Source: Algibacter lectus
Lineage (GTDB): Bacteria; Bacteroidota; Bacteroidia; Flavobacteriales; Flavobacteriaceae
Reading direction: 5' to 3'
Assembly (NCBI RefSeq): GCF_900112395.1
Contig: NZ_FOLN01000001.1
Location: forward strand, 310,001 to 374,000
Length of the DNA stretch: 64,000 nt
The notes below the pieces were generated by a model that was not told the DNA's origin, searched no databases, and saw only the letters and a list, made by a program, of their open reading frames with translations. Positions 1-64,000 of this stretch are shown here, piece by piece. Numbering within the stretch: the first letter of the stretch is position 1; the number at the start of each line of letters is the position of its first letter. The position numbers and the translations under genes were made by a program.

Positions 1-2
1 CC

Positions 3-440
3 TTTACAGATGAGAATGTTATATCAAGGTTTATGGATATGTACGATGTACCACAAACCGAAGCCCAAGATATCCTTTTGGAGACCCTGAAGTTTTTGCA
101 CATAAGTCAAATCCCAGGGATTTTCATTCCTGATGATCTATTAATAGTAGACGAGATGTGGCACAACCTAATTTTATTTACTCCTCTCTACCATAAATTC
201 AGTGTGAAATATTTTAACACCCCCTACTTTCACCACCTTCCCGCTACAAAAGCGGAAAAAAATCAAAGGAAAGAGGATATACGAATCAATCCCGACAAGG
301 CCAGAAAAAAGTATCTCAAAAAACTAGAATTCCTCTTGTCCACTACTTACGATTATTTTGGAGCGGAAACGGTTGAAAAATGGTTCAAAGTATATCCAGA
401 AAAATACAGTAAAGAAAATATTAAAAAATTGAGAAAATAA
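3..440 (+). CDS. GRDP-like hypothetical protein, 5' end outside window
   Basis: Reading frame is open from base 3 and the first in-frame ATG is at 33, so the real start probably lies left of the window. The visible part contains a VDEMWHNLILFT segment followed by YHKF and a YFHHLP segment. This spacing (D-x-x-WH ... Y-x-x-F ... HH) recalls bacterial glycine-rich-domain-containing (GRDP/DUF1399-like) proteins, whose function is unknown. The rest is Lys-rich, with no signal peptide or membrane helix. It ends 2 bases before the next ATG, so it is the visible first member of the operon running to about 9980. The family call is from motif memory only. Confidence 0.6.
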   Translation, partial: FTDENVISRFMDMYDVPQTEAQDILLETLKFLHISQIPGIFIPDDLLIVDEMWHNLILFTPLYHKFSVKYFNTPYFHHLPATKAEKNQRKEDIRINPDKARKKYLKKLEFLLSTTYDYFGAETVEKWFKVYPEKYSKENIKKLRK

Positions 441-442
441 GA

Positions 443-1363
443 ATGAGCATTTTCCCTAAAAGAACCATCCCTGGCAAAACAGTAACTATACATTGGAATT
501 TCAACACATCACATTTAGATGGTGCTCACCTATATCCATTGGTAAAAATAGGAATAAAAGACCCCAAGAATAATATTACTATGCTCTTTGAAGAGCATGT
601 TATCGCTTTTCCTGATCAAAAGAAAAGTAAGAAGGAGTCGCTTCAAAAGCTAAAATATTTGAACAAAAATATTCCGCTCTTGGTCTTGGCAGATTATCTT
701 GAAGGACCTTGTAAACGAGAAAAGCTAGTTGAGATTTTGACCAATATTCAGGCTGGTCGCCATTATTATTTCACTTATACCATTCCTCATGATGCACCAT
801 TAGGCAAATACTCTCTAATCTCAGAAGTTCATAATAATGGAAATGTAAAATATTCCAAGACTCGCCTTGACGATCACTTTTGGGTAGAAAAAATTTCTCT
901 TGTCACTGTAACAGGAAAAGGAAAAGACAGAACTGCTGTAATCCGTAACCACTCAGAAGAACGGACTCCGGTAAAAATAGTGAGATGTTCTATTGATTTA
1001 AATGGGCATATGGAAAGCGAAATGGAAGCTTTTGAAATGAACCCAAAAGATACCAAGCCTATTTCAATTTCTGAAGAAAAGGTCTTTTTACTCTACAACG
1101 AGGAACGGGAAACAGTAACCCTAACAGAAGAAGAACCCATTTATCTAGTAAAAAATCACGAAATACTATCCATAAGTAAAAAAAACGGATTGGATTGCCT
1201 TATGGAAAAGGATAATGATGAAGCCTATTGGCTTTCCCCCGAAGCCAAAGATCTATGGGATAAATCAGATGGGTTGCTCAGTAAAAATAGCCTATCCGAA
1301 AAAGAAAAAGAGGTATTAAAGGAAATGGAGGAACAGGGACTTATAAAACAAACTAGACTATAA
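443..1363 (+). CDS. Hypothetical protein with beta-rich N-terminus and PqqD-like C-terminal tail
   Basis: 306 aa, no signal peptide. Residues 1-60 (PGKTVTIHWNF, LVKIGIKD) look like an Ig-like beta sheet. The last ~75 residues (VKNHEILSISKKNG ... AYWLSPEAKDLWDKSDGLL ... KEVLKEMEEQGLI) have the layout of PqqD-like/RRE winged-helix domains: a beta strand, then L-x-x-x-A-x-x-LW-x-x-x-DG, then a helix ending in GLI. PqqD domains bind precursor peptides in RiPP maturation, so a peptide-tailoring role is possible; this is inference, since no radical SAM gene is visible. Its TAA stop overlaps the next ATG (TAATG at 1361-1365), indicating translational coupling to the TonB receptor. Confidence 0.5.
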   Translation: MSIFPKRTIPGKTVTIHWNFNTSHLDGAHLYPLVKIGIKDPKNNITMLFEEHVIAFPDQKKSKKESLQKLKYLNKNIPLLVLADYLEGPCKREKLVEILTNIQAGRHYYFTYTIPHDAPLGKYSLISEVHNNGNVKYSKTRLDDHFWVEKISLVTVTGKGKDRTAVIRNHSEERTPVKIVRCSIDLNGHMESEMEAFEMNPKDTKPISISEEKVFLLYNEERETVTLTEEEPIYLVKNHEILSISKKNGLDCLMEKDNDEAYWLSPEAKDLWDKSDGLLSKNSLSEKEKEVLKEMEEQGLIKQTRL

Positions 1364-3765
1364 TGGCCAAAAATCAATATAAAGTAAAGCATACATACGC
1401 CATAAAGAAGCTAAGTATCAGACGCGTTATGAAAATCGTATGTCCGTTGTTTTTAACCTTATTTACAAGTAGCTTGGTTTATTCCCAAAACGGGAAAGTC
1501 TTAGGAACAATAACAGACGATCAAGAAGCACCTTTACTTGGAGCCCATATTCAAATAATTGAACTAAATAAAAGAACCATTACTGATGAAAAGGGTTCTT
1601 TCAGTTTCGATAAACTTTCCGATGGAAAATATAACCTGGAGGTTTCCTATATAGGTTTCGAAACGAATTATCACACTATTGATATTTCAATAAAAAAACC
1701 TAAGATTCAAATCAATATTAGCTTAAAACCCCAACAAAACCAACTTGACGAAGTAACGCTCGTGGGAAAATCAAAAACCCAACGGCTAAGAGAAAGTACA
1801 GCCAATGTATCGGTATTGCAAACGGAGAACTTCCGTGATAGAAATACAAATACCAGTGATATCGTAAAACAAATTTCCGGGGTAAATGTTCGTCAAACAG
1901 GTGGTTTTGGCAGTAATGCCGAAATTTATGTGAACGGAATGACTGGAAAATCTATTCCCTTTTTTTTGGATGGGATTCCACTCTCTTATTTTGGTTCTGG
2001 ACTAGGATTAAACGTATTACCAGCAAACCTAATAGAACAAATCGAGGTCTACAAAGGCGTTGTGCCGGTTGATTTAGGAGCAGATGCCCTTGGGGGAGGT
2101 ATAAATATCATAACCCGAAAATCTTATTCAGACTACTTAGATGTTTCCTATTCCGGGGGATCATTCAATAGCCATAAAGTGAATCTAAACACGCAATTGG
2201 TAAACCCTGACACTCACTGGATTTTCGGACTACATTCCTTTTTTAACCATTCCGATAACAATTATAAGGTAGATGTTGAAATCCCTGATGAATTCGGAAA
2301 CCCAATTCCGGCCACTGTAAAGCGTTTTCATGATAAATTTTCTAACTATCTCGTTAATATTTACACAGGAGTTTATGACAAAGATTATGCCGATCGTTTA
2401 GTTTTTAGCGCACGTTATTCAGGTCTTAAAGATGATGTTCAGCACAATGCTATCATGGCTCAACCCTATGGAGAGGTAACCTATGATGAATCAACTCTAG
2501 GCGCTTCTTTAGAATATGAAAAAAAGAAGGTTATAAAGAAAACGGATATAAAATGGTACAGTGCCTACAATCGTACTCGAGGTCATTTTATAGATACGAC
2601 ACTAAATGCCTACACTTGGGATGGTAAGATATTTGATAGACGCACGGATGGCGGAGAGATTTCCACCTCTCGCAATCTTTTAGAGCTTACCTCTCAAAAT
2701 GTCTTGAATCGGATTAACATAAACTACCATCCCTGGGAGAAAGGAAAATTTACTTTGAACCTTTTTACCGCTTGGTTCAGAAGGATGGGCGAAGATCCTA
2801 TTGCTGCCGAATTTTACGGAGAAGACTTTTTCGCTAATCCGACCCGCCTTTTTAAGAATGCTACGGGACTTTCCTATGAGCATAGTTTTTCACAAGATTT
2901 AACAAGCTATACGGCCGTCAAGCATTTTTGGTTGAATGCCGATGGATACGCTATACAAAATCTTGAATTTGTTCCCAACCAACAAGAAGCTTCCAATTTT
3001 GGTTTTCTCCAGTCGCTTCGTTATCGTATTACAAACTCTTTTCTATTAAAATCTTCCTATGAATATGCGACTAGACTTCCTGATGAAATTGAACTCTTTG
3101 GAGATTTTACATTGGTAAGACCTAACCCATTCTTGGAACCGGAACAAAGTCACAATTTTAATTTGGGTTTTCAACTGAGTACACAAAAATTCAATTGGGA
3201 CACTAATCTTTTTTACCGCGATACGGATAATGTTATCTGGTTACGAACCTCACAGTTTTATGCCCAATACCAAAATCTATTAAAATCACGCACTCTTGGC
3301 GTGGATACGGAAATACGCTATCGCCCATTCAATTTTCTAGATATAAAAGCAAATGCTACCTATCAAGATTTGAGAAACCGTTCACCCAAAAACATTACGG
3401 GAGCTGTAGATGATCGCTATTTCAATGCAAGACTTCCCAATATCCCTTATTTTTTTGGGAACGGGGAAATACGTTATCACAAAGGCAAATTCCTAAACAC
3501 AAAAAACAACATTTCGGCTTGGTGGTCGGCAAATTACGTCAATGAATTTTATCTCTTTTGGGCAGTGGACGGAAATAAGGACTTCAAAAACGTAGTCCCA
3601 TCTCAATTTATTCAAAATATGGGAGCTACTTTTTCTCATCCTAAAAACCGATGGGCTATTACCGCAGAGGTTACAAATATGCTTAACGAAAAAGTATTTG
3701 ACAACTTTAGCGTTCAACGCCCAGGGCGGGCTTTTTACATAACCATTAGAACTTTTATTAATTAA
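1363..3765 (+). CDS. TonB-dependent outer-membrane receptor
   Basis: 800 aa. Order of parts: signal sequence, a CarboxypepD_reg-like domain (about 45-130, GTITDDQEAPLLGAHI ... TDEKGSFSF), a plug (about 145-255, SDIVKQISGVNVRQTGG, IEQIEVYKGVVP, GGGINIITRK), then a 22-strand-type barrel ending in a terminal aromatic strand (FYITIRTFIN). It should take up a siderophore, metal complex or peptide across the outer membrane using TonB energy. The hydrophobic signal (MKIVCPLFLTLF ... YSQ) starts at Met23 (base 1429), so either that ATG is used or the coupled ATG at 1363 adds a 22-residue basic leader. The DUF4374-like lipoprotein follows 27 bases downstream, the usual partner arrangement. The ligand cannot be read from sequence. 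Confidence 0.88.
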   Translation: MAKNQYKVKHTYAIKKLSIRRVMKIVCPLFLTLFTSSLVYSQNGKVLGTITDDQEAPLLGAHIQIIELNKRTITDEKGSFSFDKLSDGKYNLEVSYIGFETNYHTIDISIKKPKIQINISLKPQQNQLDEVTLVGKSKTQRLRESTANVSVLQTENFRDRNTNTSDIVKQISGVNVRQTGGFGSNAEIYVNGMTGKSIPFFLDGIPLSYFGSGLGLNVLPANLIEQIEVYKGVVPVDLGADALGGGINIITRKSYSDYLDVSYSGGSFNSHKVNLNTQLVNPDTHWIFGLHSFFNHSDNNYKVDVEIPDEFGNPIPATVKRFHDKFSNYLVNIYTGVYDKDYADRLVFSARYSGLKDDVQHNAIMAQPYGEVTYDESTLGASLEYEKKKVIKKTDIKWYSAYNRTRGHFIDTTLNAYTWDGKIFDRRTDGGEISTSRNLLELTSQNVLNRININYHPWEKGKFTLNLFTAWFRRMGEDPIAAEFYGEDFFANPTRLFKNATGLSYEHSFSQDLTSYTAVKHFWLNADGYAIQNLEFVPNQQEASNFGFLQSLRYRITNSFLLKSSYEYATRLPDEIELFGDFTLVRPNPFLEPEQSHNFNLGFQLSTQKFNWDTNLFYRDTDNVIWLRTSQFYAQYQNLLKSRTLGVDTEIRYRPFNFLDIKANATYQDLRNRSPKNITGAVDDRYFNARLPNIPYFFGNGEIRYHKGKFLNTKNNISAWWSANYVNEFYLFWAVDGNKDFKNVVPSQFIQNMGATFSHPKNRWAITAEVTNMLNEKVFDNFSVQRPGRAFYITIRTFIN

Positions 3766-3792
3766 ATATTAACATCAAATACACTAGAAAAA

Positions 3793-5010
3793 ATGAAAAA
3801 ACAATTTTTTAAAAAAATCACAGCATTAACATTTTCTACCTTCTTAATCTTTGCAGCAACAGGGTGCAGCGATGATGATAGTCCTACTCCAGAAAACGGA
3901 ACCGATCCAGTAGTAATAAATTTTGGTCTTACAATGGTAAGTGGAGCATGGCCTAACCAAACTTCATACATTCAAGGTGTAACGGACTTAGATTTTTCAA
4001 CCATAGGAAACGAAAATGCGGCAGAATTGACAGGAAATGCAGGTGCAGTTTCCTACAATGGCGCATTGTATACATCACCTTTTGGCGCACCCGCCACCCT
4101 TGTAAAACATTCATTCAACGATGATGGAGATACTGTTGAAGAAGAACGAATTGTAGTACCTGGAGCAAATACCTTTTCTACCATTTATTTTGAAAGTGAA
4201 ACCATAGCCTATGGTTCTGTTGCAGGCGGTATTTCTAAACTCATCATTTTTAATCCAACTACAATGCGCATTACTGATGAAGTCTCATTAACGACTGTAA
4301 CTAGCCGATTTTCCGAAGCCACCCGAACCTATTATTTAGATATGATGGAGCGTGATGATAAACTATTCATGGGCGTACACTACGAAAATAACTTTGTTCC
4401 CGTAAACGACTCGGCCTATGTTGCGGTAATCGATTTGAATAATAAAACAGTAGACAAAGTAATCGCTGACCATAGAACTGGAATGGTGTTCGGTGGTCAG
4501 GCTGCAAATGCGGGAATGATTAAAACATCTAATGGTGATATTTATGTGCAAGGTTTGGGGACTACCTTGAATGGTGGTAACAGTCCTAGCGGCCTACTGA
4601 AAATACCAAATGGACAGACTTCTTTTGATCCGGATTATTTTATGGATATGGAAGATGCTACAGGCAATGTGTGTTATGGAATCTATCAAATGCCAAACGG
4701 TCAATCTTTTACTGCGAAGGTAGAGGATGAGAACGATTTTTTTGAGTTCCAGACTGGAGAACCTCAGTTTACATATTTTGAGGTTGACATAGAGAACCAG
4801 ACGAGTTTAGGAGCGGTTCCTGGCCTTCCCACAACCTATGGATCCCGTAGAATGATAATTCTTCCTTATACAGATCAAAAACTACTGTTTACAACCGCTA
4901 CCAATGATGAAAATGCTGTATTCAGCTTTGATACCACCTCAAACACATCAAGTAAATTATTTATTTCCTCGGGAGGGTATATAACTGGTTTGGAAGATTT
5001 GAATCCATAA
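3793..5010 (+). CDS. DUF4374-like surface lipoprotein
   Basis: 405 aa. Lipoprotein signal with lipobox AATGC (Cys25) followed by SDDDS; acidic residues right after the Cys are the Bacteroidota surface-export signal. The body is a run of short beta repeats (GAVSYNGALYTSPFG, KLIIFNPTTMRI, AYVAVIDLNNK, GDIYVQGLG, FSFDTTSN), fitting a beta-propeller. Length and pattern resemble DUF4374 proteins such as the XusB siderophore-binding lipoprotein of Bacteroides, which works with a TonB receptor; the family call is from memory. Placed between a TonB receptor and an ABC system, it probably captures the receptor's ligand at the cell surface. Confidence 0.7.
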   Translation: MKKQFFKKITALTFSTFLIFAATGCSDDDSPTPENGTDPVVINFGLTMVSGAWPNQTSYIQGVTDLDFSTIGNENAAELTGNAGAVSYNGALYTSPFGAPATLVKHSFNDDGDTVEEERIVVPGANTFSTIYFESETIAYGSVAGGISKLIIFNPTTMRITDEVSLTTVTSRFSEATRTYYLDMMERDDKLFMGVHYENNFVPVNDSAYVAVIDLNNKTVDKVIADHRTGMVFGGQAANAGMIKTSNGDIYVQGLGTTLNGGNSPSGLLKIPNGQTSFDPDYFMDMEDATGNVCYGIYQMPNGQSFTAKVEDENDFFEFQTGEPQFTYFEVDIENQTSLGAVPGLPTTYGSRRMIILPYTDQKLLFTTATNDENAVFSFDTTSNTSSKLFISSGGYITGLEDLNP

Positions 5011-5021
5011 TTCTTAATACT

Positions 5022-5723
5022 ATGCTAGAAGCCAAAGACCTTACAAAAAAGTATGGTGATTTTACCGCATTAGACACCCTGAATCTTAACATCCGAGCTG
5101 GCGATATTTTTTGCCTGCTCGGAGCAAACGGGGCTGGAAAATCAACGACCATCAACTTGTTTTTGAACTTTATAGAACCCACTTCGGGAAAAGCTTTCGT
5201 CAATGGTTTGGATGTGGAAAAGAATCCTCAGAAAACAAAACAATGGCTATCTTATATTCCTGAAAATCTACAATTGTACCAAAACATGACCGGTCTTGAA
5301 AACCTTCGATTTTTTTGTGGCCTTCAAGGAGGTAATCAAGATAAGGAAGAATTGGAATCTTTATTAATACAATCGGGCTTGCAAAAGGATTTTGTCCTAA
5401 AAAGGGTGAGTAGTTACTCTAAAGGAATGCGACAAAAAGTGGGTATTGCCTTGGCAAGGGCAAAAGGGGCTAAAATATTGCTTCTGGATGAACCTACATC
5501 TGGATTAGATCCCAAAGCGAGTAATGAATTCTCCGAACTTTTACTCGAAATGAAAGAACAAAAAGTAGCCACTTTAATGGCTACCCACGACCTTTTCCGA
5601 GCTAAGGATACAGGAACACATATAGGAATCATGAAAGAAGGTGTCTTAGTGGATAAGATGGATTCTGATCAAGTTTCTTTTCACGATTTAGAACAAAAAT
5701 ATTTAAGACATATGCACACATAG
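5022..5723 (+). CDS. ABC transporter ATP-binding protein (ABC-2 type)
   Basis: 233 aa single nucleotide-binding domain. Walker A GANGAGKST (about 35-43), signature variant YSKGMRQK in place of LSGGQ, Walker B ILLLDEPTSGLD, and switch His in MATHD. The SKGM signature is typical of ATPases that pair with ABC-2 permeases such as NosF- and CcmA-like proteins. It begins 11 bases after the lipoprotein gene and ends one base before the first permease gene, so all three are co-transcribed. It would hydrolyse ATP on the cytoplasmic side to drive the two following permeases. Confidence 0.92.
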   Translation: MLEAKDLTKKYGDFTALDTLNLNIRAGDIFCLLGANGAGKSTTINLFLNFIEPTSGKAFVNGLDVEKNPQKTKQWLSYIPENLQLYQNMTGLENLRFFCGLQGGNQDKEELESLLIQSGLQKDFVLKRVSSYSKGMRQKVGIALARAKGAKILLLDEPTSGLDPKASNEFSELLLEMKEQKVATLMATHDLFRAKDTGTHIGIMKEGVLVDKMDSDQVSFHDLEQKYLRHMHT

Positions 5724-5724
5724 T

Positions 5725-7155
5725 ATGAAACGTCAAGTCTTTTTAATTGCAGGAAAGGAACTTAAAGGTATGGCAAGACAAAACGCCTTAAAAATTTTAT
5801 TTGCCATAATTATAATTCTACTAGGGTTTGCACTCTATGCTGGGCATATTGCTTACAAACAGCAAAAGGTCATGGTAGAAACAGCTCAAAAAGAAAGAAG
5901 AGCCGAATGGTTAGATCAAGGAAATAAACATCCTCATATTGCCGCACACTATGGTACTTATGTTTTTAAACCGAAGACACTTCTCAGTCTTTTTGATTTT
6001 GGATTGGACACCTATACTGGAACATCTGTTTACTTAGAAGCACACTATCCACATGAATTTATGTTCAGGCCGGTACAAGGCTACGGCAATATGATTCGTT
6101 TCGGGGAATTAAGTGCTGCCTTAGTACTTCAATTGTTATTACCTCTACTTATCATATTCATCACTTTTCAAACTTTTACTAAGGAAAAGGAAACAGGAAC
6201 CCTGAAATTATTGGTCAGTCAAGGAGTTTCCATAAGGTCTATTTATTTGGGTAAGGTCTTGGCTTATTCCTTAATTGTATTTTCCATAATGGTTCCGTTC
6301 TTTACGGGTTTATATATAGTGGGAGTCATTGAAAAAACTAGTGCTGTGATAAATGATATGGGGTTACGTATCTTACTTCTCTTTTGTGTTTACGTTGGGT
6401 ATTTGTGGGCTTTTACTAATTTTTCAGTTTGGATATCCCTTAAGTCTTCGAGTGCAAGAAACGCTCTTTTGACCTTATTGATATTCTGGATTGCAACTGG
6501 AATCATTATACCAAAGACTTCTGCCAATCTTGGCGAAACCTTACAACCCTTGCCATCCATGAAAACATATAAGGAAGGTATACAACATGATATTGAAAAT
6601 GGAATGAATACTAATGAGACCAAGGAAAAAAGAATGGCAAGACTAAAAGAAGATTATTTACAACAGTATGGGGTCGATTCTCTTAATCAATTGCCTTTGA
6701 ATTTTGGAGGAATACAGATGCAGGAAGGAGAAGAATATGCCAATAAAGTGCATGATTTTCATGATGCAGCCCTTTACAAAAAATTCGAGCGTCAAAACAA
6801 AGCTGGAAGCTTAATGGGTTTTGTTGCGCCTTATATAGCTGTAAGAAATCTTTCCATGGCATTTGCAGCAACTGATTGGTATAGTTTCAATGATTTTCAA
6901 GAAAAGACCAACACCTATCGCCGTCATCTCATACGTACCATGAACAATGATATGGCGAAGAACTCACGGTATGGGGAATTTTATGAATATAAAGCAGGAA
7001 GGAACTTATGGGAAACCATATCGGACTTCAAATACTTAACACCTAAAGTGACCATGATCTTCAAATACTATTGGATGGAACTTGCTTCATTGTCTTTTTG
7101 GGTTTTGATAATGTTCATCCTAATTCCTTCTTCATCCAAAAATAAATTAATATGA
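5725..7155 (+). CDS. ABC-2/DUF3526-type permease subunit 1
   Basis: 476 aa. One N-terminal helix (ALKILFAIIIILLGFALYAG), a ~100-residue extracytoplasmic loop, four to five helices in the middle (ALVLQLLLPLLIIFITF; SLIVFSIMVPFFTGLYIVGV; ILLLFCVYVGYLWAF; LLTLLIFWIATGIIIP), a second large polar loop, and a final helix before the C-terminus. This layout matches long ABC-2/DUF3526 permeases found in Bacteroidota next to TonB receptors. The motif KEKETGTLKLLVSQG after the second helix is the usual coupling segment. It overlaps the next permease by ATGA (7152-7155), so the two subunits are likely made in equal amounts. Confidence 0.82.
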   Translation: MKRQVFLIAGKELKGMARQNALKILFAIIIILLGFALYAGHIAYKQQKVMVETAQKERRAEWLDQGNKHPHIAAHYGTYVFKPKTLLSLFDFGLDTYTGTSVYLEAHYPHEFMFRPVQGYGNMIRFGELSAALVLQLLLPLLIIFITFQTFTKEKETGTLKLLVSQGVSIRSIYLGKVLAYSLIVFSIMVPFFTGLYIVGVIEKTSAVINDMGLRILLLFCVYVGYLWAFTNFSVWISLKSSSARNALLTLLIFWIATGIIIPKTSANLGETLQPLPSMKTYKEGIQHDIENGMNTNETKEKRMARLKEDYLQQYGVDSLNQLPLNFGGIQMQEGEEYANKVHDFHDAALYKKFERQNKAGSLMGFVAPYIAVRNLSMAFAATDWYSFNDFQEKTNTYRRHLIRTMNNDMAKNSRYGEFYEYKAGRNLWETISDFKYLTPKVTMIFKYYWMELASLSFWVLIMFILIPSSSKNKLI

Positions 7156-8576
7156 AATTGATTTTATTATTATGGCAACGCGAAGGTATTTCCATTATTA
7201 GAAATACTTTTCAAATGGTCATGTTGGCCACTATTTTTTTATTGGGTATGTACGCCATCTATTATGGACATTCCAAAATAATGGAACAACATAAGACCAT
7301 CAAGAATGTCGAACATATTGAGAAAAATAAATTTGAACACTATAAAAATAGTTTTAATAGCGACCATACGTCTGTCAAGGAGAAACAACTATTCGATATA
7401 GCTTCAAATCCCGCTTATGCATGGTATCGACATGAGTATCATGCCATCTTACCCCCTCATGGTCTGTCTCACATGTCTTTAGGACAAAGAGATATAGAAC
7501 CTTATTATTACAAATTGACTGGAACGAGTCTTTACTACCAGTTATTTCAAAGTGAGTTGGCCAATCCCCTAAAACTCTATGTTGGAAATTTTGATATTTC
7601 CTTTGTACTTATTTACTTGTTTCCCTTGCTTATTATAGCCTTTACTTATGGATTATATGCGGAAGAAAAAGAAAATGGCATGCTGCCCCTACTTAGGTTG
7701 CAAACCATAGGGCTAAGAAAAATACTCTTGATTAGAATTGCTTTTTATTATGCCTTGATTGTCGGATTGGGAATTCTTTTGTCTTCAATTGGTTTTTTTG
7801 TTTCTTCAGAAGGGGATATTTTGGCCGTCTCCTTATGGATATTAGCCGTTTTATGTTATCTCAGTTTTTGGTTTGCTTTGATGTTCTTCTTAATCAGTCT
7901 TAAAAAAAATTCTTCTTTAACCGCAATTAGTGCTGCTAGCCTATGGCTTCTTTTTCTAATTGTTCTACCAGCCGTGTTGAATGTATATGCAAATATTGTG
8001 TATCCTATAGACAATACTTCACTAGCCGATGTTACCAGAAGAAGAAGTCTTGAAAACGAAGAGGACTTGGAGGAGGCCAAGGCAGTAATTCTTGAATATT
8101 TGCAGAGTCGTAATGATTTAAAGGAAGCAGATTCACTTCTTCACATAAATACTATGGCCAAAGCCTATGCTGCTTTTACGGCACTTAATGATGACCACCA
8201 TAGAAAAGAAGTGTCGGACTACTTTACCCAAATTAGACTAAGGCAAAAGAAGATTTCCCTATTTCGATGGGCAAACCCAGCAGTAAATACGCAAGGAGTT
8301 CTTAATGAAATTGTTGAATCAGATTCTGAAATTTTTCAATCCTTTTACCAATCAATTGAGAGCTTTCACAAGGATATTACCCACTTTTATGTTGATAAAC
8401 TGTTTTTGAACAAAGAAATAACAAGTAAGGACTACGAAACGCTTCCTAAATTCAATTTAAAAATTGATAGCCAAGATAGACACCGAAAAATCAAGAATGG
8501 TTTAATAGAAGTTATAGTCACCACATTTTTGCTTTTTGGTTTATCATGGCTTCTTTTCAATAAAACTACTTTCTGA
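7152..8576 (+). CDS. ABC-2/DUF3526-type permease subunit 2
   Basis: 474 aa, a paralogue of the preceding permease with the same plan: N-terminal helix (MVMLATIFLLGMYAIYYG), large loop, central helix bundle, second loop, terminal helix (VTTFLLFGLSWLLF). It has the matching coupling motif EEKENGMLPLLRLQTIGLRKI. The ATGA start-stop overlap couples it to subunit 1, and together with the ATPase they form a heterodimeric exporter. Gene content alone does not show whether it moves a metallophore, a peptide or a lipid. Confidence 0.82.
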   Translation: MKLILLLWQREGISIIRNTFQMVMLATIFLLGMYAIYYGHSKIMEQHKTIKNVEHIEKNKFEHYKNSFNSDHTSVKEKQLFDIASNPAYAWYRHEYHAILPPHGLSHMSLGQRDIEPYYYKLTGTSLYYQLFQSELANPLKLYVGNFDISFVLIYLFPLLIIAFTYGLYAEEKENGMLPLLRLQTIGLRKILLIRIAFYYALIVGLGILLSSIGFFVSSEGDILAVSLWILAVLCYLSFWFALMFFLISLKKNSSLTAISAASLWLLFLIVLPAVLNVYANIVYPIDNTSLADVTRRRSLENEEDLEEAKAVILEYLQSRNDLKEADSLLHINTMAKAYAAFTALNDDHHRKEVSDYFTQIRLRQKKISLFRWANPAVNTQGVLNEIVESDSEIFQSFYQSIESFHKDITHFYVDKLFLNKEITSKDYETLPKFNLKIDSQDRHRKIKNGLIEVIVTTFLLFGLSWLLFNKTTF

Positions 8577-8634
8577 AAGGGTATTAAAAATTCGATATAT
8601 AAATACATTCCTATAAAATTTACAATACGAAAAC

Positions 8635-9981
8635 TTGAAAAAAAAGCCAGATTTCATCAATGACAACCTTTGGGAACTTCTATTGAAGCTTTCTGTGCCC
8701 AGCATTCTGGGAATGATGGTGATATCCATCAATGGACTCGTTGATATATTTTATACCAGTTATTTTATAGGAACAGAGGCCTTTACAGGGGTATCAATGT
8801 TGTTTCCTTTAATGCTAGTTGTTACAAGTGTCACCGTTTTTGTAGCAGCAGGTTCTGCATCTGTCCTTAGTAGAGCTATAGGTTCAAATCAGGTTGAAGT
8901 TCAAAAAAAAATCATCCCAAACATGATGGCCCTATCCCTTATCGGAGCGGCTGCAGTTAGCATCCCAGGAATCATTTTTTCTAAAGAAATAGTTTCTGTT
9001 TTGGGAATTTCAGGAGAATTATTCACCTACGCTTTAGAGTATTATAAGGTATACATTTTTGGCGCACTATTCAGCATTTATGGATTATCGGCCAACGGTT
9101 TGATACGGGCTGAAGGTAAAATAAAACAGGCTATGCGTTTTACGTTGGTTTCCGTAATTCTGAATATTTTACTAACACCTTTATTCATTGGTGTTTTTCA
9201 TATGGGTGTCGCTGGTGCTGCATGGAGCAGTATTGCAACAATGTTCCTATACAGCCTATTGACATCCTTATATTTTATATTAGGTAAAGCAACATTTAAT
9301 ACGGGTCGTTTCCGAGTAAGGCTGGAACACAAAATCCTCAAAAATGTGTTGAGCATTGGTTTTTCAGCATTTTCAATGCAATTGTCCAATTTATTTAGGC
9401 AATTTCTGCTGTTCAGATTAGTGGTACTATACGGAACTCTCGAGTCAATAGCTTTTTTCAACGCTGCTTTTAGATTGTTCACCTTTTTGGCAATTCCTCT
9501 TTTAGGGCTTTACCAATCCATGCAACCGATTATTGGAATCAATTATGGTGCTAATAAACCATATCGGTGCCTAAAAGGAGTATCTATCTATAGATTAGCG
9601 GGAATTGTGCTTGGTATAGCAATGATGATTCCTATACTGGTTTTCCCAGAGGTTATTATCAATATTATGTTGCCAAATAAAGTGCTTAATGAAACTGAAA
9701 TTTTTAATATAAGAATGATAATGGGAGTCTTACTGGTTATTCCAATATCTTCTAGTAGTATAATTTTATTCCAATCAATAGGGGAAGCAAAATTGGCTAC
9801 TTTGTTACCTATTGGGCGCCAACTGTTTCTATTTGTGCCTATTGTATTGGTTCTTACCAAATATTTTGGCATTGAAGGTATATACTATAGCCTTGTTCTA
9901 GAAAATGTGCTTTATGCATTCGTTCTATGGATTATATCCAGAAAAATACTTCAACGGATAGCATTAAGAGCAAGCCTTTAA
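8635..9981 (+). CDS. MATE family efflux transporter
   Basis: 448 aa with 12 predicted helices in two similar halves. The N-terminus NDNLWELLLKLSVPSILGMMV and the later SIGFSAFSMQLSNLFRQF and YQSMQPIIGINYGA are standard MATE (MatE) landmarks. These proteins export cationic compounds or small metabolites using Na+ or H+ gradients. The frame has an in-frame stop at 8614-8616 and no ATG before the first helix, so TTG at 8635 is the most likely start. It follows the ABC genes by 58 bases on the same strand and may export the same compound family. It converges with the next gene, 19 bases away. Confidence 0.88.
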   Translation: MKKKPDFINDNLWELLLKLSVPSILGMMVISINGLVDIFYTSYFIGTEAFTGVSMLFPLMLVVTSVTVFVAAGSASVLSRAIGSNQVEVQKKIIPNMMALSLIGAAAVSIPGIIFSKEIVSVLGISGELFTYALEYYKVYIFGALFSIYGLSANGLIRAEGKIKQAMRFTLVSVILNILLTPLFIGVFHMGVAGAAWSSIATMFLYSLLTSLYFILGKATFNTGRFRVRLEHKILKNVLSIGFSAFSMQLSNLFRQFLLFRLVVLYGTLESIAFFNAAFRLFTFLAIPLLGLYQSMQPIIGINYGANKPYRCLKGVSIYRLAGIVLGIAMMIPILVFPEVIINIMLPNKVLNETEIFNIRMIMGVLLVIPISSSSIILFQSIGEAKLATLLPIGRQLFLFVPIVLVLTKYFGIEGIYYSLVLENVLYAFVLWIISRKILQRIALRASL

Positions 9982-10000
9982 ATACAGTGATTTATTCTTG

Positions 10001-10600
10001 TTATTTTGTAGAATGGTGTTTTTTCGCAACAACATGAAAAACATGCCAAAACTTTTCTTTACCTGATAAGGTCTTGCCATTTTTTGCAGTTTCCTCGAAA
10101 TATAATAATTCAAAACCTTCAAATAGCTTTTTTACGGTTTGCAGATTGTGGAAGGTCATATCGCTATTAGAACTCCATGAATCTTTTGATCCAAAAAAGT
10201 GCCCACAAAAAAACCCTTCGGGGCTGATGCAATTGATGATATTAAGCCAAAGTTTTTCAAATTGATGCGGATGACAAAAAGGCAAGGAAAAAGAAGCGTT
10301 GACCAAATCAGCAGAAGGGAGTTCGTCTAAACTTTCAAAAGAAGAATTTTGAAAATTTAACCGTACCATATCTTTAGGGCTTATCTGTTTTTGTAGAAGC
10401 AGTTGAGCGTTTGAATCTTTGTCTATTGCCAATACGTCAAAGCCTTTCTCTAACATTGCAAAAGTATCTATACCATTACCACACCCCAAATCAATGGCCT
10501 TAAACTTATCTTTACTAGATATCAGGTTTAAAGTTTGGCTCAATGTATAAGCAGGAGGGTGTTTTTCTTTCTTTATTTTATCATAATGCGCTTTCCACAT
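10001..10600 (-). CDS. Class I SAM-dependent methyltransferase
   Basis: 199 aa. Motif I AIDLGCGNGIDT (about 36-47) forms the S-adenosylmethionine site and the acidic strand end VLAIDKDS follows; ADLVNASFSLPF is motif IV-like. The length and NASFSLPF resemble TehB-like methyltransferases, but the substrate is not clear. Stand-alone gene on the minus strand, convergent with the MATE gene and divergent from the next locus. Confidence 0.85.
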   Translation of the reverse strand: MWKAHYDKIKKEKHPPAYTLSQTLNLISSKDKFKAIDLGCGNGIDTFAMLEKGFDVLAIDKDSNAQLLLQKQISPKDMVRLNFQNSSFESLDELPSADLVNASFSLPFCHPHQFEKLWLNIINCISPEGFFCGHFFGSKDSWSSNSDMTFHNLQTVKKLFEGFELLYFEETAKNGKTLSGKEKFWHVFHVVAKKHHSTK

Positions 10601-10962
10601 CTTACAACTCTTTGAATAAGAAACAAAGGTAACGAAGTAATCCTTTTCAAGGTAATAAATGAACTGTTCTATAACATTGCATTTTGAATTTTAATTTTTA
10701 GATGCTCTAAAATATTCACCCCTTATTTATAACCCCAAAATTATCTATAGTTGATTTCCGAAGAAACTCCTCATATAACGCTATGTAAACCAAATTAATA
10801 GTAGTTTTCTTTAGGTGTTTCCAATTGCTTTATCATCTATCATTCGACTCATTTACTTCTATTGCTTTGGTATTAAACTCAACAAAATCTCCAATTGTAT
10901 TAAAGCAAGTATTAATAGCTTTTATTCAAATTATATTAACATAATTTTTCAGTTTATTTTAG
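10601..10962. other. Intergenic region, no gene seen
   Basis: About 360 AT-rich bases between two divergent genes. No reading frame worth calling on either strand. The right edge carries the promoter listed next. Confidence 0.6.
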
Positions 10963-10970
10963 TAAATTTG
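10963..10970 (+). promoter_or_regulatory. -7 promoter box (TAAATTTG) of the small metal-locus protein
   Basis: TAAATTTG matches the Bacteroidota TAnnTTTG -7 consensus exactly. It lies only 5 bases before the ATG at 10976, so the transcript would be almost leaderless. No clear TTG -33 element was seen 17-23 bases upstream. Confidence 0.45.
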
Positions 10971-10975
10971 TCTTA

Positions 10976-11284
10976 ATGAAATCAAGTCGCATTAAGAATA
11001 GTATTACTTATTTGCTCCTTGTCTTTTTTCTTACAATGAAAATGGCAGGGCTTCATGCCCTGTTACATATAGATGATAAAGATCATGCTCCGCATTGTGT
11101 CATTTGCGACCATACCACCGCGAATAACTTAACTCCAGCAATTACTTCTAGTCTAGAAGATTTCACAATTGAAATTCTTGAATTTACTGCTCTAAGAGAA
11201 AGTATTAAAACCTACGACTTTATTGCCTTAAACAACCTTGCTTCTAGCCAACTTTTTTCTCGCCCCCCTCCTTCTTTACTATAA
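10976..11284 (+). CDS. Small His/Cys-rich membrane protein
   Basis: 102 aa. An N-terminal hydrophobic segment (YLLLVFFLTMKMAGLHALLH) is followed by HIDDKDHAPHCVICDH, a cluster of His, Asp and a C-x-x-C pair that could bind a transition metal. The C-terminus is neutral and ends in PPPSLL. Small proteins of this shape often sit beside metal-responsive TonB receptor genes in Flavobacteriaceae; that is general knowledge. Here it heads a locus with a dead COG0523 GTPase fragment, a zinc-type alkaline phosphatase and an outer-membrane receptor. Function unknown. Confidence 0.6.
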   Translation: MKSSRIKNSITYLLLVFFLTMKMAGLHALLHIDDKDHAPHCVICDHTTANNLTPAITSSLEDFTIEILEFTALRESIKTYDFIALNNLASSQLFSRPPPSLL

Positions 11285-11651
11285 GTTTCCTTTTCAATTT
11301 TAATAGGTAAAGAAAAAGTTACATTCCATATTTTTTTACTTTGTATAAGTCTTTAAGAGGGTAATCTACCTCATTAAGGATGAAATTTGCGATTTATAAT
11401 AATATCGGATTTTAATAACTTATATGTTCATAATTGTACTTCTACATATCATGGACACGGGATTCAATTAACATTTTAAATTTTCTAAAAACAGAGCCTC
11501 TTTCATGGCTTATTATAGAAATAATCCCGCATGGACTTTTGTACTTCAAAAAGCCTTACATCTCTTTATTTTTTGCTTTTGATTTAAAATACATATTGTC
11601 AATACAAAGCCGTAGACATAATGTTTACGGCATAAATAATAAACAGAATAA
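11285..11651. other. Intergenic region with imperfect palindrome
   Basis: About 370 bases without a convincing gene; a 73-aa plus-strand frame at 11434-11655 has no recognisable features. At 11609-11631 lies a near-perfect palindrome (GCCGTAGAC, 5-base centre, GTTTACGGC; 8 of 9 pairs) that could be an operator or RNA hairpin. Confidence 0.5.
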
Positions 11652-11744
11652 ATAAAAAAACTGCTCGTAACCGCTTTAAGCGGTATCTTAGGTGCTGGAT
11701 AAACCACCTTACTAAACCATATACTGCACAACAAAAAAGGACAA
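11652..11744 (+). pseudogene. Remnant of a COG0523 (CobW/YciC-like) GTPase N-terminus
   Basis: Translating + from 11655 gives KKLLVTALSGILGAG, then a TAA stop at 11700-11702, then TTLLNHILHNKKG. COG0523 G3E GTPases begin almost exactly this way (MKKLPVTVLSGFLGAGKTT, then LLNHIL), so the stop replaces the Walker A lysine codon (AAA to TAA). The expected initiator position reads ATA. Similarity ends near 11744, so only about 30 codons survive. These GTPases are metal chaperones, often for zinc. The fragment lies 35 bases before the alkaline phosphatase gene and suggests the locus was once zinc-linked. Confidence 0.72.
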
Positions 11745-11779
11745 CTTATTAATTAAAAAACTTATAACACAAGATTAAA

Positions 11780-13195
11780 ATGAACAGAAGAAAATTTTTT
11801 AAAAACGGATCGTTACTCACCCTAGGAACAACTCTATTGCATCCTTTCAGTAGTATTGCCAATACTATTCAATATGATATTGAAGATAAGAACAAAAAAG
11901 CAAAGAACATTATCATTATTGTCAGTGACGGAATGAGTACTGGTACCTTGAACATGACCGATCTTTACCTTTCACGAAAGACAGGCAAATGCTCTAACTG
12001 GTTACAACTGTACAAAGACAATAGAGTAAACAGAGCTTTAATGGATATGGCTTCCGCAAGTTCCATTGTCACAGACTCTGCCGCAGCAAGCTCCTCCTGG
12101 GGAGGAGGAGTGCGTATTAATAATGGCTCATTGAATGTAAGTGAAAATGGAAAAGAACATCTTCCTATTTGGCAAAAATTCAAACAAGCAGGCAAAAAGG
12201 CGGGTTGCGTTACTACCGTTCCCATCACACATGCCACTCCAGCTGGTTTTTGTATAAACTCCAAATCCAGAAATACTCAAGAAGAAATAGCTGAAAAGTA
12301 TTTAGTGCAAAAATTTGATGTCATGATGGGTGGTGGGAATAATTACTTTTCTCCGGAAAAGAGAAAAGATAAAAAGGATATGTACAAAGCGTTTACATCA
12401 AACGGATATGAAGTCGTCAAGACAAGAAACGACATGTTTTCCGCTTCAATTGACAAACCCATTTTAGGTGTATTTGAAGATAATGGGCTTCCTTATTCGA
12501 TAGATAGAGAAAATAACAAAGAATTACTTCAAAAAGTTCCCTCGCTTGCTGAAATGACCCAAAAAGCGATTGAAGCTATGAAAGACCACTCTATGGGTTT
12601 TGTGTTACAAGTAGAGGCAGGAAAAGTGGATTGGGCTGCACATGGTAACGATATAGCAGGTCTTATTTATGATCAAGTAGCTCATGACGAAGCTATACAA
12701 GTAGCCATGGATTTTGCAGATCAAGATGGGCAAACACTAGTCATAATTACTACGGATCATGGCAATGCGAACCCAGGTGTTATTTATGGAAAAAAGGCAA
12801 ATGATAATTATGATTCCATTCAGAGATATAGACATACTAATGAATGGGTTTTAAATGGAATTGGGAAAGAAACGTCCTTATCCCAAATAAAAGAAAGGGT
12901 ACACTTTGCCAATAATTTTTCACTTACGGATGAAGAATGCAAGCAGTTATCAAGCTATTATACCGATCTACAAACAGAAAAGGGTCTTTATAACCCGAAG
13001 CACCTTCCATTTAATATTTTGGCTAAAATCCAGCAACAATATAATTCAGTGGGTTGGATAAGTATGCAACATTCTGCCGATTATGTCGAATTGGCTCTAT
13101 ACGGCCCTGGAAGTTATCTCTTAAAACCCTTCATTAAAAATACCGATTTACATTACCTCATGCTAGAAGCAGCTGAAGTCGAAAACAAATTTTAA
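11780..13195 (+). CDS. Alkaline phosphatase, Tat-exported
   Basis: 471 aa. The N-terminus MNRRKFFKNGSLLTLG is a twin-arginine signal, so the enzyme folds in the cytoplasm and acts in the periplasm or outside. The phosphatase core is clear: metal Asp in IIIIVSDGM (Asp50), nucleophile Ser100 in VTDSAAAS, metal ligands in VDWAAHGND and TTDHGNANPG, and the last His in QHSADYVELALYGPG. It hydrolyses phosphate monoesters and normally needs two Zn and one Mg. It starts 35 bases after the COG0523 remnant, with the receptor gene 18 bases downstream, probably as one transcript. Length fits the PhoA-type family. Confidence 0.9.
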   Translation: MNRRKFFKNGSLLTLGTTLLHPFSSIANTIQYDIEDKNKKAKNIIIIVSDGMSTGTLNMTDLYLSRKTGKCSNWLQLYKDNRVNRALMDMASASSIVTDSAAASSSWGGGVRINNGSLNVSENGKEHLPIWQKFKQAGKKAGCVTTVPITHATPAGFCINSKSRNTQEEIAEKYLVQKFDVMMGGGNNYFSPEKRKDKKDMYKAFTSNGYEVVKTRNDMFSASIDKPILGVFEDNGLPYSIDRENNKELLQKVPSLAEMTQKAIEAMKDHSMGFVLQVEAGKVDWAAHGNDIAGLIYDQVAHDEAIQVAMDFADQDGQTLVIITTDHGNANPGVIYGKKANDNYDSIQRYRHTNEWVLNGIGKETSLSQIKERVHFANNFSLTDEECKQLSSYYTDLQTEKGLYNPKHLPFNILAKIQQQYNSVGWISMQHSADYVELALYGPGSYLLKPFIKNTDLHYLMLEAAEVENKF

Positions 13196-13213
13196 AAACA
13201 TTCAACTATAATT

Positions 13214-15580
13214 ATGACATCTCATATCAATATATCCCTTTTGTACTTTTTAGGATTTTTTCCTTGTTTTATTTTTTCACAGGAATTAGAAGTCCAAGGA
13301 GTAGTTACCGATATCGAAAACCAAACTTTGCCTGGTGTAACTATTTTAATAAAAGGAACCAATCAAGGAACGCTTACTGATGTAGACGGTAGATATTCTA
13401 TAAAAACCTTTACAGGGAGTGTATTGGTGTTTTCTTATATGGGAATGACAACTGAAGAGAAAGAGGTAAAAGGCCAAACAAAATTAAATATAACACTGAA
13501 GGAAGACCCCCAATCATTGGACGAAGTGGTTCTTACTTTTAAAGAACCACTTGTTGAGGCCGATAAAGGAAAACTAACTTTCAATCTTAAAAATTCGGCA
13601 CTAACAACAGGACAAACAGCTCTTGATATGCTTAAAAAATTACCAGGTATAAGCGTGGGTCAAAACGATAATATCTTATTTAGGGGAGCATCCGGTATCA
13701 ATGTAATGATTGACGGAAAAATGACCTATTTATCTGGAAGTCAGTTAGCCAACTTGCTGAAAGGAATGAGTGCAGAAGATATTAATAAGATAGAGCTAAT
13801 CACATCACCTACAGCTGAATTTGATGCAGCTGGTAATACAGGAATTATCAATATTATACCTATAAAAAACATAAAAAAAGGTTATGCCGTAGATTTACGT
13901 ACCGCTGTTTCAAAAGGAAAATATTGGATGACCAACGAAAATATATCGGCAAGCCTTCGTACCAAAAAAATAAATCTGTACGGTTCCTTTGACTACAATA
14001 CACCACACAGGTTTACTCAAAATAATAGTGGAAATACTATTAATGAAGAAGAAAACACCTTTCAACTCAACCGTGAAAATGAAAAAACTTTTAAAATTAA
14101 ATACTATACTTGGCGGCTTGGAACCGAGTGGCAATTTTCACCAAAACACAATATAGGAATAAGCTATCACGGTTATATTGACGATTTTAAAGGTTTCAAT
14201 AATTCTACAGTAAACAAGGTTGATAATTCGGGGGAGTTACAATCTTTTATCCTTTCAGATAACAATATTATCGAGCCTTATCACTACGACGCGATAAGCA
14301 TGCGTTATACATTTGATATAGATTCTCTGGGTAAAAAAATAACTGCCCATGCCAATTATACATCTTACCGTAATTATTCGGATGGGTTACTGAAAACCGA
14401 TAATTTTGATGCAAACCAAAACAAACAAAACACAGAGGTACTTAAGTCGCACCAACCCGGATCCGTCGAAATTATTTCTGCTCAAGCTGATGCACATTTA
14501 CCCTTTAAAAAGTATTCCATTAAAACAGGTATTAAATATGCCGAAGTAGAAAATGATAATCAATACCGTTTTGATTCGTTGCAGTCGGGAAATTTTGTCG
14601 AAATAGAAGATTTAAGTAATCATTTTAAATATAAAGAACGTATTGCCGCAGCTTATTTGTCGGGTTCAAAAAAAATCAATAAAACTACAATTGATGCTGG
14701 CTTACGTTTGGAATATACCCGTGCTGAAGGTTACACCGTAAAACAGGACATTGTCAACGAATGGCAATATACTAAGCTGTTCCCCTCTCTCTCTATAGGG
14801 CAAATCATAAATGAAGACAACAGAATGGATTTTTCGCTCAGCAGACGTATCAACCGTCCGTCCTATGCTGATCTAAATCCGGTACGGTGGTATAGTGACC
14901 AATATTTCTATTATTCTGGAAATCCTGATTTAATTCCTGAATTGGCTTGGATTTACTCTCTTAACTATAGTCTAAAAAACAAATATATTTTTTCTGCTAT
15001 TTATAACCGAAGCCTCAATTTCATAAATCGAAAGCTGTCAATAGATGATAATGGGATAACCATTAAAAGTCAAAGCGATAATTTTGGCAATCGTCATCGT
15101 TTTGATTTTACAGTATCAACACCGTTTAAAGTATTCCCTTTTTGGGATATACTTTTCTTTTCGGACATCAGTTACACCACGTACCCCATATCAGAGTTTT
15201 CAGGTGAAAAACAGCTATCAAAATGGGCAACAACACTCATGCTACAACAGGATATTTCTTTGCCAAAAGAATATAAAATCAATCTTTCCGCCCATTGGTT
15301 TTCCTCTGAGCTACTTGGCATCTATAGTTCGCAACCTACAGGTTATGTTGATTTCGGAATTAAAAAAACATTCTTCAAAAAGAAACTAGTCACTCAGCTA
15401 ACCATAAGCGACATTTTCAATACCAATCGTTATAAGGCGCATTCGCTAAGTGAGATTATCGATTATAGCTACGACGACAAACCTGATTCGAGAAGAGTTG
15501 GATTCACTTTACTTTATCATTTAGGAGGGAATCTTGTAAAAGAAAAAAATGGTAAAACAGATGAACAAAAACGATTATGA
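13214..15580 (+). CDS. TonB-receptor-like outer membrane beta-barrel protein
   Basis: 788 aa. Signal peptide (ISLLYFLGFFPCFIFSQ), CarboxypepD_reg-like domain (about 25-110, GVVTDIENQTLPGVTILIKG ... DVDGRYSI), plug-like domain (TALDMLKKLPGISVGQNDN, INKIELITSPTAEFDAAGNTGIINI), then a barrel of the OMP_b-brl_3 type. Such proteins are TonB-linked importers of unidentified substrates. It directly follows the alkaline phosphatase, so the pair may release and take up a phosphorylated or metal-bound ligand; that link is inferred. The C-terminus ends in a polar tail after YHLGGNLV rather than the usual terminal Phe. Confidence 0.85.
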   Translation: MTSHINISLLYFLGFFPCFIFSQELEVQGVVTDIENQTLPGVTILIKGTNQGTLTDVDGRYSIKTFTGSVLVFSYMGMTTEEKEVKGQTKLNITLKEDPQSLDEVVLTFKEPLVEADKGKLTFNLKNSALTTGQTALDMLKKLPGISVGQNDNILFRGASGINVMIDGKMTYLSGSQLANLLKGMSAEDINKIELITSPTAEFDAAGNTGIINIIPIKNIKKGYAVDLRTAVSKGKYWMTNENISASLRTKKINLYGSFDYNTPHRFTQNNSGNTINEEENTFQLNRENEKTFKIKYYTWRLGTEWQFSPKHNIGISYHGYIDDFKGFNNSTVNKVDNSGELQSFILSDNNIIEPYHYDAISMRYTFDIDSLGKKITAHANYTSYRNYSDGLLKTDNFDANQNKQNTEVLKSHQPGSVEIISAQADAHLPFKKYSIKTGIKYAEVENDNQYRFDSLQSGNFVEIEDLSNHFKYKERIAAAYLSGSKKINKTTIDAGLRLEYTRAEGYTVKQDIVNEWQYTKLFPSLSIGQIINEDNRMDFSLSRRINRPSYADLNPVRWYSDQYFYYSGNPDLIPELAWIYSLNYSLKNKYIFSAIYNRSLNFINRKLSIDDNGITIKSQSDNFGNRHRFDFTVSTPFKVFPFWDILFFSDISYTTYPISEFSGEKQLSKWATTLMLQQDISLPKEYKINLSAHWFSSELLGIYSSQPTGYVDFGIKKTFFKKKLVTQLTISDIFNTNRYKAHSLSEIIDYSYDDKPDSRRVGFTLLYHLGGNLVKEKNGKTDEQKRL

Positions 15581-15999
15581 TTTTTTTGAAGCTTAAACCG
15601 TATGTACTTATCTATGTTAATGAATTTATTATAAAAATGTTTAAAAAAATTTGAATGAGATAGAAGAAATATTGAAAACACAACCCTTTATATTTAATGC
15701 GACAGCCCCCTAATCCAGTTAAGCGAAGGTTTTTTTGGAACGCTACCTAAAATTAATTGGTGTATTTAACCCCACCTTTAAATAAACTCTCGAAAAGCGC
15801 TTCTGTAGAGTTTAACTTTTTTATTAACCTGATTAAATAGTCCTTTTAGCAGAGTACATAATTTAGTAATTAAACAAACAACAACTTAGCAAAGATATGC
15901 TTATAAGAACTTAGCTCTTAAAGCTCAAATCCGAGTTCCCCGAGAACATAATTGTTAAAGCCCCTTGTTCATAGACCTTCTCTAAGAATAGGATAAAAT
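15581..15999. other. Intergenic region, no gene seen
   Basis: About 420 AT-rich bases between the receptor gene and the element junction. No convincing frame, RNA or repeat was found. Confidence 0.5.
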
Positions 16000-16021
16000 T
16001 AGGACACGTAATAGGACACGT
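16000..16021. repeat. Terminal direct repeat of an older integrated element
   Basis: TAGGACACGT occurs twice with a 12-bp period (16000-16009, 16012-16021). The TGTGAACC pairs at the ends of the element to the right have the same 12-bp period, so this looks like the surviving end of another element at the same attachment site. Confidence 0.45.
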
Positions 16022-16075
16022 TTATAGTGAAATTTAGTGCGTTTTGGGTCGTTTTATAGTAGTTTTTAAAAATAC

Positions 16076-16108
16076 AAAACCCTGTAAATTAATTATTTAC
16101 AGGGTTTT
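16076..16108 (-). terminator. Hairpin next to tRNA-Pro 3' fragment (left junction)
   Basis: Perfect 14-bp stem AAAACCCTGTAAAT / ATTTACAGGGTTTT with a 5-base loop. Read on the minus strand it follows the tRNA 3'-end fragment and ends in TTTT, as a tRNA terminator would. A close relative sits at the right junction (41769-41802). Confidence 0.65.
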
Positions 16109-16118
16109 ACAAAGTAAT

Positions 16119-16130
16119 AGTCGGGGTGGC
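16119..16130. repeat. Left attachment core (attL), tRNA-Pro 3'-end fragment
   Basis: AGTCGGGGTGGC, identical to 41825-41836. Its reverse complement with the next bases (ATCCTGCCACCCCGACT) reads like the T-arm plus acceptor end of a Bacteroidota tRNA-Pro, a usual integration target. The tRNA sequence stops after AGGAT, so this is only a fragment. Confidence 0.7.
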
Positions 16131-16192
16131 AGGATGATAACTAAACCGCCACTATGGAGTAAAATCAATACTTTACGAAATAGACTAAAACA

Positions 16193-16213
16193 GTGTGAAC
16201 CGAATTGTGAACC
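16193..16213. repeat. Inner terminal repeat, left end
   Basis: Two TGTGAACC copies with a 12-bp period; the 21-bp block is identical to 41702-41722. Probably integrase arm-type or excision-factor binding sites. Confidence 0.6.
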
Positions 16214-16313
16214 TATTGGTTAGATTGAAATAGTATTTTTTATCTGAACGTCTCTATACAAATTTACGATTTTAACTCCATTAAAACCAGTCAATTTACA
16301 TCAAATGTTATGA

Positions 16314-16511
16314 TTAATCTATCAAATACCTGTTGACTATTTCTTCTTCAATACCACTATATTCTGCGAATTCTTTAATTGTGATAAACTGATAGGATTC
16401 TTTTCCAAAGAAGTTTTTAATGTCTTGTAAAAGCTTACGCCCATAACGTTCACTACGTCCTGTGATACGCTGAATGTCTTTTGGATATATACAAGCTCTC
16501 TTTTGATTCAT
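16314..16511 (-). CDS. Small HTH-like hypothetical protein
   Basis: 65 aa, basic. The segment YPKDIQRITGRSERYGRKLLQDIKNFFGKE reads as a helix-turn-helix (IQRITGRS-x-x-YGRKLL), and EFAEYSGIEEEIVNRYL as a closing helix. No signal or membrane segment. It is the first gene inside the left end of the element, where regulators or excision factors are common; an excisionase role is possible but unproven. Confidence 0.6.
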   Translation of the reverse strand: MNQKRACIYPKDIQRITGRSERYGRKLLQDIKNFFGKESYQFITIKEFAEYSGIEEEIVNRYLID

Positions 16512-16736
16512 GATACTCTATGTATGCTTTATCTATACATTAAACATACTTTATTATTTAATGATGGTGATGATGATGATGATGCGTTGTTAAAATGTTG
16601 ACAACACGATGGTGTTATCAATATTTTAATGACGTTTTTGGTTGTATCGGAATGAATGTCCAAAAACGGAATACGATTTTTTATTACAAGCTATAAAGTT
16701 ACGTGATTTGAAATATTAATCAAAAAACAAATTATT

Positions 16737-17492
16737 ATGGCAAAACAAACTGGAATTATTAAACTAAAAGGAACTATAGGTGGTATTTCCTTTTATAAAA
16801 CATCAGACGGACATCTAGCGCGCGAAAAAGGCGGTGTGGATGCCAGTCGTATTGCGAATGATCCTGCATTTCAAAGAACGCGTGAAAATGGATCTGAATT
16901 TGGACGTGCCGGTAAAGGTGGTAAGGTATTACGAAATGCTATTCGTGTGCTTTTGCAAAATGCAAAAGATAAACGAGTAGTGAGCAGATTAACAAAAGAT
17001 CTTTTAGCTATTGTTAAAACAGACGCTACTAATGAAAGAGGATTGAGAACTGTGCAAGATGGAAATTTGAGCTTACTAGATAGCTTTGAATTCAATTTGA
17101 ATGGTAAGCTAGGTGCAACTTTATTTGCTGCATACACAAAAGCTTATGATAGAGTTTCTGGAGATGCAACGCTAAATATTGCTGCTTTTTCTCCTGTAGT
17201 TAGAATTGCTGCACCAACTGGAACAACCCACTTTAAAGTGGTAATGGGAGCTTCTGAATTGGATTTTGCAAATGAAACCTCAACATTTGAGAATGATGAG
17301 ACAGCTGTTTTACCATATTCTACAGCTGATACTGCTCCAATAGCCTTAACTGTTTCATTAACTGCTAACTCAATATTACCTGTAGTCCAAATATTAGGTA
17401 TTGAGTTTTATCAGGAAGTAAATGGACAAATGTATGTACTAAAAAATGGTACTCATAATGCTTTGTCTATTGTTACTATTGACACTCCATAA
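16737..17492 (+). CDS. Conserved Bacteroidota protein of unknown function
   Basis: 251 aa. The N-terminus MAKQTGIIKLKGTIGGISFYK plus a basic, Gly-rich segment (GRAGKGGKVLRNAIR) is a pattern I recognise from Bacteroidota proteins of unknown function, possibly DUF6266. Residues 70-250 are a helical stretch then beta-rich (FSPVVRIAAPTGTTHFKVVMGA; VQILGIEFYQEVNG). No signal peptide. The next gene starts 2 bases after its stop, so it heads the four-gene cassette to 18315. Confidence 0.65.
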   Translation: MAKQTGIIKLKGTIGGISFYKTSDGHLAREKGGVDASRIANDPAFQRTRENGSEFGRAGKGGKVLRNAIRVLLQNAKDKRVVSRLTKDLLAIVKTDATNERGLRTVQDGNLSLLDSFEFNLNGKLGATLFAAYTKAYDRVSGDATLNIAAFSPVVRIAAPTGTTHFKVVMGASELDFANETSTFENDETAVLPYSTADTAPIALTVSLTANSILPVVQILGIEFYQEVNGQMYVLKNGTHNALSIVTIDTP

Positions 17493-17494
17493 TT

Positions 17495-17917
17495 ATGGAA
17501 TTGACACTTTACAGAGCGTATTTTAAAGAGGGTACCAATGGCACCCTCTTTTGCTCTGAAAAATTTCTTTGTCACACTATTGAGCTACCCTGGCAAAATA
17601 ACAAAAGGAATATTTCTTGTATTCCTGAAGGGCAGTATCAAATTGAGCCTCGCTTTTCTAAACGATTTAAACATCATTTGATTTTAAAAGCTGTAAAAGG
17701 TAGAAGCTATATTTTATTTCATCCTGCAAACAATGCCTTAAAAGATTTAGAAGGTTGCATTGCTCCAGTAACTTATTTAAGCGGTATTGGCAAAGGCATT
17801 TATTCAAAAGATGCGATGCAAAAATTATTGTCTTTGGTGTATCAGGCTAAAGACCGAAAAGAAATCATTTTATTAACTATTAAATCACAAAACCATGAAC
17901 ATTTTAGAACGTTATAA
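17495..17917 (+). CDS. DUF5675 family protein
   Basis: 140 aa. The pattern LTLYRAYFKEGTNGTLF, CHTIELPWQNN, RNISCIPEGQYQIEPR and YILFHPANNALKDLEGCIAP, with Ser/Gly-rich KGIYSKDAM near the end, matches DUF5675, a family often found in phage and phage-like clusters. A wall-active role has been suggested by context only. Overlaps the next gene by 23 bases, forming one cassette with the neighbouring small membrane proteins. Confidence 0.8.
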   Translation: MELTLYRAYFKEGTNGTLFCSEKFLCHTIELPWQNNKRNISCIPEGQYQIEPRFSKRFKHHLILKAVKGRSYILFHPANNALKDLEGCIAPVTYLSGIGKGIYSKDAMQKLLSLVYQAKDRKEIILLTIKSQNHEHFRTL

Positions 17918-18143
17918 AAAACCAACTCCAAAGTTTTTCAAAACTTTACGAAATATAGGTATTGCTTTAGCCACAGCTGGTGGTGCAATTATTGCAGCTC
18001 CTATTACAATACCTGCTCTTTTTGTTACTATTGCAACTTATATGACTGTTGCTGGTACAGTTGTAACCGCAGTTAGTCAGGCAGTTGTAAAAAGTGAAGA
18101 CACATCAGAAACTAAAGCCAATGCAACTGACGATAGATCATAA
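17895..18143 (+). CDS. Small hydrophobic (holin-like) membrane protein
   Basis: 82 aa. Basic N-terminus (NILERYKKPTPKFFKTLRNI), then two adjacent hydrophobic segments (GIALATAGGAIIAAPITIPALFV and TIATYMTVAGTVVTAVSQAVV), then a short acidic tail. Size and layout resemble holins, but no family is recognised. It overlaps DUF5675 upstream and the next membrane protein downstream. Confidence 0.65.
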   Translation: MNILERYKKPTPKFFKTLRNIGIALATAGGAIIAAPITIPALFVTIATYMTVAGTVVTAVSQAVVKSEDTSETKANATDDRS

Positions 18144-18315
18144 TACTAAATCTGCCGTTATTGGTGGCACTTTCTTTTCATCAATAGCGAATATTGGTGT
18201 TGAAGACCTTATTACAACAATTGTTTTGGCTATTATTGGTGCTGTTGTGAGTTTTGTTGTTTCAGTTGTTTTAAAACATTTGTTTCAAAAGTTTAAAACC
18301 AAATCGAAAAAGTAA
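18121..18315 (+). CDS. Small single-helix membrane protein
   Basis: 64 aa from the ATG at 18121; an upstream ATG at 18094 is possible but deepens the overlap with the previous gene. One long helix (DLITTIVLAIIGAVVSFVVSVVLKHLF) and a basic tail (KFKTKSKK). It overlaps the previous stop by 23 bases. A terminator hairpin follows at 18374, so the cassette ends here. Confidence 0.6.
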   Translation: MQLTIDHNTKSAVIGGTFFSSIANIGVEDLITTIVLAIIGAVVSFVVSVVLKHLFQKFKTKSKK

Positions 18316-18373
18316 ATTAGAAACTACTAACCCAACAACATTAATTTTTTTTAGAAACTAAAAACTAAAAAAG

Positions 18374-18431
18374 GGAAAGAGAAAGCAGAGAACACCAAGC
18401 ACGCTAGTGCTTATCTTTGTTTTCTCTTTCC
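18374..18431 (+). terminator. Terminator of the 16737-18315 cassette
   Basis: Outer stem GGAAAGAGAAA / TTTCTCTTTCC enclosing a second stem AAGCAC-GCTA-GTGCTT (18397-18412), followed by TTTTT. A bidirectional-looking, strong rho-independent terminator. Confidence 0.8.
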
Positions 18432-18462
18432 TTTTTAATATTATAATTCAGATACTATTGAA

Positions 18463-18555
18463 ACGAAGGTAATATTTACCCTTATAATTTGAACGAGTGT
18501 AATATTTTACTATATTTACTCTCGTTTAATTTACAGATGTAACCGTTACTCTCGA
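18463..18555. promoter_or_regulatory. Four-site symmetric operator upstream of fic
   Basis: Four copies of ACGAnnGTAA: direct at 18463-18472 and 18493-18502, inverted at 18516-18525 and 18546-18555 (the last with TCGA for ACGA). The direct copies are 30 bp apart, the inverted copies are 30 bp apart, and all are symmetric about base 18509. The last site ends 3 bases before the fic ATG, so binding should repress it. Confidence 0.7.
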
Positions 18556-18558
18556 AAA

Positions 18559-19644
18559 ATGACCAAATTTAGCAGAACCATACCGTATAACAATTTACCT
18601 CCATTACCACCGAAGAAGGATTTAGAAACTACAAAAGTATTACGCAAAACTATTGATGCGAGTAGGGCTTTGGCTGAGCTTAATGGGATGCTTACCAATT
18701 TACCAAATCCTACGTTGTTTTTAGATACTATACACTTACAAGAGGCCAAAGCTAGTTCTGAAATAGAAAATATTATTACTACTAATGATGATTTGTATAA
18801 AGCTATAGTCGCTGATAAAAAATTTGATAATCCTGCAACGAAAGAAGTTATAAGTTATAAAGAAGCACTTTGGGATGGTTTACGAGACATTGAGAAACGC
18901 CCTTTTATAACTACTAATTTATGTGTAGACATTGTACAAAGTATAAAAAAGAATACTGCAGGTATAAGAACAACTCCAGGAACTGCTCTTAAAAATGCAA
19001 AAGGAGATACTATTTATACACCGCCAACTGGAGAAGACACTATACGAGAAAAACTAGCAAACCTTGAAAATTTCATTAATGGAGAAGACACTATTGATCC
19101 ACTGATTAAAATGGCGTTAATGCATTATCAATTTGAAGCCATACATCCCTTTAGTGATGGTAATGGTAGAACTGGTCGTATTTTATTGTTATTATATTTA
19201 AAGATTGAAAATCTATTAGATACACCTGCTATTTATTTGAGTGAATATATCATTAAAAATAAGGCAGATTACTATGTTAAATTACGAAATGTTACAGAAA
19301 ATGAAGATTGGGAAGCATGGGTACTTTATATGCTTGAAATGATAGAATTCACTGCAAATAAAGGATTAAAGCGTTTAAAAGATGTAACAGCGCTTATGAA
19401 GATTATGGCTGAAGAGGTAAAAGCTACAACACCCAAAGTATATTCTAAAGAACTTATAGAAATCTTATTTAGATTGCCTTATACAAAACGTCAATTTTTA
19501 ATTGATGCTGAATTAGGTACACCAAAAACTGTTGGTAATTATCTTATGGAATTAGAGCATGCTGGTTTTTTAACTTCTGAAAAAGTAGGTAAAGAAAAAT
19601 TATATTTAAATCATCGTTTAATGGCTGTTTTAGAGAAAGATTAA
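18559..19644 (+). CDS. Fic family protein with winged-helix C-terminus
   Basis: 361 aa. Fic_N region (1-90), Fic core with the catalytic motif HPFSDGNGRTGR (196-207), and a C-terminal winged helix (EILFRLPYTKRQFLIDAELGTPKTVGNYLMELEHAGFL). Fic proteins transfer AMP or similar groups to target proteins. The helix SSEIEN (66-71) fits the [S/T]xxxE[G/N] inhibitory motif placed N-terminal to the core, i.e. a class II, self-inhibited enzyme. The winged helix and the symmetric operator array directly upstream suggest autoregulation. Target unknown; may act in stress control or defence. Confidence 0.88.
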   Translation: MTKFSRTIPYNNLPPLPPKKDLETTKVLRKTIDASRALAELNGMLTNLPNPTLFLDTIHLQEAKASSEIENIITTNDDLYKAIVADKKFDNPATKEVISYKEALWDGLRDIEKRPFITTNLCVDIVQSIKKNTAGIRTTPGTALKNAKGDTIYTPPTGEDTIREKLANLENFINGEDTIDPLIKMALMHYQFEAIHPFSDGNGRTGRILLLLYLKIENLLDTPAIYLSEYIIKNKADYYVKLRNVTENEDWEAWVLYMLEMIEFTANKGLKRLKDVTALMKIMAEEVKATTPKVYSKELIEILFRLPYTKRQFLIDAELGTPKTVGNYLMELEHAGFLTSEKVGKEKLYLNHRLMAVLEKD

Positions 19645-20433
19645 GACATCTATTTTATGGGGCAAAATGACGTGGGTGGAAGTAATTATTGATATTGCGG
19701 TAGGAAAAAATAAATAAAGGGCATTTGGTAAAATGTTCTTTTTTTATGCGCGGTGTTGAGGTGGGTAAATGAAGTGAATGATTCCCTGATAAGGGATTAA
19801 ATGAATGTAATTTACTTACCACAGACACATTGGACAATATTAATAATTGCTGTAACCTACACAGCTGAAAAGGGTGGTGGGGAAAGTGGACTTTTTTATT
19901 GGTTAACGAAATGAAACAAGCAAAGACTTGAGGTAAGGAATACTTGGACTTAATGATGGTTTTGAGAAGCTTGAATGAGATAAGCAATATTTCCTTTTGA
20001 AGTTCGGATGTGAGCGTTGGAAAAGCGGCTATTTAGTTCGCTCTATTTCTATTGTTTTAGAAGTGCTCATGAATAGTCACAATTATTGTTTTAAGTTCTG
20101 AATTATGCGGTTGCAAGGTGGCTATTTTACATAATGGCGTTATAGTACAGAAAGTGAATGAATGCTACTATAACAGACCGTTATGTAACTTAGCTTTGGA
20201 TAGCGTTTAAATTATTAGCTTTTTGCAGAGTGCAGCTCTTTATAGTTGTGAAATGAGGTACGAATGAAGCAAGCTGTAATGTGCTGCAGTAGTATGGCAA
20301 TTTAAACGCTATAGAGTGTGGAGCGCGGAACAAACCAAAAGACAGAGGCTTTTGAGGAACGAGAAAACTGGGTTTTGGTTTGTGGGGAATTGACTACTAA
20401 AATTTTAATTTCATTTATGCATGATTATTAATT
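19645..20433. other. 790-bp noncoding region with nested inverted repeats
   Basis: No credible gene; a 110-aa minus-strand frame at 19655-19987 lacks any protein-like pattern. GTTATAGTA (20139-20147) pairs with TACTATAAC (20166-20174), and ATAGCGTTTAAATT (20200-20213) pairs perfectly with AATTTAAACGCTAT (20299-20312) around ~85 bases. The base composition is higher in GC than its surroundings. Could be a transfer origin relic or a structured RNA. Confidence 0.5.
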
Positions 20434-21114
20434 TTATTTTAAACTTTTAAAAATTTTATTTTTTAATTTTGTTAACTCATTTTTTTGTTCGTCAATTAAA
20501 CTTTCTAACTCATTAAATACGTAATCATACCTTTCCTTTTTTGAGGTTTTTTTAAGGTTATCGATATCTACAACTCCTTCTTTTATTGTTATCATCATGT
20601 CTAAATGACTTATTATTTGTTTTTCTTCTTCGGTTAAAAATTCTTCATGCTTCTCTAACCATTCTCTATCTTTAAATATTAAATCTTTATTAAAATTTAC
20701 CTCAATAGATTTATTGAATATTTTCTCTGTATTATTTTTTACTAAATCAATGAAATTTGCCCACTCATTTTTTCTATTTACATGTCTATATTCGAGCCAT
20801 CGAGGTGAAATCAAAAAATCTTTTTCTTTAAAAACCTCCAGAATCTCAACGATTGGTTGTAAGTTTTGTAAAGGTTTGTTTACAGGCAATACATCTTTAT
20901 TACTCCAAAGTTTGAGAATAATTTCACAGCATTCTTTTCCTAATTTAGTCTTTTCTTTTTCTGATGAACTATTTTTGAATTTGTAAATTAACTCACTAAG
21001 ATAATGACTTAACCATCTAGCTAGAGTGTTAACAGTATATTCTAGTTTTAATTCTTCAATTAATGTTTCACCTAATTTTATAATCTTTTCCTCTGAGTGT
21101 TCTGACTGTTCCAT
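20434..21114 (-). CDS. Accessory protein of nuclease-STAND defence system (Avs3b-like)
   Basis: 226 aa, highly charged and helical, no signal or membrane segment. Starts with acidic MEQSEHSEEK and ends in a coiled-coil-like run (DYVFNELESLIDEQKNELTKLKNKI). No family recognised by motif. Its start lies inside the end of the 2156-aa gene (47-base overlap in another frame), so the two are translated together. A large STAND nuclease followed by a ~200-aa helical protein is how AVAST type III (avs3a-avs3b) loci are built; the Avs3b-like name rests on that context. Confidence 0.6.
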   Translation of the reverse strand: MEQSEHSEEKIIKLGETLIEELKLEYTVNTLARWLSHYLSELIYKFKNSSSEKEKTKLGKECCEIILKLWSNKDVLPVNKPLQNLQPIVEILEVFKEKDFLISPRWLEYRHVNRKNEWANFIDLVKNNTEKIFNKSIEVNFNKDLIFKDREWLEKHEEFLTEEEKQIISHLDMMITIKEGVVDIDNLKKTSKKERYDYVFNELESLIDEQKNELTKLKNKIFKSLK

Positions 21115-24100
21115 CTGGTTTTATAAGGTAAATTTTAATATTATTTTCTATGTCTAAATCTTTTCGACCCATTCGATAAATTCTATCTTTTAATTGCCTT
21201 TCTATTTCACATTTAATAATCATACATTTATTGATTCTTTTTAAAAATTCTAAAATAAAAGAAAGGTTAACTTTAAGTTCAACTCCATCACTTTCCACTT
21301 TATCATTGTATTTATACTCAGTAGTTTCGCTCCAATGTTGGTATTCAGCTATTAGCTCACCATTATAGTAAGCTTTTTTAAAAAATTCATTATAAGTTAT
21401 ATCAAATAAATCTAAGACACTTTTCCCAAAAATGATATAATCTTTTCCAATATCTGCATGAAATGGATCATTAGAATCTAAACCTTCATATTCAGATCTA
21501 GGGTTGTTTAACCAACCTAGATATTCAAATTCTGAATCTTCTATTTCAAATATATCTTCATCATTTTCAAAAGGTATTGCATAGTCATGAGTATCTTTAG
21601 CTGTTTGAAAAGCTCTTAATAAAGCTTCAGAACCTTTGTTAGACACCAAGGCTGATCTGATAGAAACAGATTCGGAATTCTCACCAAAATACCTACTTCC
21701 TCCTCTAAAAGCCACTATGTAATTTTTATTAAAATAATGGTCAAAACCAACTTCAAAATCAAATTTTTCATCTTCAACATTATTTCTCCACCCCTCATCA
21801 AATTTTTCAAATTCGTTAAACCAATATTTTTTGTCCAGAGGCAAAGGATCTCTTGAGTCTGATAACCAATAGTCACTCCATGTATTTGATTTTGATTGTA
21901 ACCAATAATCCCATGTTCCCCATTCTCCGCCGTACTCTGACTTTATAAGAGGGTGTTTTTGTAATAAATCATGAGCAGCACAAAACATAGAATGGTATTC
22001 AAAGTATGTTTTTAAGGTTTCAATTGTTGGGATATTTCCTTTTCTATTACTAATAAGTTCATGATAGTTTCTTTCATTTCTTAATTGATTTCTAACATAA
22101 TCTTCGTTATTTGGATTTCCTCGATAACCCCATTTTTGAGTAATATATTTATCTGCTATATCTGCAACATCATATTCAGACATGTTAAAAGAGCGGCTTA
22201 GTCCCTGGTATAAATAAGGAAGAGTATCTAATGAATCAAACTTGAAGTTCCAATTATTATTGGAAGATGATTTCTTATTTCCTGCTTTTCTATTTAATAA
22301 ATTCCTATCCATTTTCTCAAATGGGCTAATTAAAACATTATTAATTATTTCTTTTTCATCTGCAGTATAAATTTGGTCGTTGTAAACTTTAAGATTGAGA
22401 CAGGTTTTTTTAATAAAGAATCTAATTAATATATGCGGTAAATCTTCGTTTAGTAGTTCTTTGAAGAATTCATCCTTAAATGAAATTAATGCTTTCGGGT
22501 TTTCTTTGCTAGTTCTCTCTATTGCGATCCATAAATATAATTTGGCCGAAATCCAATAAAACATATACTCTTTATTTTGAAATGGATGACAGTCTTTTTT
22601 ATTTTGAGAATCAAGTAGATTTTTCAATATTTCAGATTCTCCTAAATTAATTAACCTTCTAATCGAATGTATAGCCATCCATCTATTTCTCTTATCTGGA
22701 TGCCCTAAAATAAACCTTAGAACTCCTGATATTAACTTATTTGATGACTCTGGAGGAGTTAATTCTTCACTCCAAACTCCATCAGCTATATTTTCATCTA
22801 TTATGGAGTTCCAATTTCTCAAAACCCAAGAAAGCAAATCTTCATTTTCTTGTTTAGTTAGACGGTCATTAATTAAGTTAAAAATGCCATAAATTGATTC
22901 ATCTGTTAAATACTCTATTTTTTCTGGTAAAATATTCATTAATATATCTACCATATTATCATTTGTAATACAAAACAAATCTGCAAACTTCTTAATATCC
23001 CAAATTCTTAGATAATTATCATCATTAAACTCACTAAACCATGTAAGTAATACGTAACGATATTTGTTTTGCATCCATTTTTTTACAGCTGGATGTATCT
23101 TCCATTCTGTAATTCTTTCTTTTAATGCTATTTCAAAGGAATAAAAATTTAAAAACTCCGGAGAAACATTAATTAATGCATTTAATTGATTAACATAATC
23201 TTGAGGTAAGCATTTGTTTTTTATTTCAGTTAAAAAATTATCAATTGGCCATCTATGATGATAATCTTCATTTGTATCTATAATAGTTTTAATAGAAATC
23301 TCAATATCTTGACTAGATAAAACATTTATTGATTCAATATCGATATTATGATGATGGTCTTCTTTTGAAAAAATATTTTCATATTTTGACTCTTTTTCTA
23401 ACACTTCAACTTTTCTAAACTCAACAAACTCATTAAGTTTTTCTATTACTCCTTCTTTTAGAAATTTATTGTCTTTAACTTTTGAGTATAACTCATCAAT
23501 TAGCGAGTTATTTTGATCTAACCTTAAATCTCTATAGCTAGTTTCAATAAAATATGATTTGTTATTAATATCGTTTTCAATATTATAAGCATCTATAATT
23601 TGATGATATAATTCAATTAATTCATCATGGTAATAGTTACTATTTAAAGGTAGCAATGCATTTGCAACTTTGTGGTTTATAATTTTATTCTTTAATGCTA
23701 CATTTAATATAGACGGAACATATTTATTTAAACTCAACATATCTCTGTGCTGCCAGCGACACATAATTGAAAAAGCTGATCCAGGATCAAAATTAAAAAT
23801 TCCTTTTAGGCCTTCTTTGTAAGGGAAATGTTTTTTATCATAATACCCTAGCTTTATATCTGCATACTCTATGAATCGTGCATATTCATAAGCTAATTTT
23901 GGATTAAACTTAGAAATTCCCTGTTCACTTAACTCATATAAACATCTGATTTTCGCGAAAGCTTCGTAGTCAATATCTGAAACAGCTTCTACAGCTTTGT
24001 CGAAATAATACTTTCCTGTTTCCTTATCTATTTTAGAACCAAATAAAGAACATTCAATATATAATTCTGTGGCCTCTGTTGCTGATAAAGAGCTTTCAAT

Positions 24101-27100
24101 TATGAATTCATCAATTTCATTAAGTAATTTTAAACACAAAACATGTTTTTTTACTAGATGTGAAATGTTTTCTAAAATCCGTAACCTCAATGAAATTCGA
24201 TTTGATTTTCCATCGTTAAAAGAATTTAAAACTAATTCTATATTTTCATTATTAAACTCTATTAGTAAAAGAAAATCAAGAATACTACTTGCTAGATAAT
24301 TTAAACGATCCTGTGGCCAATGGGTATAATGTTTAAACTCCCAATCCTTTTCAATGTTATTACAAATCAGCTTAAACCTCTCAAGACATTCTTGAGCGGT
24401 TAATCTTCCTGTAATCTTATCTGCTTTTAATTGAAAGATAAAAACCGCATGCTTAAAAAAACTATCAAAATCTCTCTTATCATCTTCTATACTCCTTTTT
24501 TTATCATAATCCTTTATCTCCTCTATATTCTTAAAACTATTAGGGTATAAACTTTCTACTTGAATAATTTCTTTATTTAAAGAGGCTTTTAGTGTGTTTA
24601 TTCTTAGACTTATATCGAGCTCTATTTCAGAATCTTTATATGCATTATATTTATTAGAGAAATATGGAACTCGAGAAGGGTTCTTGTAATTGATTTTATT
24701 TAGAATTTCAATTATTTTATTTTTATCAACTTTATTTTCAAAACCTAAGATCTCACAGAAATCAACAATTGAAGAATAAAAGACTCTTTCTAATTTTATT
24801 TTTTTACTTAATATTTTTAATAAATAAGAAATAATTATTTCTGTTTCAAATTTATCTGTATCAAGACCAAATTTGAAAAGTTTATTAATAATAAAAATTT
24901 GTGTGATAATAGGGACGTCTACTTTTTTTAGCCAAGACTCTATCTCTTCTCTTTTTGAAAACAATAAAATATTATCAAGTAGATAATTTCCAGATGAAAT
25001 TCTAACAGACTTGGGTGACCACCTGCTAAGCGATTGAAAAGCTTTAGTAGGATCGTTTGTTATTCTTAATACTGCTTCTGTTTCGAAAGCTATATCTAAA
25101 CTACTTATCGGGTAATTTCTTAATTCATTTTCTTCAACTGAATTACGCCTCCATTCTATCCAATTATGCGCAGTCCTTAAATGTTTTTTTGCTATATCTA
25201 TAGCAGATAAATTTCTAGAATATATACCTGCCAATTTGAGATGAAATGATCCTCCCCAAGATTTTTCTTCAGAATTTGTGATTAATTTATACAATGAAGC
25301 TTCGTCTCCAAACCTTATAACTAAATCGGGGTTATCAACCAATAAATTAGTTAACGCTTTATCAGTTTTGGATTCTTCAGCTGCTATAAATAAAAGTTTA
25401 AAAAACGTTAAATTATCAGTTTGATTATCTGCGATTTTCATTGCTAGTTTTGCCCTACTGATATATACTTCTTTATTTCTAATTGGATCAGTTGGATAAA
25501 ACCTATATTTTTTATCAAGAACAACCTCTTTTAAATCTTCCTTAAACTCTGCTTGAAATAAAATGTCCGCTAAATTAATAGAGGCATATTCGTTTTCATC
25601 TGCCTCTTTAAGAAACAATTTGGCAATGCTATTTAAATCCGAATTTGTTGGATTGTATTTTTCTCTAATATAGTTTTCAAAATCTTCATCTCTAAAGCTA
25701 AATTTTTTATTATCTAATATTAAACCATGCCAAATGTCTGCAGACAAATCTTGTAAAAAACCCTCTTTTACATTTAATACTTGTGATATAAAATCTAAAG
25801 GTACTGGTCTTGGTAGTGTAATTAGATTCGTGAAAAATCTGTCAATCAATTTTCTACCATTATTCCCTATTCTTTTAGCAGCTTCATTTATTCTCTCTTC
25901 GATTAAATCTTCAACAATTTTACCATTGGGCTTCAAATAATTGATAACTCTATCTATACCATCTTTTTTTAAATTAATAGCATAGGACTGCACTCGTGGG
26001 ACTCCTTTTGTTAAAAGATGAAACTCGTCTATGCTTTCTTTTGAACTATTTGGGAAAGAGTGTTCTAAATGTTTTTTTGTTTCATTTGTAGTAAATGGTA
26101 AAATTTCAATATCAACATATTCGTGAGGCAAATTAAGACTCTCTTTTCGATGAGTTCTAGTAGTAAAAATTAATTTACAATCCTTAGAAAAAGTTTCTTC
26201 TAGTAAATCATGCACAAAAGAATTCTCTTCTTTTTTTTCTGCAGCCGTAATATTATTGTCAGCTGCGTCAATAATAATAACCAAATATGCTTTCTTATTT
26301 CTTTCTTTTAAAATTTTGATTGCATCATTAATTCTTCTTTTAAATTCCCTGAGATATACATCTTCAGATTCATTTTTATTAATCAAAAAATTTGTACCAA
26401 TTCTTTTAGCAATTTCATTGGCAATATGTGGTAAAGCATTCTTGTGTAAATGCCGTCTGTCAGAAGGATCTAAATAAGATCCATTTCCATAACAATCAAA
26501 AGTTATACACTCACAAAAATTAGGTATAAAATCACTTAATTGTTGAGTCAATGTGGATTTACCAATACCAGCTCCTCCATGTATACAAATAGGTAAACCT
26601 TTATTTTTTTCGATTTTTGATAGTATATCATTTAATTGTTCTCTTTCGATTCTTTTTGTAAGTTTTTCAAAATGCTGAGAGACAGGAAATAGACTTTCTA
26701 AACTACCGTTAGTGAAGCCTAAACTTGCAATTATGTCATATAGAGTAAGTCTAACATAATCCTTCGACTCTGGCATCATTTTTTTCCAAATAAGCCTTGA
26801 TAGATTGTTAAATTGATCTCTTGAAGATATGCTTGTATTACTAATTGCTACAATTAAATCCCTTTCGATATAATCTCTAGAATTTGCTCCACAATCTTCA
26901 AAATTAAGTAGACTAATAAAATCAGAAAACTCTGTTACTTTTAATTCTGATGCTTTTAATAACTTTTGGAAAGCACCATTATAAGATTTAAGTTTTTTAA
27001 GAAATGGTGTGAAGCTTCTTTTTTTATCTAATGGATATAAAAGCTTTTGAATATTAGAAATTGCTTGTAATTGGGACTCATTAATACTTCTATTACTTAC

Positions 27101-27538
27101 TAATTTGATTTTAACTTTTTCTAAAACTAAATCCCTCCCAAACTCCTCAACAAAGGTTTTATATATACTTGCAAACCTGTGAATTATTGACCCTCTATAC
27201 GAACTACTTTTTTTTCCTTTATATAAACTTGAAAAAGTCCAATTTTCATCAGCTCTCCTTGTACTATATTTTAATTGCGAAATTATAATTTTGTTAGCAT
27301 CTAAAAAACTTTCTCCTCCATAGTATTCAACTAAATCTATTCCTAATAATTTTTCTCCATAAGGATCCATTTTAGAAGATAAGGATTTATCTACACCTTC
27401 AATACTGACTACTTTCAAACCATTAGAATCAAAATTTAATAATTCTAAGCATTTTTTAATAGTCCATAAAATATGGAAATCATCTCCGGCACTTGATAAA
27501 TCAGCATCAGGTATTGTTTTTCTGGTTTTTTTTAACAT
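21068..27538 (-). CDS. Nuclease-STAND NTPase antiphage protein (Avs3-like)
   Basis: 2156 aa, cytoplasmic. N-terminal nuclease of the Cap4/DUF4297-Mrr kind: SSAGDDFHILW start, Glu47 (SIEGVD), Asp68 (GIDLVEY) and Q88-x-K90 (IISQLKYS), the E...D...QxK set of PD-(D/E)xK enzymes. STAND/P-loop domain follows: Walker A GGAGIGKST (321-329), Walker B YLVIIIDAADN (418-428), and sensor-like IFTTRTH. Residues ~600-2100 form a long helical-repeat sensor. In AVAST proteins such a C-terminus recognises a phage protein (terminase or portal), causing assembly and DNA cleavage. Size and the accessory gene best fit type III. Very AT-rich, consistent with transfer. Confidence 0.75.
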   Translation of the reverse strand: MLKKTRKTIPDADLSSAGDDFHILWTIKKCLELLNFDSNGLKVVSIEGVDKSLSSKMDPYGEKLLGIDLVEYYGGESFLDANKIIISQLKYSTRRADENWTFSSLYKGKKSSSYRGSIIHRFASIYKTFVEEFGRDLVLEKVKIKLVSNRSINESQLQAISNIQKLLYPLDKKRSFTPFLKKLKSYNGAFQKLLKASELKVTEFSDFISLLNFEDCGANSRDYIERDLIVAISNTSISSRDQFNNLSRLIWKKMMPESKDYVRLTLYDIIASLGFTNGSLESLFPVSQHFEKLTKRIEREQLNDILSKIEKNKGLPICIHGGAGIGKSTLTQQLSDFIPNFCECITFDCYGNGSYLDPSDRRHLHKNALPHIANEIAKRIGTNFLINKNESEDVYLREFKRRINDAIKILKERNKKAYLVIIIDAADNNITAAEKKEENSFVHDLLEETFSKDCKLIFTTRTHRKESLNLPHEYVDIEILPFTTNETKKHLEHSFPNSSKESIDEFHLLTKGVPRVQSYAINLKKDGIDRVINYLKPNGKIVEDLIEERINEAAKRIGNNGRKLIDRFFTNLITLPRPVPLDFISQVLNVKEGFLQDLSADIWHGLILDNKKFSFRDEDFENYIREKYNPTNSDLNSIAKLFLKEADENEYASINLADILFQAEFKEDLKEVVLDKKYRFYPTDPIRNKEVYISRAKLAMKIADNQTDNLTFFKLLFIAAEESKTDKALTNLLVDNPDLVIRFGDEASLYKLITNSEEKSWGGSFHLKLAGIYSRNLSAIDIAKKHLRTAHNWIEWRRNSVEENELRNYPISSLDIAFETEAVLRITNDPTKAFQSLSRWSPKSVRISSGNYLLDNILLFSKREEIESWLKKVDVPIITQIFIINKLFKFGLDTDKFETEIIISYLLKILSKKIKLERVFYSSIVDFCEILGFENKVDKNKIIEILNKINYKNPSRVPYFSNKYNAYKDSEIELDISLRINTLKASLNKEIIQVESLYPNSFKNIEEIKDYDKKRSIEDDKRDFDSFFKHAVFIFQLKADKITGRLTAQECLERFKLICNNIEKDWEFKHYTHWPQDRLNYLASSILDFLLLIEFNNENIELVLNSFNDGKSNRISLRLRILENISHLVKKHVLCLKLLNEIDEFIIESSLSATEATELYIECSLFGSKIDKETGKYYFDKAVEAVSDIDYEAFAKIRCLYELSEQGISKFNPKLAYEYARFIEYADIKLGYYDKKHFPYKEGLKGIFNFDPGSAFSIMCRWQHRDMLSLNKYVPSILNVALKNKIINHKVANALLPLNSNYYHDELIELYHQIIDAYNIENDINNKSYFIETSYRDLRLDQNNSLIDELYSKVKDNKFLKEGVIEKLNEFVEFRKVEVLEKESKYENIFSKEDHHHNIDIESINVLSSQDIEISIKTIIDTNEDYHHRWPIDNFLTEIKNKCLPQDYVNQLNALINVSPEFLNFYSFEIALKERITEWKIHPAVKKWMQNKYRYVLLTWFSEFNDDNYLRIWDIKKFADLFCITNDNMVDILMNILPEKIEYLTDESIYGIFNLINDRLTKQENEDLLSWVLRNWNSIIDENIADGVWSEELTPPESSNKLISGVLRFILGHPDKRNRWMAIHSIRRLINLGESEILKNLLDSQNKKDCHPFQNKEYMFYWISAKLYLWIAIERTSKENPKALISFKDEFFKELLNEDLPHILIRFFIKKTCLNLKVYNDQIYTADEKEIINNVLISPFEKMDRNLLNRKAGNKKSSSNNNWNFKFDSLDTLPYLYQGLSRSFNMSEYDVADIADKYITQKWGYRGNPNNEDYVRNQLRNERNYHELISNRKGNIPTIETLKTYFEYHSMFCAAHDLLQKHPLIKSEYGGEWGTWDYWLQSKSNTWSDYWLSDSRDPLPLDKKYWFNEFEKFDEGWRNNVEDEKFDFEVGFDHYFNKNYIVAFRGGSRYFGENSESVSIRSALVSNKGSEALLRAFQTAKDTHDYAIPFENDEDIFEIEDSEFEYLGWLNNPRSEYEGLDSNDPFHADIGKDYIIFGKSVLDLFDITYNEFFKKAYYNGELIAEYQHWSETTEYKYNDKVESDGVELKVNLSFILEFLKRINKCMIIKCEIERQLKDRIYRMGRKDLDIENNIKIYLIKPDGTVRTLRGKDYKIR

Positions 27539-27556
27539 ATTTTAATTACTTCATAA

Positions 27557-27584
27557 TAAAAAAGCTAATGAATGAACATTAGCT
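27557..27584 (-). terminator. Hairpin with T-run in front of the defence gene
   Basis: Minus strand: AGCTAATG, 6-base loop, CATTAGCT, then TTTTTTATT. The T-run ends only about 19 bases before the ATG of the 2156-aa gene, so it either ends an upstream transcript or acts as an attenuator in the defence gene leader. Confidence 0.65.
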
Positions 27585-27679
27585 ACTAAAAATTTGATAT
27601 AATATGAGTCTATTTAGCACCATAAATATACATAAATTATGTGTTCGATTTCTTACGGTTTACCATAATTAGAACATAC

Positions 27680-28342
27680 TTATTTTCTTTTATCAACACT
27701 TTCTTTGTCAAAACCAATCAAATTGAATAATTGACGCATTCGAGAACGAACACGATTACCATATCTGTCTTCTAATTCTTGTGCATTTAAATTGGTTGTA
27801 GCATGAGTTTTGATATTGCTTTTTAGAAATAAATCGTAACGAGATAAAAGAATTTCTCCCATCACATTGCAGTCTTTCCCGAAATGACGACCAGTTGTTT
27901 CTACTCCTAAATCATCAAAGCAATAAAAAGTACTATTACCATATTCTTCAATAGTTTTATAGCCGATATTATTAAAAGTAAATGTTATGTTTCTTGCAGG
28001 AATAACTTCATACGTTTTTATATGAGGCACTATATACCGTAATAATTTCATTAAACTAGTTTTACCACATCCTACTGGGCCAGATAATAAAATGCCTTTG
28101 TTAGGATCTATTTCTCATTTTTTGCAAGCTTCAAAATCACGAATAAAATAAATGCATAGCTTGTAGAGAATTACCTCATCTTCTTGATAAATCTTAAACT
28201 TTTTACCGAATAATAGTTTTCCTTTAGCATCTAGGTATATCAATATTTTCTTGAAATCGTATGAAATATTATTGCCTTTTAATTCTCCTAATCGATACTG
28301 AACACTTCCTTCTTGTATGATATGTGGTTGTCTGTTATTCAT
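27680..28342 (-). pseudogene. DnaC-like helicase-loader ATPase, interrupted by in-frame TGA
   Basis: A single frame of 221 codons is interrupted by TGA at 28115-28117. Before the stop: a 75-aa N-terminus ending FEACKK. After it, same frame: EIDPNKGILLSGPVGCGKTS (Walker A), FYCFDDLG (Walker B) and HATTNLNAQELEDRYGNRVRSRM (sensor I/arginine finger), a DnaC/IstB-type AAA+ core. A TGG to TGA change would explain the break. Such proteins load replicative helicase for plasmids and integrative elements. ATGA overlap with the DnaD-like gene upstream shows they formed a replication module. The element has probably lost autonomous replication. Confidence 0.75.
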
Positions 28343-29031
28343 AAAGGCTCATTGTAATTTTTATTTTTACTCGTCTTAAGGTTGTCTTGATTCTGGCTAA
28401 CTGTACTTTGTGTTTTTTTGCTTTTTTCTCTCGACTGCGCTCGAGATGACATTATTTCTTCGGCTTTTAGTATCCAATTTTTAGCTGTTGCTTGCCAGTT
28501 GACAATTTTTGTTTTACCACCTACTTTCCAACCGATGCCTTGATAATGATTGAAGAATTTTTGAGCTTCAATTGTTGGCCAATTTTCTTTTTTAAAAAAA
28601 TCAATCACTTCATTTTCATTTTTAGGCTGGTCTAGTTTATTACTATTTTTATTAGTTTGTATATGTTTATTAATAGATACCAGTGCTTGTCCATTTTTGG
28701 GACTGTATGTGTCCACTACTTGTTTAGAACTTGTCTCAAAATTGAACATCTTAATTTTACTGCCTTTAAATGGATTGTGAGATGGATAATAAATAATATA
28801 TTTCCAATGATTTAGTTCTTTAATACACTTATGATAGGTGGATTTGGAACCTATTTTTGAAAAGCCCATGATTTCTTCTCGATTGATATAAAATTCTTCC
28901 ATAAATCGATTACTATTCCAAATTTGAAATAGTGCTACGTACAGACTAATATGTGTTGGATTTAATCGGTTGTCTTTTGAGAATTGAATGAATACACCTT
29001 TTAGATGTAATATGTAGTTTACTTTTTGCAT
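28339..29031 (-). CDS. DnaD-like replication protein
   Basis: 230 aa from ATG at 29031 (MQKVNYILHLKGVF); an ATG at 29052 would add seven residues encoded in repeat DNA. An N-terminal winged-helix region (LNPTHISLYVALFQIWN, GSKSTYHKCIKELNHWKYI) is followed by a linker and a DnaD-like tail (VIDFFKKENWPTIEAQKFFNHYQGIGWKVGG, INWQATAKNWI). This layout is typical of replication initiation proteins of Bacteroidota elements. Its last ~30 codons (SSRAQSREKSKK) are encoded by an inserted REP-like repeat (28427-28452). Overlaps the DnaC-like frame by ATGA. Confidence 0.72.
   Translation of the reverse strand: MQKVNYILHLKGVFIQFSKDNRLNPTHISLYVALFQIWNSNRFMEEFYINREEIMGFSKIGSKSTYHKCIKELNHWKYIIYYPSHNPFKGSKIKMFNFETSSKQVVDTYSPKNGQALVSINKHIQTNKNSNKLDQPKNENEVIDFFKKENWPTIEAQKFFNHYQGIGWKVGGKTKIVNWQATAKNWILKAEEIMSSRAQSREKSKKTQSTVSQNQDNLKTSKNKNYNEPL
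28427..28452. repeat. REP-like repeat inside coding sequence
   Basis: CTCTCGACTGCGCTCGAGA followed by TGACAT, an inverted repeat of the TGTCATCTCGAGCGCAGTCGAGA kind that is common in Flavobacteriia genomes. It lies in frame in the tail of the DnaD-like gene. Confidence 0.6.
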
Positions 29032-29040
29032 AAGGAGAGC

Positions 29041-29084
29041 TTCTCGATACAATTTTGCAAAGCAAAATCACTCGAAGTGACATT
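29041..29084. repeat. REP-like repeat between replication and HTH genes
   Basis: TTCTCGATACAATTTTGC, AAAG, CAAAATCACTCGAAGTGACA: an inverted repeat of the same dispersed family (TGTCACTTCGAG ... CTCGAGAA-type ends). It touches the stop of the HTH gene. Confidence 0.6.
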
Positions 29085-29361
29085 AGTACTTATTATGAAT
29101 TCTATTGTCTTCCATTACTTGTTGAATTTCTTCATAGTCGTAATAGATAACCCCTCCAACTTTAGTGTAGGGTAGTGTTCCGTTAATACGAAGATTTTGT
29201 AATGTTCCTGGTGAGATACTTAAGAGTTCTCTAACTTCTGGAGATTTGAGCCATTTCTTTTGTTTGAAATTCGATTGAGAATTAAATAATTCTTTGATTT
29301 GATCTAATAATTCGTGTTTGAATTCTTGTAAATCTTCGGTAGTAATAATTGTTGCTGCCAT
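29083..29361 (-). CDS. Helix-turn-helix DNA-binding protein (excisionase-like)
   Basis: 92 aa. The C-terminal half KWLKSPEVRELLSISPGTLQNLRINGTLPYTKVGGVIYYDYEEI is the MerR-like HTH_17 fold found in excisionases and element regulators of Bacteroidota. The N-terminal half is a helix (DLQEFKHELLDQIKELF). It sits between RteC and the replication genes, as in CTnDOT-type elements. Confidence 0.85.
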   Translation of the reverse strand: MAATIITTEDLQEFKHELLDQIKELFNSQSNFKQKKWLKSPEVRELLSISPGTLQNLRINGTLPYTKVGGVIYYDYEEIQQVMEDNRIHNKY

Positions 29362-29559
29362 AGTAAACGATTTTGGTTAAAAAAGCTACCACATCGAACT
29401 TTCGTTTCTCAATGGCAGCTATTAAATTGATTTAGCTCACAAACTTTGCTATTTTATTAAATAGGTGTTCGTGAATCTTCGATTTGACTTTCGTTTGGCA
29501 AATATGTTATGAATTAATGAAGCTTGTTCACAACGGAGATTATGTTGTGTACGATTTAT

Positions 29560-30408
29560 TTAAACACCTTCATCGGTGTCTTCCATACGTTTTAAAAGAC
29601 TACTGTTTAATGATGAAATAAACTTAGCTCTATTGTTTTTTCGTGTTCTAATTTCTAAGAAAGTACGGCGATATTGTCCTAAGTCTATTTCAAAAATATA
29701 TTCAAAATATTCCGCAATATCTTTTAGATCTGCAGCACCATTATTAAATGTTCCTTCGGTATGCAATGCATATAAAAGTTCGATCAAGGCTACTTTTGGG
29801 CTCGTCCAAATCATTTTTAAGTTGGGTTTGCGTTGTGATTTTTCGCCATTGTCTTTATGTTCAATTAATACTAATTGATTTTCTAAATACAGTTGAATTA
29901 AGTCGTTAGCCAATATTTTAGCTACCTTAAAATCATGAGAAGTCGAGAAGTTTGTATTTGCCTCAAAATAAGAATTATCTAGAGACATTTTTATATCGAA
30001 TTTAGTACGCAAAAAATATTTATGGTCTAGATAAGAACTTCCTGAACGATAGTATTTGTAAAACTCTAGTTCATTATCGAAAAAAGCTTTTAGCTTTACT
30101 AATTCGTTGTTGTAGTATTTCTTTACAATTCTATTACCTCCATTTGGTCTTTTCATTTCAATTTTGAAAAGTGTGTTGTAATAGATTAATTTTGAGGTAA
30201 ACTGAGGCTTTATTTCTTTGAAGAATTTAATTTCTTCTGCATCTGTTTTGAACTTGGTTTTTGTTATAGTTGTTTTTAAATATTTTATTGTTTTTAAAAT
30301 TACTTCAATTGCTTTTTCACATCGAGTAGATTCGTTATCAATTTCTAAATCTATAAAACTTAATTGGTCGTTGAGGTTTGTAAGTAATGTGGAGATTTTT
30401 TTATTCAA
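29560..30408 (-). CDS. RteC domain protein
   Basis: 282 aa. N-terminal helical region, then KMIWTSPKVALIELLYALHTEGTFNNGAADLKDIAEYFEYIFEIDLGQYRRTFLEIRTRKNNRAKF-type tail, the conserved end of RteC proteins. In CTnDOT, RteC activates excision genes in response to tetracycline-controlled signalling; here no rteA/rteB pair is present, so its input is unknown. The tail LNSSLLKRMEDTDEGV ends the protein. Confidence 0.88.
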   Translation of the reverse strand: MNKKISTLLTNLNDQLSFIDLEIDNESTRCEKAIEVILKTIKYLKTTITKTKFKTDAEEIKFFKEIKPQFTSKLIYYNTLFKIEMKRPNGGNRIVKKYYNNELVKLKAFFDNELEFYKYYRSGSSYLDHKYFLRTKFDIKMSLDNSYFEANTNFSTSHDFKVAKILANDLIQLYLENQLVLIEHKDNGEKSQRKPNLKMIWTSPKVALIELLYALHTEGTFNNGAADLKDIAEYFEYIFEIDLGQYRRTFLEIRTRKNNRAKFISSLNSSLLKRMEDTDEGV

Positions 30409-30591
30409 GGTTAAAAAATTCTTTGGGCTAATAAAGGTAAATTACTTGTAAAAATATTACTTTGTTCAAAAGTTCAAATATCATTTAAAACAAAAAAAAC
30501 AAGAGAACAGAAATGTCATCTTGCTTTTTCGGATTTTTTTTTATATTCAAAAAATTTAATCACTCTAAAAATTTCAGAAAGAATTCAAGAG

Positions 30592-31110
30592 TTATTCTTT
30601 TATAAATTGTAGATCGATAACAAGTTTAATGGTATCGCTTACTACTATACTTCCAGCTTCAGTTATAGCGCTCCAAGTTAAATCGAAGTCTTTTCTGTTG
30701 ATATTCCCAGAAATTTCAAAACCTGCTTTAGTTTGTCCATAAGGATCTACTGCTATACCATTAAAATCGGTGTTTAAAGAAACTTCTTTAGTAACATCTT
30801 TGATTGTTAAATCACCAATTAATTTATTACCATCAAAAGATTTTGAAGAGAAAGCAATTTCTGGGTATGATTCTGCATTGAAAAAATCACCTGATTTTAA
30901 ATGAGTATCTCTATCGTTGTTTTTTGTGTTTATAGAATCGGTTTTGGCGGTGAAACTAAAGTTTGCATCTGCAAAGTTGTCATTATTGGTTTCAACAAGT
31001 GCATTAAATTTTTCGAAATGTCCAGTTACCGTAGATATCATCATGTGCTTTACTTTAAAGCTAATTTCAGAATGTGCTGTATCTATGTTCCATTTTGTTG
31101 TTGTATTCAT
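30592..31110 (-). CDS. YceI family protein, cytoplasmic form
   Basis: 172 aa, no signal peptide. The lipocalin-like YceI pattern is complete: WNIDTAHSEISFKVKHMMISTVTGHFEKF, FFNAESYPEIAFSSKSF, GDLTIKDVTKEVSL, GFEISGNINRKDFDLTW. YceI proteins bind isoprenoid-type lipids. Last gene of the minus-strand stress block; the exported paralogue is at 35235-35816. Confidence 0.88.
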   Translation of the reverse strand: MNTTTKWNIDTAHSEISFKVKHMMISTVTGHFEKFNALVETNNDNFADANFSFTAKTDSINTKNNDRDTHLKSGDFFNAESYPEIAFSSKSFDGNKLIGDLTIKDVTKEVSLNTDFNGIAVDPYGQTKAGFEISGNINRKDFDLTWSAITEAGSIVVSDTIKLVIDLQFIKE

Positions 31111-31142
31111 TTTCTTTACTATTTTAAAAATTAATATTTGAT

Positions 31143-32942
31143 TTACTTATTTTGATAACCACCATAGTATTTTACTGGTGACCAATTTGGGATTACTTCT
31201 GGTAATTGAGGACTCATTGCTTGGTATTCTTTATCTCCAAACACAATTTTTCCATCAACGACTGTAAGTACCGCTTTTAAATTATTGATTTTCTTTTCTG
31301 GAATTGTAAAGTAATCTTCTGAAAGAATTGTAAAATCTGCATACATTCCTTTTTCTAGAGTTCCTTTTACGTTTTCTTCTTTAGATACCCAAGCACTACC
31401 CTTCGTATACAGGTATAGTGCATCCTCTCTTGATAAGAGATTGGATTCTTCACTTAATTGTAATCCTCCTACTGTTTTTCCAGATATTAACCAGTATAGA
31501 GCAGGCCAAGGATTGTAACTAGCGACTCTAGTACCATCTGTTCCCGCACCTAATGGAATACCCATTTCCATTATTTTTTTAACTGGTGGTGCTTGTTTTG
31601 CCTTTTTTGCTCCGTATCGTTCTACAAAAAATTCACCAGCATAAGCCATACGCGCTTGAATTGCTATACCACCATTAAGTGCTTTAATTCGTTTTAACTC
31701 TTTTTCATTAACCGTTTCAGCATGGTCAAACAGCCAAAGTTCTGAAGCTAATTTCCCATTAGTTTCTTTATTAACTTCCTCAATAACATCTAGCATGCTT
31801 GCAATAGTTTCGCCGTAGGTAGCGTGTATTCTAAATGGCCAACCATTATCTACGTGAAGACCTATAATTTTTTTCAAATCTTCTCTCCAAGTAGGTCGGT
31901 CTTCTAAAAATGGTTGTGGTGCTAAAAAGTTTTCAAAATCTCCTGCACTCCAAGCTAAAAATTCACCACCACCTTCTAATTCATAACCGTGATCTAAATG
32001 AATTTCTCCGTTGTGACCAATTTTATTTGTATCTATCCACTCTTGAAATTCTGCATATTCTGCACCCTTATTTTGAGGAAATAAATAGTATGAAAGGCGT
32101 ATAGGCATTTCTCCAGCATCTGCCAATAGTTTTGTGCCCGTATAATCTTTTGGAAATTTGTGACCTCCACCACCAGCATCAATACCGCTTGTGATTCCTA
32201 AACTGTTTAATTCTCTATAAAATTGCTTGGTAGAGTTTAACATCTGTTCCTGCGTTAAAGGTGGTAATGCTCCTATTCTAGCATATAGTATACTTGGATT
32301 AGGTTCTGCTAATAGTACACCTGTTAGATTGCCGGCAGGATCCTTTTCAAAAGAACTACCTACTGGTGCTTTTGTTTTTTTGTCTATACCTAGTACATCT
32401 AATCCAGCTTGGTTTAACCAAGCTCTACTATATAAATACAAGACATAGGTTGGAACGTCTCCCGTAGCGTCGTTAATTTCTTGAGGTGTCGGAAATCTTT
32501 TTTCTTCAAATTGAAAAGGGCTCCAGCCACCAATTACTCTTACCCATTGCCCCTTTGGGGTTCTTGCTGCTTGTTCTTTCAGCATTTGCAATGCTCTTTT
32601 TAGAGATTTTACACCATCCCAACGTAATTCAGCATTATAGAAGCGACCACCTCTGGTTAAATGTAGATGTGAATCATTTAAACCAGGAATTAAGGTTCTA
32701 CCATTACCATTAATGGTTTTTGTACTTTCATTTTTTAGCTTTAAAATTTCTAGGTTTGACCCTATAGCTAATACTTTTCCATCTTTTACAGCGATAGCCT
32801 CTGCAATAGTTTTGTTAGTATCCATAACTGCTACTTTTGCATTAGTAACAATTAAGTCTGCTGTCTCTGAATTATTTTTAGTTTCTTGTTTACAAGACAC
32901 TAATGCTACAGCAAAAATTAAAATTAGTATGAACCGTTTCAT
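31143..32942 (-). CDS. Amidohydrolase family lipoprotein
   Basis: 599 aa from ATG at 32942, chosen because it starts a lipoprotein signal (MKRFILILIFAVALVSC); the frame extends 30 residues further upstream without features. Amidohydrolase_3 fold: ADLIVTNAKVAVMDTNKTIAEAI, metal motif GLNDSHLHLTRGG, HATYGETI, WLFDHAETVN, GAGTDGTRVASYNPW, and the C-terminal ADFTILSEDYFTIPEKKI. These are metal-dependent hydrolases with varied C-N substrates; the real substrate is unknown. Anchored in the envelope. Next to an isochorismatase-like hydrolase on the same strand. Confidence 0.85.
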   Translation of the reverse strand: MKRFILILIFAVALVSCKQETKNNSETADLIVTNAKVAVMDTNKTIAEAIAVKDGKVLAIGSNLEILKLKNESTKTINGNGRTLIPGLNDSHLHLTRGGRFYNAELRWDGVKSLKRALQMLKEQAARTPKGQWVRVIGGWSPFQFEEKRFPTPQEINDATGDVPTYVLYLYSRAWLNQAGLDVLGIDKKTKAPVGSSFEKDPAGNLTGVLLAEPNPSILYARIGALPPLTQEQMLNSTKQFYRELNSLGITSGIDAGGGGHKFPKDYTGTKLLADAGEMPIRLSYYLFPQNKGAEYAEFQEWIDTNKIGHNGEIHLDHGYELEGGGEFLAWSAGDFENFLAPQPFLEDRPTWREDLKKIIGLHVDNGWPFRIHATYGETIASMLDVIEEVNKETNGKLASELWLFDHAETVNEKELKRIKALNGGIAIQARMAYAGEFFVERYGAKKAKQAPPVKKIMEMGIPLGAGTDGTRVASYNPWPALYWLISGKTVGGLQLSEESNLLSREDALYLYTKGSAWVSKEENVKGTLEKGMYADFTILSEDYFTIPEKKINNLKAVLTVVDGKIVFGDKEYQAMSPQLPEVIPNWSPVKYYGGYQNK

Positions 32943-33006
32943 CTTTATTGTTTTTTTGAAAAAGCAACCCGCTAAAAAAAACAGGTTGCTTCTATTATTG
33001 AAATAA

Positions 33007-33717
33007 TTAATGCTTAAGCATATCACCTGCATATTGGATACCTAAACCATAAGCACCACCATATTTTTTAGCTAAACTGGTTACTTCAACATATTTTCCT
33101 GCTCTAGCCCAATCTCTATGTAATTCTAATAAGTATTGCATAGACGTGATTGGCACTACACCAGCTTGAATCATTCGAGCTATAGCCATATCATGTGCTT
33201 CTTTAGAAACACCACCACTAGCATCGGTAATGACATATACTTCATAACCATCTTCTAAAGCAGATAAAGCAGGGAGCGTAACACAGATTTCTGTCCAAAG
33301 ACCTGCAAGAACTATACGTTTTTTACCTGTTTTTTTAACTGCTTCTACAATTCTTTTATCTTCCCAAGAATTCATTGTGGTTCTATCTATATATTGAGAT
33401 GCATCATTATAGTACTCTTTAACTTCAGGAAATAATGGTCCGCTAAAAGACTTTTCTGCTACGGTTGTAACTATGGTAGCTACATTAAATAATTTTGACG
33501 TACCTGCTACCAAACCTACATTATTACGAAGCGTTTGAATGTCTATTGACTGTACTGCAAAAGCCATTTGACCTTCGTGATCAATTAAGATAAGTGCGTG
33601 ATCATCTGGATCTAGCAATGAACTTGCCGCTAGTTTAGTGTTGTTGTTAGAGTTTTGAGCAAAAACGTTCATTGTTATTGCTAAAAGAAATACGAATGTT
33701 AATTTTATTGTTTTCAT
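33007..33717 (-). CDS. Isochorismatase-like cysteine hydrolase, exported
   Basis: 236 aa. Signal peptide (IKLTFVFLLAITMNVFAQ). Catalytic features of the YcaC/isochorismatase family: Asp in ALILIDHEGQM, Lys in the AEKSFSGP region, and nucleophilic Cys in VLAGLWTEICVTLPALSALEDGYEVYVITDASGG. Reaction on an unknown amide or ester. The promoter region holds a Crp/Fnr-type palindrome (33731-33746). Export of this usually cytoplasmic family is unusual. Confidence 0.85.
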   Translation of the reverse strand: MKTIKLTFVFLLAITMNVFAQNSNNNTKLAASSLLDPDDHALILIDHEGQMAFAVQSIDIQTLRNNVGLVAGTSKLFNVATIVTTVAEKSFSGPLFPEVKEYYNDASQYIDRTTMNSWEDKRIVEAVKKTGKKRIVLAGLWTEICVTLPALSALEDGYEVYVITDASGGVSKEAHDMAIARMIQAGVVPITSMQYLLELHRDWARAGKYVEVTSLAKKYGGAYGLGIQYAGDMLKH

Positions 33718-33730
33718 TTTGTTTTAATTT

Positions 33731-33746
33731 GTGTCATTACTGACGG
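33731..33746. promoter_or_regulatory. Candidate Crp/Fnr-like operator (imperfect)
   Basis: GTGTCATTACTGACGG, 14 bases before the isochorismatase-like gene. The core TGTCA-n4-TGACg matches the perfect palindrome at 35839-35854. Confidence 0.45.
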
Positions 33747-33763
33747 TTATATTTAATTATAAA

Positions 33764-34345
33764 TTATGAAGCCAAAGCCTCATTTTTTTTTTGCGCTAGT
33801 TCTATGGGCTCTTGACCTTTACTGTTTAATTGATCGGCTAGAATAAATTCGACATCTGTTATTCCTAGAAACCCTAAAAAATGCTTTACATAAACAGATG
33901 CAAAATCTATAAGGCTTCCAAAAGGAGCTCCACCGCTAACCATTATTATGTAAGCCTTTTTATTTTTCAAAAGACCAATAGGTCCATTTTCGGTGTATTT
34001 AAAGGTTTTACCAACTCGAGCTATTAAATCAAAATATGCTTTTAAGGAACCTGGTATGCTAAAATTGTACATTGGAACTCCTAATACTAATACATCGGAA
34101 TTATCAATTTCAGTTAATAGTTTATCTGATATTGAAAGGGTTTCTCTATGCTCATTATTTAACAAGGCTATTGGAGTATTAAAAGCAGTTACCATTTCTT
34201 GAGTAAGAAGAGGTATGCCTAACCTTAAATCTCTTTCAATAATATTAGAGTTGTCAGTTTTTAATTTATCGACCAATTCTTCTACCAGTTGTCTACTGAT
34301 AGAATCTGTAGTTCTTACACTCGAGTTTATTTTTAAAATATTCAT
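33764..34345 (-). CDS. FMN-dependent NADH-azoreductase
   Basis: 193 aa flavodoxin-like fold: ILKINSSVRTTDSISRQLVEELV phosphate-binding loop, VLVLGVPMYNFSIPGSLKAYFDLIARVGKTF, and IIMVSGGAPFG with FLGFLGITDVEFI. These match AzoR-type enzymes that reduce quinones and azo bonds with NADH via FMN. Fits the redox/stress character of this block. Confidence 0.9.
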   Translation of the reverse strand: MNILKINSSVRTTDSISRQLVEELVDKLKTDNSNIIERDLRLGIPLLTQEMVTAFNTPIALLNNEHRETLSISDKLLTEIDNSDVLVLGVPMYNFSIPGSLKAYFDLIARVGKTFKYTENGPIGLLKNKKAYIIMVSGGAPFGSLIDFASVYVKHFLGFLGITDVEFILADQLNSKGQEPIELAQKKNEALAS

Positions 34346-34356
34346 ACTTAAGTTTT

Positions 34357-35229
34357 TTATCGTAATGGAACTTCCATCAAAAGAATTTCAGAGTCGTTTT
34401 CTGATTTAATGTTAATATGATCTGTATTCCAAATTCCAAATCCGTCTCTTTTGTTTAATGTTTGATTATTAATAGTTACATCTCCATTTAATATAAAAGC
34501 ATACACGCCATTAGTTTTAGGGGCATTAAGTTTATAACTTAATTCTTTTCCTTTGTCTAATTTTGTCATGTTAAACCAAGCTTTTTGTTGAATCCATACT
34601 CCTGAATCGTCAGGATTTGGAGATAAAATTTGTTGAAACTTATTTTTTCGGTCATCAATATTAAGAGTAATTTGGTCGTACCGAGGTGTAACATTTTGTT
34701 GATTAGGGATTATCCATATCTGAAGGAATTTTACTTTTCTGTCTTTGTTTTTATTGTATTCAGAGTGTGTAATCCCGGTACCAGCACTTAAAACTTGGAT
34801 GTCACCAGATTTAATTACCGTAGTGTTTTCCATACTATCTTTATGCTCTAAATCGCCTTCAAGAGGAATTGAAATGATTTCCATGTTTTTATGAGGATGT
34901 GTGCCAAAACCCATACCTGGATCTACAACATCGTCATTTAATACACGTAAAACACCAAAGTTCATTCTCTCTGGATTGTGGTAGTTTGCAAAGCTAAATG
35001 TGTGCTTTGAGTGTAACCATCCATGATTAGCCTCTCCTCTTGTTTCTGCTTTATGAAGTACTGTATTCATTGTTTTATGTTCTTTGTTGGGTAAATGATT
35101 ATGACCTAGTTTTTTAGTTTCGGAATTAGCTATATTATTTACCTTATTTTCTTTTGCAAAAGCAGAAACTCCTAAAAGTGAAAGGGCACTTCCTGCAATT
35201 GTTTTTTTTAGAAATTCTTTACGTTTCAT
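34357..35229 (-). CDS. Pirin family protein with export signal
   Basis: 290 aa. N-terminal signal-like KRKEFLKKTIAGSALSLLGVSAFA, then a bicupin: HGWLHSKHTFSFANYHNPERMNFG, metal-binding GTHPHKNMEI and GTGITHSEYN (three His and one Glu as in YhhW), and C-terminal cupin (YAFILNGDVTI). YhhW-like pirins can oxidise quercetin. An export signal on a pirin is uncommon and suggests a periplasmic antioxidant role. Confidence 0.88.
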   Translation of the reverse strand: MKRKEFLKKTIAGSALSLLGVSAFAKENKVNNIANSETKKLGHNHLPNKEHKTMNTVLHKAETRGEANHGWLHSKHTFSFANYHNPERMNFGVLRVLNDDVVDPGMGFGTHPHKNMEIISIPLEGDLEHKDSMENTTVIKSGDIQVLSAGTGITHSEYNKNKDRKVKFLQIWIIPNQQNVTPRYDQITLNIDDRKNKFQQILSPNPDDSGVWIQQKAWFNMTKLDKGKELSYKLNAPKTNGVYAFILNGDVTINNQTLNKRDGFGIWNTDHINIKSENDSEILLMEVPLR

Positions 35230-35234
35230 TCTAT

Positions 35235-35816
35235 TTATTCTTTTGTAAACTCAGCATTAGCAACAATCTCTATTGTGTCGCTTACAATTGCTGCGGGTGT
35301 TGTTGTACCAATACCAAAATCTTTACGGTTAATTTCTCCAGTAATCTTAAAACCTGCTACTGTTTTTTTGTTGTATGGATTTTCAGCTGTTCTAATAATT
35401 CCATCAAAGGTTACTGATTTTGTAATACCACGCATTGTTAAATTTCCTTTAACTTTATAGTGATTCTTTTTTGATGATTTTTTAAATGAAGTACTTTTAA
35501 AAGTGATTGTAGGGAATTTTTCAGCATCGAAAAAATCAGCACTTTGTAAATGACCATCTCTTTGCTCACTATTTGTGTAAATCGAGTTTACTTTTGCAGT
35601 CATTTCTGCTACTGCATCAGAAAAATCTGGTTTTGAAGATGTAACAGTGGCTGTTACATCTTTAAAATAACCATCTACATCAGAAATTAATAAATGTGTT
35701 GCTGTAAAACCAATTTTTGTGTGTGAGCTATCTAATGACCAAATTGCGTTTATTGCTTTGAATGAGAATAATGTTGTAGCAATTGCTACTGCTAAAATTA
35801 TTGTTACTTTTTTCAT
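35235..35816 (-). CDS. YceI family protein, periplasmic form
   Basis: 193 aa. Signal peptide (VTIILAVAIATTLFSFKAINA), then the YceI lipocalin fold: WSLDSSHTKIGFTATHLLISDVDGYFKDV, FFDAEKFPTITFKSTSF, VKGNLTMRGITKSVTF, GFKITGEINRKDFGIG. Binds a polyisoprenoid in the periplasm. Paralogue of 30592-31110. Its promoter carries a perfect 16-bp palindrome. Confidence 0.9.
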   Translation of the reverse strand: MKKVTIILAVAIATTLFSFKAINAIWSLDSSHTKIGFTATHLLISDVDGYFKDVTATVTSSKPDFSDAVAEMTAKVNSIYTNSEQRDGHLQSADFFDAEKFPTITFKSTSFKKSSKKNHYKVKGNLTMRGITKSVTFDGIIRTAENPYNKKTVAGFKITGEINRKDFGIGTTTPAAIVSDTIEIVANAEFTKE

Positions 35817-35829
35817 GTTACTTTTGTTT

Positions 35830-35861
35830 AAATTTTAGGTGTCAATATTGACACTACAAAA
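35830..35861 (-). promoter_or_regulatory. Promoter of periplasmic yceI with perfect palindromic operator
   Basis: Minus strand: TTTG at 35860-35857, 19 bases, then TAAAATTT at 35837-35830. The spacer is filled by GTGTCAATATTGACAC (35839-35854), a perfect palindrome. A regulator bound there would block the promoter. The Crp/Fnr-like gene next door is the obvious candidate. Confidence 0.55.
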
Positions 35862-35920
35862 GTGCGATGAATACGAACTTAACTTCCTTGAAGTAACTTA
35901 AGAAAAAAGGTTAAGGTAGA

Positions 35921-36511
35921 TTAAGATTTTTTACGAAGCTTATCGTTTTTAACCTTAGATAAAAATTCAGGAGTCATCCCTAGAAAGGATGCTAAAGCAT
36001 ATTGAGGTAATCGTTGCGCAACATGAGCGTATTTACTCATAAATTGGTCGTAACGTCTTTCAGCCGGTAATGTTAGGTTACTGGTAATTCTACGTTGAGA
36101 AAAGGCTAAACCACGTTCTGCCATAATTCTAAAAATAGTTTCAAACTTATGATTTGTTTCTTTTAGTTCTTTTTGTTTTTCAAAGTGTACACGTAATATG
36201 ATACTATCTTCAAGTGCCATAACAAAAGATGAAGCTGGTTGTTGGTATATAAAACTATTGTAATCTGTAATCCACCAATCATCAATTGCAAAGGAAGTTG
36301 TGTGATCATTACCTTCTTCAGTGACTACGTATGCTCTGAAAGCTCCTTTAACTACATAATACATATGATGCGCAATAAAATTTGGCTGTACAATAAATTG
36401 CCTCTTTTTTATTGATACCTCTTCAAAACAACTAGTAAATTGATCAACTTCTTCTTCATTTACTTCAACGAAATTTTGAATGTATTGTGATAGTATTTTT
36501 TTAGAGTTCAT
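35921..36511 (-). CDS. Crp/Fnr family transcriptional regulator
   Basis: 196 aa. N-terminal cNMP-binding fold (QFIVQPNFIAHHMYYVVKGAFRAYV), dimer helix, and a C-terminal winged helix (LPQYALASFLGMTPEFLSKVKND). This is the short form common in Bacteroidota, lacking the Fnr cysteines. Upstream, TTTGTCAATACAAA (36524-36537) contains a half of the palindrome found at 35839-35854, hinting at autoregulation. Confidence 0.9.
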   Translation of the reverse strand: MNSKKILSQYIQNFVEVNEEEVDQFTSCFEEVSIKKRQFIVQPNFIAHHMYYVVKGAFRAYVVTEEGNDHTTSFAIDDWWITDYNSFIYQQPASSFVMALEDSIILRVHFEKQKELKETNHKFETIFRIMAERGLAFSQRRITSNLTLPAERRYDQFMSKYAHVAQRLPQYALASFLGMTPEFLSKVKNDKLRKKS

Positions 36512-36564
36512 TGAGGTTAATAATTTGTCAATACAAAGTTAGTTGTTTTTAAATTAAAGGAACT

Positions 36565-37347
36565 CTATAATAGGCTTTTGGGGCTCATCCCAAATTGTTT
36601 TTTAAAAGCAAATGAGAAATGAGATAAATTTTCAAAACCTAAATCAACATAAATTTCAGAAGGTTTCTTTTTCTTCTTTTCTATAAGAAAATAAGCTTCT
36701 TGTAACCTTTTTTGAACCAACCAACGATTCGGGGTGTTATTAAAAATTTGTTTAAAATCACGTTTGAATGCAGAGAGACTACGTCCTGTTAAAAAGGCAA
36801 AACGATTAAGACTAACATTGAATTTATAGTTTTGATGCATAAACTCTTCCAAGTTTATTTTTTGAGGTTTACCATAGTCAAAAAATACACCTGATAATTC
36901 AGGCTGCATCTTTAATAAAATAAATAAAAGCTCCTCTCTCTTTATATCCTGAAAAGCCGTTTCAATTTTTCCGGTACCATTATAGTGTGGCATTAATGAA
37001 TTAATAAAGTTTGGTATTTGTTTATTTTTAGCCAAAGTCAGAAATGCATCGGTAAAAGAGTGTTTTTCTACATTTGGTGTATGCTTTTCTTGAAATTGCC
37101 TAAGGAATAGCTCATCAAATACTACAACTACTTTTTCAAATTCATCGTTTTCTTTTAGCTTGTTGTAGCGTGATAAATGATTCTTACGAGCAATACAATA
37201 GTCTCCAGATTTTAACGTAGCAATTTTACTTCCGTCATATCCATTTAAAGTTCCTTTTATCAAAAACAAAAAGAAATGTTCCGGAATAAACTGTTCGGGT
37301 GAAATTTCGGGTCCAATATAACACGATTTTATATCCATACGACTCAT
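36565..37347 (-). CDS. AraC family transcriptional regulator
   Basis: 260 aa. N-terminal sensing region (HFFLFLIKGTLNGYDGSKIATLKSGDYCIARKN, cupin-like) and a C-terminal HTH pair (VSLNRFAFLTGRSLSAFKRDFKQIFNNTPNRWLVQKRLQEAYFLI; PSEIYVDLGFENLSHFSFAFKKQFGMSP). Overlaps the upstream epimerase gene by four bases (37344-37347), so it probably controls the reductase genes in this block. Confidence 0.92.
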   Translation of the reverse strand: MSRMDIKSCYIGPEISPEQFIPEHFFLFLIKGTLNGYDGSKIATLKSGDYCIARKNHLSRYNKLKENDEFEKVVVVFDELFLRQFQEKHTPNVEKHSFTDAFLTLAKNKQIPNFINSLMPHYNGTGKIETAFQDIKREELLFILLKMQPELSGVFFDYGKPQKINLEEFMHQNYKFNVSLNRFAFLTGRSLSAFKRDFKQIFNNTPNRWLVQKRLQEAYFLIEKKKKKPSEIYVDLGFENLSHFSFAFKKQFGMSPKSLL

Positions 37348-37988
37348 TTTGATAATTCTCTAATGTTTTTAATTTCTAAAACCTGCTTTGGGTAACCTTT
37401 TAATACACTATGTATCATTGCTCTTCCTACTTCACTTAGGGAAAGAGAACGGCTAGGGAATAGGTGAGGAAATATCCAAACAACTGGTTTAAAAAACCAT
37501 TTTACATTTTGTTGCTTTTTGAATGGCTTCATAAAGCCTGGACGAAAATTATACTGACCTTTCAATGATAGTTTCATCAAATCGTTTTCTGTTTTTCCTT
37601 TAACTCTAGCCCACATTACTTTGCCTTTTTCAGTACTGTCTGTAAGATTTCCTGTAACAAAATTAAATATTATCTCAGGATTTAAATGAACTAAGTTTTC
37701 TGCAAAATATAGCGTGGTATCGTACGTTATTTTGGTGTAATCGCTTTCATTCATACCCACGGAACTTATTCCTGCACAGTAAAAGCAAGCATCATAACCT
37801 GTCAATTCCTTAGCGTATTGTTCTAATTTTGTAAAGTCAGGAACTATTAATTCTTTTAATTTTGGATGGGATAAATCAAAATGTCTTCGATTTACTATTA
37901 ATATTTCGTTTACATTTTTGTTTTCCAAACATTCCATTAAAACACCTTCACCAACCATTCCTGTTGCACCTGTTATAATCACTTTCAT
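37344..37988 (-). CDS. NAD(P)-dependent epimerase-like protein
   Basis: 214 aa from ATG at 37988, which begins exactly at the Rossmann fold (MKVIITGATGMVGEGVL) and avoids overlap with the preceding gene. Short atypical SDR/NmrA-like protein: GYDACFYCAGISSVG, VTGNLTDSTEKGKVMWARVKGKTEN. Substrate unknown. Part of a dehydrogenase run (37344-40242). Confidence 0.82.
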   Translation of the reverse strand: MKVIITGATGMVGEGVLMECLENKNVNEILIVNRRHFDLSHPKLKELIVPDFTKLEQYAKELTGYDACFYCAGISSVGMNESDYTKITYDTTLYFAENLVHLNPEIIFNFVTGNLTDSTEKGKVMWARVKGKTENDLMKLSLKGQYNFRPGFMKPFKKQQNVKWFFKPVVWIFPHLFPSRSLSLSEVGRAMIHSVLKGYPKQVLEIKNIRELSK

Positions 37989-37995
37989 ATGAGAC

Positions 37996-39027
37996 TTATT
38001 TAATAATACCAAATTTAATTAAACTTTCGGCCGTATCGAGAATGACTTCTTTTTGATTTCTTGGTTTCCAATCTAATATATTTTTTGCTTTAGTATTGGA
38101 TAGTATTTTTACTCTACCTACCTGTGTAGCAACTGCTTTTAGTTCGGGTTTAAAATTAGCTAGAATTTTCACCAACCAATTTGGTAGTACTTTTGTACTT
38201 ACCTTTTTTGCATACTCCTTAGGTTGTACGTGTAATAATTTTGCAATTTCTGGTAAAGATGTAGTACCATCAGAAGTAGCTAAAAAACGTTGTCCTTTAG
38301 CGAGTGGATTTGTCATGGCTTTAATATGAATGTCAGCTACATCGCGAACATCAACGACACCAAAACTAACTTTTGGTATTGCAGGCATTTTACCACTCAT
38401 CATTTTTTCTATCAAATTAACTGAACTAGCAAAGTCTTTACCTAAAACAGGACCAAAAATACCAACAGGATTAATAACTGTTAATTCTAAGGTGTTCCCT
38501 TCAGTTTCTATGAAGTTCCAAGCAGCTTTTTCTGCCAACGTTTTAGATTTTATATATGCTCCAATTTCTGCATTCGTATCTGTCCAGTCTTCTTCGGTAA
38601 AAATATGGTGTTTTGGTTCAATACTATATCCTATAGCAGCAAAAGAAGAGGTCATGACAACACGTTTTACATTTGCTTTTTGAGCTGCATTTAACACACG
38701 TAGTGTACCTTGTTTAGCGGGAATAATAAGTTCGTTTTCATCCTTTGGTTCTCCTGAAGGAAAAGGAGATGCCATATGTAAAACATATTCGCAGTTTTTT
38801 ACTGCCTTGTCCCAATTTTCATCTTTAGTTAAATCTGCTTCTATAAATTCAAGATTATCAAAAGATGTTATACCTCTATTTTTAAGCATTTCGAATACAT
38901 CTTTTTTTCTTTTTAAGGAGCGAATGGTAGTTTTTACTTTATATCCTTTTTGTAATAATTGAACAATAGTATGTGCTCCAACAAAACCTGTTCCTCCCGT
39001 TACTAGAACTGTTTCTATATTTTTCAT
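37996..39027 (-). CDS. NAD(P)-dependent oxidoreductase (dihydroflavonol reductase-like)
   Basis: 343 aa extended SDR. Cofactor loop VLVTGGTGFVGAHTI, CEYVLHMASPFPSG, VVMTSSFAAIGY, catalytic Y-x-x-x-K variant in GAYIKSKTLAEKAAW and INPVGIFGPVLG. This matches aldehyde/ketone reductases of the DFR type. Separated by 3 bases from the next SDR gene upstream. Confidence 0.9.
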   Translation of the reverse strand: MKNIETVLVTGGTGFVGAHTIVQLLQKGYKVKTTIRSLKRKKDVFEMLKNRGITSFDNLEFIEADLTKDENWDKAVKNCEYVLHMASPFPSGEPKDENELIIPAKQGTLRVLNAAQKANVKRVVMTSSFAAIGYSIEPKHHIFTEEDWTDTNAEIGAYIKSKTLAEKAAWNFIETEGNTLELTVINPVGIFGPVLGKDFASSVNLIEKMMSGKMPAIPKVSFGVVDVRDVADIHIKAMTNPLAKGQRFLATSDGTTSLPEIAKLLHVQPKEYAKKVSTKVLPNWLVKILANFKPELKAVATQVGRVKILSNTKAKNILDWKPRNQKEVILDTAESLIKFGIIK

Positions 39028-39030
39028 CTT

Positions 39031-40242
39031 TTAATTTTTAAACTTTATACCTGTCATTGTTTCGCAAATCTCTAATACTCGATTAGAGGACTCTTTATCC
39101 AATGCATATTGCCTTACTCCAAATGGAGCATCACTATCATTAGGTACAACTACAGAAATATTACAATCTTCTAAATACAAACCTCCTTTGCCATTCAATT
39201 CTGGACTAACAGCAGCCCAAGCTGTAGTTGCTCCACCTTCTTCTACCGTTTTATAGATGTCACCTATATTTTTAGGACTTCTAAAAAAGTTTAATAATTC
39301 TGTGTAATGAATTAATCTCACAAATTTTGATGCAGATTTCATTATATTGACTTTATAATCTGGGGCAACACCTACTAGTGTTGCTGCGAAAAGGTCTGAT
39401 GAAGGAATTGGACCTGGGTGCACAGCAAAAGACCTAATATTTGAGTTTTTGAGTAATTCATCTAGTTTTATAGACAAAAGAATCAATGCGGTTTTACTTT
39501 GAGCGTAAGCGCGCACACCTTCATATTCAGTATGTTCAAAGTTTATATCATCAAATATAACATTGCTTAGACGATGCCCTCTAGATGCTAAGTTTATTAT
39601 TCTAGATCCTTTTGCTTTTTTTAGGGCAGGAATAAGTTTAACAGTTAGTTCATAATGTCCTAAAACATTTGTAGCAAATATACGTTCATAACCTTTTTCA
39701 TTTTTTACAAGAGGTGAACTGAAAATTCCAGCACTATTGATAAGGGCATGAATTGGACGATTGGATTTTAAGAATTTTTGAGCAAATGTCTCTATTGATT
39801 CTGGTTTCAATAAATCCAAATATTCTATTTCAATATTAGGTAATCCTTTCAAGTTTCTTTTAGCCCATTCTACATCCCTTGCTAATGCAATTACTGTTGC
39901 TCCTCTGCTTACAAATGCTTTTGTCGCTTCTCTACCAGTTCCACTATGACCGCCAGTCATTACAATTATTTTTCCTTTTAAATCGAGTCCTTCCACAACA
40001 TCCATAGCTTCTGTATGATGACCAAACTTATTGTTTATTGGCATTTGAAATTCATCATAAATAACGCGACCTGTAAAAATTGGAGATGAAGCCGCTTTAT
40101 CTTTGAAGCTTATAAATACTGCAGAGCCAATAATAAGTAGAGTCAAACTGATTGTTGTGATAACTGAAATTTTAACTAATCTTTTGAATATTGATTTTTT
40201 CTGTTCTGTTTTCTTTTTGCTTTGTTTTGAATTATTTTCCAT
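39031..40242 (-). CDS. Membrane-anchored short-chain dehydrogenase
   Basis: 403 aa from ATG at 40242 (MENNSKQ); an ATG at 40263 is also possible. Basic N-terminus and one helix (VKISVITTISLTLLIIGSAVFI), then a classical SDR: VMTGGHSGTGREA, NSAGIF, S-x12-Y in RGHRLSN ... YAQSKTALILL. The anchor sets it apart from ordinary retinol-dehydrogenase-like SDRs. First gene of the redox block, transcribed away from the integrase end. Confidence 0.88.
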   Translation of the reverse strand: MENNSKQSKKKTEQKKSIFKRLVKISVITTISLTLLIIGSAVFISFKDKAASSPIFTGRVIYDEFQMPINNKFGHHTEAMDVVEGLDLKGKIIVMTGGHSGTGREATKAFVSRGATVIALARDVEWAKRNLKGLPNIEIEYLDLLKPESIETFAQKFLKSNRPIHALINSAGIFSSPLVKNEKGYERIFATNVLGHYELTVKLIPALKKAKGSRIINLASRGHRLSNVIFDDINFEHTEYEGVRAYAQSKTALILLSIKLDELLKNSNIRSFAVHPGPIPSSDLFAATLVGVAPDYKVNIMKSASKFVRLIHYTELLNFFRSPKNIGDIYKTVEEGGATTAWAAVSPELNGKGGLYLEDCNISVVVPNDSDAPFGVRQYALDKESSNRVLEICETMTGIKFKN

Positions 40243-40332
40243 TGTTTCATTTTTATGAAGCAAAATTCAGAATTAATAACATAGTTAACTTTGTTTAAAA
40301 GTCCATTTTTTTTTAAAACAGAAATAATATTA

Positions 40333-41595
40333 TTAGATGTTTTGAGCTTTTGAGCTATTGTTTTTTGAGATGTTAGTTTTAAATTTATTTCTTAGAATAT
40401 GCATATCTTCACTGACCTTTCGCTCTATAACTTTTGCATAAATTTGAGTAGTTGCAATTTTTGTATGACCCAATAATTTAGAAACGGTTTCTATAGGAAC
40501 ACCATTACTTAACGTTACTGTTGTTGCGAATGTATGTCTAGCAATATGAAATGTTAAGTTCTTTTTGATACTACATAAATCTGCTATTTCTTTTAAATAG
40601 CTATTTAATTTTTGATTAGAAATATTGGGAAATAGTGTTTTAGTTTTCTTGGTTTTAAGATGACCTTTGTATTTTCCTATTAGTTCTTCAGCTATTGGAA
40701 GTATTGGAATTTTCACTTTGCTATGTGTTTTTTGCCTATTAGTGATTATCCAACGACCTCTATCAATTCCAATAGCTATATTATCTTCGTTGAGGTTCAT
40801 TACATCTATATATGATAAACCTGTATAACAGCTAAAAATGAATAAATCCTTAACCAGAGTTAGTCTTTCTATATCAAATTCTTTTTCAATAATGGTTAGT
40901 AATTCGTCTTCTCTTAAAAATTCGCGTTCATTTTTAATATAAGTTGGCTTGAATTTTATAAAAGGATCTTTGTCTATCCATTCCATTTTGTAAGCCAACG
41001 TTACCATTTTACGAAGTCTTTGAATATGTTTCATTACCGTATTGTTTTCCATCTTCTTTTGATGGTCCTCTGGAACATATAACCTTAGAAATTTTTCGAA
41101 GTCAACTAAAAAACGAAAAGTCAATTGAGATAAATATACATCTTGAGTTTTTCTCTTTTTAGCTAAGAATAACTTGATATATTTTTGAGTAGTGAAATAG
41201 TTTTTTAAAGTACCATAAGTTAAAGATTCACTCATTTGTGTGTTATGGTAATCAACTAATGTTAGTAAAGAATACTCTTCGTTGTCTTCTCCTAAAAATC
41301 GAGCCTTGATACTTTGAGAACAAATGAATGTTTTTTCTTTTACAAGCTGGTCGTGTGCTTCGTAGATTCTGTTTTTAACAAGGTCTAAATATCGATTGAG
41401 TAATCGAGATTCTTGTTTGTTTCCTCGTGCTCTTCCTTTGTTAGAATCCCATTCTGATAGAATTACTTTTCGTTGTAAGCTGATATTTGATCGCTTACCG
41501 TTTACAGTTACTCTAGCAAAAACTGAAACTTGATTGTTTTTTACACGTGTAGCATTAACCCAAAATGATAGGGTAAAGGTGGTTTGTGATTGCAT
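40333..41595 (-). CDS. Tyrosine recombinase (CTnDOT-type integrase)
   Basis: 420 aa. Arm-binding domain (1-90), SAM-like core-binding domain (about 110-210), catalytic domain. Catalytic parts seen: CYTGLSYIDV, HIARHTFAT (H-x-x-R), LGHTKIATTQIYAKV (His and nucleophile Tyr). In the first box the usual Arg (TGLR) is Ser, as in IntDOT, which also lacks Arg I. It would catalyse excision and integration at the flanking cores. Located at the right end, with its promoter side facing attR. Confidence 0.92.
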   Translation of the reverse strand: MQSQTTFTLSFWVNATRVKNNQVSVFARVTVNGKRSNISLQRKVILSEWDSNKGRARGNKQESRLLNRYLDLVKNRIYEAHDQLVKEKTFICSQSIKARFLGEDNEEYSLLTLVDYHNTQMSESLTYGTLKNYFTTQKYIKLFLAKKRKTQDVYLSQLTFRFLVDFEKFLRLYVPEDHQKKMENNTVMKHIQRLRKMVTLAYKMEWIDKDPFIKFKPTYIKNEREFLREDELLTIIEKEFDIERLTLVKDLFIFSCYTGLSYIDVMNLNEDNIAIGIDRGRWIITNRQKTHSKVKIPILPIAEELIGKYKGHLKTKKTKTLFPNISNQKLNSYLKEIADLCSIKKNLTFHIARHTFATTVTLSNGVPIETVSKLLGHTKIATTQIYAKVIERKVSEDMHILRNKFKTNISKNNSSKAQNI

Positions 41596-41672
41596 AGTTG
41601 TCGTCTTTTAGTTAAACATTTACCTAGACGAAAGTCAAATCAACTATTTCAATTACAGGGTTTTAAGTATCT

Positions 41673-41722
41673 ATTCGGTTCACACTTTTTACGTTTTAAA
41701 AGTGTGAACCGAATTGTGAACC
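41673..41722. repeat. Inverted and direct repeats at the right end
   Basis: ATTCGGTTCACACTTTT (41673-41689) and its exact inverse (41698-41714) around 8 bases, overlapping the TGTGAACC pair with 12-bp period (41703-41722). Likely integrase arm sites and/or an int operator. Confidence 0.65.
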
Positions 41723-41768
41723 AAATTAAACTATATTAATTCAATTCTTATGATAGTCTAAAAACCAT

Positions 41769-41802
41769 AAAACCTTGTAAATCATATGATTTACAAGGTT
41801 TT
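41769..41802 (-). terminator. Hairpin next to tRNA-Pro fragment (right junction)
   Basis: Perfect 34-bp palindrome (AAAACCTTGTAAATCAT and inverse). Same position relative to the core as 16076-16108, with minor base changes. Confidence 0.6.
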
Positions 41803-41824
41803 AGTTTTCTTTGGTATTAATTTT

Positions 41825-41836
41825 AGTCGGGGTGGC
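41825..41836. repeat. Right attachment core (attR)
   Basis: AGTCGGGGTGGC, identical to 16119-16130. The following bases (TAAACTTAACC) are not tRNA, so another segment begins here and the intact tRNA must lie elsewhere. Confidence 0.68.
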
Positions 41837-42153
41837 TAAACTTAACCTTTTTTATAATACACTTGTTATAAAGTGTTTCTTTAATATTCATACTAAATTG
41901 TTGAAATATGGTATTATTATTTTTTATATGGCTGTTGCTGGGCTTCCTCACCTTGCTCTGAATGACATATTTAAATTTGATGATTTCACAATAACATCGT
42001 TTCTCTAGCAATGACGGTTCTTTTGCTTTTTAACAATACTTCACTGCACTCAAACAGCCTTTCCATTATACGATATTTTCAGACTATTGACACTCACCTG
42101 CCAGATTCTAGGGCTTTCCTACTCCATTGATAATATATTACTTTATTCTGTGC
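41837..42153. other. Intergenic region after attR
   Basis: About 315 bases. Contains a degenerate copy of a GCAATGACGG-type dispersed repeat near 41955-42015; no gene supported. Confidence 0.4.
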
Positions 42154-42699
42154 TCACCATGACATAGATAGTACTATTGCACCATTTTCTTGTAAAAGCG
42201 CATTGTTAGTAATGAGTCCCCTTTTATACCCGCTAGAATCTCCGTAGAAGTGGTTTTTTTGGTCTTCTCTATAATCCGTCCATAATCTCATGCCTAAATA
42301 AAATTGGATTTTAGAATAAAATTTTGACAGTTTAATATCAAAACCTAAAGCGCCACCAACCGCAGGAAAAGGAGTTGTTTCTCTCCATATTAATCCCAAC
42401 CGAAATCCGCTATAATACCTCACGACATCGTTATTAAACAAATTAAAATTAATTCCGAATGTGCCTATTAGATCTGTGTAAGACACATCAAAACCTTTAT
42501 AAGTTGAGGCTCCTATAGAAGTATATCCCCAATGCATAATTTTTTGAATTTCTCCCCCTATTTGAAAACCATTATCGGTAATGGTTGGGTCAAAAACCAC
42601 GCTTATTTGTGTATAATCTTTATCTATAAATTGAGCATTAGCTATTGTGCTAACTACTACTAATAATAATAATAATATTTTTTTTTTAAAATTCGTCAT
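42154..42699 (-). CDS. Small outer-membrane-like beta protein
   Basis: 181 aa. Signal peptide (KKILLLLLVVVSTIANA), then alternating beta strands with Gly/aromatic pattern (YTSIGASTYKGFDVSY, IGTFGINFNLF, YSGFRLGLIW, GGALGFDIKL, KIQFYLGMRLWTDYR) and a C-terminal strand ending in SMSW. This is the look of an 8-strand outer-membrane barrel. No family recognised. Last gene of the LytTR-linked minus-strand run. Confidence 0.7.
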   Translation of the reverse strand: MTNFKKKILLLLLVVVSTIANAQFIDKDYTQISVVFDPTITDNGFQIGGEIQKIMHWGYTSIGASTYKGFDVSYTDLIGTFGINFNLFNNDVVRYYSGFRLGLIWRETTPFPAVGGALGFDIKLSKFYSKIQFYLGMRLWTDYREDQKNHFYGDSSGYKRGLITNNALLQENGAIVLSMSW

Positions 42700-42726
42700 T
42701 AATCTCTTTTAACCTGATGTTATTTC

Positions 42727-42870
42727 TTATCTTATTACTTTTAATATTAAATAAACGATTAATGAAATTATAACCGACACTGTAAACAAGGATAGCATCG
42801 ACATTATGACTACTAGAAAGCAGAAAGTTTTTATTTCATTTAATAAAATTTTCCTATGTTTTTTTTTCAT
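42727..42870 (-). CDS. Small membrane protein (module A, peptide 2)
   Basis: 47 aa, basic start (MKKKHRKILLNEIK) and one long helix (FCFLVVIMSMLSLFTVSVIISLIVYLIL). Its 3' third is clearly similar at DNA and protein level to the 33-aa protein at 43160-43261 (shared IISLIV end), so the two are duplicates. No Shine-Dalgarno is expected in this phylum. Function unknown; toxin-like or regulatory membrane peptide possible. Confidence 0.5.
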   Translation of the reverse strand: MKKKHRKILLNEIKTFCFLVVIMSMLSLFTVSVIISLIVYLILKVIR

Positions 42871-42892
42871 GGCGGTTATTGTTATCCTCACG

Positions 42893-42961
42893 TTAACTCA
42901 CGCTAGTTATACATAAATCTCTCACAATAAGGATAATGACTATATTTCTGATAATTTTCAT
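42893..42961 (-). CDS. Tiny hydrophobic peptide (module A, peptide 1)
   Basis: 22 aa beginning MKIIRNIVIILIVRD. It lies 22 bases before peptide 2 of the same module. Its paralogue at 43298-43351 has the same position and start context (ATATGAAAATT). The shape recalls Ibs-type toxic peptides. Could be non-coding. Confidence 0.35.
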   Translation of the reverse strand: MKIIRNIVIILIVRDLCITSVS

Positions 42962-43148
42962 ATTAAAAAAAAATAATCTTATTGTTTTTCTCTTTGCATT
43001 ATGTTTCCTTTTAATTGTGCAGACTATACCTACTACCTCTACTCATTTTTTTTGATTTCTTGAATTTAGGTTCAATTACCTCACAGTAAAACATTATTAC
43101 CAATACTATGCTACTAATATTTGTTTTATTTTAATAACTACTTTTGTT

Positions 43149-43172
43149 CGTACATTCTTTTATGAATGTACG
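43149..43172. repeat. Perfect hairpin at the end of module B
   Basis: CGTACATTC-TTTTAT-GAATGTACG, 9-bp stem. It includes the stop codon of the 33-aa peptide; no T-run, so not a clear terminator. Confidence 0.5.
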
Positions 43173-43261
43173 ATTAATGAGATTATAAATAATACTGTAC
43201 ACATAAATAGTAAAACTACAAAGGCACATAAAGCATATAGTTTTTCTTCTTTATATTTCAT
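43160..43261 (-). CDS. Small membrane protein (module B, peptide 2)
   Basis: 33 aa: short charged start (MKYKEEKLY), then one helix (ALCAFVVLLFMCTVLFIISLIV). Duplicate of the 47-aa protein at 42727-42870. Lies 36 bases downstream of the module's 17-aa peptide, and the module directly follows the LytTR gene. Confidence 0.45.
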   Translation of the reverse strand: MKYKEEKLYALCAFVVLLFMCTVLFIISLIVHS

Positions 43262-43297
43262 TTTAAAGTTTCTATGTTGTTTTTATCATCATGCTAA

Positions 43298-43351
43298 CTA
43301 GATAGCTACGAATAAACCTCCTGTAATAAGGATGATTATGACAATTTTCAT
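43298..43351 (-). CDS. Tiny hydrophobic peptide (module B, peptide 1)
   Basis: 17 aa, MKIVIIILITGGLFVAI. Close in length and character to Ibs toxins (short, Ile/Leu/Val rich). Begins 77 bases after the LytTR stop. Conserved with 42893-42961 in start and upstream sequence. Confidence 0.4.
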   Translation of the reverse strand: MKIVIIILITGGLFVAI

Positions 43352-43427
43352 ATTTTAAAAAATCCTATTGTTTTTCTGTTTGTATTATGTTTCCTTTTAA
43401 TTACGAAGACTATACTATACATACTAC

Positions 43428-44234
43428 CTACTCATTTTTTTTAACTTCTTCTTTTAGACAATTCCAATGAATTGAATTTTTCAGGTTAAACAGCGGCACC
43501 GCATCTAAAATGTTGAGTTTGTATTTATTTGCTATTACTGGCCGAAAATCATTTAAGCCCTTTATATGTATCTTATTACCTACCACCTTATAAATCTTGT
43601 CTACATTTATGATTACCGATCTGTTAACCCTTAAAAAATTTTTTGGTAAAATTTCTAGTATTGACTGCAGTGTTTCTCTTATTAAGTGCTTACCGTTACT
43701 TAAATAAATGGTGATATAATTACGGTCGCTCTCTAGGCATAACAACTCGTTTAAATCGAATTTGATTAATGAATATCCTTCCTTTAAAAAAAAAGTCCCA
43801 TTATTATATCCCAATCCATTCTTTCCTTCTGAATTCATACTCACCATACTATCTGGTGATCCCATCAGAACATTATTATTTTCACTACTACCGATGAGTT
43901 TATCAAAATCTACAAAGGGTCTAAAAAAAATCCGATATAAATCAATCTCCATTTTGCCCTTTTGAGTTTCGATATTTTGTGAAATATTACTGTAAAAGGT
44001 TATCTTAAATTTATATTGATGAAATAAATGATAGCATACCATATCGCCTCTAAACATATCAAAAAAGCAATAATCAATCAGTATAAAATCGTATTCATTA
44101 TTCTGTTCTGACATCCATAAATCTTCCCAACTAAAAAAGACTTCACGTCTACGCACCCCGCTTTTTCTTAAATCATCCAACAGCGCTATACAGTCTGACT
44201 TCTTTTTAATTAAAATTGCTACTCTATCTTTCAT
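43428..44234 (-). CDS. LytTR-type DNA-binding response regulator
   Basis: 268 aa. N-terminal half is a degenerate receiver (RVAILIKKKSDCIALLDDL, YDFILIDYCFFDMF with a plausible phospho-Asp). The C-terminal LytTR domain (about 150-250) is clear: LIKFDLNELLCLESDRNYITIYL, LQSILEILPKNFLRVNRSVIINVDKI, KLNILDAVPLF. LytTR proteins bind direct repeats about two helix turns apart. No histidine kinase is nearby. The gene has the class 1 promoter (44431-44485), so it may control itself. The 3' end of this gene is duplicated in front of module A. Confidence 0.88.
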   Translation of the reverse strand: MKDRVAILIKKKSDCIALLDDLRKSGVRRREVFFSWEDLWMSEQNNEYDFILIDYCFFDMFRGDMVCYHLFHQYKFKITFYSNISQNIETQKGKMEIDLYRIFFRPFVDFDKLIGSSENNNVLMGSPDSMVSMNSEGKNGLGYNNGTFFLKEGYSLIKFDLNELLCLESDRNYITIYLSNGKHLIRETLQSILEILPKNFLRVNRSVIINVDKIYKVVGNKIHIKGLNDFRPVIANKYKLNILDAVPLFNLKNSIHWNCLKEEVKKNE

Positions 44235-44430
44235 TAACGCTTTTTTTTAATACTTACCTCATCATTTTTAATAGCTGTTTATACATGTTGCTCTAGCGAT
44301 GTTACCCTACTTCAAAACAAATAAACGCGTCGTTAATTGAAATTTTCGTTTAGCTTTTAACCGAAATAACTCATCCATCTAGATTCATGACATGACATTT
44401 TAAGTGAATTTCTATTAATTATTTTGTTTA

Positions 44431-44485
44431 CAAAATTATCTTCATTGCATGTTATAAAACATAGATAATTATCCATTTACCATGG
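44431..44485 (-). promoter_or_regulatory. Class 1 promoter (LytTR gene)
   Basis: Minus strand: half-site ATCCATG (CCATG at 44485-44481), CTATG at 44464-44460 (21 bp later), 21 bases, then -7 box TAATTTTG (44438-44431). Same geometry as 46482-46536, 48406-48460 and 50759-50813. The leader to the LytTR ATG is about 190 bases and holds a 25-codon frame (44302-44379). Confidence 0.72.
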
Positions 44486-44710
44486 ATAATTTATTCTCTG
44501 GTTTTTATTTTAAGACTATTGACCTTTAACTTTATTAAGCACACCTTCATCTATAATTATCTCACCGCAATCGTAATAGATTTAATAAATACCAACAACT
44601 ACTAATCAATCAAACTCAAAATCTAATTTTTTAAATTTAATTATGCCGCTACATTTTTTTTACCTATCGCTGTTTTTATACTTTATTTATTATATTATTT
44701 TAAGTTTTTT

Positions 44711-44863
44711 TTAATTGATCATGTCTATAACCACACTTATTAGCGCAAATATAATGGTGCAGATTTGTACAAGCACCACCAAATACAATAGGTATAATAA
44801 TATTATTTTAATTAGTTTTTCAGAAGCTTTAAAGAAAGCCATAGGCATGTCATTTTTTTTCAT
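44711..44863 (-). CDS. Small membrane protein, 50 aa
   Basis: Charged start (MKKNDMPMAFFKASEKLIK) followed by one long helix (IILLYLLYLVVLVQICTIIFALISVVI). Same design as the 33- and 47-aa proteins downstream, though without clear sequence identity. It lies upstream of the class 1 promoter of the LytTR gene. The 66-aa frame on the other strand is judged a shadow. Confidence 0.42.
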   Translation of the reverse strand: MKKNDMPMAFFKASEKLIKIILLYLLYLVVLVQICTIIFALISVVIDMIN

Positions 44864-45057
44864 ATTTGTTTTAGGTAATTGCTATATTTTACTCATTAGA
44901 ATTTGTACTACTTAATTTACTATTTGGGTGGTATATAGGCCGCTCGCTAAATGGCCTCAAAAACCTTAATCATTACATGATTTTACCTTACTTATTAAAC
45001 CTACATTTATAAGTAAGACAACACTGAAGCAACCTATACACTTATTACCACCCCTAG

Positions 45058-46167
45058 TTATATATATTTCTGTTTATTCCATATATTGAGACTGTCTTTA
45101 TATTTATAAACACGCACATAATTTATAGCTAGTGTTTGTTTATTATTACCACTATTTTTTTCATAAGCACCTATGAGTATGATAGTATCATTACCCGACA
45201 AGCTTATACTATTAAAACCAGATACATCATACCCTGTTGTTTTACCATCTATATCTGCGCCTTTCTGAATCCAGGTATTAGACCTATTTTGATAAGCACG
45301 TACATAACTATATCTTACGCCTTTATCATTGTTCATATACGCTCCTATAGCCACGATAGAGCCGTCACTAGATAAACTGAGATTCCATCCTGAAAAATTA
45401 CCAACTGATTCACCAACAATAGCATCACCTATTTGTAACCAGTTTCCTGACACATTTTTATATACGCTTACATAGCCAGATGGTCTTCCTCCTTGATGAG
45501 CACCTATAGCTAGAACAGTCCCATTGTTAGACAAACTCACACTTGCCCCGAAATAATCTTTTGTTGCTTTACCATCTATATTTTGCCCTACCTGAGTCCA
45601 AACTCCTGACCTGTTTTTGTAAACACGTACATGTCCCGAATTGTTACCGTTACCGCTATTGAGAACAGCACCTATAGCCACAGTAGCACCATCACCAGAC
45701 AAACTCACACTATAACCTGACCAATCTCCCTCTGATTCACCATCTATATCCGCCCCTACTTGTTTCCAAACCCCCAAATTATTTTTGTAAACACGTACAT
45801 GCCCCGAATTTTTACCGTTGCGACCATGGTTACGCTTAGCTCCTATAGCTACCGTAGTGCCATCATTAGACAAGCTAACACTGTAGCCAAACCAATCTCC
45901 TTCCTTTTCTCCATTGATATCTACACCTACTTGATTCCAAACTCCTGAATTATTTTTGTAAACACGTACATGCCCTGTATTTTCACCATTAACATTAGCA
46001 TCATGAACTCCTATAGCCAAAGTTTTACCATCATCAGACCAACTCATACTATAACTTGACAAATTATTTATTACCTCCTTAGTATTAACGCTTATTTGAG
46101 CTTGACTATAACTAGTTAAACTTAACAGCCCAAAAAGGATTGCTTTTATATTCCTTAATTGTATCAA
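45058..46167 (-). CDS. Secreted FG-GAP/beta-propeller repeat protein
   Basis: 369 aa. Signal peptide (IKAILFGLLSLTSYSQA), then six ~55-residue repeats of the form GYSVSLSNDGTTVAIGA ... GHVRVYKNNSGVWNQVG-DI-GE. This is a propeller repeat seen in large T9SS-secreted Flavobacteriia proteins. The sixth repeat is cut short (ends NIWNKQKYI) and there is no T9SS tail, so the gene may be truncated or a stand-alone short form. Has a class 2 promoter 26 bases upstream. Confidence 0.8.
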   Translation of the reverse strand: MIQLRNIKAILFGLLSLTSYSQAQISVNTKEVINNLSSYSMSWSDDGKTLAIGVHDANVNGENTGHVRVYKNNSGVWNQVGVDINGEKEGDWFGYSVSLSNDGTTVAIGAKRNHGRNGKNSGHVRVYKNNLGVWKQVGADIDGESEGDWSGYSVSLSGDGATVAIGAVLNSGNGNNSGHVRVYKNRSGVWTQVGQNIDGKATKDYFGASVSLSNNGTVLAIGAHQGGRPSGYVSVYKNVSGNWLQIGDAIVGESVGNFSGWNLSLSSDGSIVAIGAYMNNDKGVRYSYVRAYQNRSNTWIQKGADIDGKTTGYDVSGFNSISLSGNDTIILIGAYEKNSGNNKQTLAINYVRVYKYKDSLNIWNKQKYI

Positions 46168-46193
46168 CTTCTTTTTCTGTTATAATTTCAAAG

Positions 46194-46254
46194 CAAAGAT
46201 TCATTCTATTTGGCAACTCTTCTAAAAAAAGTGCTAAAGCATGTTAAAACAGGG
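46194..46254 (-). promoter_or_regulatory. Class 2 promoter (propeller gene)
   Basis: Minus strand: CCC (46254-46252), 16 bases, AGCAC (46235-46231), T7 and 22 more bases (29 in all), -7 box AATCTTTG (46201-46194). Matches 49854-49914 and 53892-53952 in every spacing. Confidence 0.68.
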
Positions 46255-46481
46255 ATAAAAAATAGTTTTTAAGGGACTTTCTAAAACTGTTTTAACACTT
46301 GTATTTAACTTATTTTGTGTGTTATAAAATTAATTTTGCGTTTGAATTAATGAAAAGTGAGTGGTTTTTAATTTAGTCATGACATTGATTACACTAGATA
46401 CATAGATTTTCACAGTCATGCCTGCTTCGCAATAACATATGCTAGTCGTGTTTATACTTGTATTTATTTGTAAAAAATTGT

Positions 46482-46536
46482 CCATGCATAAGTTTTAGAT
46501 ATCCATTTCTAGGTCCTTCAATTTGTAACAAATTTG
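46482..46536 (+). promoter_or_regulatory. Class 1 promoter (ABM gene)
   Basis: CCATG at 46482-46486, CCATT at 46503-46507 (21 bp), 21 bases, -7 box CAAATTTG (46529-46536), then a short leader to the ATG at 46569. Only copy on the + strand; half-sites run in the direction of transcription. Confidence 0.7.
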
Positions 46537-46568
46537 CACTGTAACAAAAATTTAAAAACAATAATATT

Positions 46569-47195
46569 ATGAAACATACAAAAAAAGAAACCATTGGATT
46601 ATTGGTAACCATGAAAGCTAAACCCAGTAAAAAAAAAGAAGTTAAAGAGTTTTTGCTTAGTGGATTAGCACTAGTAAGTAAAGAACCTCAAACGGTGTCT
46701 TGGTTTGCCTTTAGGATAGACGAAAACACTTTTGGCATATATGATGCTTTTGAAGTAGAAGCAGGTAGACAAGCTCATTTAAAAGGAGACGTTGCAAAAG
46801 CACTATTGACACATGCTGATACTTTATTGGAAAGCTTTGATGTAAACGTAAGTATTCACCCCGTTAATATCATTGCTTCTAACCATAAATCTGGAACACA
46901 AAACAAAGGCTTATTGGTTATTATGAACGCTAAAGCAGGTAAATCTGAAGCTGTAGAAAATTTTCTTCAGGTAGGTAAGCAATTGGTAAATGATGAACCA
47001 GAGACCTTATCATGGTATGCCATTAAACTAGATGACACAAAGTATGCCATCTTTGATACTTTTGCGGATGATATTGGTAGAGATGCACACTTAACAGGAA
47101 AAATAGCAGCGGCTCTTATAGAAAATGCTCCTGTTATTCTGAAAGATTTTGAAACCTCTGCTATTCAAAAGATAGATATTTTGGTTTCCAAATAA
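46569..47195 (+). CDS. Tandem antibiotic biosynthesis monooxygenase (ABM) domain protein
   Basis: 208 aa made of two similar ABM domains: 8-95 (GLLVTMKAKPSKKKEVKEFL, EPQTVSWFAFRID, FGIYDAFEVEAGRQAHLKG) and 112-205 (GLLVIMNAKAGKSEAVENFL, EPETLSWYAIKLD, YAIFDTFADDIGRDAHLTG). ABM domains are small dimeric ferredoxin-like folds in quinol or heme oxygenases and stress proteins; here the dimer is fused. No signal peptide, so cytoplasmic. Class 1 promoter directly upstream; the AraC gene is convergent at 47270. Confidence 0.85.
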   Translation: MKHTKKETIGLLVTMKAKPSKKKEVKEFLLSGLALVSKEPQTVSWFAFRIDENTFGIYDAFEVEAGRQAHLKGDVAKALLTHADTLLESFDVNVSIHPVNIIASNHKSGTQNKGLLVIMNAKAGKSEAVENFLQVGKQLVNDEPETLSWYAIKLDDTKYAIFDTFADDIGRDAHLTGKIAAALIENAPVILKDFETSAIQKIDILVSK

Positions 47196-47269
47196 TCATA
47201 AAAAAAATTAGAAGAAAAAAGGAGCTTCTTAATTGATGCTCCTTTTTCGATATACGGATCTATAACTAA

Positions 47270-48148
47270 CTACAAAAGATTAGCTTGTGATTTTTCTAGT
47301 TTAGCGAAACCAACTGTTTTTCTATAAATATCTGGTGAAACGCCTACTTTCTTTTTAAAAAATCGGCTAAAATAAAACTCATCTTCATACCCTAAAGCAT
47401 CTGCTATTTGTTTTACAGGTTTTGAGGTTAAATAAAGTTCTCGCTTTGCAGCAATAATAATTCTATTAGTTATTAAACATGTAAGGGTTTGGTTTAAATA
47501 TTTTTTAACCATTCCTGCTAGAGTTTTAGAACTTACGCATAACATATCTGCGTATTCTTTTGGTGCGTGTAGCTTGGAATAATTACTTTCGATAGCATCT
47601 ACCAAATTTTGCAAGACTTCTGATTGTCTATCTGAAAATTTTAGTACGGTATCTTTATCAAATTTCTTTTTTTGTCTCACAGATTCAATAAGAAACACTT
47701 TTAAAAAAGCAACTAGTACTTCATGTTGTGCAATAGAATCTTTATCCATTTCCCTTGAAATTTGATCTATAAGATTAAAAAACAATGCTTCTTCTGAGAC
47801 TTTAAAATAAGGTAATCCATGAAAATTACCAAAAAGCACGCCTTCTGTTTCAATTTCATTTTGATGGCGGTATGTACAAAAAAAATCGGGATGAAAATTT
47901 AATATAAACCCTGAGCACTCCCCTTTTGAGGTTATCATAAAAGGTTGATAAGGAGATAAACAAATCATATGATTTGCTTCGAGTTGATACTCTGAAAAGT
48001 CTACTTTTAAATTAAAGCTATTACTGCATAACAGGATAATGGAGTAGTAATTTTTTCGTTGTAAATGATCAAACTGGTTTAGATTATTGAATCGCTCTAA
48101 CCTAAATGCTAATTCATCATTTTGCTTATTAATAATAATTTGAGCCAT
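47270..48148 (-). CDS. AraC family transcriptional regulator
   Basis: 292 aa. N-terminal cupin-like region (1-150, FSEYQLEANHMICLSPYQPFMI; GFILNFHPDFF) and C-terminal HTH_18 pair (HAPKEYADMLCVSSKTLAGMVKKYLNQTLTCLITNRIIIAAKRELYL; PVKQIADALGYEDEFYFSRFFKKKVGVSPDIYR). AraC proteins bind 17-bp direct half-sites 21 bp apart, which is also the class 1 spacing, so this protein is a second candidate reader of those sites. The class 1 promoter 48406-48460 drives it after a ~250-base leader. Confidence 0.92.
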   Translation of the reverse strand: MAQIIINKQNDELAFRLERFNNLNQFDHLQRKNYYSIILLCSNSFNLKVDFSEYQLEANHMICLSPYQPFMITSKGECSGFILNFHPDFFCTYRHQNEIETEGVLFGNFHGLPYFKVSEEALFFNLIDQISREMDKDSIAQHEVLVAFLKVFLIESVRQKKKFDKDTVLKFSDRQSEVLQNLVDAIESNYSKLHAPKEYADMLCVSSKTLAGMVKKYLNQTLTCLITNRIIIAAKRELYLTSKPVKQIADALGYEDEFYFSRFFKKKVGVSPDIYRKTVGFAKLEKSQANLL

Positions 48149-48405
48149 GGTAAGTTACCTTTAGTTTCTTTATGCTCCATAAAGATCTTCAAATAATTCT
48201 TTTACTTTCTGGGAATTTCAGTTTTTTTTAAGCTGTAATCTACTTTTACTTTAGTTCTTGTTGGGGGTGTCCTTTTAATCTTTCCATTTCCTGCTAAGTT
48301 ATTAGAGAACGTTTTAGAAGTTTTACACGCAGAATTTAAACTATGCCATTTAACCAACGTTAAATATAAGGAAAATTTTTAATAATTCTGTTAAATTCTT
48401 ATTCT
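48149..48405. other. Long leader of the AraC gene
   Basis: About 255 bases between the -7 box and the AraC ATG. No gene; only short frames on the minus strand. Could hold regulatory RNA structure. Confidence 0.4.
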
Positions 48406-48460
48406 CAAAACTATTTCTAATATGTGTTGTAAAACATGGACCATTTTCTATTTACCATGG
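48406..48460 (-). promoter_or_regulatory. Class 1 promoter (AraC gene)
   Basis: Minus strand: CCATG (48460-48456), CCATG (48439-48435), 21 bases, -7 box TAGTTTTG (48413-48406). The best preserved of the four copies, with perfect half-sites. Confidence 0.72.
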
Positions 48461-48630
48461 ATAATTTTTACTTAGTCGTCGTTTTAAGTTTTAATATGAG
48501 CGGAAATCGAAAGAGGTAATAATTGATATCATCAATATTAAAGTGTCTGCTTCATGTAAGTGACATGATGAATAAAAATCTAAAAACAGAAAGAATTAAA
48601 CCTTAAATAATCCTTAGTTTTTTTTAAAAT

Positions 48631-49050
48631 TTATACAATTTTTAAGGTTGTATCACTAGGCTCTTTCTTTAATAAATAGCTATATTCGATTTTCATCTGA
48701 AAGGCTAATAACGCTAAATAAACTTTAATTTCTTTTTCTTTATCACTGACTCCTATAGAAAATAGAATGTCCATGATTTTTTCGGAAACTATTGAAGCTT
48801 CTTTTTTGATATCGGCAATCATAAAATCCCTCCTACTAAGTAACTGCAAATTAAAAGCTCTTCTATAAGCATTGTACAAATTATTAACAGAAAGCTTATT
48901 TAAAATCAACCTTTCCATCTCTGTATGCTTTCTTTTATTATTAAACTCTAGTTTCTTAGCAATATCCTCCTTATCTACACCTTTATATTTTAGAAGCAAA
49001 TAATTTAATTCTTTATCATTGAATAGTTTTACTGTATGAGCTTGTATCAT
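48631..49050 (-). CDS. LuxR-like HTH protein, second of a tandem pair
   Basis: 139 aa. FNDKELNYLLLKYKGVDKEDIAKKLEFNNKRKHTEMERLILNKLSVNNLYNAYRRAFNLQLL has the rhythm of LuxR-type HTH domains (hxxhE-L-x-x-x-DIAxxL ... L-x-N-x-x-A). The rest is helical. Paralogue of the preceding gene, which it overlaps by ATGA. Probably DNA-binding; target unknown. Confidence 0.6.
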   Translation of the reverse strand: MIQAHTVKLFNDKELNYLLLKYKGVDKEDIAKKLEFNNKRKHTEMERLILNKLSVNNLYNAYRRAFNLQLLSRRDFMIADIKKEASIVSEKIMDILFSIGVSDKEKEIKVYLALLAFQMKIEYSYLLKKEPSDTTLKIV

Positions 49051-49454
49051 TTTAAAGTGATTTTCATTTTTTTTAGAGCGAGCGTTATGGAGTTATCAAA
49101 ATCAAATATAGTCTCTTTAGGAAGCTTATATCTAGAAGGTTTACTTTTAAAATCACCAACTATTTTTGAAGCATAATCTAGTGCTATTTCTTTTATGGCT
49201 GGATCGACATAATCTCGTTCCTGTAAAATCCCAAGTTCAAATGCTTTTTGAATTAAAACGAACCAATCTTTAGTCTTAAATTTCATTTTTAAGGTTCTTT
49301 TTATATAGCTCAAATCTTTCTTTTCCATTTCAAGGAAATTTGAAATGTATTGATCATCATAATTATGGACAAATAATCTCAAAAAATACCTTTCATTATT
49401 TGATAATTCAATACTGCCATCCTCATTTATTAATTCAATTGTACTACACTCCAT
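49047..49454 (-). CDS. LuxR-like HTH protein, first of a tandem pair
   Basis: 135 aa. LSNNERYFLRLFVHNYDDQYISNFLEMEKKDLSYIKRTLKMKFKTKDWFVLIQKAFELGIL follows the LuxR C-terminal pattern (E-x-x-x-L-x-L, I-x-x-x-L, L-x-x-KF-x-x-x-x, A-x-x-x-G-I-L). No receiver domain. Translationally coupled to the next gene. Downstream of the 68-aa zinc-ribbon-like gene and its class 2 promoter. Confidence 0.62.
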   Translation of the reverse strand: MECSTIELINEDGSIELSNNERYFLRLFVHNYDDQYISNFLEMEKKDLSYIKRTLKMKFKTKDWFVLIQKAFELGILQERDYVDPAIKEIALDYASKIVGDFKSKPSRYKLPKETIFDFDNSITLALKKMKITLK

Positions 49455-49510
49455 GTTTTTTTTATCTTAATATTTTACTAATTCCACTATAAAATCAACA
49501 TCTAACACTT

Positions 49511-49717
49511 TCACAATCGTAATTTTCTCTTATTATGAATGTCCTCTAGCATGTTATTTATTTCTTTAAATTTTGGTGTCAATTCTATTAAATCACCTTT
49601 ACTATTTGTAGTCAATTCCTTTTTACAATTATTACAGCTATATTCTTTTACATAAGACGTTACGTCTCGAGATACTTTGTAATCGTGTCCAAATATCTTG
49701 CAATACATATTTCTCAT
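49511..49717 (-). CDS. Small zinc-ribbon-like protein
   Basis: 68 aa. CKIFGHDY near the start and C-x-x-C (YSCNNCKKEL) suggest a metal-binding ribbon similar to small phage-type DUF1660 proteins. The C-terminus is helical (KFKEINNMLEDIHNKRK). First gene of the three-gene minus-strand operon with the LuxR-like pair. Confidence 0.62.
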   Translation of the reverse strand: MRNMYCKIFGHDYKVSRDVTSYVKEYSCNNCKKELTTNSKGDLIELTPKFKEINNMLEDIHNKRKLRL

Positions 49718-50217
49718 TTTGTTTGTAACTTTTTTTCTTAAGGAGAGACTGTCAAAATATTTGAACTAAACCATGACTAGTTAAATTCACTAATTCTATA
49801 AAAAATTAAGGATGTATTCCCTTCATATTTTTTTAACTTAGGTTTAATGTTTTCAAAGATTGATTCTTTATATAAATTATTCTAAAAAAAGTGCTAAACC
49901 AGATTTAAAGTGGGACGAATTAGTAAGTTTATAGGATTTTAAAAAACGTTTTCTAGCTTTAGATGTTCTTTTTACACTTAAAAAATTAAAGCCAATGTAA
50001 TGTACCAGGTGTTTGGAACGGGTTTATTGGGATTCCTCTTCTGTCCACAGAAGAGTATTAGGAGAATGATAGAGTTATGGAGAAGCTAGATTGGTATACA
50101 CCCCTAAAATGAAAAAGTTACCTTCTCAAGCATTCGTCCAAGATCATTAAGTTAAGAAATTTTCAAACATAATACCTGTTATATGCATACCTGTTTTCTT
50201 TGTAGAAAGTTGTCTAT
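49718..50217. other. Intergenic region with class 2 promoter
   Basis: About 500 bases. Holds the promoter at 49854-49914 and otherwise no gene. Confidence 0.5.
49854..49914 (-). promoter_or_regulatory. Class 2 promoter (zinc-ribbon/LuxR-like operon)
   Basis: Minus strand: CCC (49914-49912), 16 bases, TTTAGCAC with AGCAC at 49895-49891, T7AGAA, -7 box AATCTTTG (49861-49854). The -7 box is identical to that at 46194-46201. Leader to the 68-aa gene is about 135 bases. Confidence 0.68.
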
Positions 50218-50697
50218 TTATTTTTCAACTGCTAGAATAAGTGCATCACCAGTCATTTTGATTGCACCTATTTCAGTTTCACACTTTACAAACCAATTGC
50301 CATCGGGCAATTGTTTTATCCCGTTAACCCAAAACCTTTGAACCAAATTCTTCTCTTCCTTCACTAATTCTGGCAAACGAATATTAAAATTGGTGGGCCA
50401 TATTTTAAATCTTTCATCATCTGGTGAATATTCAATATTTTTGTAATAACAAAAATAAACATAGAGCAGCTTTTGACACTGAATTAATGGCGATAAAAAG
50501 ATAAGGTGACTAGGACTGTTTATCATATCTGTAAAGTACTCACGTGAAAACTCAACTTCTATATAGTTTTTAGCGCACCGGTATTCTTTAATAAATAATT
50601 TTTCACGAACATTCTTCTCAGGCATAATATTGAATGACAAATCATTAATGCTATCGTCTTTAATAACTTTTTCAAATGTTTCAGGTATTTCTTTCAT
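50218..50697 (-). CDS. Hypothetical protein under class 1 promoter
   Basis: 159 aa, soluble, not recognised. Mixed alpha/beta: IEVEFSREYFTDMINSPSHLIFLSPLIQCQKLLYVYFCYYKNIE, and WFVKCETEIGAIKMTGDALILAVEK at the end. No signal peptide. Preceded by a class 1 promoter, so it belongs to the same regulatory set as the LytTR, AraC and ABM genes. Confidence 0.6.
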   Translation of the reverse strand: MKEIPETFEKVIKDDSINDLSFNIMPEKNVREKLFIKEYRCAKNYIEVEFSREYFTDMINSPSHLIFLSPLIQCQKLLYVYFCYYKNIEYSPDDERFKIWPTNFNIRLPELVKEEKNLVQRFWVNGIKQLPDGNWFVKCETEIGAIKMTGDALILAVEK

Positions 50698-50758
50698 TAT
50701 TTTATTTTTATGTTAGCCCTATTTTTATAAGGATTAATTTTTTTAATTTATCACTCTC

Positions 50759-50813
50759 CAATATTACTTTAATCGTGTAAGCCAATACATGGACCGTTCT
50801 CTGTTTTTCATGG
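50759..50813 (-). promoter_or_regulatory. Class 1 promoter (159-aa gene)
   Basis: Minus strand: CCATG (50813-50809), CCATG (50792-50788), 21 bases, -7 box TAATATTG (50766-50759, one mismatch). Leader about 55 bases. Confidence 0.7.
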
Positions 50814-50839
50814 ATATTTTTTTCGGTTAGACCTTAAAC

Positions 50840-50873
50840 AAAAAAAACCAAATAGATACTGCTATCTATTTGG
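50840..50873 (-). terminator. Rho-independent terminator
   Basis: Minus strand: CCAAATAGATA-GCAG-TATCTATTTGG followed by eight T. Perfect 11-bp stem. It ends transcripts coming from the 51260-53848 gene or a short RNA from 50874-51259, just before the class 1 promoter. Confidence 0.75.
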
Positions 50874-51259
50874 ATTCTTATTCTACTAGGAAATAAAGTA
50901 TAATCTGTTATGTGCTTTAATTTATTTGAATAAAATAAAAGTCAGTTCAAGAGATTTCGACTTTTTTCATCGGAATTGTGTCGAGAACATTGAAACACAA
51001 AAATTTTATTCTCGATACTAATTTTACTCAACGGGCACAACAGGTACAACAGGTAAACTATATTATTTTTTTAGTTTGAGTTAGATATTTTTATGACATT
51101 AGAAACCTAAAAAAATTATTAAAATAGAAAAGGATTTAAGAACTGTGTTATTACCAATAAAAAAAACAAACCGTGTTTTAAGTTTGGGTTTTATAGAAAA
51201 CAATGCCACAGCTACTAATTATTTATTTATTTATGAAGACAAAATATTAACTAAATGTA
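50874..51259. other. Intergenic region with REP-like repeat
   Basis: About 385 bases, no gene. TCGAGAA (50981-50987) and TTCTCGA (51009-51015) form an inverted repeat; the TTCTCGATAC end matches the repeat at 29041. Confidence 0.45.
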
Positions 51260-53848
51260 TCATTGCTTAACTATTTTTTTAATGGCTATTTGACCTTCTG
51301 TATTTTCTATTTTTAAAATATATAATCCAGAAGGTAAGTTGTTAGTGTCTATATTGGTACTGATAGTGCTTAATACTTGTTTACCCATTATAGAATAAAC
51401 TGATGCACTTTTTAACTCAAAACCAGCAGGACCATTAATAGTTAATAAACTCGTTACCGGATTAGGACTTACGCTTATAGTATTACTAAACACTTCATCA
51501 TTAATAGATAGAGTATCATTACATGCTGCTTCTGTAACTTCTGTTCCATTAATGGTCCAATTTTTATCCATAGTAAGGGTATTAACAGCAGCTTGCGCAG
51601 CGTCAGAATACTCATGAACGGAAAGTACTATGCCTTCAGAAACTTCATGTTCTGCCCACCCTATAAGCGTGTTAGCATAGTTGTTACAATCCATTGCCAC
51701 CGAATTGAACATTTCAGTCATATTGGTTACATTGCTCACATCCCAATCACCAAGATCTACATTGAAGCTTGTAGCACCCCAAAATATGTGAGACAGAGAT
51801 GTAACGTTACTGACATCCCATTGACCTATGTTCCCTCCTTCAAAAAATTTGACTCTATCGAACATAGCGAACATATCGGTGACATTTTCCAAATTGGGAA
51901 TATCCGTGGCTGTTACGTCTAGATTAATGCATCCAAAAAAGGCACCGCTCATACTTTGCCACTTGATAGCACCCCATTGCTTTACTTCTGTTATCTTGTC
52001 CTTGTTAACTACTACACCATCTGAGTTTTCACCTTCATTGTTAAATTGAATAGCTGGAAAGTTTCCAAAAATCTTTACATCATAGCGACCTTCAATACCG
52101 TATGTATAGTTGGCACTACCTGTATAAAATTCTAATGCTGACCCGTCACCCCAATCTATAAAATATTCGTAATTATAATCATCGTTGATAGGTATGGTAA
52201 TATCTAAACCGGTTTCATCCTCAACCTCCCAAGTAGTAATAAAATATTCAGATTCTATACCACTATCACTACAAGCACCATCATGTATTATTTTAATATC
52301 CCATGATTTATTATCAGTAAGTTCCGATACTGAACTGGTAACAATACGAGCATCTAAATAGTCAGATACAGTCATTTTATAACCAGATGGAGTATTCGCA
52401 TTATCTGCCCAACCTACAAGAGTAAGGCTAGTGTTTAAACAACTCATAGGAGCCAAATCTGATAAACCTGTACCATCTTCTCTTCCGAATATATCAGCAG
52501 ATCGAGAAACATCCATGCTACTAAAGTCCCAACTGGTAATATTTGCATCGAAATTAGAGTGCTCAAACATTATTGAAAATGCTTCCACATTACTCACGTC
52601 CCAACTGTTAAAATCGGTGTTTTGCCCAGTAACACCGCTAATTCGAAACGCACCCCACATGTATTCTACAGCGTTCAAATTAGGGGTGTCGCTAGCAATT
52701 ACTTCTAAATTCGTGCACCCAAAAAAAGCATTCGCCATGCTTTCCCATTCTATAAAGCCCCACTGCTCTACGGTACGTATTTTTTCTAGGTTGTTTTCTA
52801 TTAGATTTGTATTGTTAAAATAAATGGCTGGAAAATCTCCACTAATGGTAACAGTATAGGTGCCTGCATTCTGATAAGTATGGTCGGCGTTGCCAGTTTC
52901 AGTAGTGATGTTACCATCTCCCCAATTTACACTATAGTCATAAGTATAATTACCATAAAAGGTATTGGTATTAATAGGTATGATAATTTCTAAACCTGTT
53001 GTTTCATCAACCTCCCAAGTAGTAATGAAAGTGCCTTGTCCCAAACTAGTATAATCTTCAGTTTCTACAAAATTAGAAGTATCACCAGTTAGGTCAAACC
53101 CCACTAATGCACCGCCCTCAGGGCTGTTTTCTGAAACATCCACTACATTAGTTATTAAGGTGTTATCTCCACCAGCTACACCTTCGTCAAAAGGATAATA
53201 AGCCAATAAGTTGTCTTCGGTAGCACCTAATTTTGAGATCATCTGCCCTCGAATCTCATTTTGAGTTTTTGCATAGTTCCAAACTCTTAACTCATCCATA
53301 GCACCTGAAAATTTATGCTGATAGCCGCCACTAAAAAATTTTAATGCACCTATTGTAAAGTAATCTGTCACAAAATCACTAGTATCAACCCCCTTTCCTC
53401 TATATACCTCAACTCCATCAGCATATAAAAATATATTATTATCGGCTGAGTCATCACCAGGATATGCTTTCCTAACAAAGGCAACATGATGCCATATATC
53501 ATTACTCATGGTCACTGGAGCATAATGATATGTCCAACCATGAACTGGACCCCATTCTGTGTATAGAAGTCGTCCTGCTTCAATATTAAACTCATACGAA
53601 AATTTATCTGCATCACCTGCCGCATCATTAGCCCAAGTTGCTATAGCTAACCTATCACCTAATTCTGGGAATTTCACCCATACTTCTAGGGTAAATTCAT
53701 CATTTCCATTAGGTAAAGAAAAATGGTCTCCTATTATATATGGACCATGATTAAAATGTAAAGCGTTGTCGTTTTGAGCAACAGCAGATATACATACAAA
53801 GGTTAACAGAAGTATGCATAATTTCTTTAAATGTTTTTTTTGTTTCAT
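51260..53848 (-). CDS. LamG/BspA-type surface protein with T9SS sorting signal
   Basis: 862 aa. Signal peptide (CILLLTFVCISAVAQ), LamG/concanavalin-like domain (about 25-230, LEVWVKFP, LLYTEWGPVHGWTYHYAPVT, FSGAMDELRVWNYA), two PKD-like/BspA units with FITTWEVDETTGL and MF-type DUF285 repeats (WDVSNVTSLSHIFWGATSFNVDLGDWDVSNVTNMTEMFNS), and a type A T9SS C-terminal domain (VSPNPVTSLLTINGPAG ... LPSGLYILKIENTEGQIAIKKIVKQ). It is exported through the outer membrane and held on the surface, likely as an adhesin. Class 2 promoter upstream. Confidence 0.9.
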   Translation of the reverse strand: MKQKKHLKKLCILLLTFVCISAVAQNDNALHFNHGPYIIGDHFSLPNGNDEFTLEVWVKFPELGDRLAIATWANDAAGDADKFSYEFNIEAGRLLYTEWGPVHGWTYHYAPVTMSNDIWHHVAFVRKAYPGDDSADNNIFLYADGVEVYRGKGVDTSDFVTDYFTIGALKFFSGGYQHKFSGAMDELRVWNYAKTQNEIRGQMISKLGATEDNLLAYYPFDEGVAGGDNTLITNVVDVSENSPEGGALVGFDLTGDTSNFVETEDYTSLGQGTFITTWEVDETTGLEIIIPINTNTFYGNYTYDYSVNWGDGNITTETGNADHTYQNAGTYTVTISGDFPAIYFNNTNLIENNLEKIRTVEQWGFIEWESMANAFFGCTNLEVIASDTPNLNAVEYMWGAFRISGVTGQNTDFNSWDVSNVEAFSIMFEHSNFDANITSWDFSSMDVSRSADIFGREDGTGLSDLAPMSCLNTSLTLVGWADNANTPSGYKMTVSDYLDARIVTSSVSELTDNKSWDIKIIHDGACSDSGIESEYFITTWEVEDETGLDITIPINDDYNYEYFIDWGDGSALEFYTGSANYTYGIEGRYDVKIFGNFPAIQFNNEGENSDGVVVNKDKITEVKQWGAIKWQSMSGAFFGCINLDVTATDIPNLENVTDMFAMFDRVKFFEGGNIGQWDVSNVTSLSHIFWGATSFNVDLGDWDVSNVTNMTEMFNSVAMDCNNYANTLIGWAEHEVSEGIVLSVHEYSDAAQAAVNTLTMDKNWTINGTEVTEAACNDTLSINDEVFSNTISVSPNPVTSLLTINGPAGFELKSASVYSIMGKQVLSTISTNIDTNNLPSGLYILKIENTEGQIAIKKIVKQ

Positions 53849-54202
53849 AATTTTAAAGTGTTTTTATTGAAGTTTAAACATTATTAAGCAACAAATAATT
53901 ATAATAATAGATACTACTTCAAAAAAAAGTGCTGAGTAAAGCTTAACTAGGGAGGAACTATATGTTTTTCGGGATTTCGTGAAATCTGGTTTTTAATCTC
54001 CTGTTATTATTTACCAATGGATACTAAGTCCACAATTAAACAATCATAGAATTTATCAATTAAAACCAACAATTGAATCCTTTTTGATTTTCTTAAAAGA
54101 AAGTTCAATAAAAACTACACGTATACCAATCTACTATTTATGGATGGAGGTATATCTAATTTAATAATTATTTATGCTCCTTCTAAATTTGTAATTTAAC
54201 CC
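53849..54202. other. Intergenic region with class 2 promoter
   Basis: Contains the promoter at 53892-53952 and, near 54013-54030, a single class 1-like half-site (TATCCATTGGTAAATA on the minus strand) without a partner 21 bp away. No gene seen. Confidence 0.45.
53892..53952 (-). promoter_or_regulatory. Class 2 promoter (surface protein gene)
   Basis: Minus strand: CCC (53952-53950), 16 bases, AGCAC (53933-53929), T8 and 21 bases (29 in all), -7 box ATTATTTG (53899-53892). Leader 43 bases. Confidence 0.65.
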
Positions 54203-54388
54203 TCAGTAAGTTCCAGCCTTAAAATAATCTTTCTCAAAACTAATTTTTACTACCTTAACCCTATCTAATACAAACCAAAAATCACTTTTAACTGAATTCA
54301 TTTTGTCTTCCAATCTTTCATATCGAATTCTAGGCATTGTAGTTTTCTCAATTATTATATTCTCAGCTACATCTGTAATCAAAAGCAT
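54203..54388 (-). CDS. Small hypothetical protein
   Basis: 61 aa, charged (MPRIRYERLEDKMNSVKSDFWFVLDRVKVVKISFEKD). No domain recognised. It follows the broken integrase by 25 bases on the same strand. Amino-acid makeup is protein-like, but it may be a chance frame. Confidence 0.35.
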   Translation of the reverse strand: MLLITDVAENIIIEKTTMPRIRYERLEDKMNSVKSDFWFVLDRVKVVKISFEKDYFKAGTY

Positions 54389-54413
54389 TTTAAATATTTC
54401 TAATTTAATTCTT

Positions 54414-54706
54414 ATTTCAGCTTATCAATCTTATTCATTAGTAGCTGCATATCCTTGCTTACTTTTCTTTCTACTATTCTTGCATAGATTCGAGTAGATG
54501 CAATTTTTGAATTCCCTAATAATTTAGAAACAATCTGTCTCTATGGGAACATCATTGCTAGATTTACAGTGATAGCTCAGGTGTGTCTAGTCATATAAAA
54601 AGTAAAATTCTTTTTTAAATCAACTTGCTTGTGCAATCCCTTGTGCAATCCCTTTGAGATAAAAATTTACTTTTTCATTTGTAATTACGGGAAACAATGT
54701 TTCAGT
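54414..54706 (-). pseudogene. Broken tyrosine integrase (C-terminal part)
   Basis: The minus strand reads KIASTRIYARIVERKVSKDMQLLMNKIDKLK to a TAA at 54414-54416, parallel to the end of the intact integrase (IATTQIYAKVIERKVSEDM). Further upstream, frameshifts and a 12-bp tandem duplication (TTGTGCAATCCC twice) break the frame. Nucleotide similarity to 40420-40640 is easy to see. It marks the decayed end of a second element. Confidence 0.75.
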
Positions 54707-54708
54707 AA

Positions 54709-55143
54709 TTTGTAAAAGGCTACGATAAAACTTTTGAAGTTAAAACACACGAACGTATAAAGCTAAATAAGCCATTATTTAGATTCGAATTAGAAATCTA
54801 CACGCGGAATTTAAACAAGCGTAAAAATCCAATCGGAATCTACACGGTTAAAGATTTAATTGATAAGGCTAAATATCAAATGTTAGCAAATGAGTTATTG
54901 AGTAAGTATGATAAAATAGAAAAACAACAAAATATTCCATTATCACAGCTTAATAACAAAGAAAAAGAAGTGTTAGCATTATTTCAAAATTAAGACATAT
55001 TGCAACAGTATAAAATAGACCATTCTGAAACATACGGTAATCGTAGAAAAGTGTATAATAATTTTAAAAAACGTTATAATAATAAATATCTCACACACGT
55101 AAAAGAGCAGTTAAAAACAAGTTTAAAACACACGCTATTTTAG
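54709..55143 (+). pseudogene. Remnant of a replication-protein-like gene
   Basis: Frame from 54709 has TAA at 54991-54993 and TAG at 55141-55143. Translation includes YDKTFEVKTHERIKLNK, LFRFELEIYTRNLNKRKNP, IYTVKDLIDKAKYQML and, after the stop, SETYGNRRKVYNNFKKRYNNKYL. The RFELE-type strand and the tail look like phage or plasmid replication initiators. No start codon remains; the beginning abuts the broken integrase, so two decayed fragments are fused here. Confidence 0.55.
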
Positions 55144-55247
55144 TACTTGTAATATAACATAAAACAGGGGTAAAAAGTAAATGAGGAAATCCTTATTATT
55201 TAACCAATATATATTTATATTTTTAACGATTAAAGACAAAACTATCA

Positions 55248-57341
55248 ATGAGCCAAAATATATTACAATACGAATCTAAAGTATGGTCTACTGCCGACCT
55301 TTTAATTGGTGCAGGAATAAAACAATCAGACTTTCCAAAATATATGATGCCTTACTTTGCAATGATAATGTTGGAAAGTAGATTGGTACGTCATTACAAA
55401 GAATTATTAAAAGACTTTGGAGTAGATTCTATTGATGATATAGAAAATATTAACGATTTCTTAGAAGAGTTTAAAGATTATAACATTGGTTATAACGAAG
55501 TTGTAATTAAGCAACACAAAACATTAGCAGATATCTGTAAGAATGATAAAACATTCGATAACGATTTTGATACCTACCTAAAGGCATTCGACCCAGAAAC
55601 AAAAGAATTATTGGGTGTAGATAGAGGAAATACAGAAGAAAAGTATTTAGATATTTCAGGATTAAGCGGACAATTACGTAAAAAGAACATTCTTTTTGAT
55701 ACCGTTAAAAAATGGAGTGAAATAGACTTAACACCGTTCAATAACTCTGACATAACCACTTTAGAAGAACATATAAAACGTAAATGGGCTGATATATCTG
55801 CGGAAACTGCTGGAGAGCAATACACGCCTGACGATATTATAGCTTTAATTACTGAAATTATCTTATCTAAAATTGAAGATAACGGAGAGTTTTTGACCAT
55901 TTACGACCCAACGTGTGGTGGTGGAAACTTACTTTTTGGAGTAGAAGATATTATTCAAAAAAGTTATAACAGACCTACAAAAACCTACGGTGAGGATTGG
56001 AGTGATAGCTTATACGCATTAGCCAAAATTGAAAGTCGTTTTCGTACAGATTCAGATATTCGTTATGGTAATACATTAACTAATATTTCATTTATAGAAA
56101 AACAATTCGATGTTATTGTAGCAAATCCACCTTATGGTGTAGATTGGAAAGGCTATAAAAAAGATATTGAAAATGATACTACAGAGCGTTTCCACGCTTT
56201 ACCATCAATTTCAGACGGACAATTTTTATTCACACAGCACATTTTATCGCAATTAGATGCTAAAGGCTTATCGGTTGTAGTGCATAACGGTTCTACCTTA
56301 TTTAGTGGTGATGCAGGAAGCGGTGAAAGTAATATTAGAAAATATTTCTTTGATAATGATTGGGTAGAAGCGATTATACAAATGCCTACCGATGAATTTT
56401 TCAATACAGGTATTTATACCTATTTATGGATTTTCAACAAGAACAAAGCAGCAGCACGTAAAGACAAAGTGATCTTAATTAATGGTAGTGATTTTTACGA
56501 GCCTTTAAAGAAAAGTAAAGGGAAGAAGCGTAAAGAAATGACACCTGTTAAAAGAGAAACAATTATTGAAGCTCTAACCAATTTTGAAGATACCGACTAT
56601 GCGAAGGTATTTGATAAATGGCATTTCTATTTTAACAAACAAGCCATAATGTTAACCAATGTCGATGAAGATGGAAAGACATTTGAAAGCAAATTACCTG
56701 TTAAGAAAAATAAGGAAGGAGAAGAAATTAGAGCAAAATCTATAAAACTAAATCCTACTAAAATAACGCAAGTTATAGAAGAGGAAACCATAGTAATAAC
56801 AGACTTTGAAATTAAAACCTTTGATGCTAAAAAACACAATTCTTTATTAGCTTATTTTAATGATGAGTTAAAACCTTTAATAGCTAATTTAGACTATAAA
56901 GAAGCAGATTTAAAAGTAACTACAGCCAAAACGAGTTATTATTTTGATTCTGATAAGGAAACTATCATAGAAGAAACTAAAGACAGTAAAACAGCCTTAG
57001 GCTGTGGTAAAATAGTAATTAAAGCATCTTATAAAAAAACGACTAAAACTAAAGAAGCATCTATTGTAATTACAACAGAGTTAACACCACATTACGAGAA
57101 AGATTACGAGATAATACCATACGCATCAAACGAGGAAGACAACCAACAAAATATTGCCGATTTTATGGCAAAGTACATTACCAAACCGTTTAGATATATA
57201 GAAAACACTATTGGTGTAGAAATTAACTTTAATAAGGTGTTCTATAAACCAGAGGAGTTACGTTCTTTAATTGAAATTACTACCGATTTACAAACCTTGG
57301 AAGATGATTTATCTAACCTTGAAAAAGAATTAACAATTTAA
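55248..57341 (+). CDS. hsdM: Type I restriction-modification methyltransferase subunit
   Basis: 697 aa. HsdM_N-like helical region (about 1-190), SAM-binding motif I DPTCGGGNLL (220-229) and catalytic NPPY (293-296). It methylates adenine in the target recognised by HsdS. The C-terminal third (about 440-697) is longer than in classic HsdM and Lys/Glu-rich. TAATG overlap couples it to hsdS at 57341. The operon lies on the flank of the accreted elements, typical for defence islands. Confidence 0.95.
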   Translation: MSQNILQYESKVWSTADLLIGAGIKQSDFPKYMMPYFAMIMLESRLVRHYKELLKDFGVDSIDDIENINDFLEEFKDYNIGYNEVVIKQHKTLADICKNDKTFDNDFDTYLKAFDPETKELLGVDRGNTEEKYLDISGLSGQLRKKNILFDTVKKWSEIDLTPFNNSDITTLEEHIKRKWADISAETAGEQYTPDDIIALITEIILSKIEDNGEFLTIYDPTCGGGNLLFGVEDIIQKSYNRPTKTYGEDWSDSLYALAKIESRFRTDSDIRYGNTLTNISFIEKQFDVIVANPPYGVDWKGYKKDIENDTTERFHALPSISDGQFLFTQHILSQLDAKGLSVVVHNGSTLFSGDAGSGESNIRKYFFDNDWVEAIIQMPTDEFFNTGIYTYLWIFNKNKAAARKDKVILINGSDFYEPLKKSKGKKRKEMTPVKRETIIEALTNFEDTDYAKVFDKWHFYFNKQAIMLTNVDEDGKTFESKLPVKKNKEGEEIRAKSIKLNPTKITQVIEEETIVITDFEIKTFDAKKHNSLLAYFNDELKPLIANLDYKEADLKVTTAKTSYYFDSDKETIIEETKDSKTALGCGKIVIKASYKKTTKTKEASIVITTELTPHYEKDYEIIPYASNEEDNQQNIADFMAKYITKPFRYIENTIGVEINFNKVFYKPEELRSLIEITTDLQTLEDDLSNLEKELTI

Positions 57342-58645
57342 TGGAAAAGTATAACGAGTATAAAGATTCTGGTATTGAATGGTTGGGCGAGATTCCTGAA
57401 CATTGGGAAGTTAAAAGAATAAAGGATTGTGCATCAAAAGTAAAGACAGGTACAACACCATCATCAAAAGATGGTGATTACTTTTCAGAAGGTACTGAAA
57501 ATTGGTTCACACCTGTAGATATTAAAAATAATGTAATAAACTTTTCTTCAAGAAAAGTTATAAAAAAATCATTTACTGATAATCAAATAAGTCTATTTGA
57601 TGAACATTCAATTTATTTAATTGGTATTGGGGGTACTCTAGGGAATGTAGCTATTTCTACAGCAAAATCAAGTTGTAATCAACAAATAAATGTAATCACA
57701 TTTAGTAAAGATAACATTGATTCAAAATTTAGTTTTTATCAATTAATTGTAGTAGGTAATACATTGTTAGGTTGGTGTAATTACACAACTATGCCAATTT
57801 TCACTCAAACAGCCACTAAACAATTAGAGTTAGCGCTACCGCCTCTAAGAGAACAAACCCAAATAGCTGATTTTTTAGATGTAAAAACTACAGCAATAGA
57901 TAAAAAAGTAAAACTATTACAGCAAAAAGTAAAACTCTATAAAGCCTACCGCAAGAACCTAATTAATGAAGCCATTACAAAAGGGTTGGATAAAACCGTA
58001 AATTTAAAAGATAGTGGTATTGATTGGTTAGGTGTAATCCCAAAGCATTGGGAGGTAAAAAGATTAAAAGATGTTGGTAAAGCAATTATAGGTATTGTTT
58101 ATTCTCCATCTGATATTGTTAATGAAAAGGAAGGTATTTTAGTTCTACGGTCTTCAAATATTCAAAATGATAAACCAAGCTTCTTGAATAATGTTTATGT
58201 TAATAAAGAGATACCTAATCATCATTTAACAAAAGTTGGTGATATTTTAATTTGTTCAAGAAATGGTAGTAGAAGGTTGATAGGGAAAAACATAGTTATA
58301 GATGATAAAACGAAAGATTATACTTTCGGTGCGTTTATGACAATTTTAAGGTCTAAAAACTATCGATTTTTATCATATTTTTTTAAATCAATTTTATTTG
58401 ACTTTCAATCTGGTGTTTTTATGACATCAACTATAAATCAGCTAACTGTTAGTACATTAAATAAGTTGTATTTTGCTTTTCCACCAATAGAGGAACAAAT
58501 ACAAATAGCAGATTATTTAGATACTAAAATAACTTCAATTGATAAGATTGTAAAAAACATAGAAACTCAAATTACCACTTTAAAAGAGTTGCGCAAAACA
58601 CTAATAAACGAGGTAGTAACAGGTAAAGTAAAAGTAAGCGCATAA
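57341..58645 (+). CDS. hsdS: Type I restriction-modification specificity subunit
   Basis: 434 aa with two target-recognition domains, each starting with the same motif (KDSGIEWLGEIPEHWEVKRIKD at 6; KDSGIDWLGVIPKHWEVKRLKD at ~224). Conserved coiled-coil spacers follow each (PPLREQTQIADFLD, PPIEEQIQIADYLD). It reads the bipartite DNA target for HsdM and HsdR. The near-identical repeat ends allow domain swapping by recombination. Starts on the hsdM stop. Confidence 0.95.
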   Translation: MEKYNEYKDSGIEWLGEIPEHWEVKRIKDCASKVKTGTTPSSKDGDYFSEGTENWFTPVDIKNNVINFSSRKVIKKSFTDNQISLFDEHSIYLIGIGGTLGNVAISTAKSSCNQQINVITFSKDNIDSKFSFYQLIVVGNTLLGWCNYTTMPIFTQTATKQLELALPPLREQTQIADFLDVKTTAIDKKVKLLQQKVKLYKAYRKNLINEAITKGLDKTVNLKDSGIDWLGVIPKHWEVKRLKDVGKAIIGIVYSPSDIVNEKEGILVLRSSNIQNDKPSFLNNVYVNKEIPNHHLTKVGDILICSRNGSRRLIGKNIVIDDKTKDYTFGAFMTILRSKNYRFLSYFFKSILFDFQSGVFMTSTINQLTVSTLNKLYFAFPPIEEQIQIADYLDTKITSIDKIVKNIETQITTLKELRKTLINEVVTGKVKVSA

Positions 58646-58647
58646 TT

Positions 58648-61600
58648 ATGGATGAACTAATACTACAAGACAAATACTTAATGAACTTCTTTACCAATCG
58701 TACAGATGGGTTGCAATACAAAGAAGTAAAAGCAAATACAGTATCTAAATTACATTTTGTAGTAGAAGATTTAAAATACTTTATTAGCGAGACAACACTA
58801 AATAAAACTGCCTATCGTAAGCTCTTAAAAAAGTTTGATAATAACGAAAAGCAATTATTGCAAGAGTTTCAAGAAGAATTAAACGAGCGTATTGGTAAGT
58901 CTAAAAATATGGCTTTGTTTATTGGTAGTAATCAATCCATCACGTTTAAAGGCGTTAAAATCAACTTGTTTTATCCAAGTGGCAGTATTACACACGGAGA
59001 TACATTATTTAACGAGAATCAATTTTCAGTAGTACAAGAATTACCATACATATACAAACATAAAGGTAAAACACAATTTAGTTTTCGTCCAGATATTACC
59101 TTTTTCTTAAACGGTATATTTTTAGGCTATTCAGAATTAAAATCAAATTACAACAACCAAAGCGCACATAAAGACGGAAAGATTAAAATTGCTAATGATT
59201 ATCAAAAAGCAGTAACTAACTATTTAGATATTGCAGAAGGTAATGATGTCTCTCAAACAATCCGTAAAGACTTTTTAAAGATATTTGAAAAAGCTATACA
59301 TATTACTACAACTGATGTACAGGACACATTTATAATTAGAAATATTTCAAATCAGTTTGATGAAATTAAATCTAAAGTTGAAGATAATTCGTTTGATTTT
59401 GATAAGTACAAAGCAAATGTAAATGATGGGTTAAAATCTTATCCTTTAACTAATCCAGAAGCTAATAAACAACAACGTTTTGAAGAAGTATTTAAAGCCT
59501 TGTACGGTAAAAAAATGATAGAGCGAGAAATACTCTATTATAATTTTATTGAACGTGAATTAGTAAAAGAAGATAAAGGAAAACAAAAAGGATATAAGCA
59601 TAATGATGGTAGATTAATAGCACCAAGACCAAAACAAAAGTTTGGAGCAGATAAAATCATCAATAAGATAGATGAATTTTTAGAACACGAAGATGAGCCA
59701 GATTACTTCATAAATAAACTACGTCAGCAACTAACCGAAAAAGGCTTAGGAGCTACTCAGATTGAAGAATTAATTACTAAAAGGCAGAAGTATCAAAATA
59801 ATAAAAACGTCTATTCTTTACTCTTACAATACGCAGCTGGTTTTGGTAAAAGTAATATTATAGGTTGGTCTTCTTTAATGTTGAAAGATTTACGAAAGAA
59901 TGATGAGTTTGTCTATGATAAGATAATGTTGGTTGTAGATAGAGTACAGTTAAGAGACCAATTAGATAGTAAAATGTATAATATGAACATTGCAAATAGT
60001 ATGTTCATAGAAGCCAATAGTAAAAAATCATTTTTAGAAGCTTTAAACACAGATAAACGTATTGTAGTAGTCAATCTTCAAAAATTTAATTCAATAAGAG
60101 AGTTTTTAGATGATGAGGTAGTACAAAAATTATCATCTATGCGTATTGCTTTTTTAATTGACGAAATACACCGTTCTAATAGTGGTCAACAACACGAAGA
60201 AATGGTGTCATTATTTGATGAATTACAAAATAGTTTCGATTCTAATAAAGAGTATAAAAAAACATACAATAAGAAAAACTTAATAATAGGTTTTACAGCA
60301 ACACCAAGCGATGTAACATTAGCACGCTTTGGCGAGTATAACAAATATGCAGAAGCCGAAAAAATATGGGTTCCGTTTGATAGTTATACAATGAAAGAAG
60401 CTATTGAAGATGGTTATATTTTAAATCCAATAAAAGGGATTGTTCCTGTATCTGCTAAAATGTATTTTGAAAAACCAGAGGATGCAACAGAAGGTTTTGA
60501 AGGAGATACTGGCTATTATCAAGAAATGCCAAATAATCCTGATGCTGGAGTTGATGCTAATGGAAAAAAATACAGAATTAGTAAAAAGAAAATATACGAA
60601 GATGAAGAGCGTATAGAAGCAATATCAAAGTTTGTAGCAAAACGATTAGTTTCGGCAGTATATCATAATATTAGAGGTACAGCGAAAGCAATGTTTGCAG
60701 CATCTTCAATTAAGGCAGCTATTAAATATCGCAAATACATACAGCAATATTATAACGAATTAGTTTCAGAAAAGAAACACGAACGTTTTAAAGATGCACC
60801 TATCTATATTGTATATAGTTCAGATGGTCAGAAATATGAAAGCGCAACAACCTTAAACGGTGGTTTATCAGAAGCCAAAGTATTACAGAATTTTGCACTT
60901 AAAAAGAATGGTTTAGTAATAGTAGTAGATAAATTACAAACAGGTTTTGATGAACCTAAATTACATACCTTATTTTTAGATAAAGAGATTAGAGGTATAA
61001 ATGCCATACAAACTATTTCAAGAGTTAACCGTACAGCAGGAAAATATAAAAAGGATTGTAAGATTATTGACCTATCATATAAAAATGTAAACGTTAATAA
61101 TATAAAACAAGCATTCGAGCATTTTAGTAATGTTGTAGTAAGTGATTTTGATCCTTTAGGGCAAGAGCAATTATTACAAGAGATTTACCAAAATCTAAAT
61201 CAAGTAGATATTTTTAAATCACATTTTAAACTGTTTAAAGCATATCAATTAAGCGATAAAAAAGATATATCTACAATTCTTAATTTTGAAAGTGCAGTAA
61301 CAGAATTAGTAAGAACGCAACCAGAAGAAGCTAAAAAGTTAAAACAAAGTATCAATAAGTATTTTAAAATATTAAACTTAATAGCATTTGTTATAGAGAT
61401 AGATGATAAATACAGCGAAGAGAATTTTACAGAGTTCTGGTATAGGTTTAGTGTATTATACAATTCATTAACAGGTACAACAGAGTTAATAGATGATGTT
61501 GAGGTATATTTTGATAATAGAATAGGGATTGTAGCACCACCTGAAGAAGTTGAAAAACCAAAAGGAAATAAAGATAATTCTGAACCATCAGGCAAACCAA

Positions 61601-61917
61601 GTAAACAATACAAATTCGATATATTAGCAGTAATAGAGAAGCGTAATGAAGAAGAAGAGGAAATAGAAGCTTTAATATTAGACTTTCAAAATAAGATAGA
61701 AGCATTTTTTGAGTATGTAAACAAAGAAGGTACAAGAGTCGTTGCTAAAATAAAAAGCACTAAAACAGCTTTTGATGAAGATGAAATTTATAAAGACTTC
61801 GAAATCATTTATAAAAAATACATAAGAAGAAATCGTAAAACATTAGGGCTATTCTTCATTAAAGAAACCGAAGACATAGTTAATCAATTATGCGATGATT
61901 TTGAAAAAACAATTTAA
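58648..61917 (+). CDS. hsdR: Type I restriction-modification restriction subunit
   Basis: 1089 aa. N-terminal PD-(D/E)xK nuclease (Asp149 in RPD, Glu163 and Lys165 in YSELK), SF2 helicase core: Walker A AAGFGKSN, DEIH box in LIDEIHRSN, FTATPS, and motif VI TISRVNRT. Translocates and cuts unmethylated foreign DNA. The C-terminus is helical and Lys/Glu-rich. Follows hsdS by 2 bases. All key residues are intact. Confidence 0.95.
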   Translation: MDELILQDKYLMNFFTNRTDGLQYKEVKANTVSKLHFVVEDLKYFISETTLNKTAYRKLLKKFDNNEKQLLQEFQEELNERIGKSKNMALFIGSNQSITFKGVKINLFYPSGSITHGDTLFNENQFSVVQELPYIYKHKGKTQFSFRPDITFFLNGIFLGYSELKSNYNNQSAHKDGKIKIANDYQKAVTNYLDIAEGNDVSQTIRKDFLKIFEKAIHITTTDVQDTFIIRNISNQFDEIKSKVEDNSFDFDKYKANVNDGLKSYPLTNPEANKQQRFEEVFKALYGKKMIEREILYYNFIERELVKEDKGKQKGYKHNDGRLIAPRPKQKFGADKIINKIDEFLEHEDEPDYFINKLRQQLTEKGLGATQIEELITKRQKYQNNKNVYSLLLQYAAGFGKSNIIGWSSLMLKDLRKNDEFVYDKIMLVVDRVQLRDQLDSKMYNMNIANSMFIEANSKKSFLEALNTDKRIVVVNLQKFNSIREFLDDEVVQKLSSMRIAFLIDEIHRSNSGQQHEEMVSLFDELQNSFDSNKEYKKTYNKKNLIIGFTATPSDVTLARFGEYNKYAEAEKIWVPFDSYTMKEAIEDGYILNPIKGIVPVSAKMYFEKPEDATEGFEGDTGYYQEMPNNPDAGVDANGKKYRISKKKIYEDEERIEAISKFVAKRLVSAVYHNIRGTAKAMFAASSIKAAIKYRKYIQQYYNELVSEKKHERFKDAPIYIVYSSDGQKYESATTLNGGLSEAKVLQNFALKKNGLVIVVDKLQTGFDEPKLHTLFLDKEIRGINAIQTISRVNRTAGKYKKDCKIIDLSYKNVNVNNIKQAFEHFSNVVVSDFDPLGQEQLLQEIYQNLNQVDIFKSHFKLFKAYQLSDKKDISTILNFESAVTELVRTQPEEAKKLKQSINKYFKILNLIAFVIEIDDKYSEENFTEFWYRFSVLYNSLTGTTELIDDVEVYFDNRIGIVAPPEEVEKPKGNKDNSEPSGKPSKQYKFDILAVIEKRNEEEEEIEALILDFQNKIEAFFEYVNKEGTRVVAKIKSTKTAFDEDEIYKDFEIIYKKYIRRNRKTLGLFFIKETEDIVNQLCDDFEKTI

Positions 61918-61994
61918 AATATAATAGTTTATTTGGTGTTCATTTAAAAAAAATGAATACCTCGTTGTAAATAGGCATCCATTTTTACAACATA

Positions 61995-62429
61995 ATGAAA
62001 ACTACAGTATTTGACATAGTAAAATATATTCTTTCTCAAACGGGGTATATTTCTGCAGTGAAGCTACAAAAGCTTGTTTACTATTCTCAAGCGTGGTCTT
62101 TAGTGTGGGATGATAAACCTTTGTTTGATTCTAAAATAGAAGCGTGGGTTGATGGTCCTGTAGTTCCAGATTTATATCAAGAACATAAAGGTAAATTTAC
62201 CGTTTCTATAGATGATTTTAATGGAGATGTATCTAATTTATCTTCTGATAATATTTCGACAATAGATGAGGTTTTAAAGGCTTATTCTGATAAAAATGCT
62301 CAATGGCTTTCTGATTTAACTCATATGGAAGATCCTTGGTTAAATGCAAGAAAAGGTCTTTTAGGTTCTCAACGTGGAAATAATGAAATCACTCTAGATT
62401 CAATGGGTGAATATTATTCATCTCTATAA
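61995..62429 (+). CDS. Panacea/SocA-like (DUF4065) protein
   Basis: 144 aa. FDIVKYILSQTGYISAVKLQKLVYYSQAWSLVWDDKPLFDSKIEAWVDGPVVPDLYQEHKG matches the Panacea/SocA fold start and middle closely. Panacea proteins act as antitoxins or proteolytic adaptors, usually beside a toxin gene. Here the neighbours are hsdR (77 bases upstream) and an unrelated minus-strand gene, so the toxin is missing or it serves the restriction system. Confidence 0.85.
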   Translation: MKTTVFDIVKYILSQTGYISAVKLQKLVYYSQAWSLVWDDKPLFDSKIEAWVDGPVVPDLYQEHKGKFTVSIDDFNGDVSNLSSDNISTIDEVLKAYSDKNAQWLSDLTHMEDPWLNARKGLLGSQRGNNEITLDSMGEYYSSL

Positions 62430-62519
62430 TTTAAATTTTCTAAATGGGTTCTGTAAAACGCGAAGTTAAATTTGCTAAACAACCTAGTATGAAACACGGC
62501 TTAAGTTAGCTGTAGTTTT

Positions 62520-63359
62520 CTATTCTATTTCATACAGATAAATTCCTCCAGAATTAGCACTTAAAAGCTTTTGATTTTTAAAAATAAATCGTTGCAAGTT
62601 TCCATTTTTTATATCATATTTGGCATTCTTTATTTTTATACCTTCACTGTCAATCAAAACATAATTTAATTCTTTTTCATTATTACTTTTTATAATTGTC
62701 CGAGTCATACTGTTGCTAGTTTTAAAAGAATCAAACCGTATTTTACTAAAGCCAAGTTCATCATAGGATAATGTTTTGTTTGTAATAACTTTACTATCAA
62801 TATTTATCTTATAAATTTTTAAATATTCACTTTTATCATTGTATGTGGCTGGGTGTTTACTTATAACTGTTATAATGTTATCTTGTAAATAACTATCGAT
62901 ATAATATTTAAATTTATTTGAGTTCAAAGATATATCTGAATATTTTCCTTTATTTATCATCGTTATATTTGGTAGACTACATTTAATATAGCTCCAAAAG
63001 AGAAGAATAATGTCATTTTGGGCTATGATTTTTTTTGGGTTTGGCAATATAATTTCGTCCTTTGTTCACTTGTCTTGTGATGTTTTTATTGAATAAATAA
63101 TATTAGAATGTTTCTCATCTATTTTTAAAGCCCATTTCGGATTTAAATTTTTGTCATAGTTAATTAAGTAAGCATCTGTTGAGTTTCCATCATTTAACTT
63201 TGTCTTAAATGAATATCCTGCGCAATAAATATCATCATTATGCCATTCAACTGACTCGACATATTGAATATTATCAAATACAGGTTTTGAAATAACTTTT
63301 TGGGCAAAAGATATAGATGTAAAATAAATTAATAGAATGGTTGAAATTATGTTTTTCAT
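62520..63359 (-). pseudogene. Exported hypothetical protein interrupted by in-frame TGA
   Basis: One continuous frame of 279 codons with a TGA at 63066-63068. First part: signal peptide (MKNIISTILLIYFTSISFA) and beta-rich VISKPVFDNIQYVESVEWHNDDIYCAGYSF; after the stop LPNPKKIIAQNDIILLF and further beta segments (FKYYIDSYLQDNIITVISKHP, LLSANSGGIYLYEIE). Repeated W/D-Y strands suggest a beta-propeller-like fold, not recognised. A single base change would restore it; readthrough is not excluded. Possible restart only at TTG 63047. Confidence 0.65.
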
Positions 63360-63545
63360 TAATTTTAATTGATTATTTGTTAATTACAGCTAACAATTGC
63401 ATATAAACAATTGTCTATAGCGTTAACTAAAAATCTAATATAATTTCATAATAATCAGACTAATATAAAAATAGTTAAGAGAACAACACAAAAACAATGG
63501 ACATATTAAAAAATTAGAAGTAACTGATTATTTTTATCTTTAACC

Positions 63546-63677
63546 ATGGCAAAATCAAAACTCCCAAGATGGATTAGAATTCTTCGGTATTATCTAAATT
63601 GCTTGTGGTATTATGTTTTGTTTCCATTAGGCGCCGAAGAAGACGACTTTACGAAACAATGGAAAAAGAGAACGTAA
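63546..63677 (+). CDS. Small basic hydrophobic protein, 43 aa
   Basis: MAKSKLPRWIRILRYYLN, then an aromatic helix (CLWYYVLFPLG) and a charged tail (AEEDDFTKQWKKRT). Amphipathic/membrane-active look. ATG is preceded by an AT-rich TATCTTTAA stretch. No family recognised. Confidence 0.42.
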   Translation: MAKSKLPRWIRILRYYLNCLWYYVLFPLGAEEDDFTKQWKKRT

Positions 63678-63723
63678 TCCATTCTAGCTTGTATATTTCC
63701 ACACCACCATTATACAAGAAATA

Positions 63724-63774
63724 ATGGCTAAAATTATTAATAGTATAATAATAATAATAATAGGATTGGCGTAG
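63724..63774 (+). CDS. Possible 16-aa isoleucine-rich peptide
   Basis: MAKIINSIIIIIIGLA, encoded over an (ATA)n run. Similar in type to the tiny peptides at 42893 and 43298. Could equally be a chance frame in simple repeat. Confidence 0.2.
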   Translation: MAKIINSIIIIIIGLA

Positions 63775-63873
63775 TTTTTAGGCTGCTTCTCTTCCAATAG
63801 CTTTTATCTGCAAGATAAATCTTCCTAATTAAAATCAAATAATTCTTTTCGGTCAATTAAAAGCCGAAAAAAA

Positions 63874-64000
63874 TTATTTCAAAATAAACGAATCATCTAG
63901 CTTATTATTACCATATTTTTTTTCAACAAGTTTAAAGAAATCGGATAAACTAACATTTTTGTTGAAGCAGATAATAGACAAAGTATATAATGGTAAGTTA
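63874..64000 (-). CDS. C-terminal end of a hypothetical gene, cut by window edge
   Basis: Minus frame open from the right edge to TAA at 63874-63876: LPLYTLSIICFNKNVSLSDFFKLVEKKYGNNKLDDSFILK-type tail. Too short to assign. Confidence 0.45.
   Translation of the reverse strand, partial: NLPLYTLSIICFNKNVSLSDFFKLVEKKYGNNKLDDSFILK

Follow-up and report, generated by a model that had tools for sequence, protein, structure and literature searches.

The window, a 64,000-nucleotide stretch of the Algibacter lectus genome, contains a locus in which genes for an AraC-family regulator, a LytTR-domain regulator, the ABM protein and a 159-residue protein are interspersed with four promoter-like sites of common design (Table 1). 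The DNA-binding domain of the AraC-family protein is recognized by both PF12833 (65.8 bits; cut-off 33.6) and PF00165 (39.6 bits; cut-off 26.6). The ABM protein reaches no Pfam or NCBIfam family, and its name is that used in the original prediction for this DNA. The 159-aa protein has no orthologs among 298 other genomes of the family (three weak matches, E 3e-4 to 8e-4); an ortholog is present in the near relative Flavivirga jejuensis (L083), and site 4 is retained there with two mismatches. Homologs of the 139-aa and 135-aa proteins in the related locus L161 give GerE matches under the Pfam cut-off (E 0.0019 and 0.006, respectively), and the 139-aa protein of the window gives none. Homologs of the FG-GAP protein accompany most related loci of convergent gene order, and the window scan found no site of this pattern before its gene.

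Table 1. Sites and genes of the locus, in window coordinates
Feature	Position	Strand	Remarks
LytTR-domain regulator, predicted target of site 1	43428..44234	-	PF04397, E 7.4e-13; ortholog distribution
Site 1, class B	44431..44486	-	TCCATG N15 TCTATG N21 TAATTTTG; upstream of LytTR gene
FG-GAP repeat protein	45058..46167	-	Homologs in L083-L087, L089 and L161
Site 2, class A	46481..46536	+	TCCATG N15 TCCATT N21 CAAATTTG; predicted ABM gene promoter
ABM gene, 208 aa, two similar halves, predicted conserved target of site 2	46569..47195	+	
AraC-family regulator, 292 aa, proposed reader of the four sites	47270..48148	-	PF12833, E 4.4e-18; orthologs and their sites
Prenyl (farnesyl) diphosphate synthase, 5'-end remnant, frame-broken	48202..48287	-	In the leader that separates site 3 from araC
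Site 3, class B, 0 mismatches	48406..48461	-	Predicted araC promoter and, by leader homology, once that of a prenyl synthase-drimenol synthase-araC operon
139-aa protein, upstream of site 3	48631..49050	-	Weak match to a LuxR-type helix-turn-helix (GerE) in its L161 homolog
135-aa protein, same kind as the 139-aa protein	49047..49454	-	Pairs with the 139-aa gene in related loci
159-aa protein, predicted target of site 4	50218..50697	-	No Pfam or NCBIfam family
Site 4, class B	50759..50814	-	Predicted promoter of the 159-aa protein gene

A scan of the window for CCATG-N16-CCATG-N21-TANNTTTG with up to two mismatches gave exactly four matches in the 64 kb, at 44431-44485 (-), 46482-46536 (+), 48406-48460 (-) and 50759-50813 (-), with 1, 2, 0 and 1 mismatches, respectively; dinucleotide shuffles of the window gave a mean of 0.03 and a maximum of 1. 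The four sites of identical internal spacing in the original prediction are thus confirmed, and all four lie upstream of the genes named there, in the right orientation. The -7 boxes of sites 1 to 4 read TAATTTTG, CAAATTTG, TAGTTTTG and TAATATTG, and agree with the earlier account of two exact boxes and two with one mismatch to TAnnTTTG, the Bacteroidota sigma-A consensus (numbered -12 to -5 in the available part of PMC9723704). Their distances to the start codons are 196, 32, 257 and 61 bp. The half-site extends beyond the CCATG first proposed and comprises an A/T tract followed by TCCAT (AAAATTRTCCATG), with one half-site mismatch each in site 1 (TCTATG) and site 2 (TCCATT). The second half-site defines two sub-classes, TCCATTCC before ABM (class A) and TCCATGTtTTA before the other three genes (class B).

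Extent and conservation of the layout

A genome-wide gapped search, as proposed with the original prediction (4.81 Mb, up to two mismatches), gave eight matches against three for a reversed-pattern control, the four matches outside the locus being about at the level of the control. When a wider regulon was sought across the genome with a class B model at E <= 0.01, only the three class B sites were found, the next match having E 0.0202. The half-site pair searched for by itself (TCCATG N15 TCCATG, up to two mismatches) gave 208 matches against 355 for the reversed control and is therefore uninformative without the -7 box. By these searches the layout is, in this genome, limited to this locus. 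A combined model found the four sites and one partial match (G000:C16:164993, E 0.0018), which adjoins a gene for an AraC paralog of 33% identity.

Among relatives, TCCAT half-sites exactly 21 bp apart occur upstream of ABM in 48 of the 54 loci with a full ABM ortholog, and the next commonest spacing in these 54 regions, 26, is present in 13, although the related genomes behind these and the following counts are not independent samples. At 26 distant loci, where the AraC protein is 46-57% identical and the operon genes are mostly different, 23 TCCAT pairs at 21 bp were found in 21 loci (five had no such pair), and the runner-up spacing of 33 occurred five times. Of the 42 unique ABM sites, 38 carry a TTTG at offset 52, as do all 23 distant sites. 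No TCCAT pair at 21 bp was seen near AraC paralogs of 32-37% identity in 17 loci, a weak control since those loci contain just three pairs of any spacing. A sequence model (R1) matched all 14 genomes with an AraC ortholog at E <= 1.9e-10, eight of which had supplied sites to the model and six of which had not; in 14 hand-picked genomes free of the ortholog, one of them of the same genus (G153), there was no match at E < 1e-4, and two weak ones at 7.8e-4 and 0.0095. In the first seven loci with an AraC protein of 44-51% identity, an operon site with at most two mismatches was found within 1.5 kb flanks only in L036, L037 and L040. Overall, the layout tracks the AraC protein among relatives and recurs across Bacteroidota, often ahead of the activator's own operon.

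Candidate readers of the sites

We consider it probable, at about 85%, that the AraC-family protein encoded between sites 2 and 3 uses all four sites as its operators, as a class II-like activator with its own gene among the targets; this neighbouring regulator is, on the sequence, the most likely reader. Two AraC subunits would sit in tandem, head to tail, on TCCAT half-sites that are separated by 21 bp, or two helix turns, and fall at about -60 and -39. The inner subunit would cover the absent -33 element and bring in sigma-A RNA polymerase at the -7 box, whose distance is fixed, so that ABM, the genes for the LytTR regulator and the 159-aa protein, and araC itself would be turned on. The inner half-site overlaps the -33/-35 region with the -7 box at constant distance, and a -33 TTG is absent from 41 of 42 unique ABM promoters, which together with half-sites near -60 and -39 fits an activator. 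The proposal of a single factor acting on direct half-sites 21 bp apart over -33 is supported by sequence. We infer that AraC binds here, activates rather than represses, positively regulates its own gene and answers an inducer. The self-controlled regulon originally suggested also has the support of the sequence: a site heads araC in the window and the AraC operon in many related loci, but not in all, none having been found upstream of araC in L085-L088 and L090, which are convergent loci.

Both the AraC and the LytTR protein had been put forward as readers, and of these only the former is favoured, since genomes that lack a LytTR ortholog also conserve the site. Eight searched genomes keep the ABM site in this way, and on this ground LytTR was rejected as a general reader: G304, G305 and G306 have no LytTR ortholog at E <= 1e-20, and the best matches to the LytTR query in G051, G144, G107, G117 and G027 reach just E 1e-8 to 4e-12. 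The LytTR gene is, by its upstream sequences, a conserved target, with a site in front of the gene or its ortholog in six of six genomes (the window and five others) and invariant columns at 37 of 56 positions within the site against 85 of 445 outside it.

Readership could be split, with AraC reading class A (ABM) and LytTR reading class B (lytTR, araC and the 159-aa gene), an arrangement that we think unlikely. At E < 1e-4, class B sites came only from the six genomes with a LytTR ortholog, and the top class B matches in three operon-form genomes had E 1.8e-4 (within an open frame), 0.028 and 0.065, as the split would have it. LytTR repeats are 9 bp long, and with a 12-bp gap they would stand about 21 bp apart from start to start. 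In the accessible text of PMC6193735, LytTR proteins bind direct repeats mostly 12 bp apart (a minority 11 or 13), and autoregulation would be typical of a LytTR gene; the published operon repeats, however, lie about 10 bp upstream of -35 and not over it, so that the start-to-start distance agrees with our sites but the placement over -33 does not. Class A, class B and LytTR-less sites have in common the A/T tract with TCCAT, the 21-bp step and the TTTG offset, and the presence of LytTR is confounded with that of the target genes.

It is also improbable that AraC acts as a repressor, occupying the -33 region and keeping RNA polymerase out until released by a ligand. The overlap of the inner half-site with -33 is a position from which a repressor could also act, but the missing -33 TTG implies a promoter that should be weak unaided, and the constant spacing to the -7 box is more in keeping with activation by contact than with blocking.

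Least credible is the idea that the four sites stem from a single promoter that was duplicated, or from a mobile element, and persist through common descent and not through binding: while sites 1 and 3 show 74% similarity across 74 nt, extending past the -7 box, sites 1, 3 and 4 align as a family over just 39 nt, site 2 has little in common with them beyond the half-sites, the same layout occurs with different surroundings in distant Bacteroidota, and conservation limited to the duplicates was not seen. Sites 1 and 3 may owe their origin to copying, which leaves the conserved spacing unexplained. An invertible araC segment, raised by the inversion of araC relative to the ABM-araC operon form, was rejected, as no inverted repeat stands out (among those listed, the longest span 20-44 nt with 70-85% complementarity) and deletion with the convergent order of related loci explains the orientation better.

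Site 3 and the drimenol synthase operon

In related loci araC comes after a prenyl synthase gene and a drimenol synthase gene, and promoters of the same kind as those read by AraC in our preferred interpretation would drive all three; L161:5415-6980 aligns across almost its entire length with two drimenol synthases in the PDB, 9mhs and 9m7d. From site 3 to araC the leader is homologous to the drimenol-operon promoter and contains the remnant of the prenyl synthase gene. In blastn, L161 matches this leader at 76% over 82 nt (E 6e-10, database of two sequences); at the protein level the match is weak in the window (E 0.008 for the leader only, 1.9 for the whole window) and stronger in L083 (E 3e-6, leader only). 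By these comparisons the window has lost the prenyl synthase-drimenol synthase pair and site 3 is the leftover promoter of that operon, which deletion of both enzyme genes would have joined to araC. A site does not precede every drimenol operon: it was found at three of seven loci, one with 22 rather than 21 bp to the -7 box, and is absent from the drimenol-operon promoters of the four Aquimarina loci. In Flavivirga jejuensis the equivalent of site 3 has half-sites 14 bp apart.

A more speculative and improbable suggestion is that the locus is a receiver-only relic of a sesquiterpene signalling circuit, whose AraC protein detects drimenol or else one of its precursors or breakdown products, so that the strain answers the drimenol of its neighbours and makes none. 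Were this true, AraC would turn on not only its own operon but also LytTR, as a regulator of the second tier, and genes for surface or secretion functions (lipoprotein-like, PorP/SprF), the synthase pair having been lost and araC kept under a biosynthetic promoter.

Comparison with known systems

The best named-family match of the AraC protein is HpaA (NCBIfam TIGR02297, E 5.8e-29), although at 101.2 bits against a cut-off of 274.65 it is not a member. E. coli AraC at araI1-araI2, like class II activators, uses direct half-sites two turns apart with the inner one at -35. The present sites are similar in having two direct half-sites, two turns apart, with the inner one over the -35 region, but differ in their Bacteroidota sigma-A promoter with a TAnnTTTG -7 box, and no sugar genes were seen here.

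A parallel in spacing is provided by the AraC-type hybrid two-component regulators (HTCS) of Bacteroides, whose predicted tandem sites average 21 bp apart according to the available part of PMC3878776; they too combine an AraC-type DNA-binding domain with direct repeats at 21 bp. The HTCS are, however, hybrid sensors of glycan use, whereas the regulator described here is a one-component protein of 292 aa with other targets, and the likeness drawn here is one of domain and repeat spacing. The original description of the regulon as undescribed thus holds for this regulator and its site, on which we found no paper in the open-licence literature, but not for the architecture.

Promoters that depend on an activator can be predicted from so strict a layout, which would define a small AraC regulon across Bacteroidota. 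It also offers a predicted regulator, operator and promoter arrangement for Flavivirga-type drimenol synthase loci of bacteria; PMC9128629 and PMC12365925, in the portions available, cover the enzymes and not their control, the words 'AraC' and 'operon' having a count of zero in the main texts. The bacterial drimenol synthase loci of AsDMS and FeDMS are among the closest known systems; L086 comes from the genome of Aquimarina spongiae DSM 22623, the AsDMS species, and shows the same gene order. The window differs from them in being without the enzyme genes, and would exemplify a promoter handed by deletion from biosynthetic genes to their regulator.

Distribution of the site

A pattern search of the window for the originally predicted promoters (CCATG N16 CCATG N21 TAnnTTTG) found exactly the four proposed, before the lytTR (site 1), ABM (site 2), araC (site 3) and 159-aa protein (site 4) genes, against 0.03 expected. 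Genome-wide, the same pattern gave eight matches with up to two mismatches versus three in a reversed control, so the count outside this locus is at chance level. Sites 1, 3 and 4 belong to one direct-repeat family, 39 nt long and with 82-85% identity to a reference copy, and the similarity of sites 1 and 3 reaches 74 nt at 74% identity. Besides the AraC-family regulator and the two-halved ABM-type protein, which matched no Pfam or NCBIfam family, the window encodes a LytTR-domain protein, an FG-GAP repeat protein and several small ones.

Among 198 other genomes of the family, AraC orthologs (76-81% identity) occur in five, all with the ABM site, and relatives of 44-51% identity in seven more, three of which (L036, L037, L040) have the operon site within 1.5-kb flanks at up to two mismatches. 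The LytTR protein has no ortholog in these 198 genomes (others score at most 55.3 bits, versus 600 for itself), and the 159-aa protein has none in 298, with three weak matches.

A single scan of a species-level genome collection with the AraC alignment gave at least 80 loci. Full ABM orthologs (a match starting at residue 5 or earlier, with at least 55% identity) are present in 54 of the loci listed, 46 co-directional with araC and eight in the window's convergent arrangement. In 48 of these 54, two TCCATs with a step of exactly 21 bp precede ABM (42/46 co-directional, 6/8 convergent), locus counts that overstate independence because many loci are close relatives and seven carry a near-identical, probably transferred unit. 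The misses have one letter altered across the two TCCATs (L083, L085, L112, L131) or two (L133), and L110 is truncated at the end of its contig. Collapsed to 42 unique ABM sites among the loci listed, 38 have TTTG at offset 52 and 41 lack TTG near -33. The shared unit, found in records of Albibacterium, Algoriphagus, Psychroserpens, Sphingobacterium, a Zunongwangia MAG, Mesonia and Paenimyroides, is limited to 1.8-2.2 kb and begins about 12 nt past an ORF resembling, by eye, an IS3-type transposase; recent horizontal transfer is its likely origin.

A distant set comprises 26 of the listed loci (AraC 46-57% identity by best segment; L133 is also among the 54). Their gene content, judged by eye from first residues, is mostly different, including AhpD/carboxymuconolactone-decarboxylase-like and single-domain ABM-like proteins; the PF02627 assignment of the former comes from L036 only, one of the seven relatives of 44-51% identity above. 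Among the loci listed, 23 TCCAT pairs with the 21-bp step are spread over 21 of the 26; each lies upstream of AraC, on its strand, and has TTTG at offset 52. Taking one site per locus, the first open frame begins 29-48 bp after it in 20 of 21, the predicted frame of L157 beginning within the site. No such pair was found in L133, L135, L136, L158 or L159, nor at 17 loci of AraC paralogs (32-37% identity), a weak control holding three pairs of any spacing. As judged from these comparisons, the site tracks this AraC subfamily.

Site classes and features of the loci

Two sequence-only profiles were used, R1 (27 sites) and R2 (nine class B sites). R1 matched in 14/14 genomes with an AraC ortholog (weakest best E 1.9e-10), of which eight supplied training sites and six did not, though the ABM sites of these six resemble the training ones; 14 hand-picked genomes without the ortholog gave no match at E < 1e-4, two reaching 7.8e-4 and 0.0095. 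Class B sites occurred at E < 1e-4 in six genomes, each with a LytTR ortholog, and in none of three others searched (best 1.8e-4, inside an open frame). All six have the site before lytTR, where 37/56 columns of the upstream alignment are invariant within the site versus 85/445 elsewhere. A class B site also precedes a PorP/SprF gene in L161, with a partial match at a PorP/SprF-like gene of Aquimarina spongiae (G301; E 1.7e-4). Others precede a 321-aa gene, lipoprotein-like as judged by eye, in G300 and G302, a candidate regulon member in both genomes.

Features of the window and related loci, with site consensus sequences
Feature	Location	Remarks
Class A consensus	before ABM	AAAATTGTCCATGcntAAGT..ATCCATTCC..CAAATTTGCAnTGT
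Class B consensus	before lytTR, araC, 159-aa gene, drimenol operon, PorP/SprF	AAAATTRTCCATGnnAAATRGAnAATnRTCCATGTtTTA..GATAATTTTG
Integrase, tyrosine-type	40333-41595	Phage_integrase, SAM-like and arm-binding domains; adjoins locus; integrated element possible
AraC regulator	47270-48148 (-)	
Two small adjoining ORFs	48631-49454	139 and 135 aa; paired before drimenol operon in several related loci
Partial weak R1 match, window genome	G000:C16:164993-165042	E 0.0018; at end of gene for 33% AraC paralog
Site-3 equivalent, Flavivirga jejuensis	L083:6737-6792	natural spacing mutant for comparison
ABM-AraC unit	L095:6089-8268	also L094, L096, L097, L134, L102, L105; 97.5-99.8% identity across the seven
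Lipoprotein-like gene sites	L181, L190, ~1500 (G300:C6:219884, G302:C13:26463)	contigs differ from AraC locus

A lost drimenol operon at site 3

Genes for a prenyl diphosphate synthase and a HAD-terpene cyclase lie directly before araC in L084-L087, L089, L090 (second open frame just 313 aa) and L161. The first is a polyprenyl synthase (PF00348) whose closest NCBIfam model is farnesyl diphosphate synthase, below cut-off, and the L161 cyclase matches the PDB drimenol synthases 9mhs (E 3.4e-288) and 9m7d (E 2.5e-285). The main texts of two drimenol synthase publications (PMC9128629, PMC12365925) contain neither 'AraC' nor 'operon'. L161 homologs of the 139-aa and 135-aa ORFs show a weak LuxR-type helix-turn-helix match.

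A full-length synthase was found in G300-G303 and is absent from the window's genome, G299 and G304 (HAD-like matches of 28-31% only), while G305 and G306 gave no match at E <= 1e-10. In the window and in F. jejuensis, which has a second ABM-AraC copy (L088), the interval from site 3 to araC retains stretches of the operon promoter, leader and first prenyl synthase codons. With E values from a two-sequence database, the F. jejuensis leader matches L084 (68% over 252 nt, E 4e-18), and the window leader matches L161 (76% in two stretches of 71 and 82 nt, both at E 6e-10) and L089 (70% over 133 nt, E 5e-11). The frame-broken window remnant matches weakly as protein (best E 0.008 for the leader alone, 1.9 for the whole window); the F. 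jejuensis remnant gives a stronger protein match (E 3e-6, likewise for the leader alone). On these alignments site 3 is a former drimenol-operon promoter, and the araC leader would be long because operon remnants lie in between.

Mechanism, self-control and known systems

According to PMC9723704 the TAnnTTTG box spans -12 to -5; with the TTTG end as -5, the half-sites fall near -60 and -39. A dimer of AraC, head to tail on the half-sites, would contact sigma at the absent -33 position; we infer the binding, activation and ligand of AraC. Against this reading stand the co-occurrence of class B sites with LytTR, drimenol operons without the site in 4/7 loci, 22 bp to the -7 box at the L084 operon, and half-sites 14 rather than 21 bp apart at the F. 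jejuensis equivalent of site 3.

The predicted self-control has sequence support, though not at every locus. On counts that assume co-transcription from gene order, the site heads araC or an AraC-containing operon in 42/46 ABM-AraC pairs and 21/26 distant operons among the loci listed, in 3/7 drimenol operons and in the window, so that positive feedback would seem to be the common arrangement. No site was found before araC at L085-L088 and L090, all of them convergent loci.

What appears to be new is the regulon, which had been called undescribed; its kind is known, since a 21-bp direct repeat like that of these sites is documented for AraC-type HTCS regulators of Bacteroides (PMC3878776). LytTR repeats (PMC6193735) have a similar step to the sites here but a different position.
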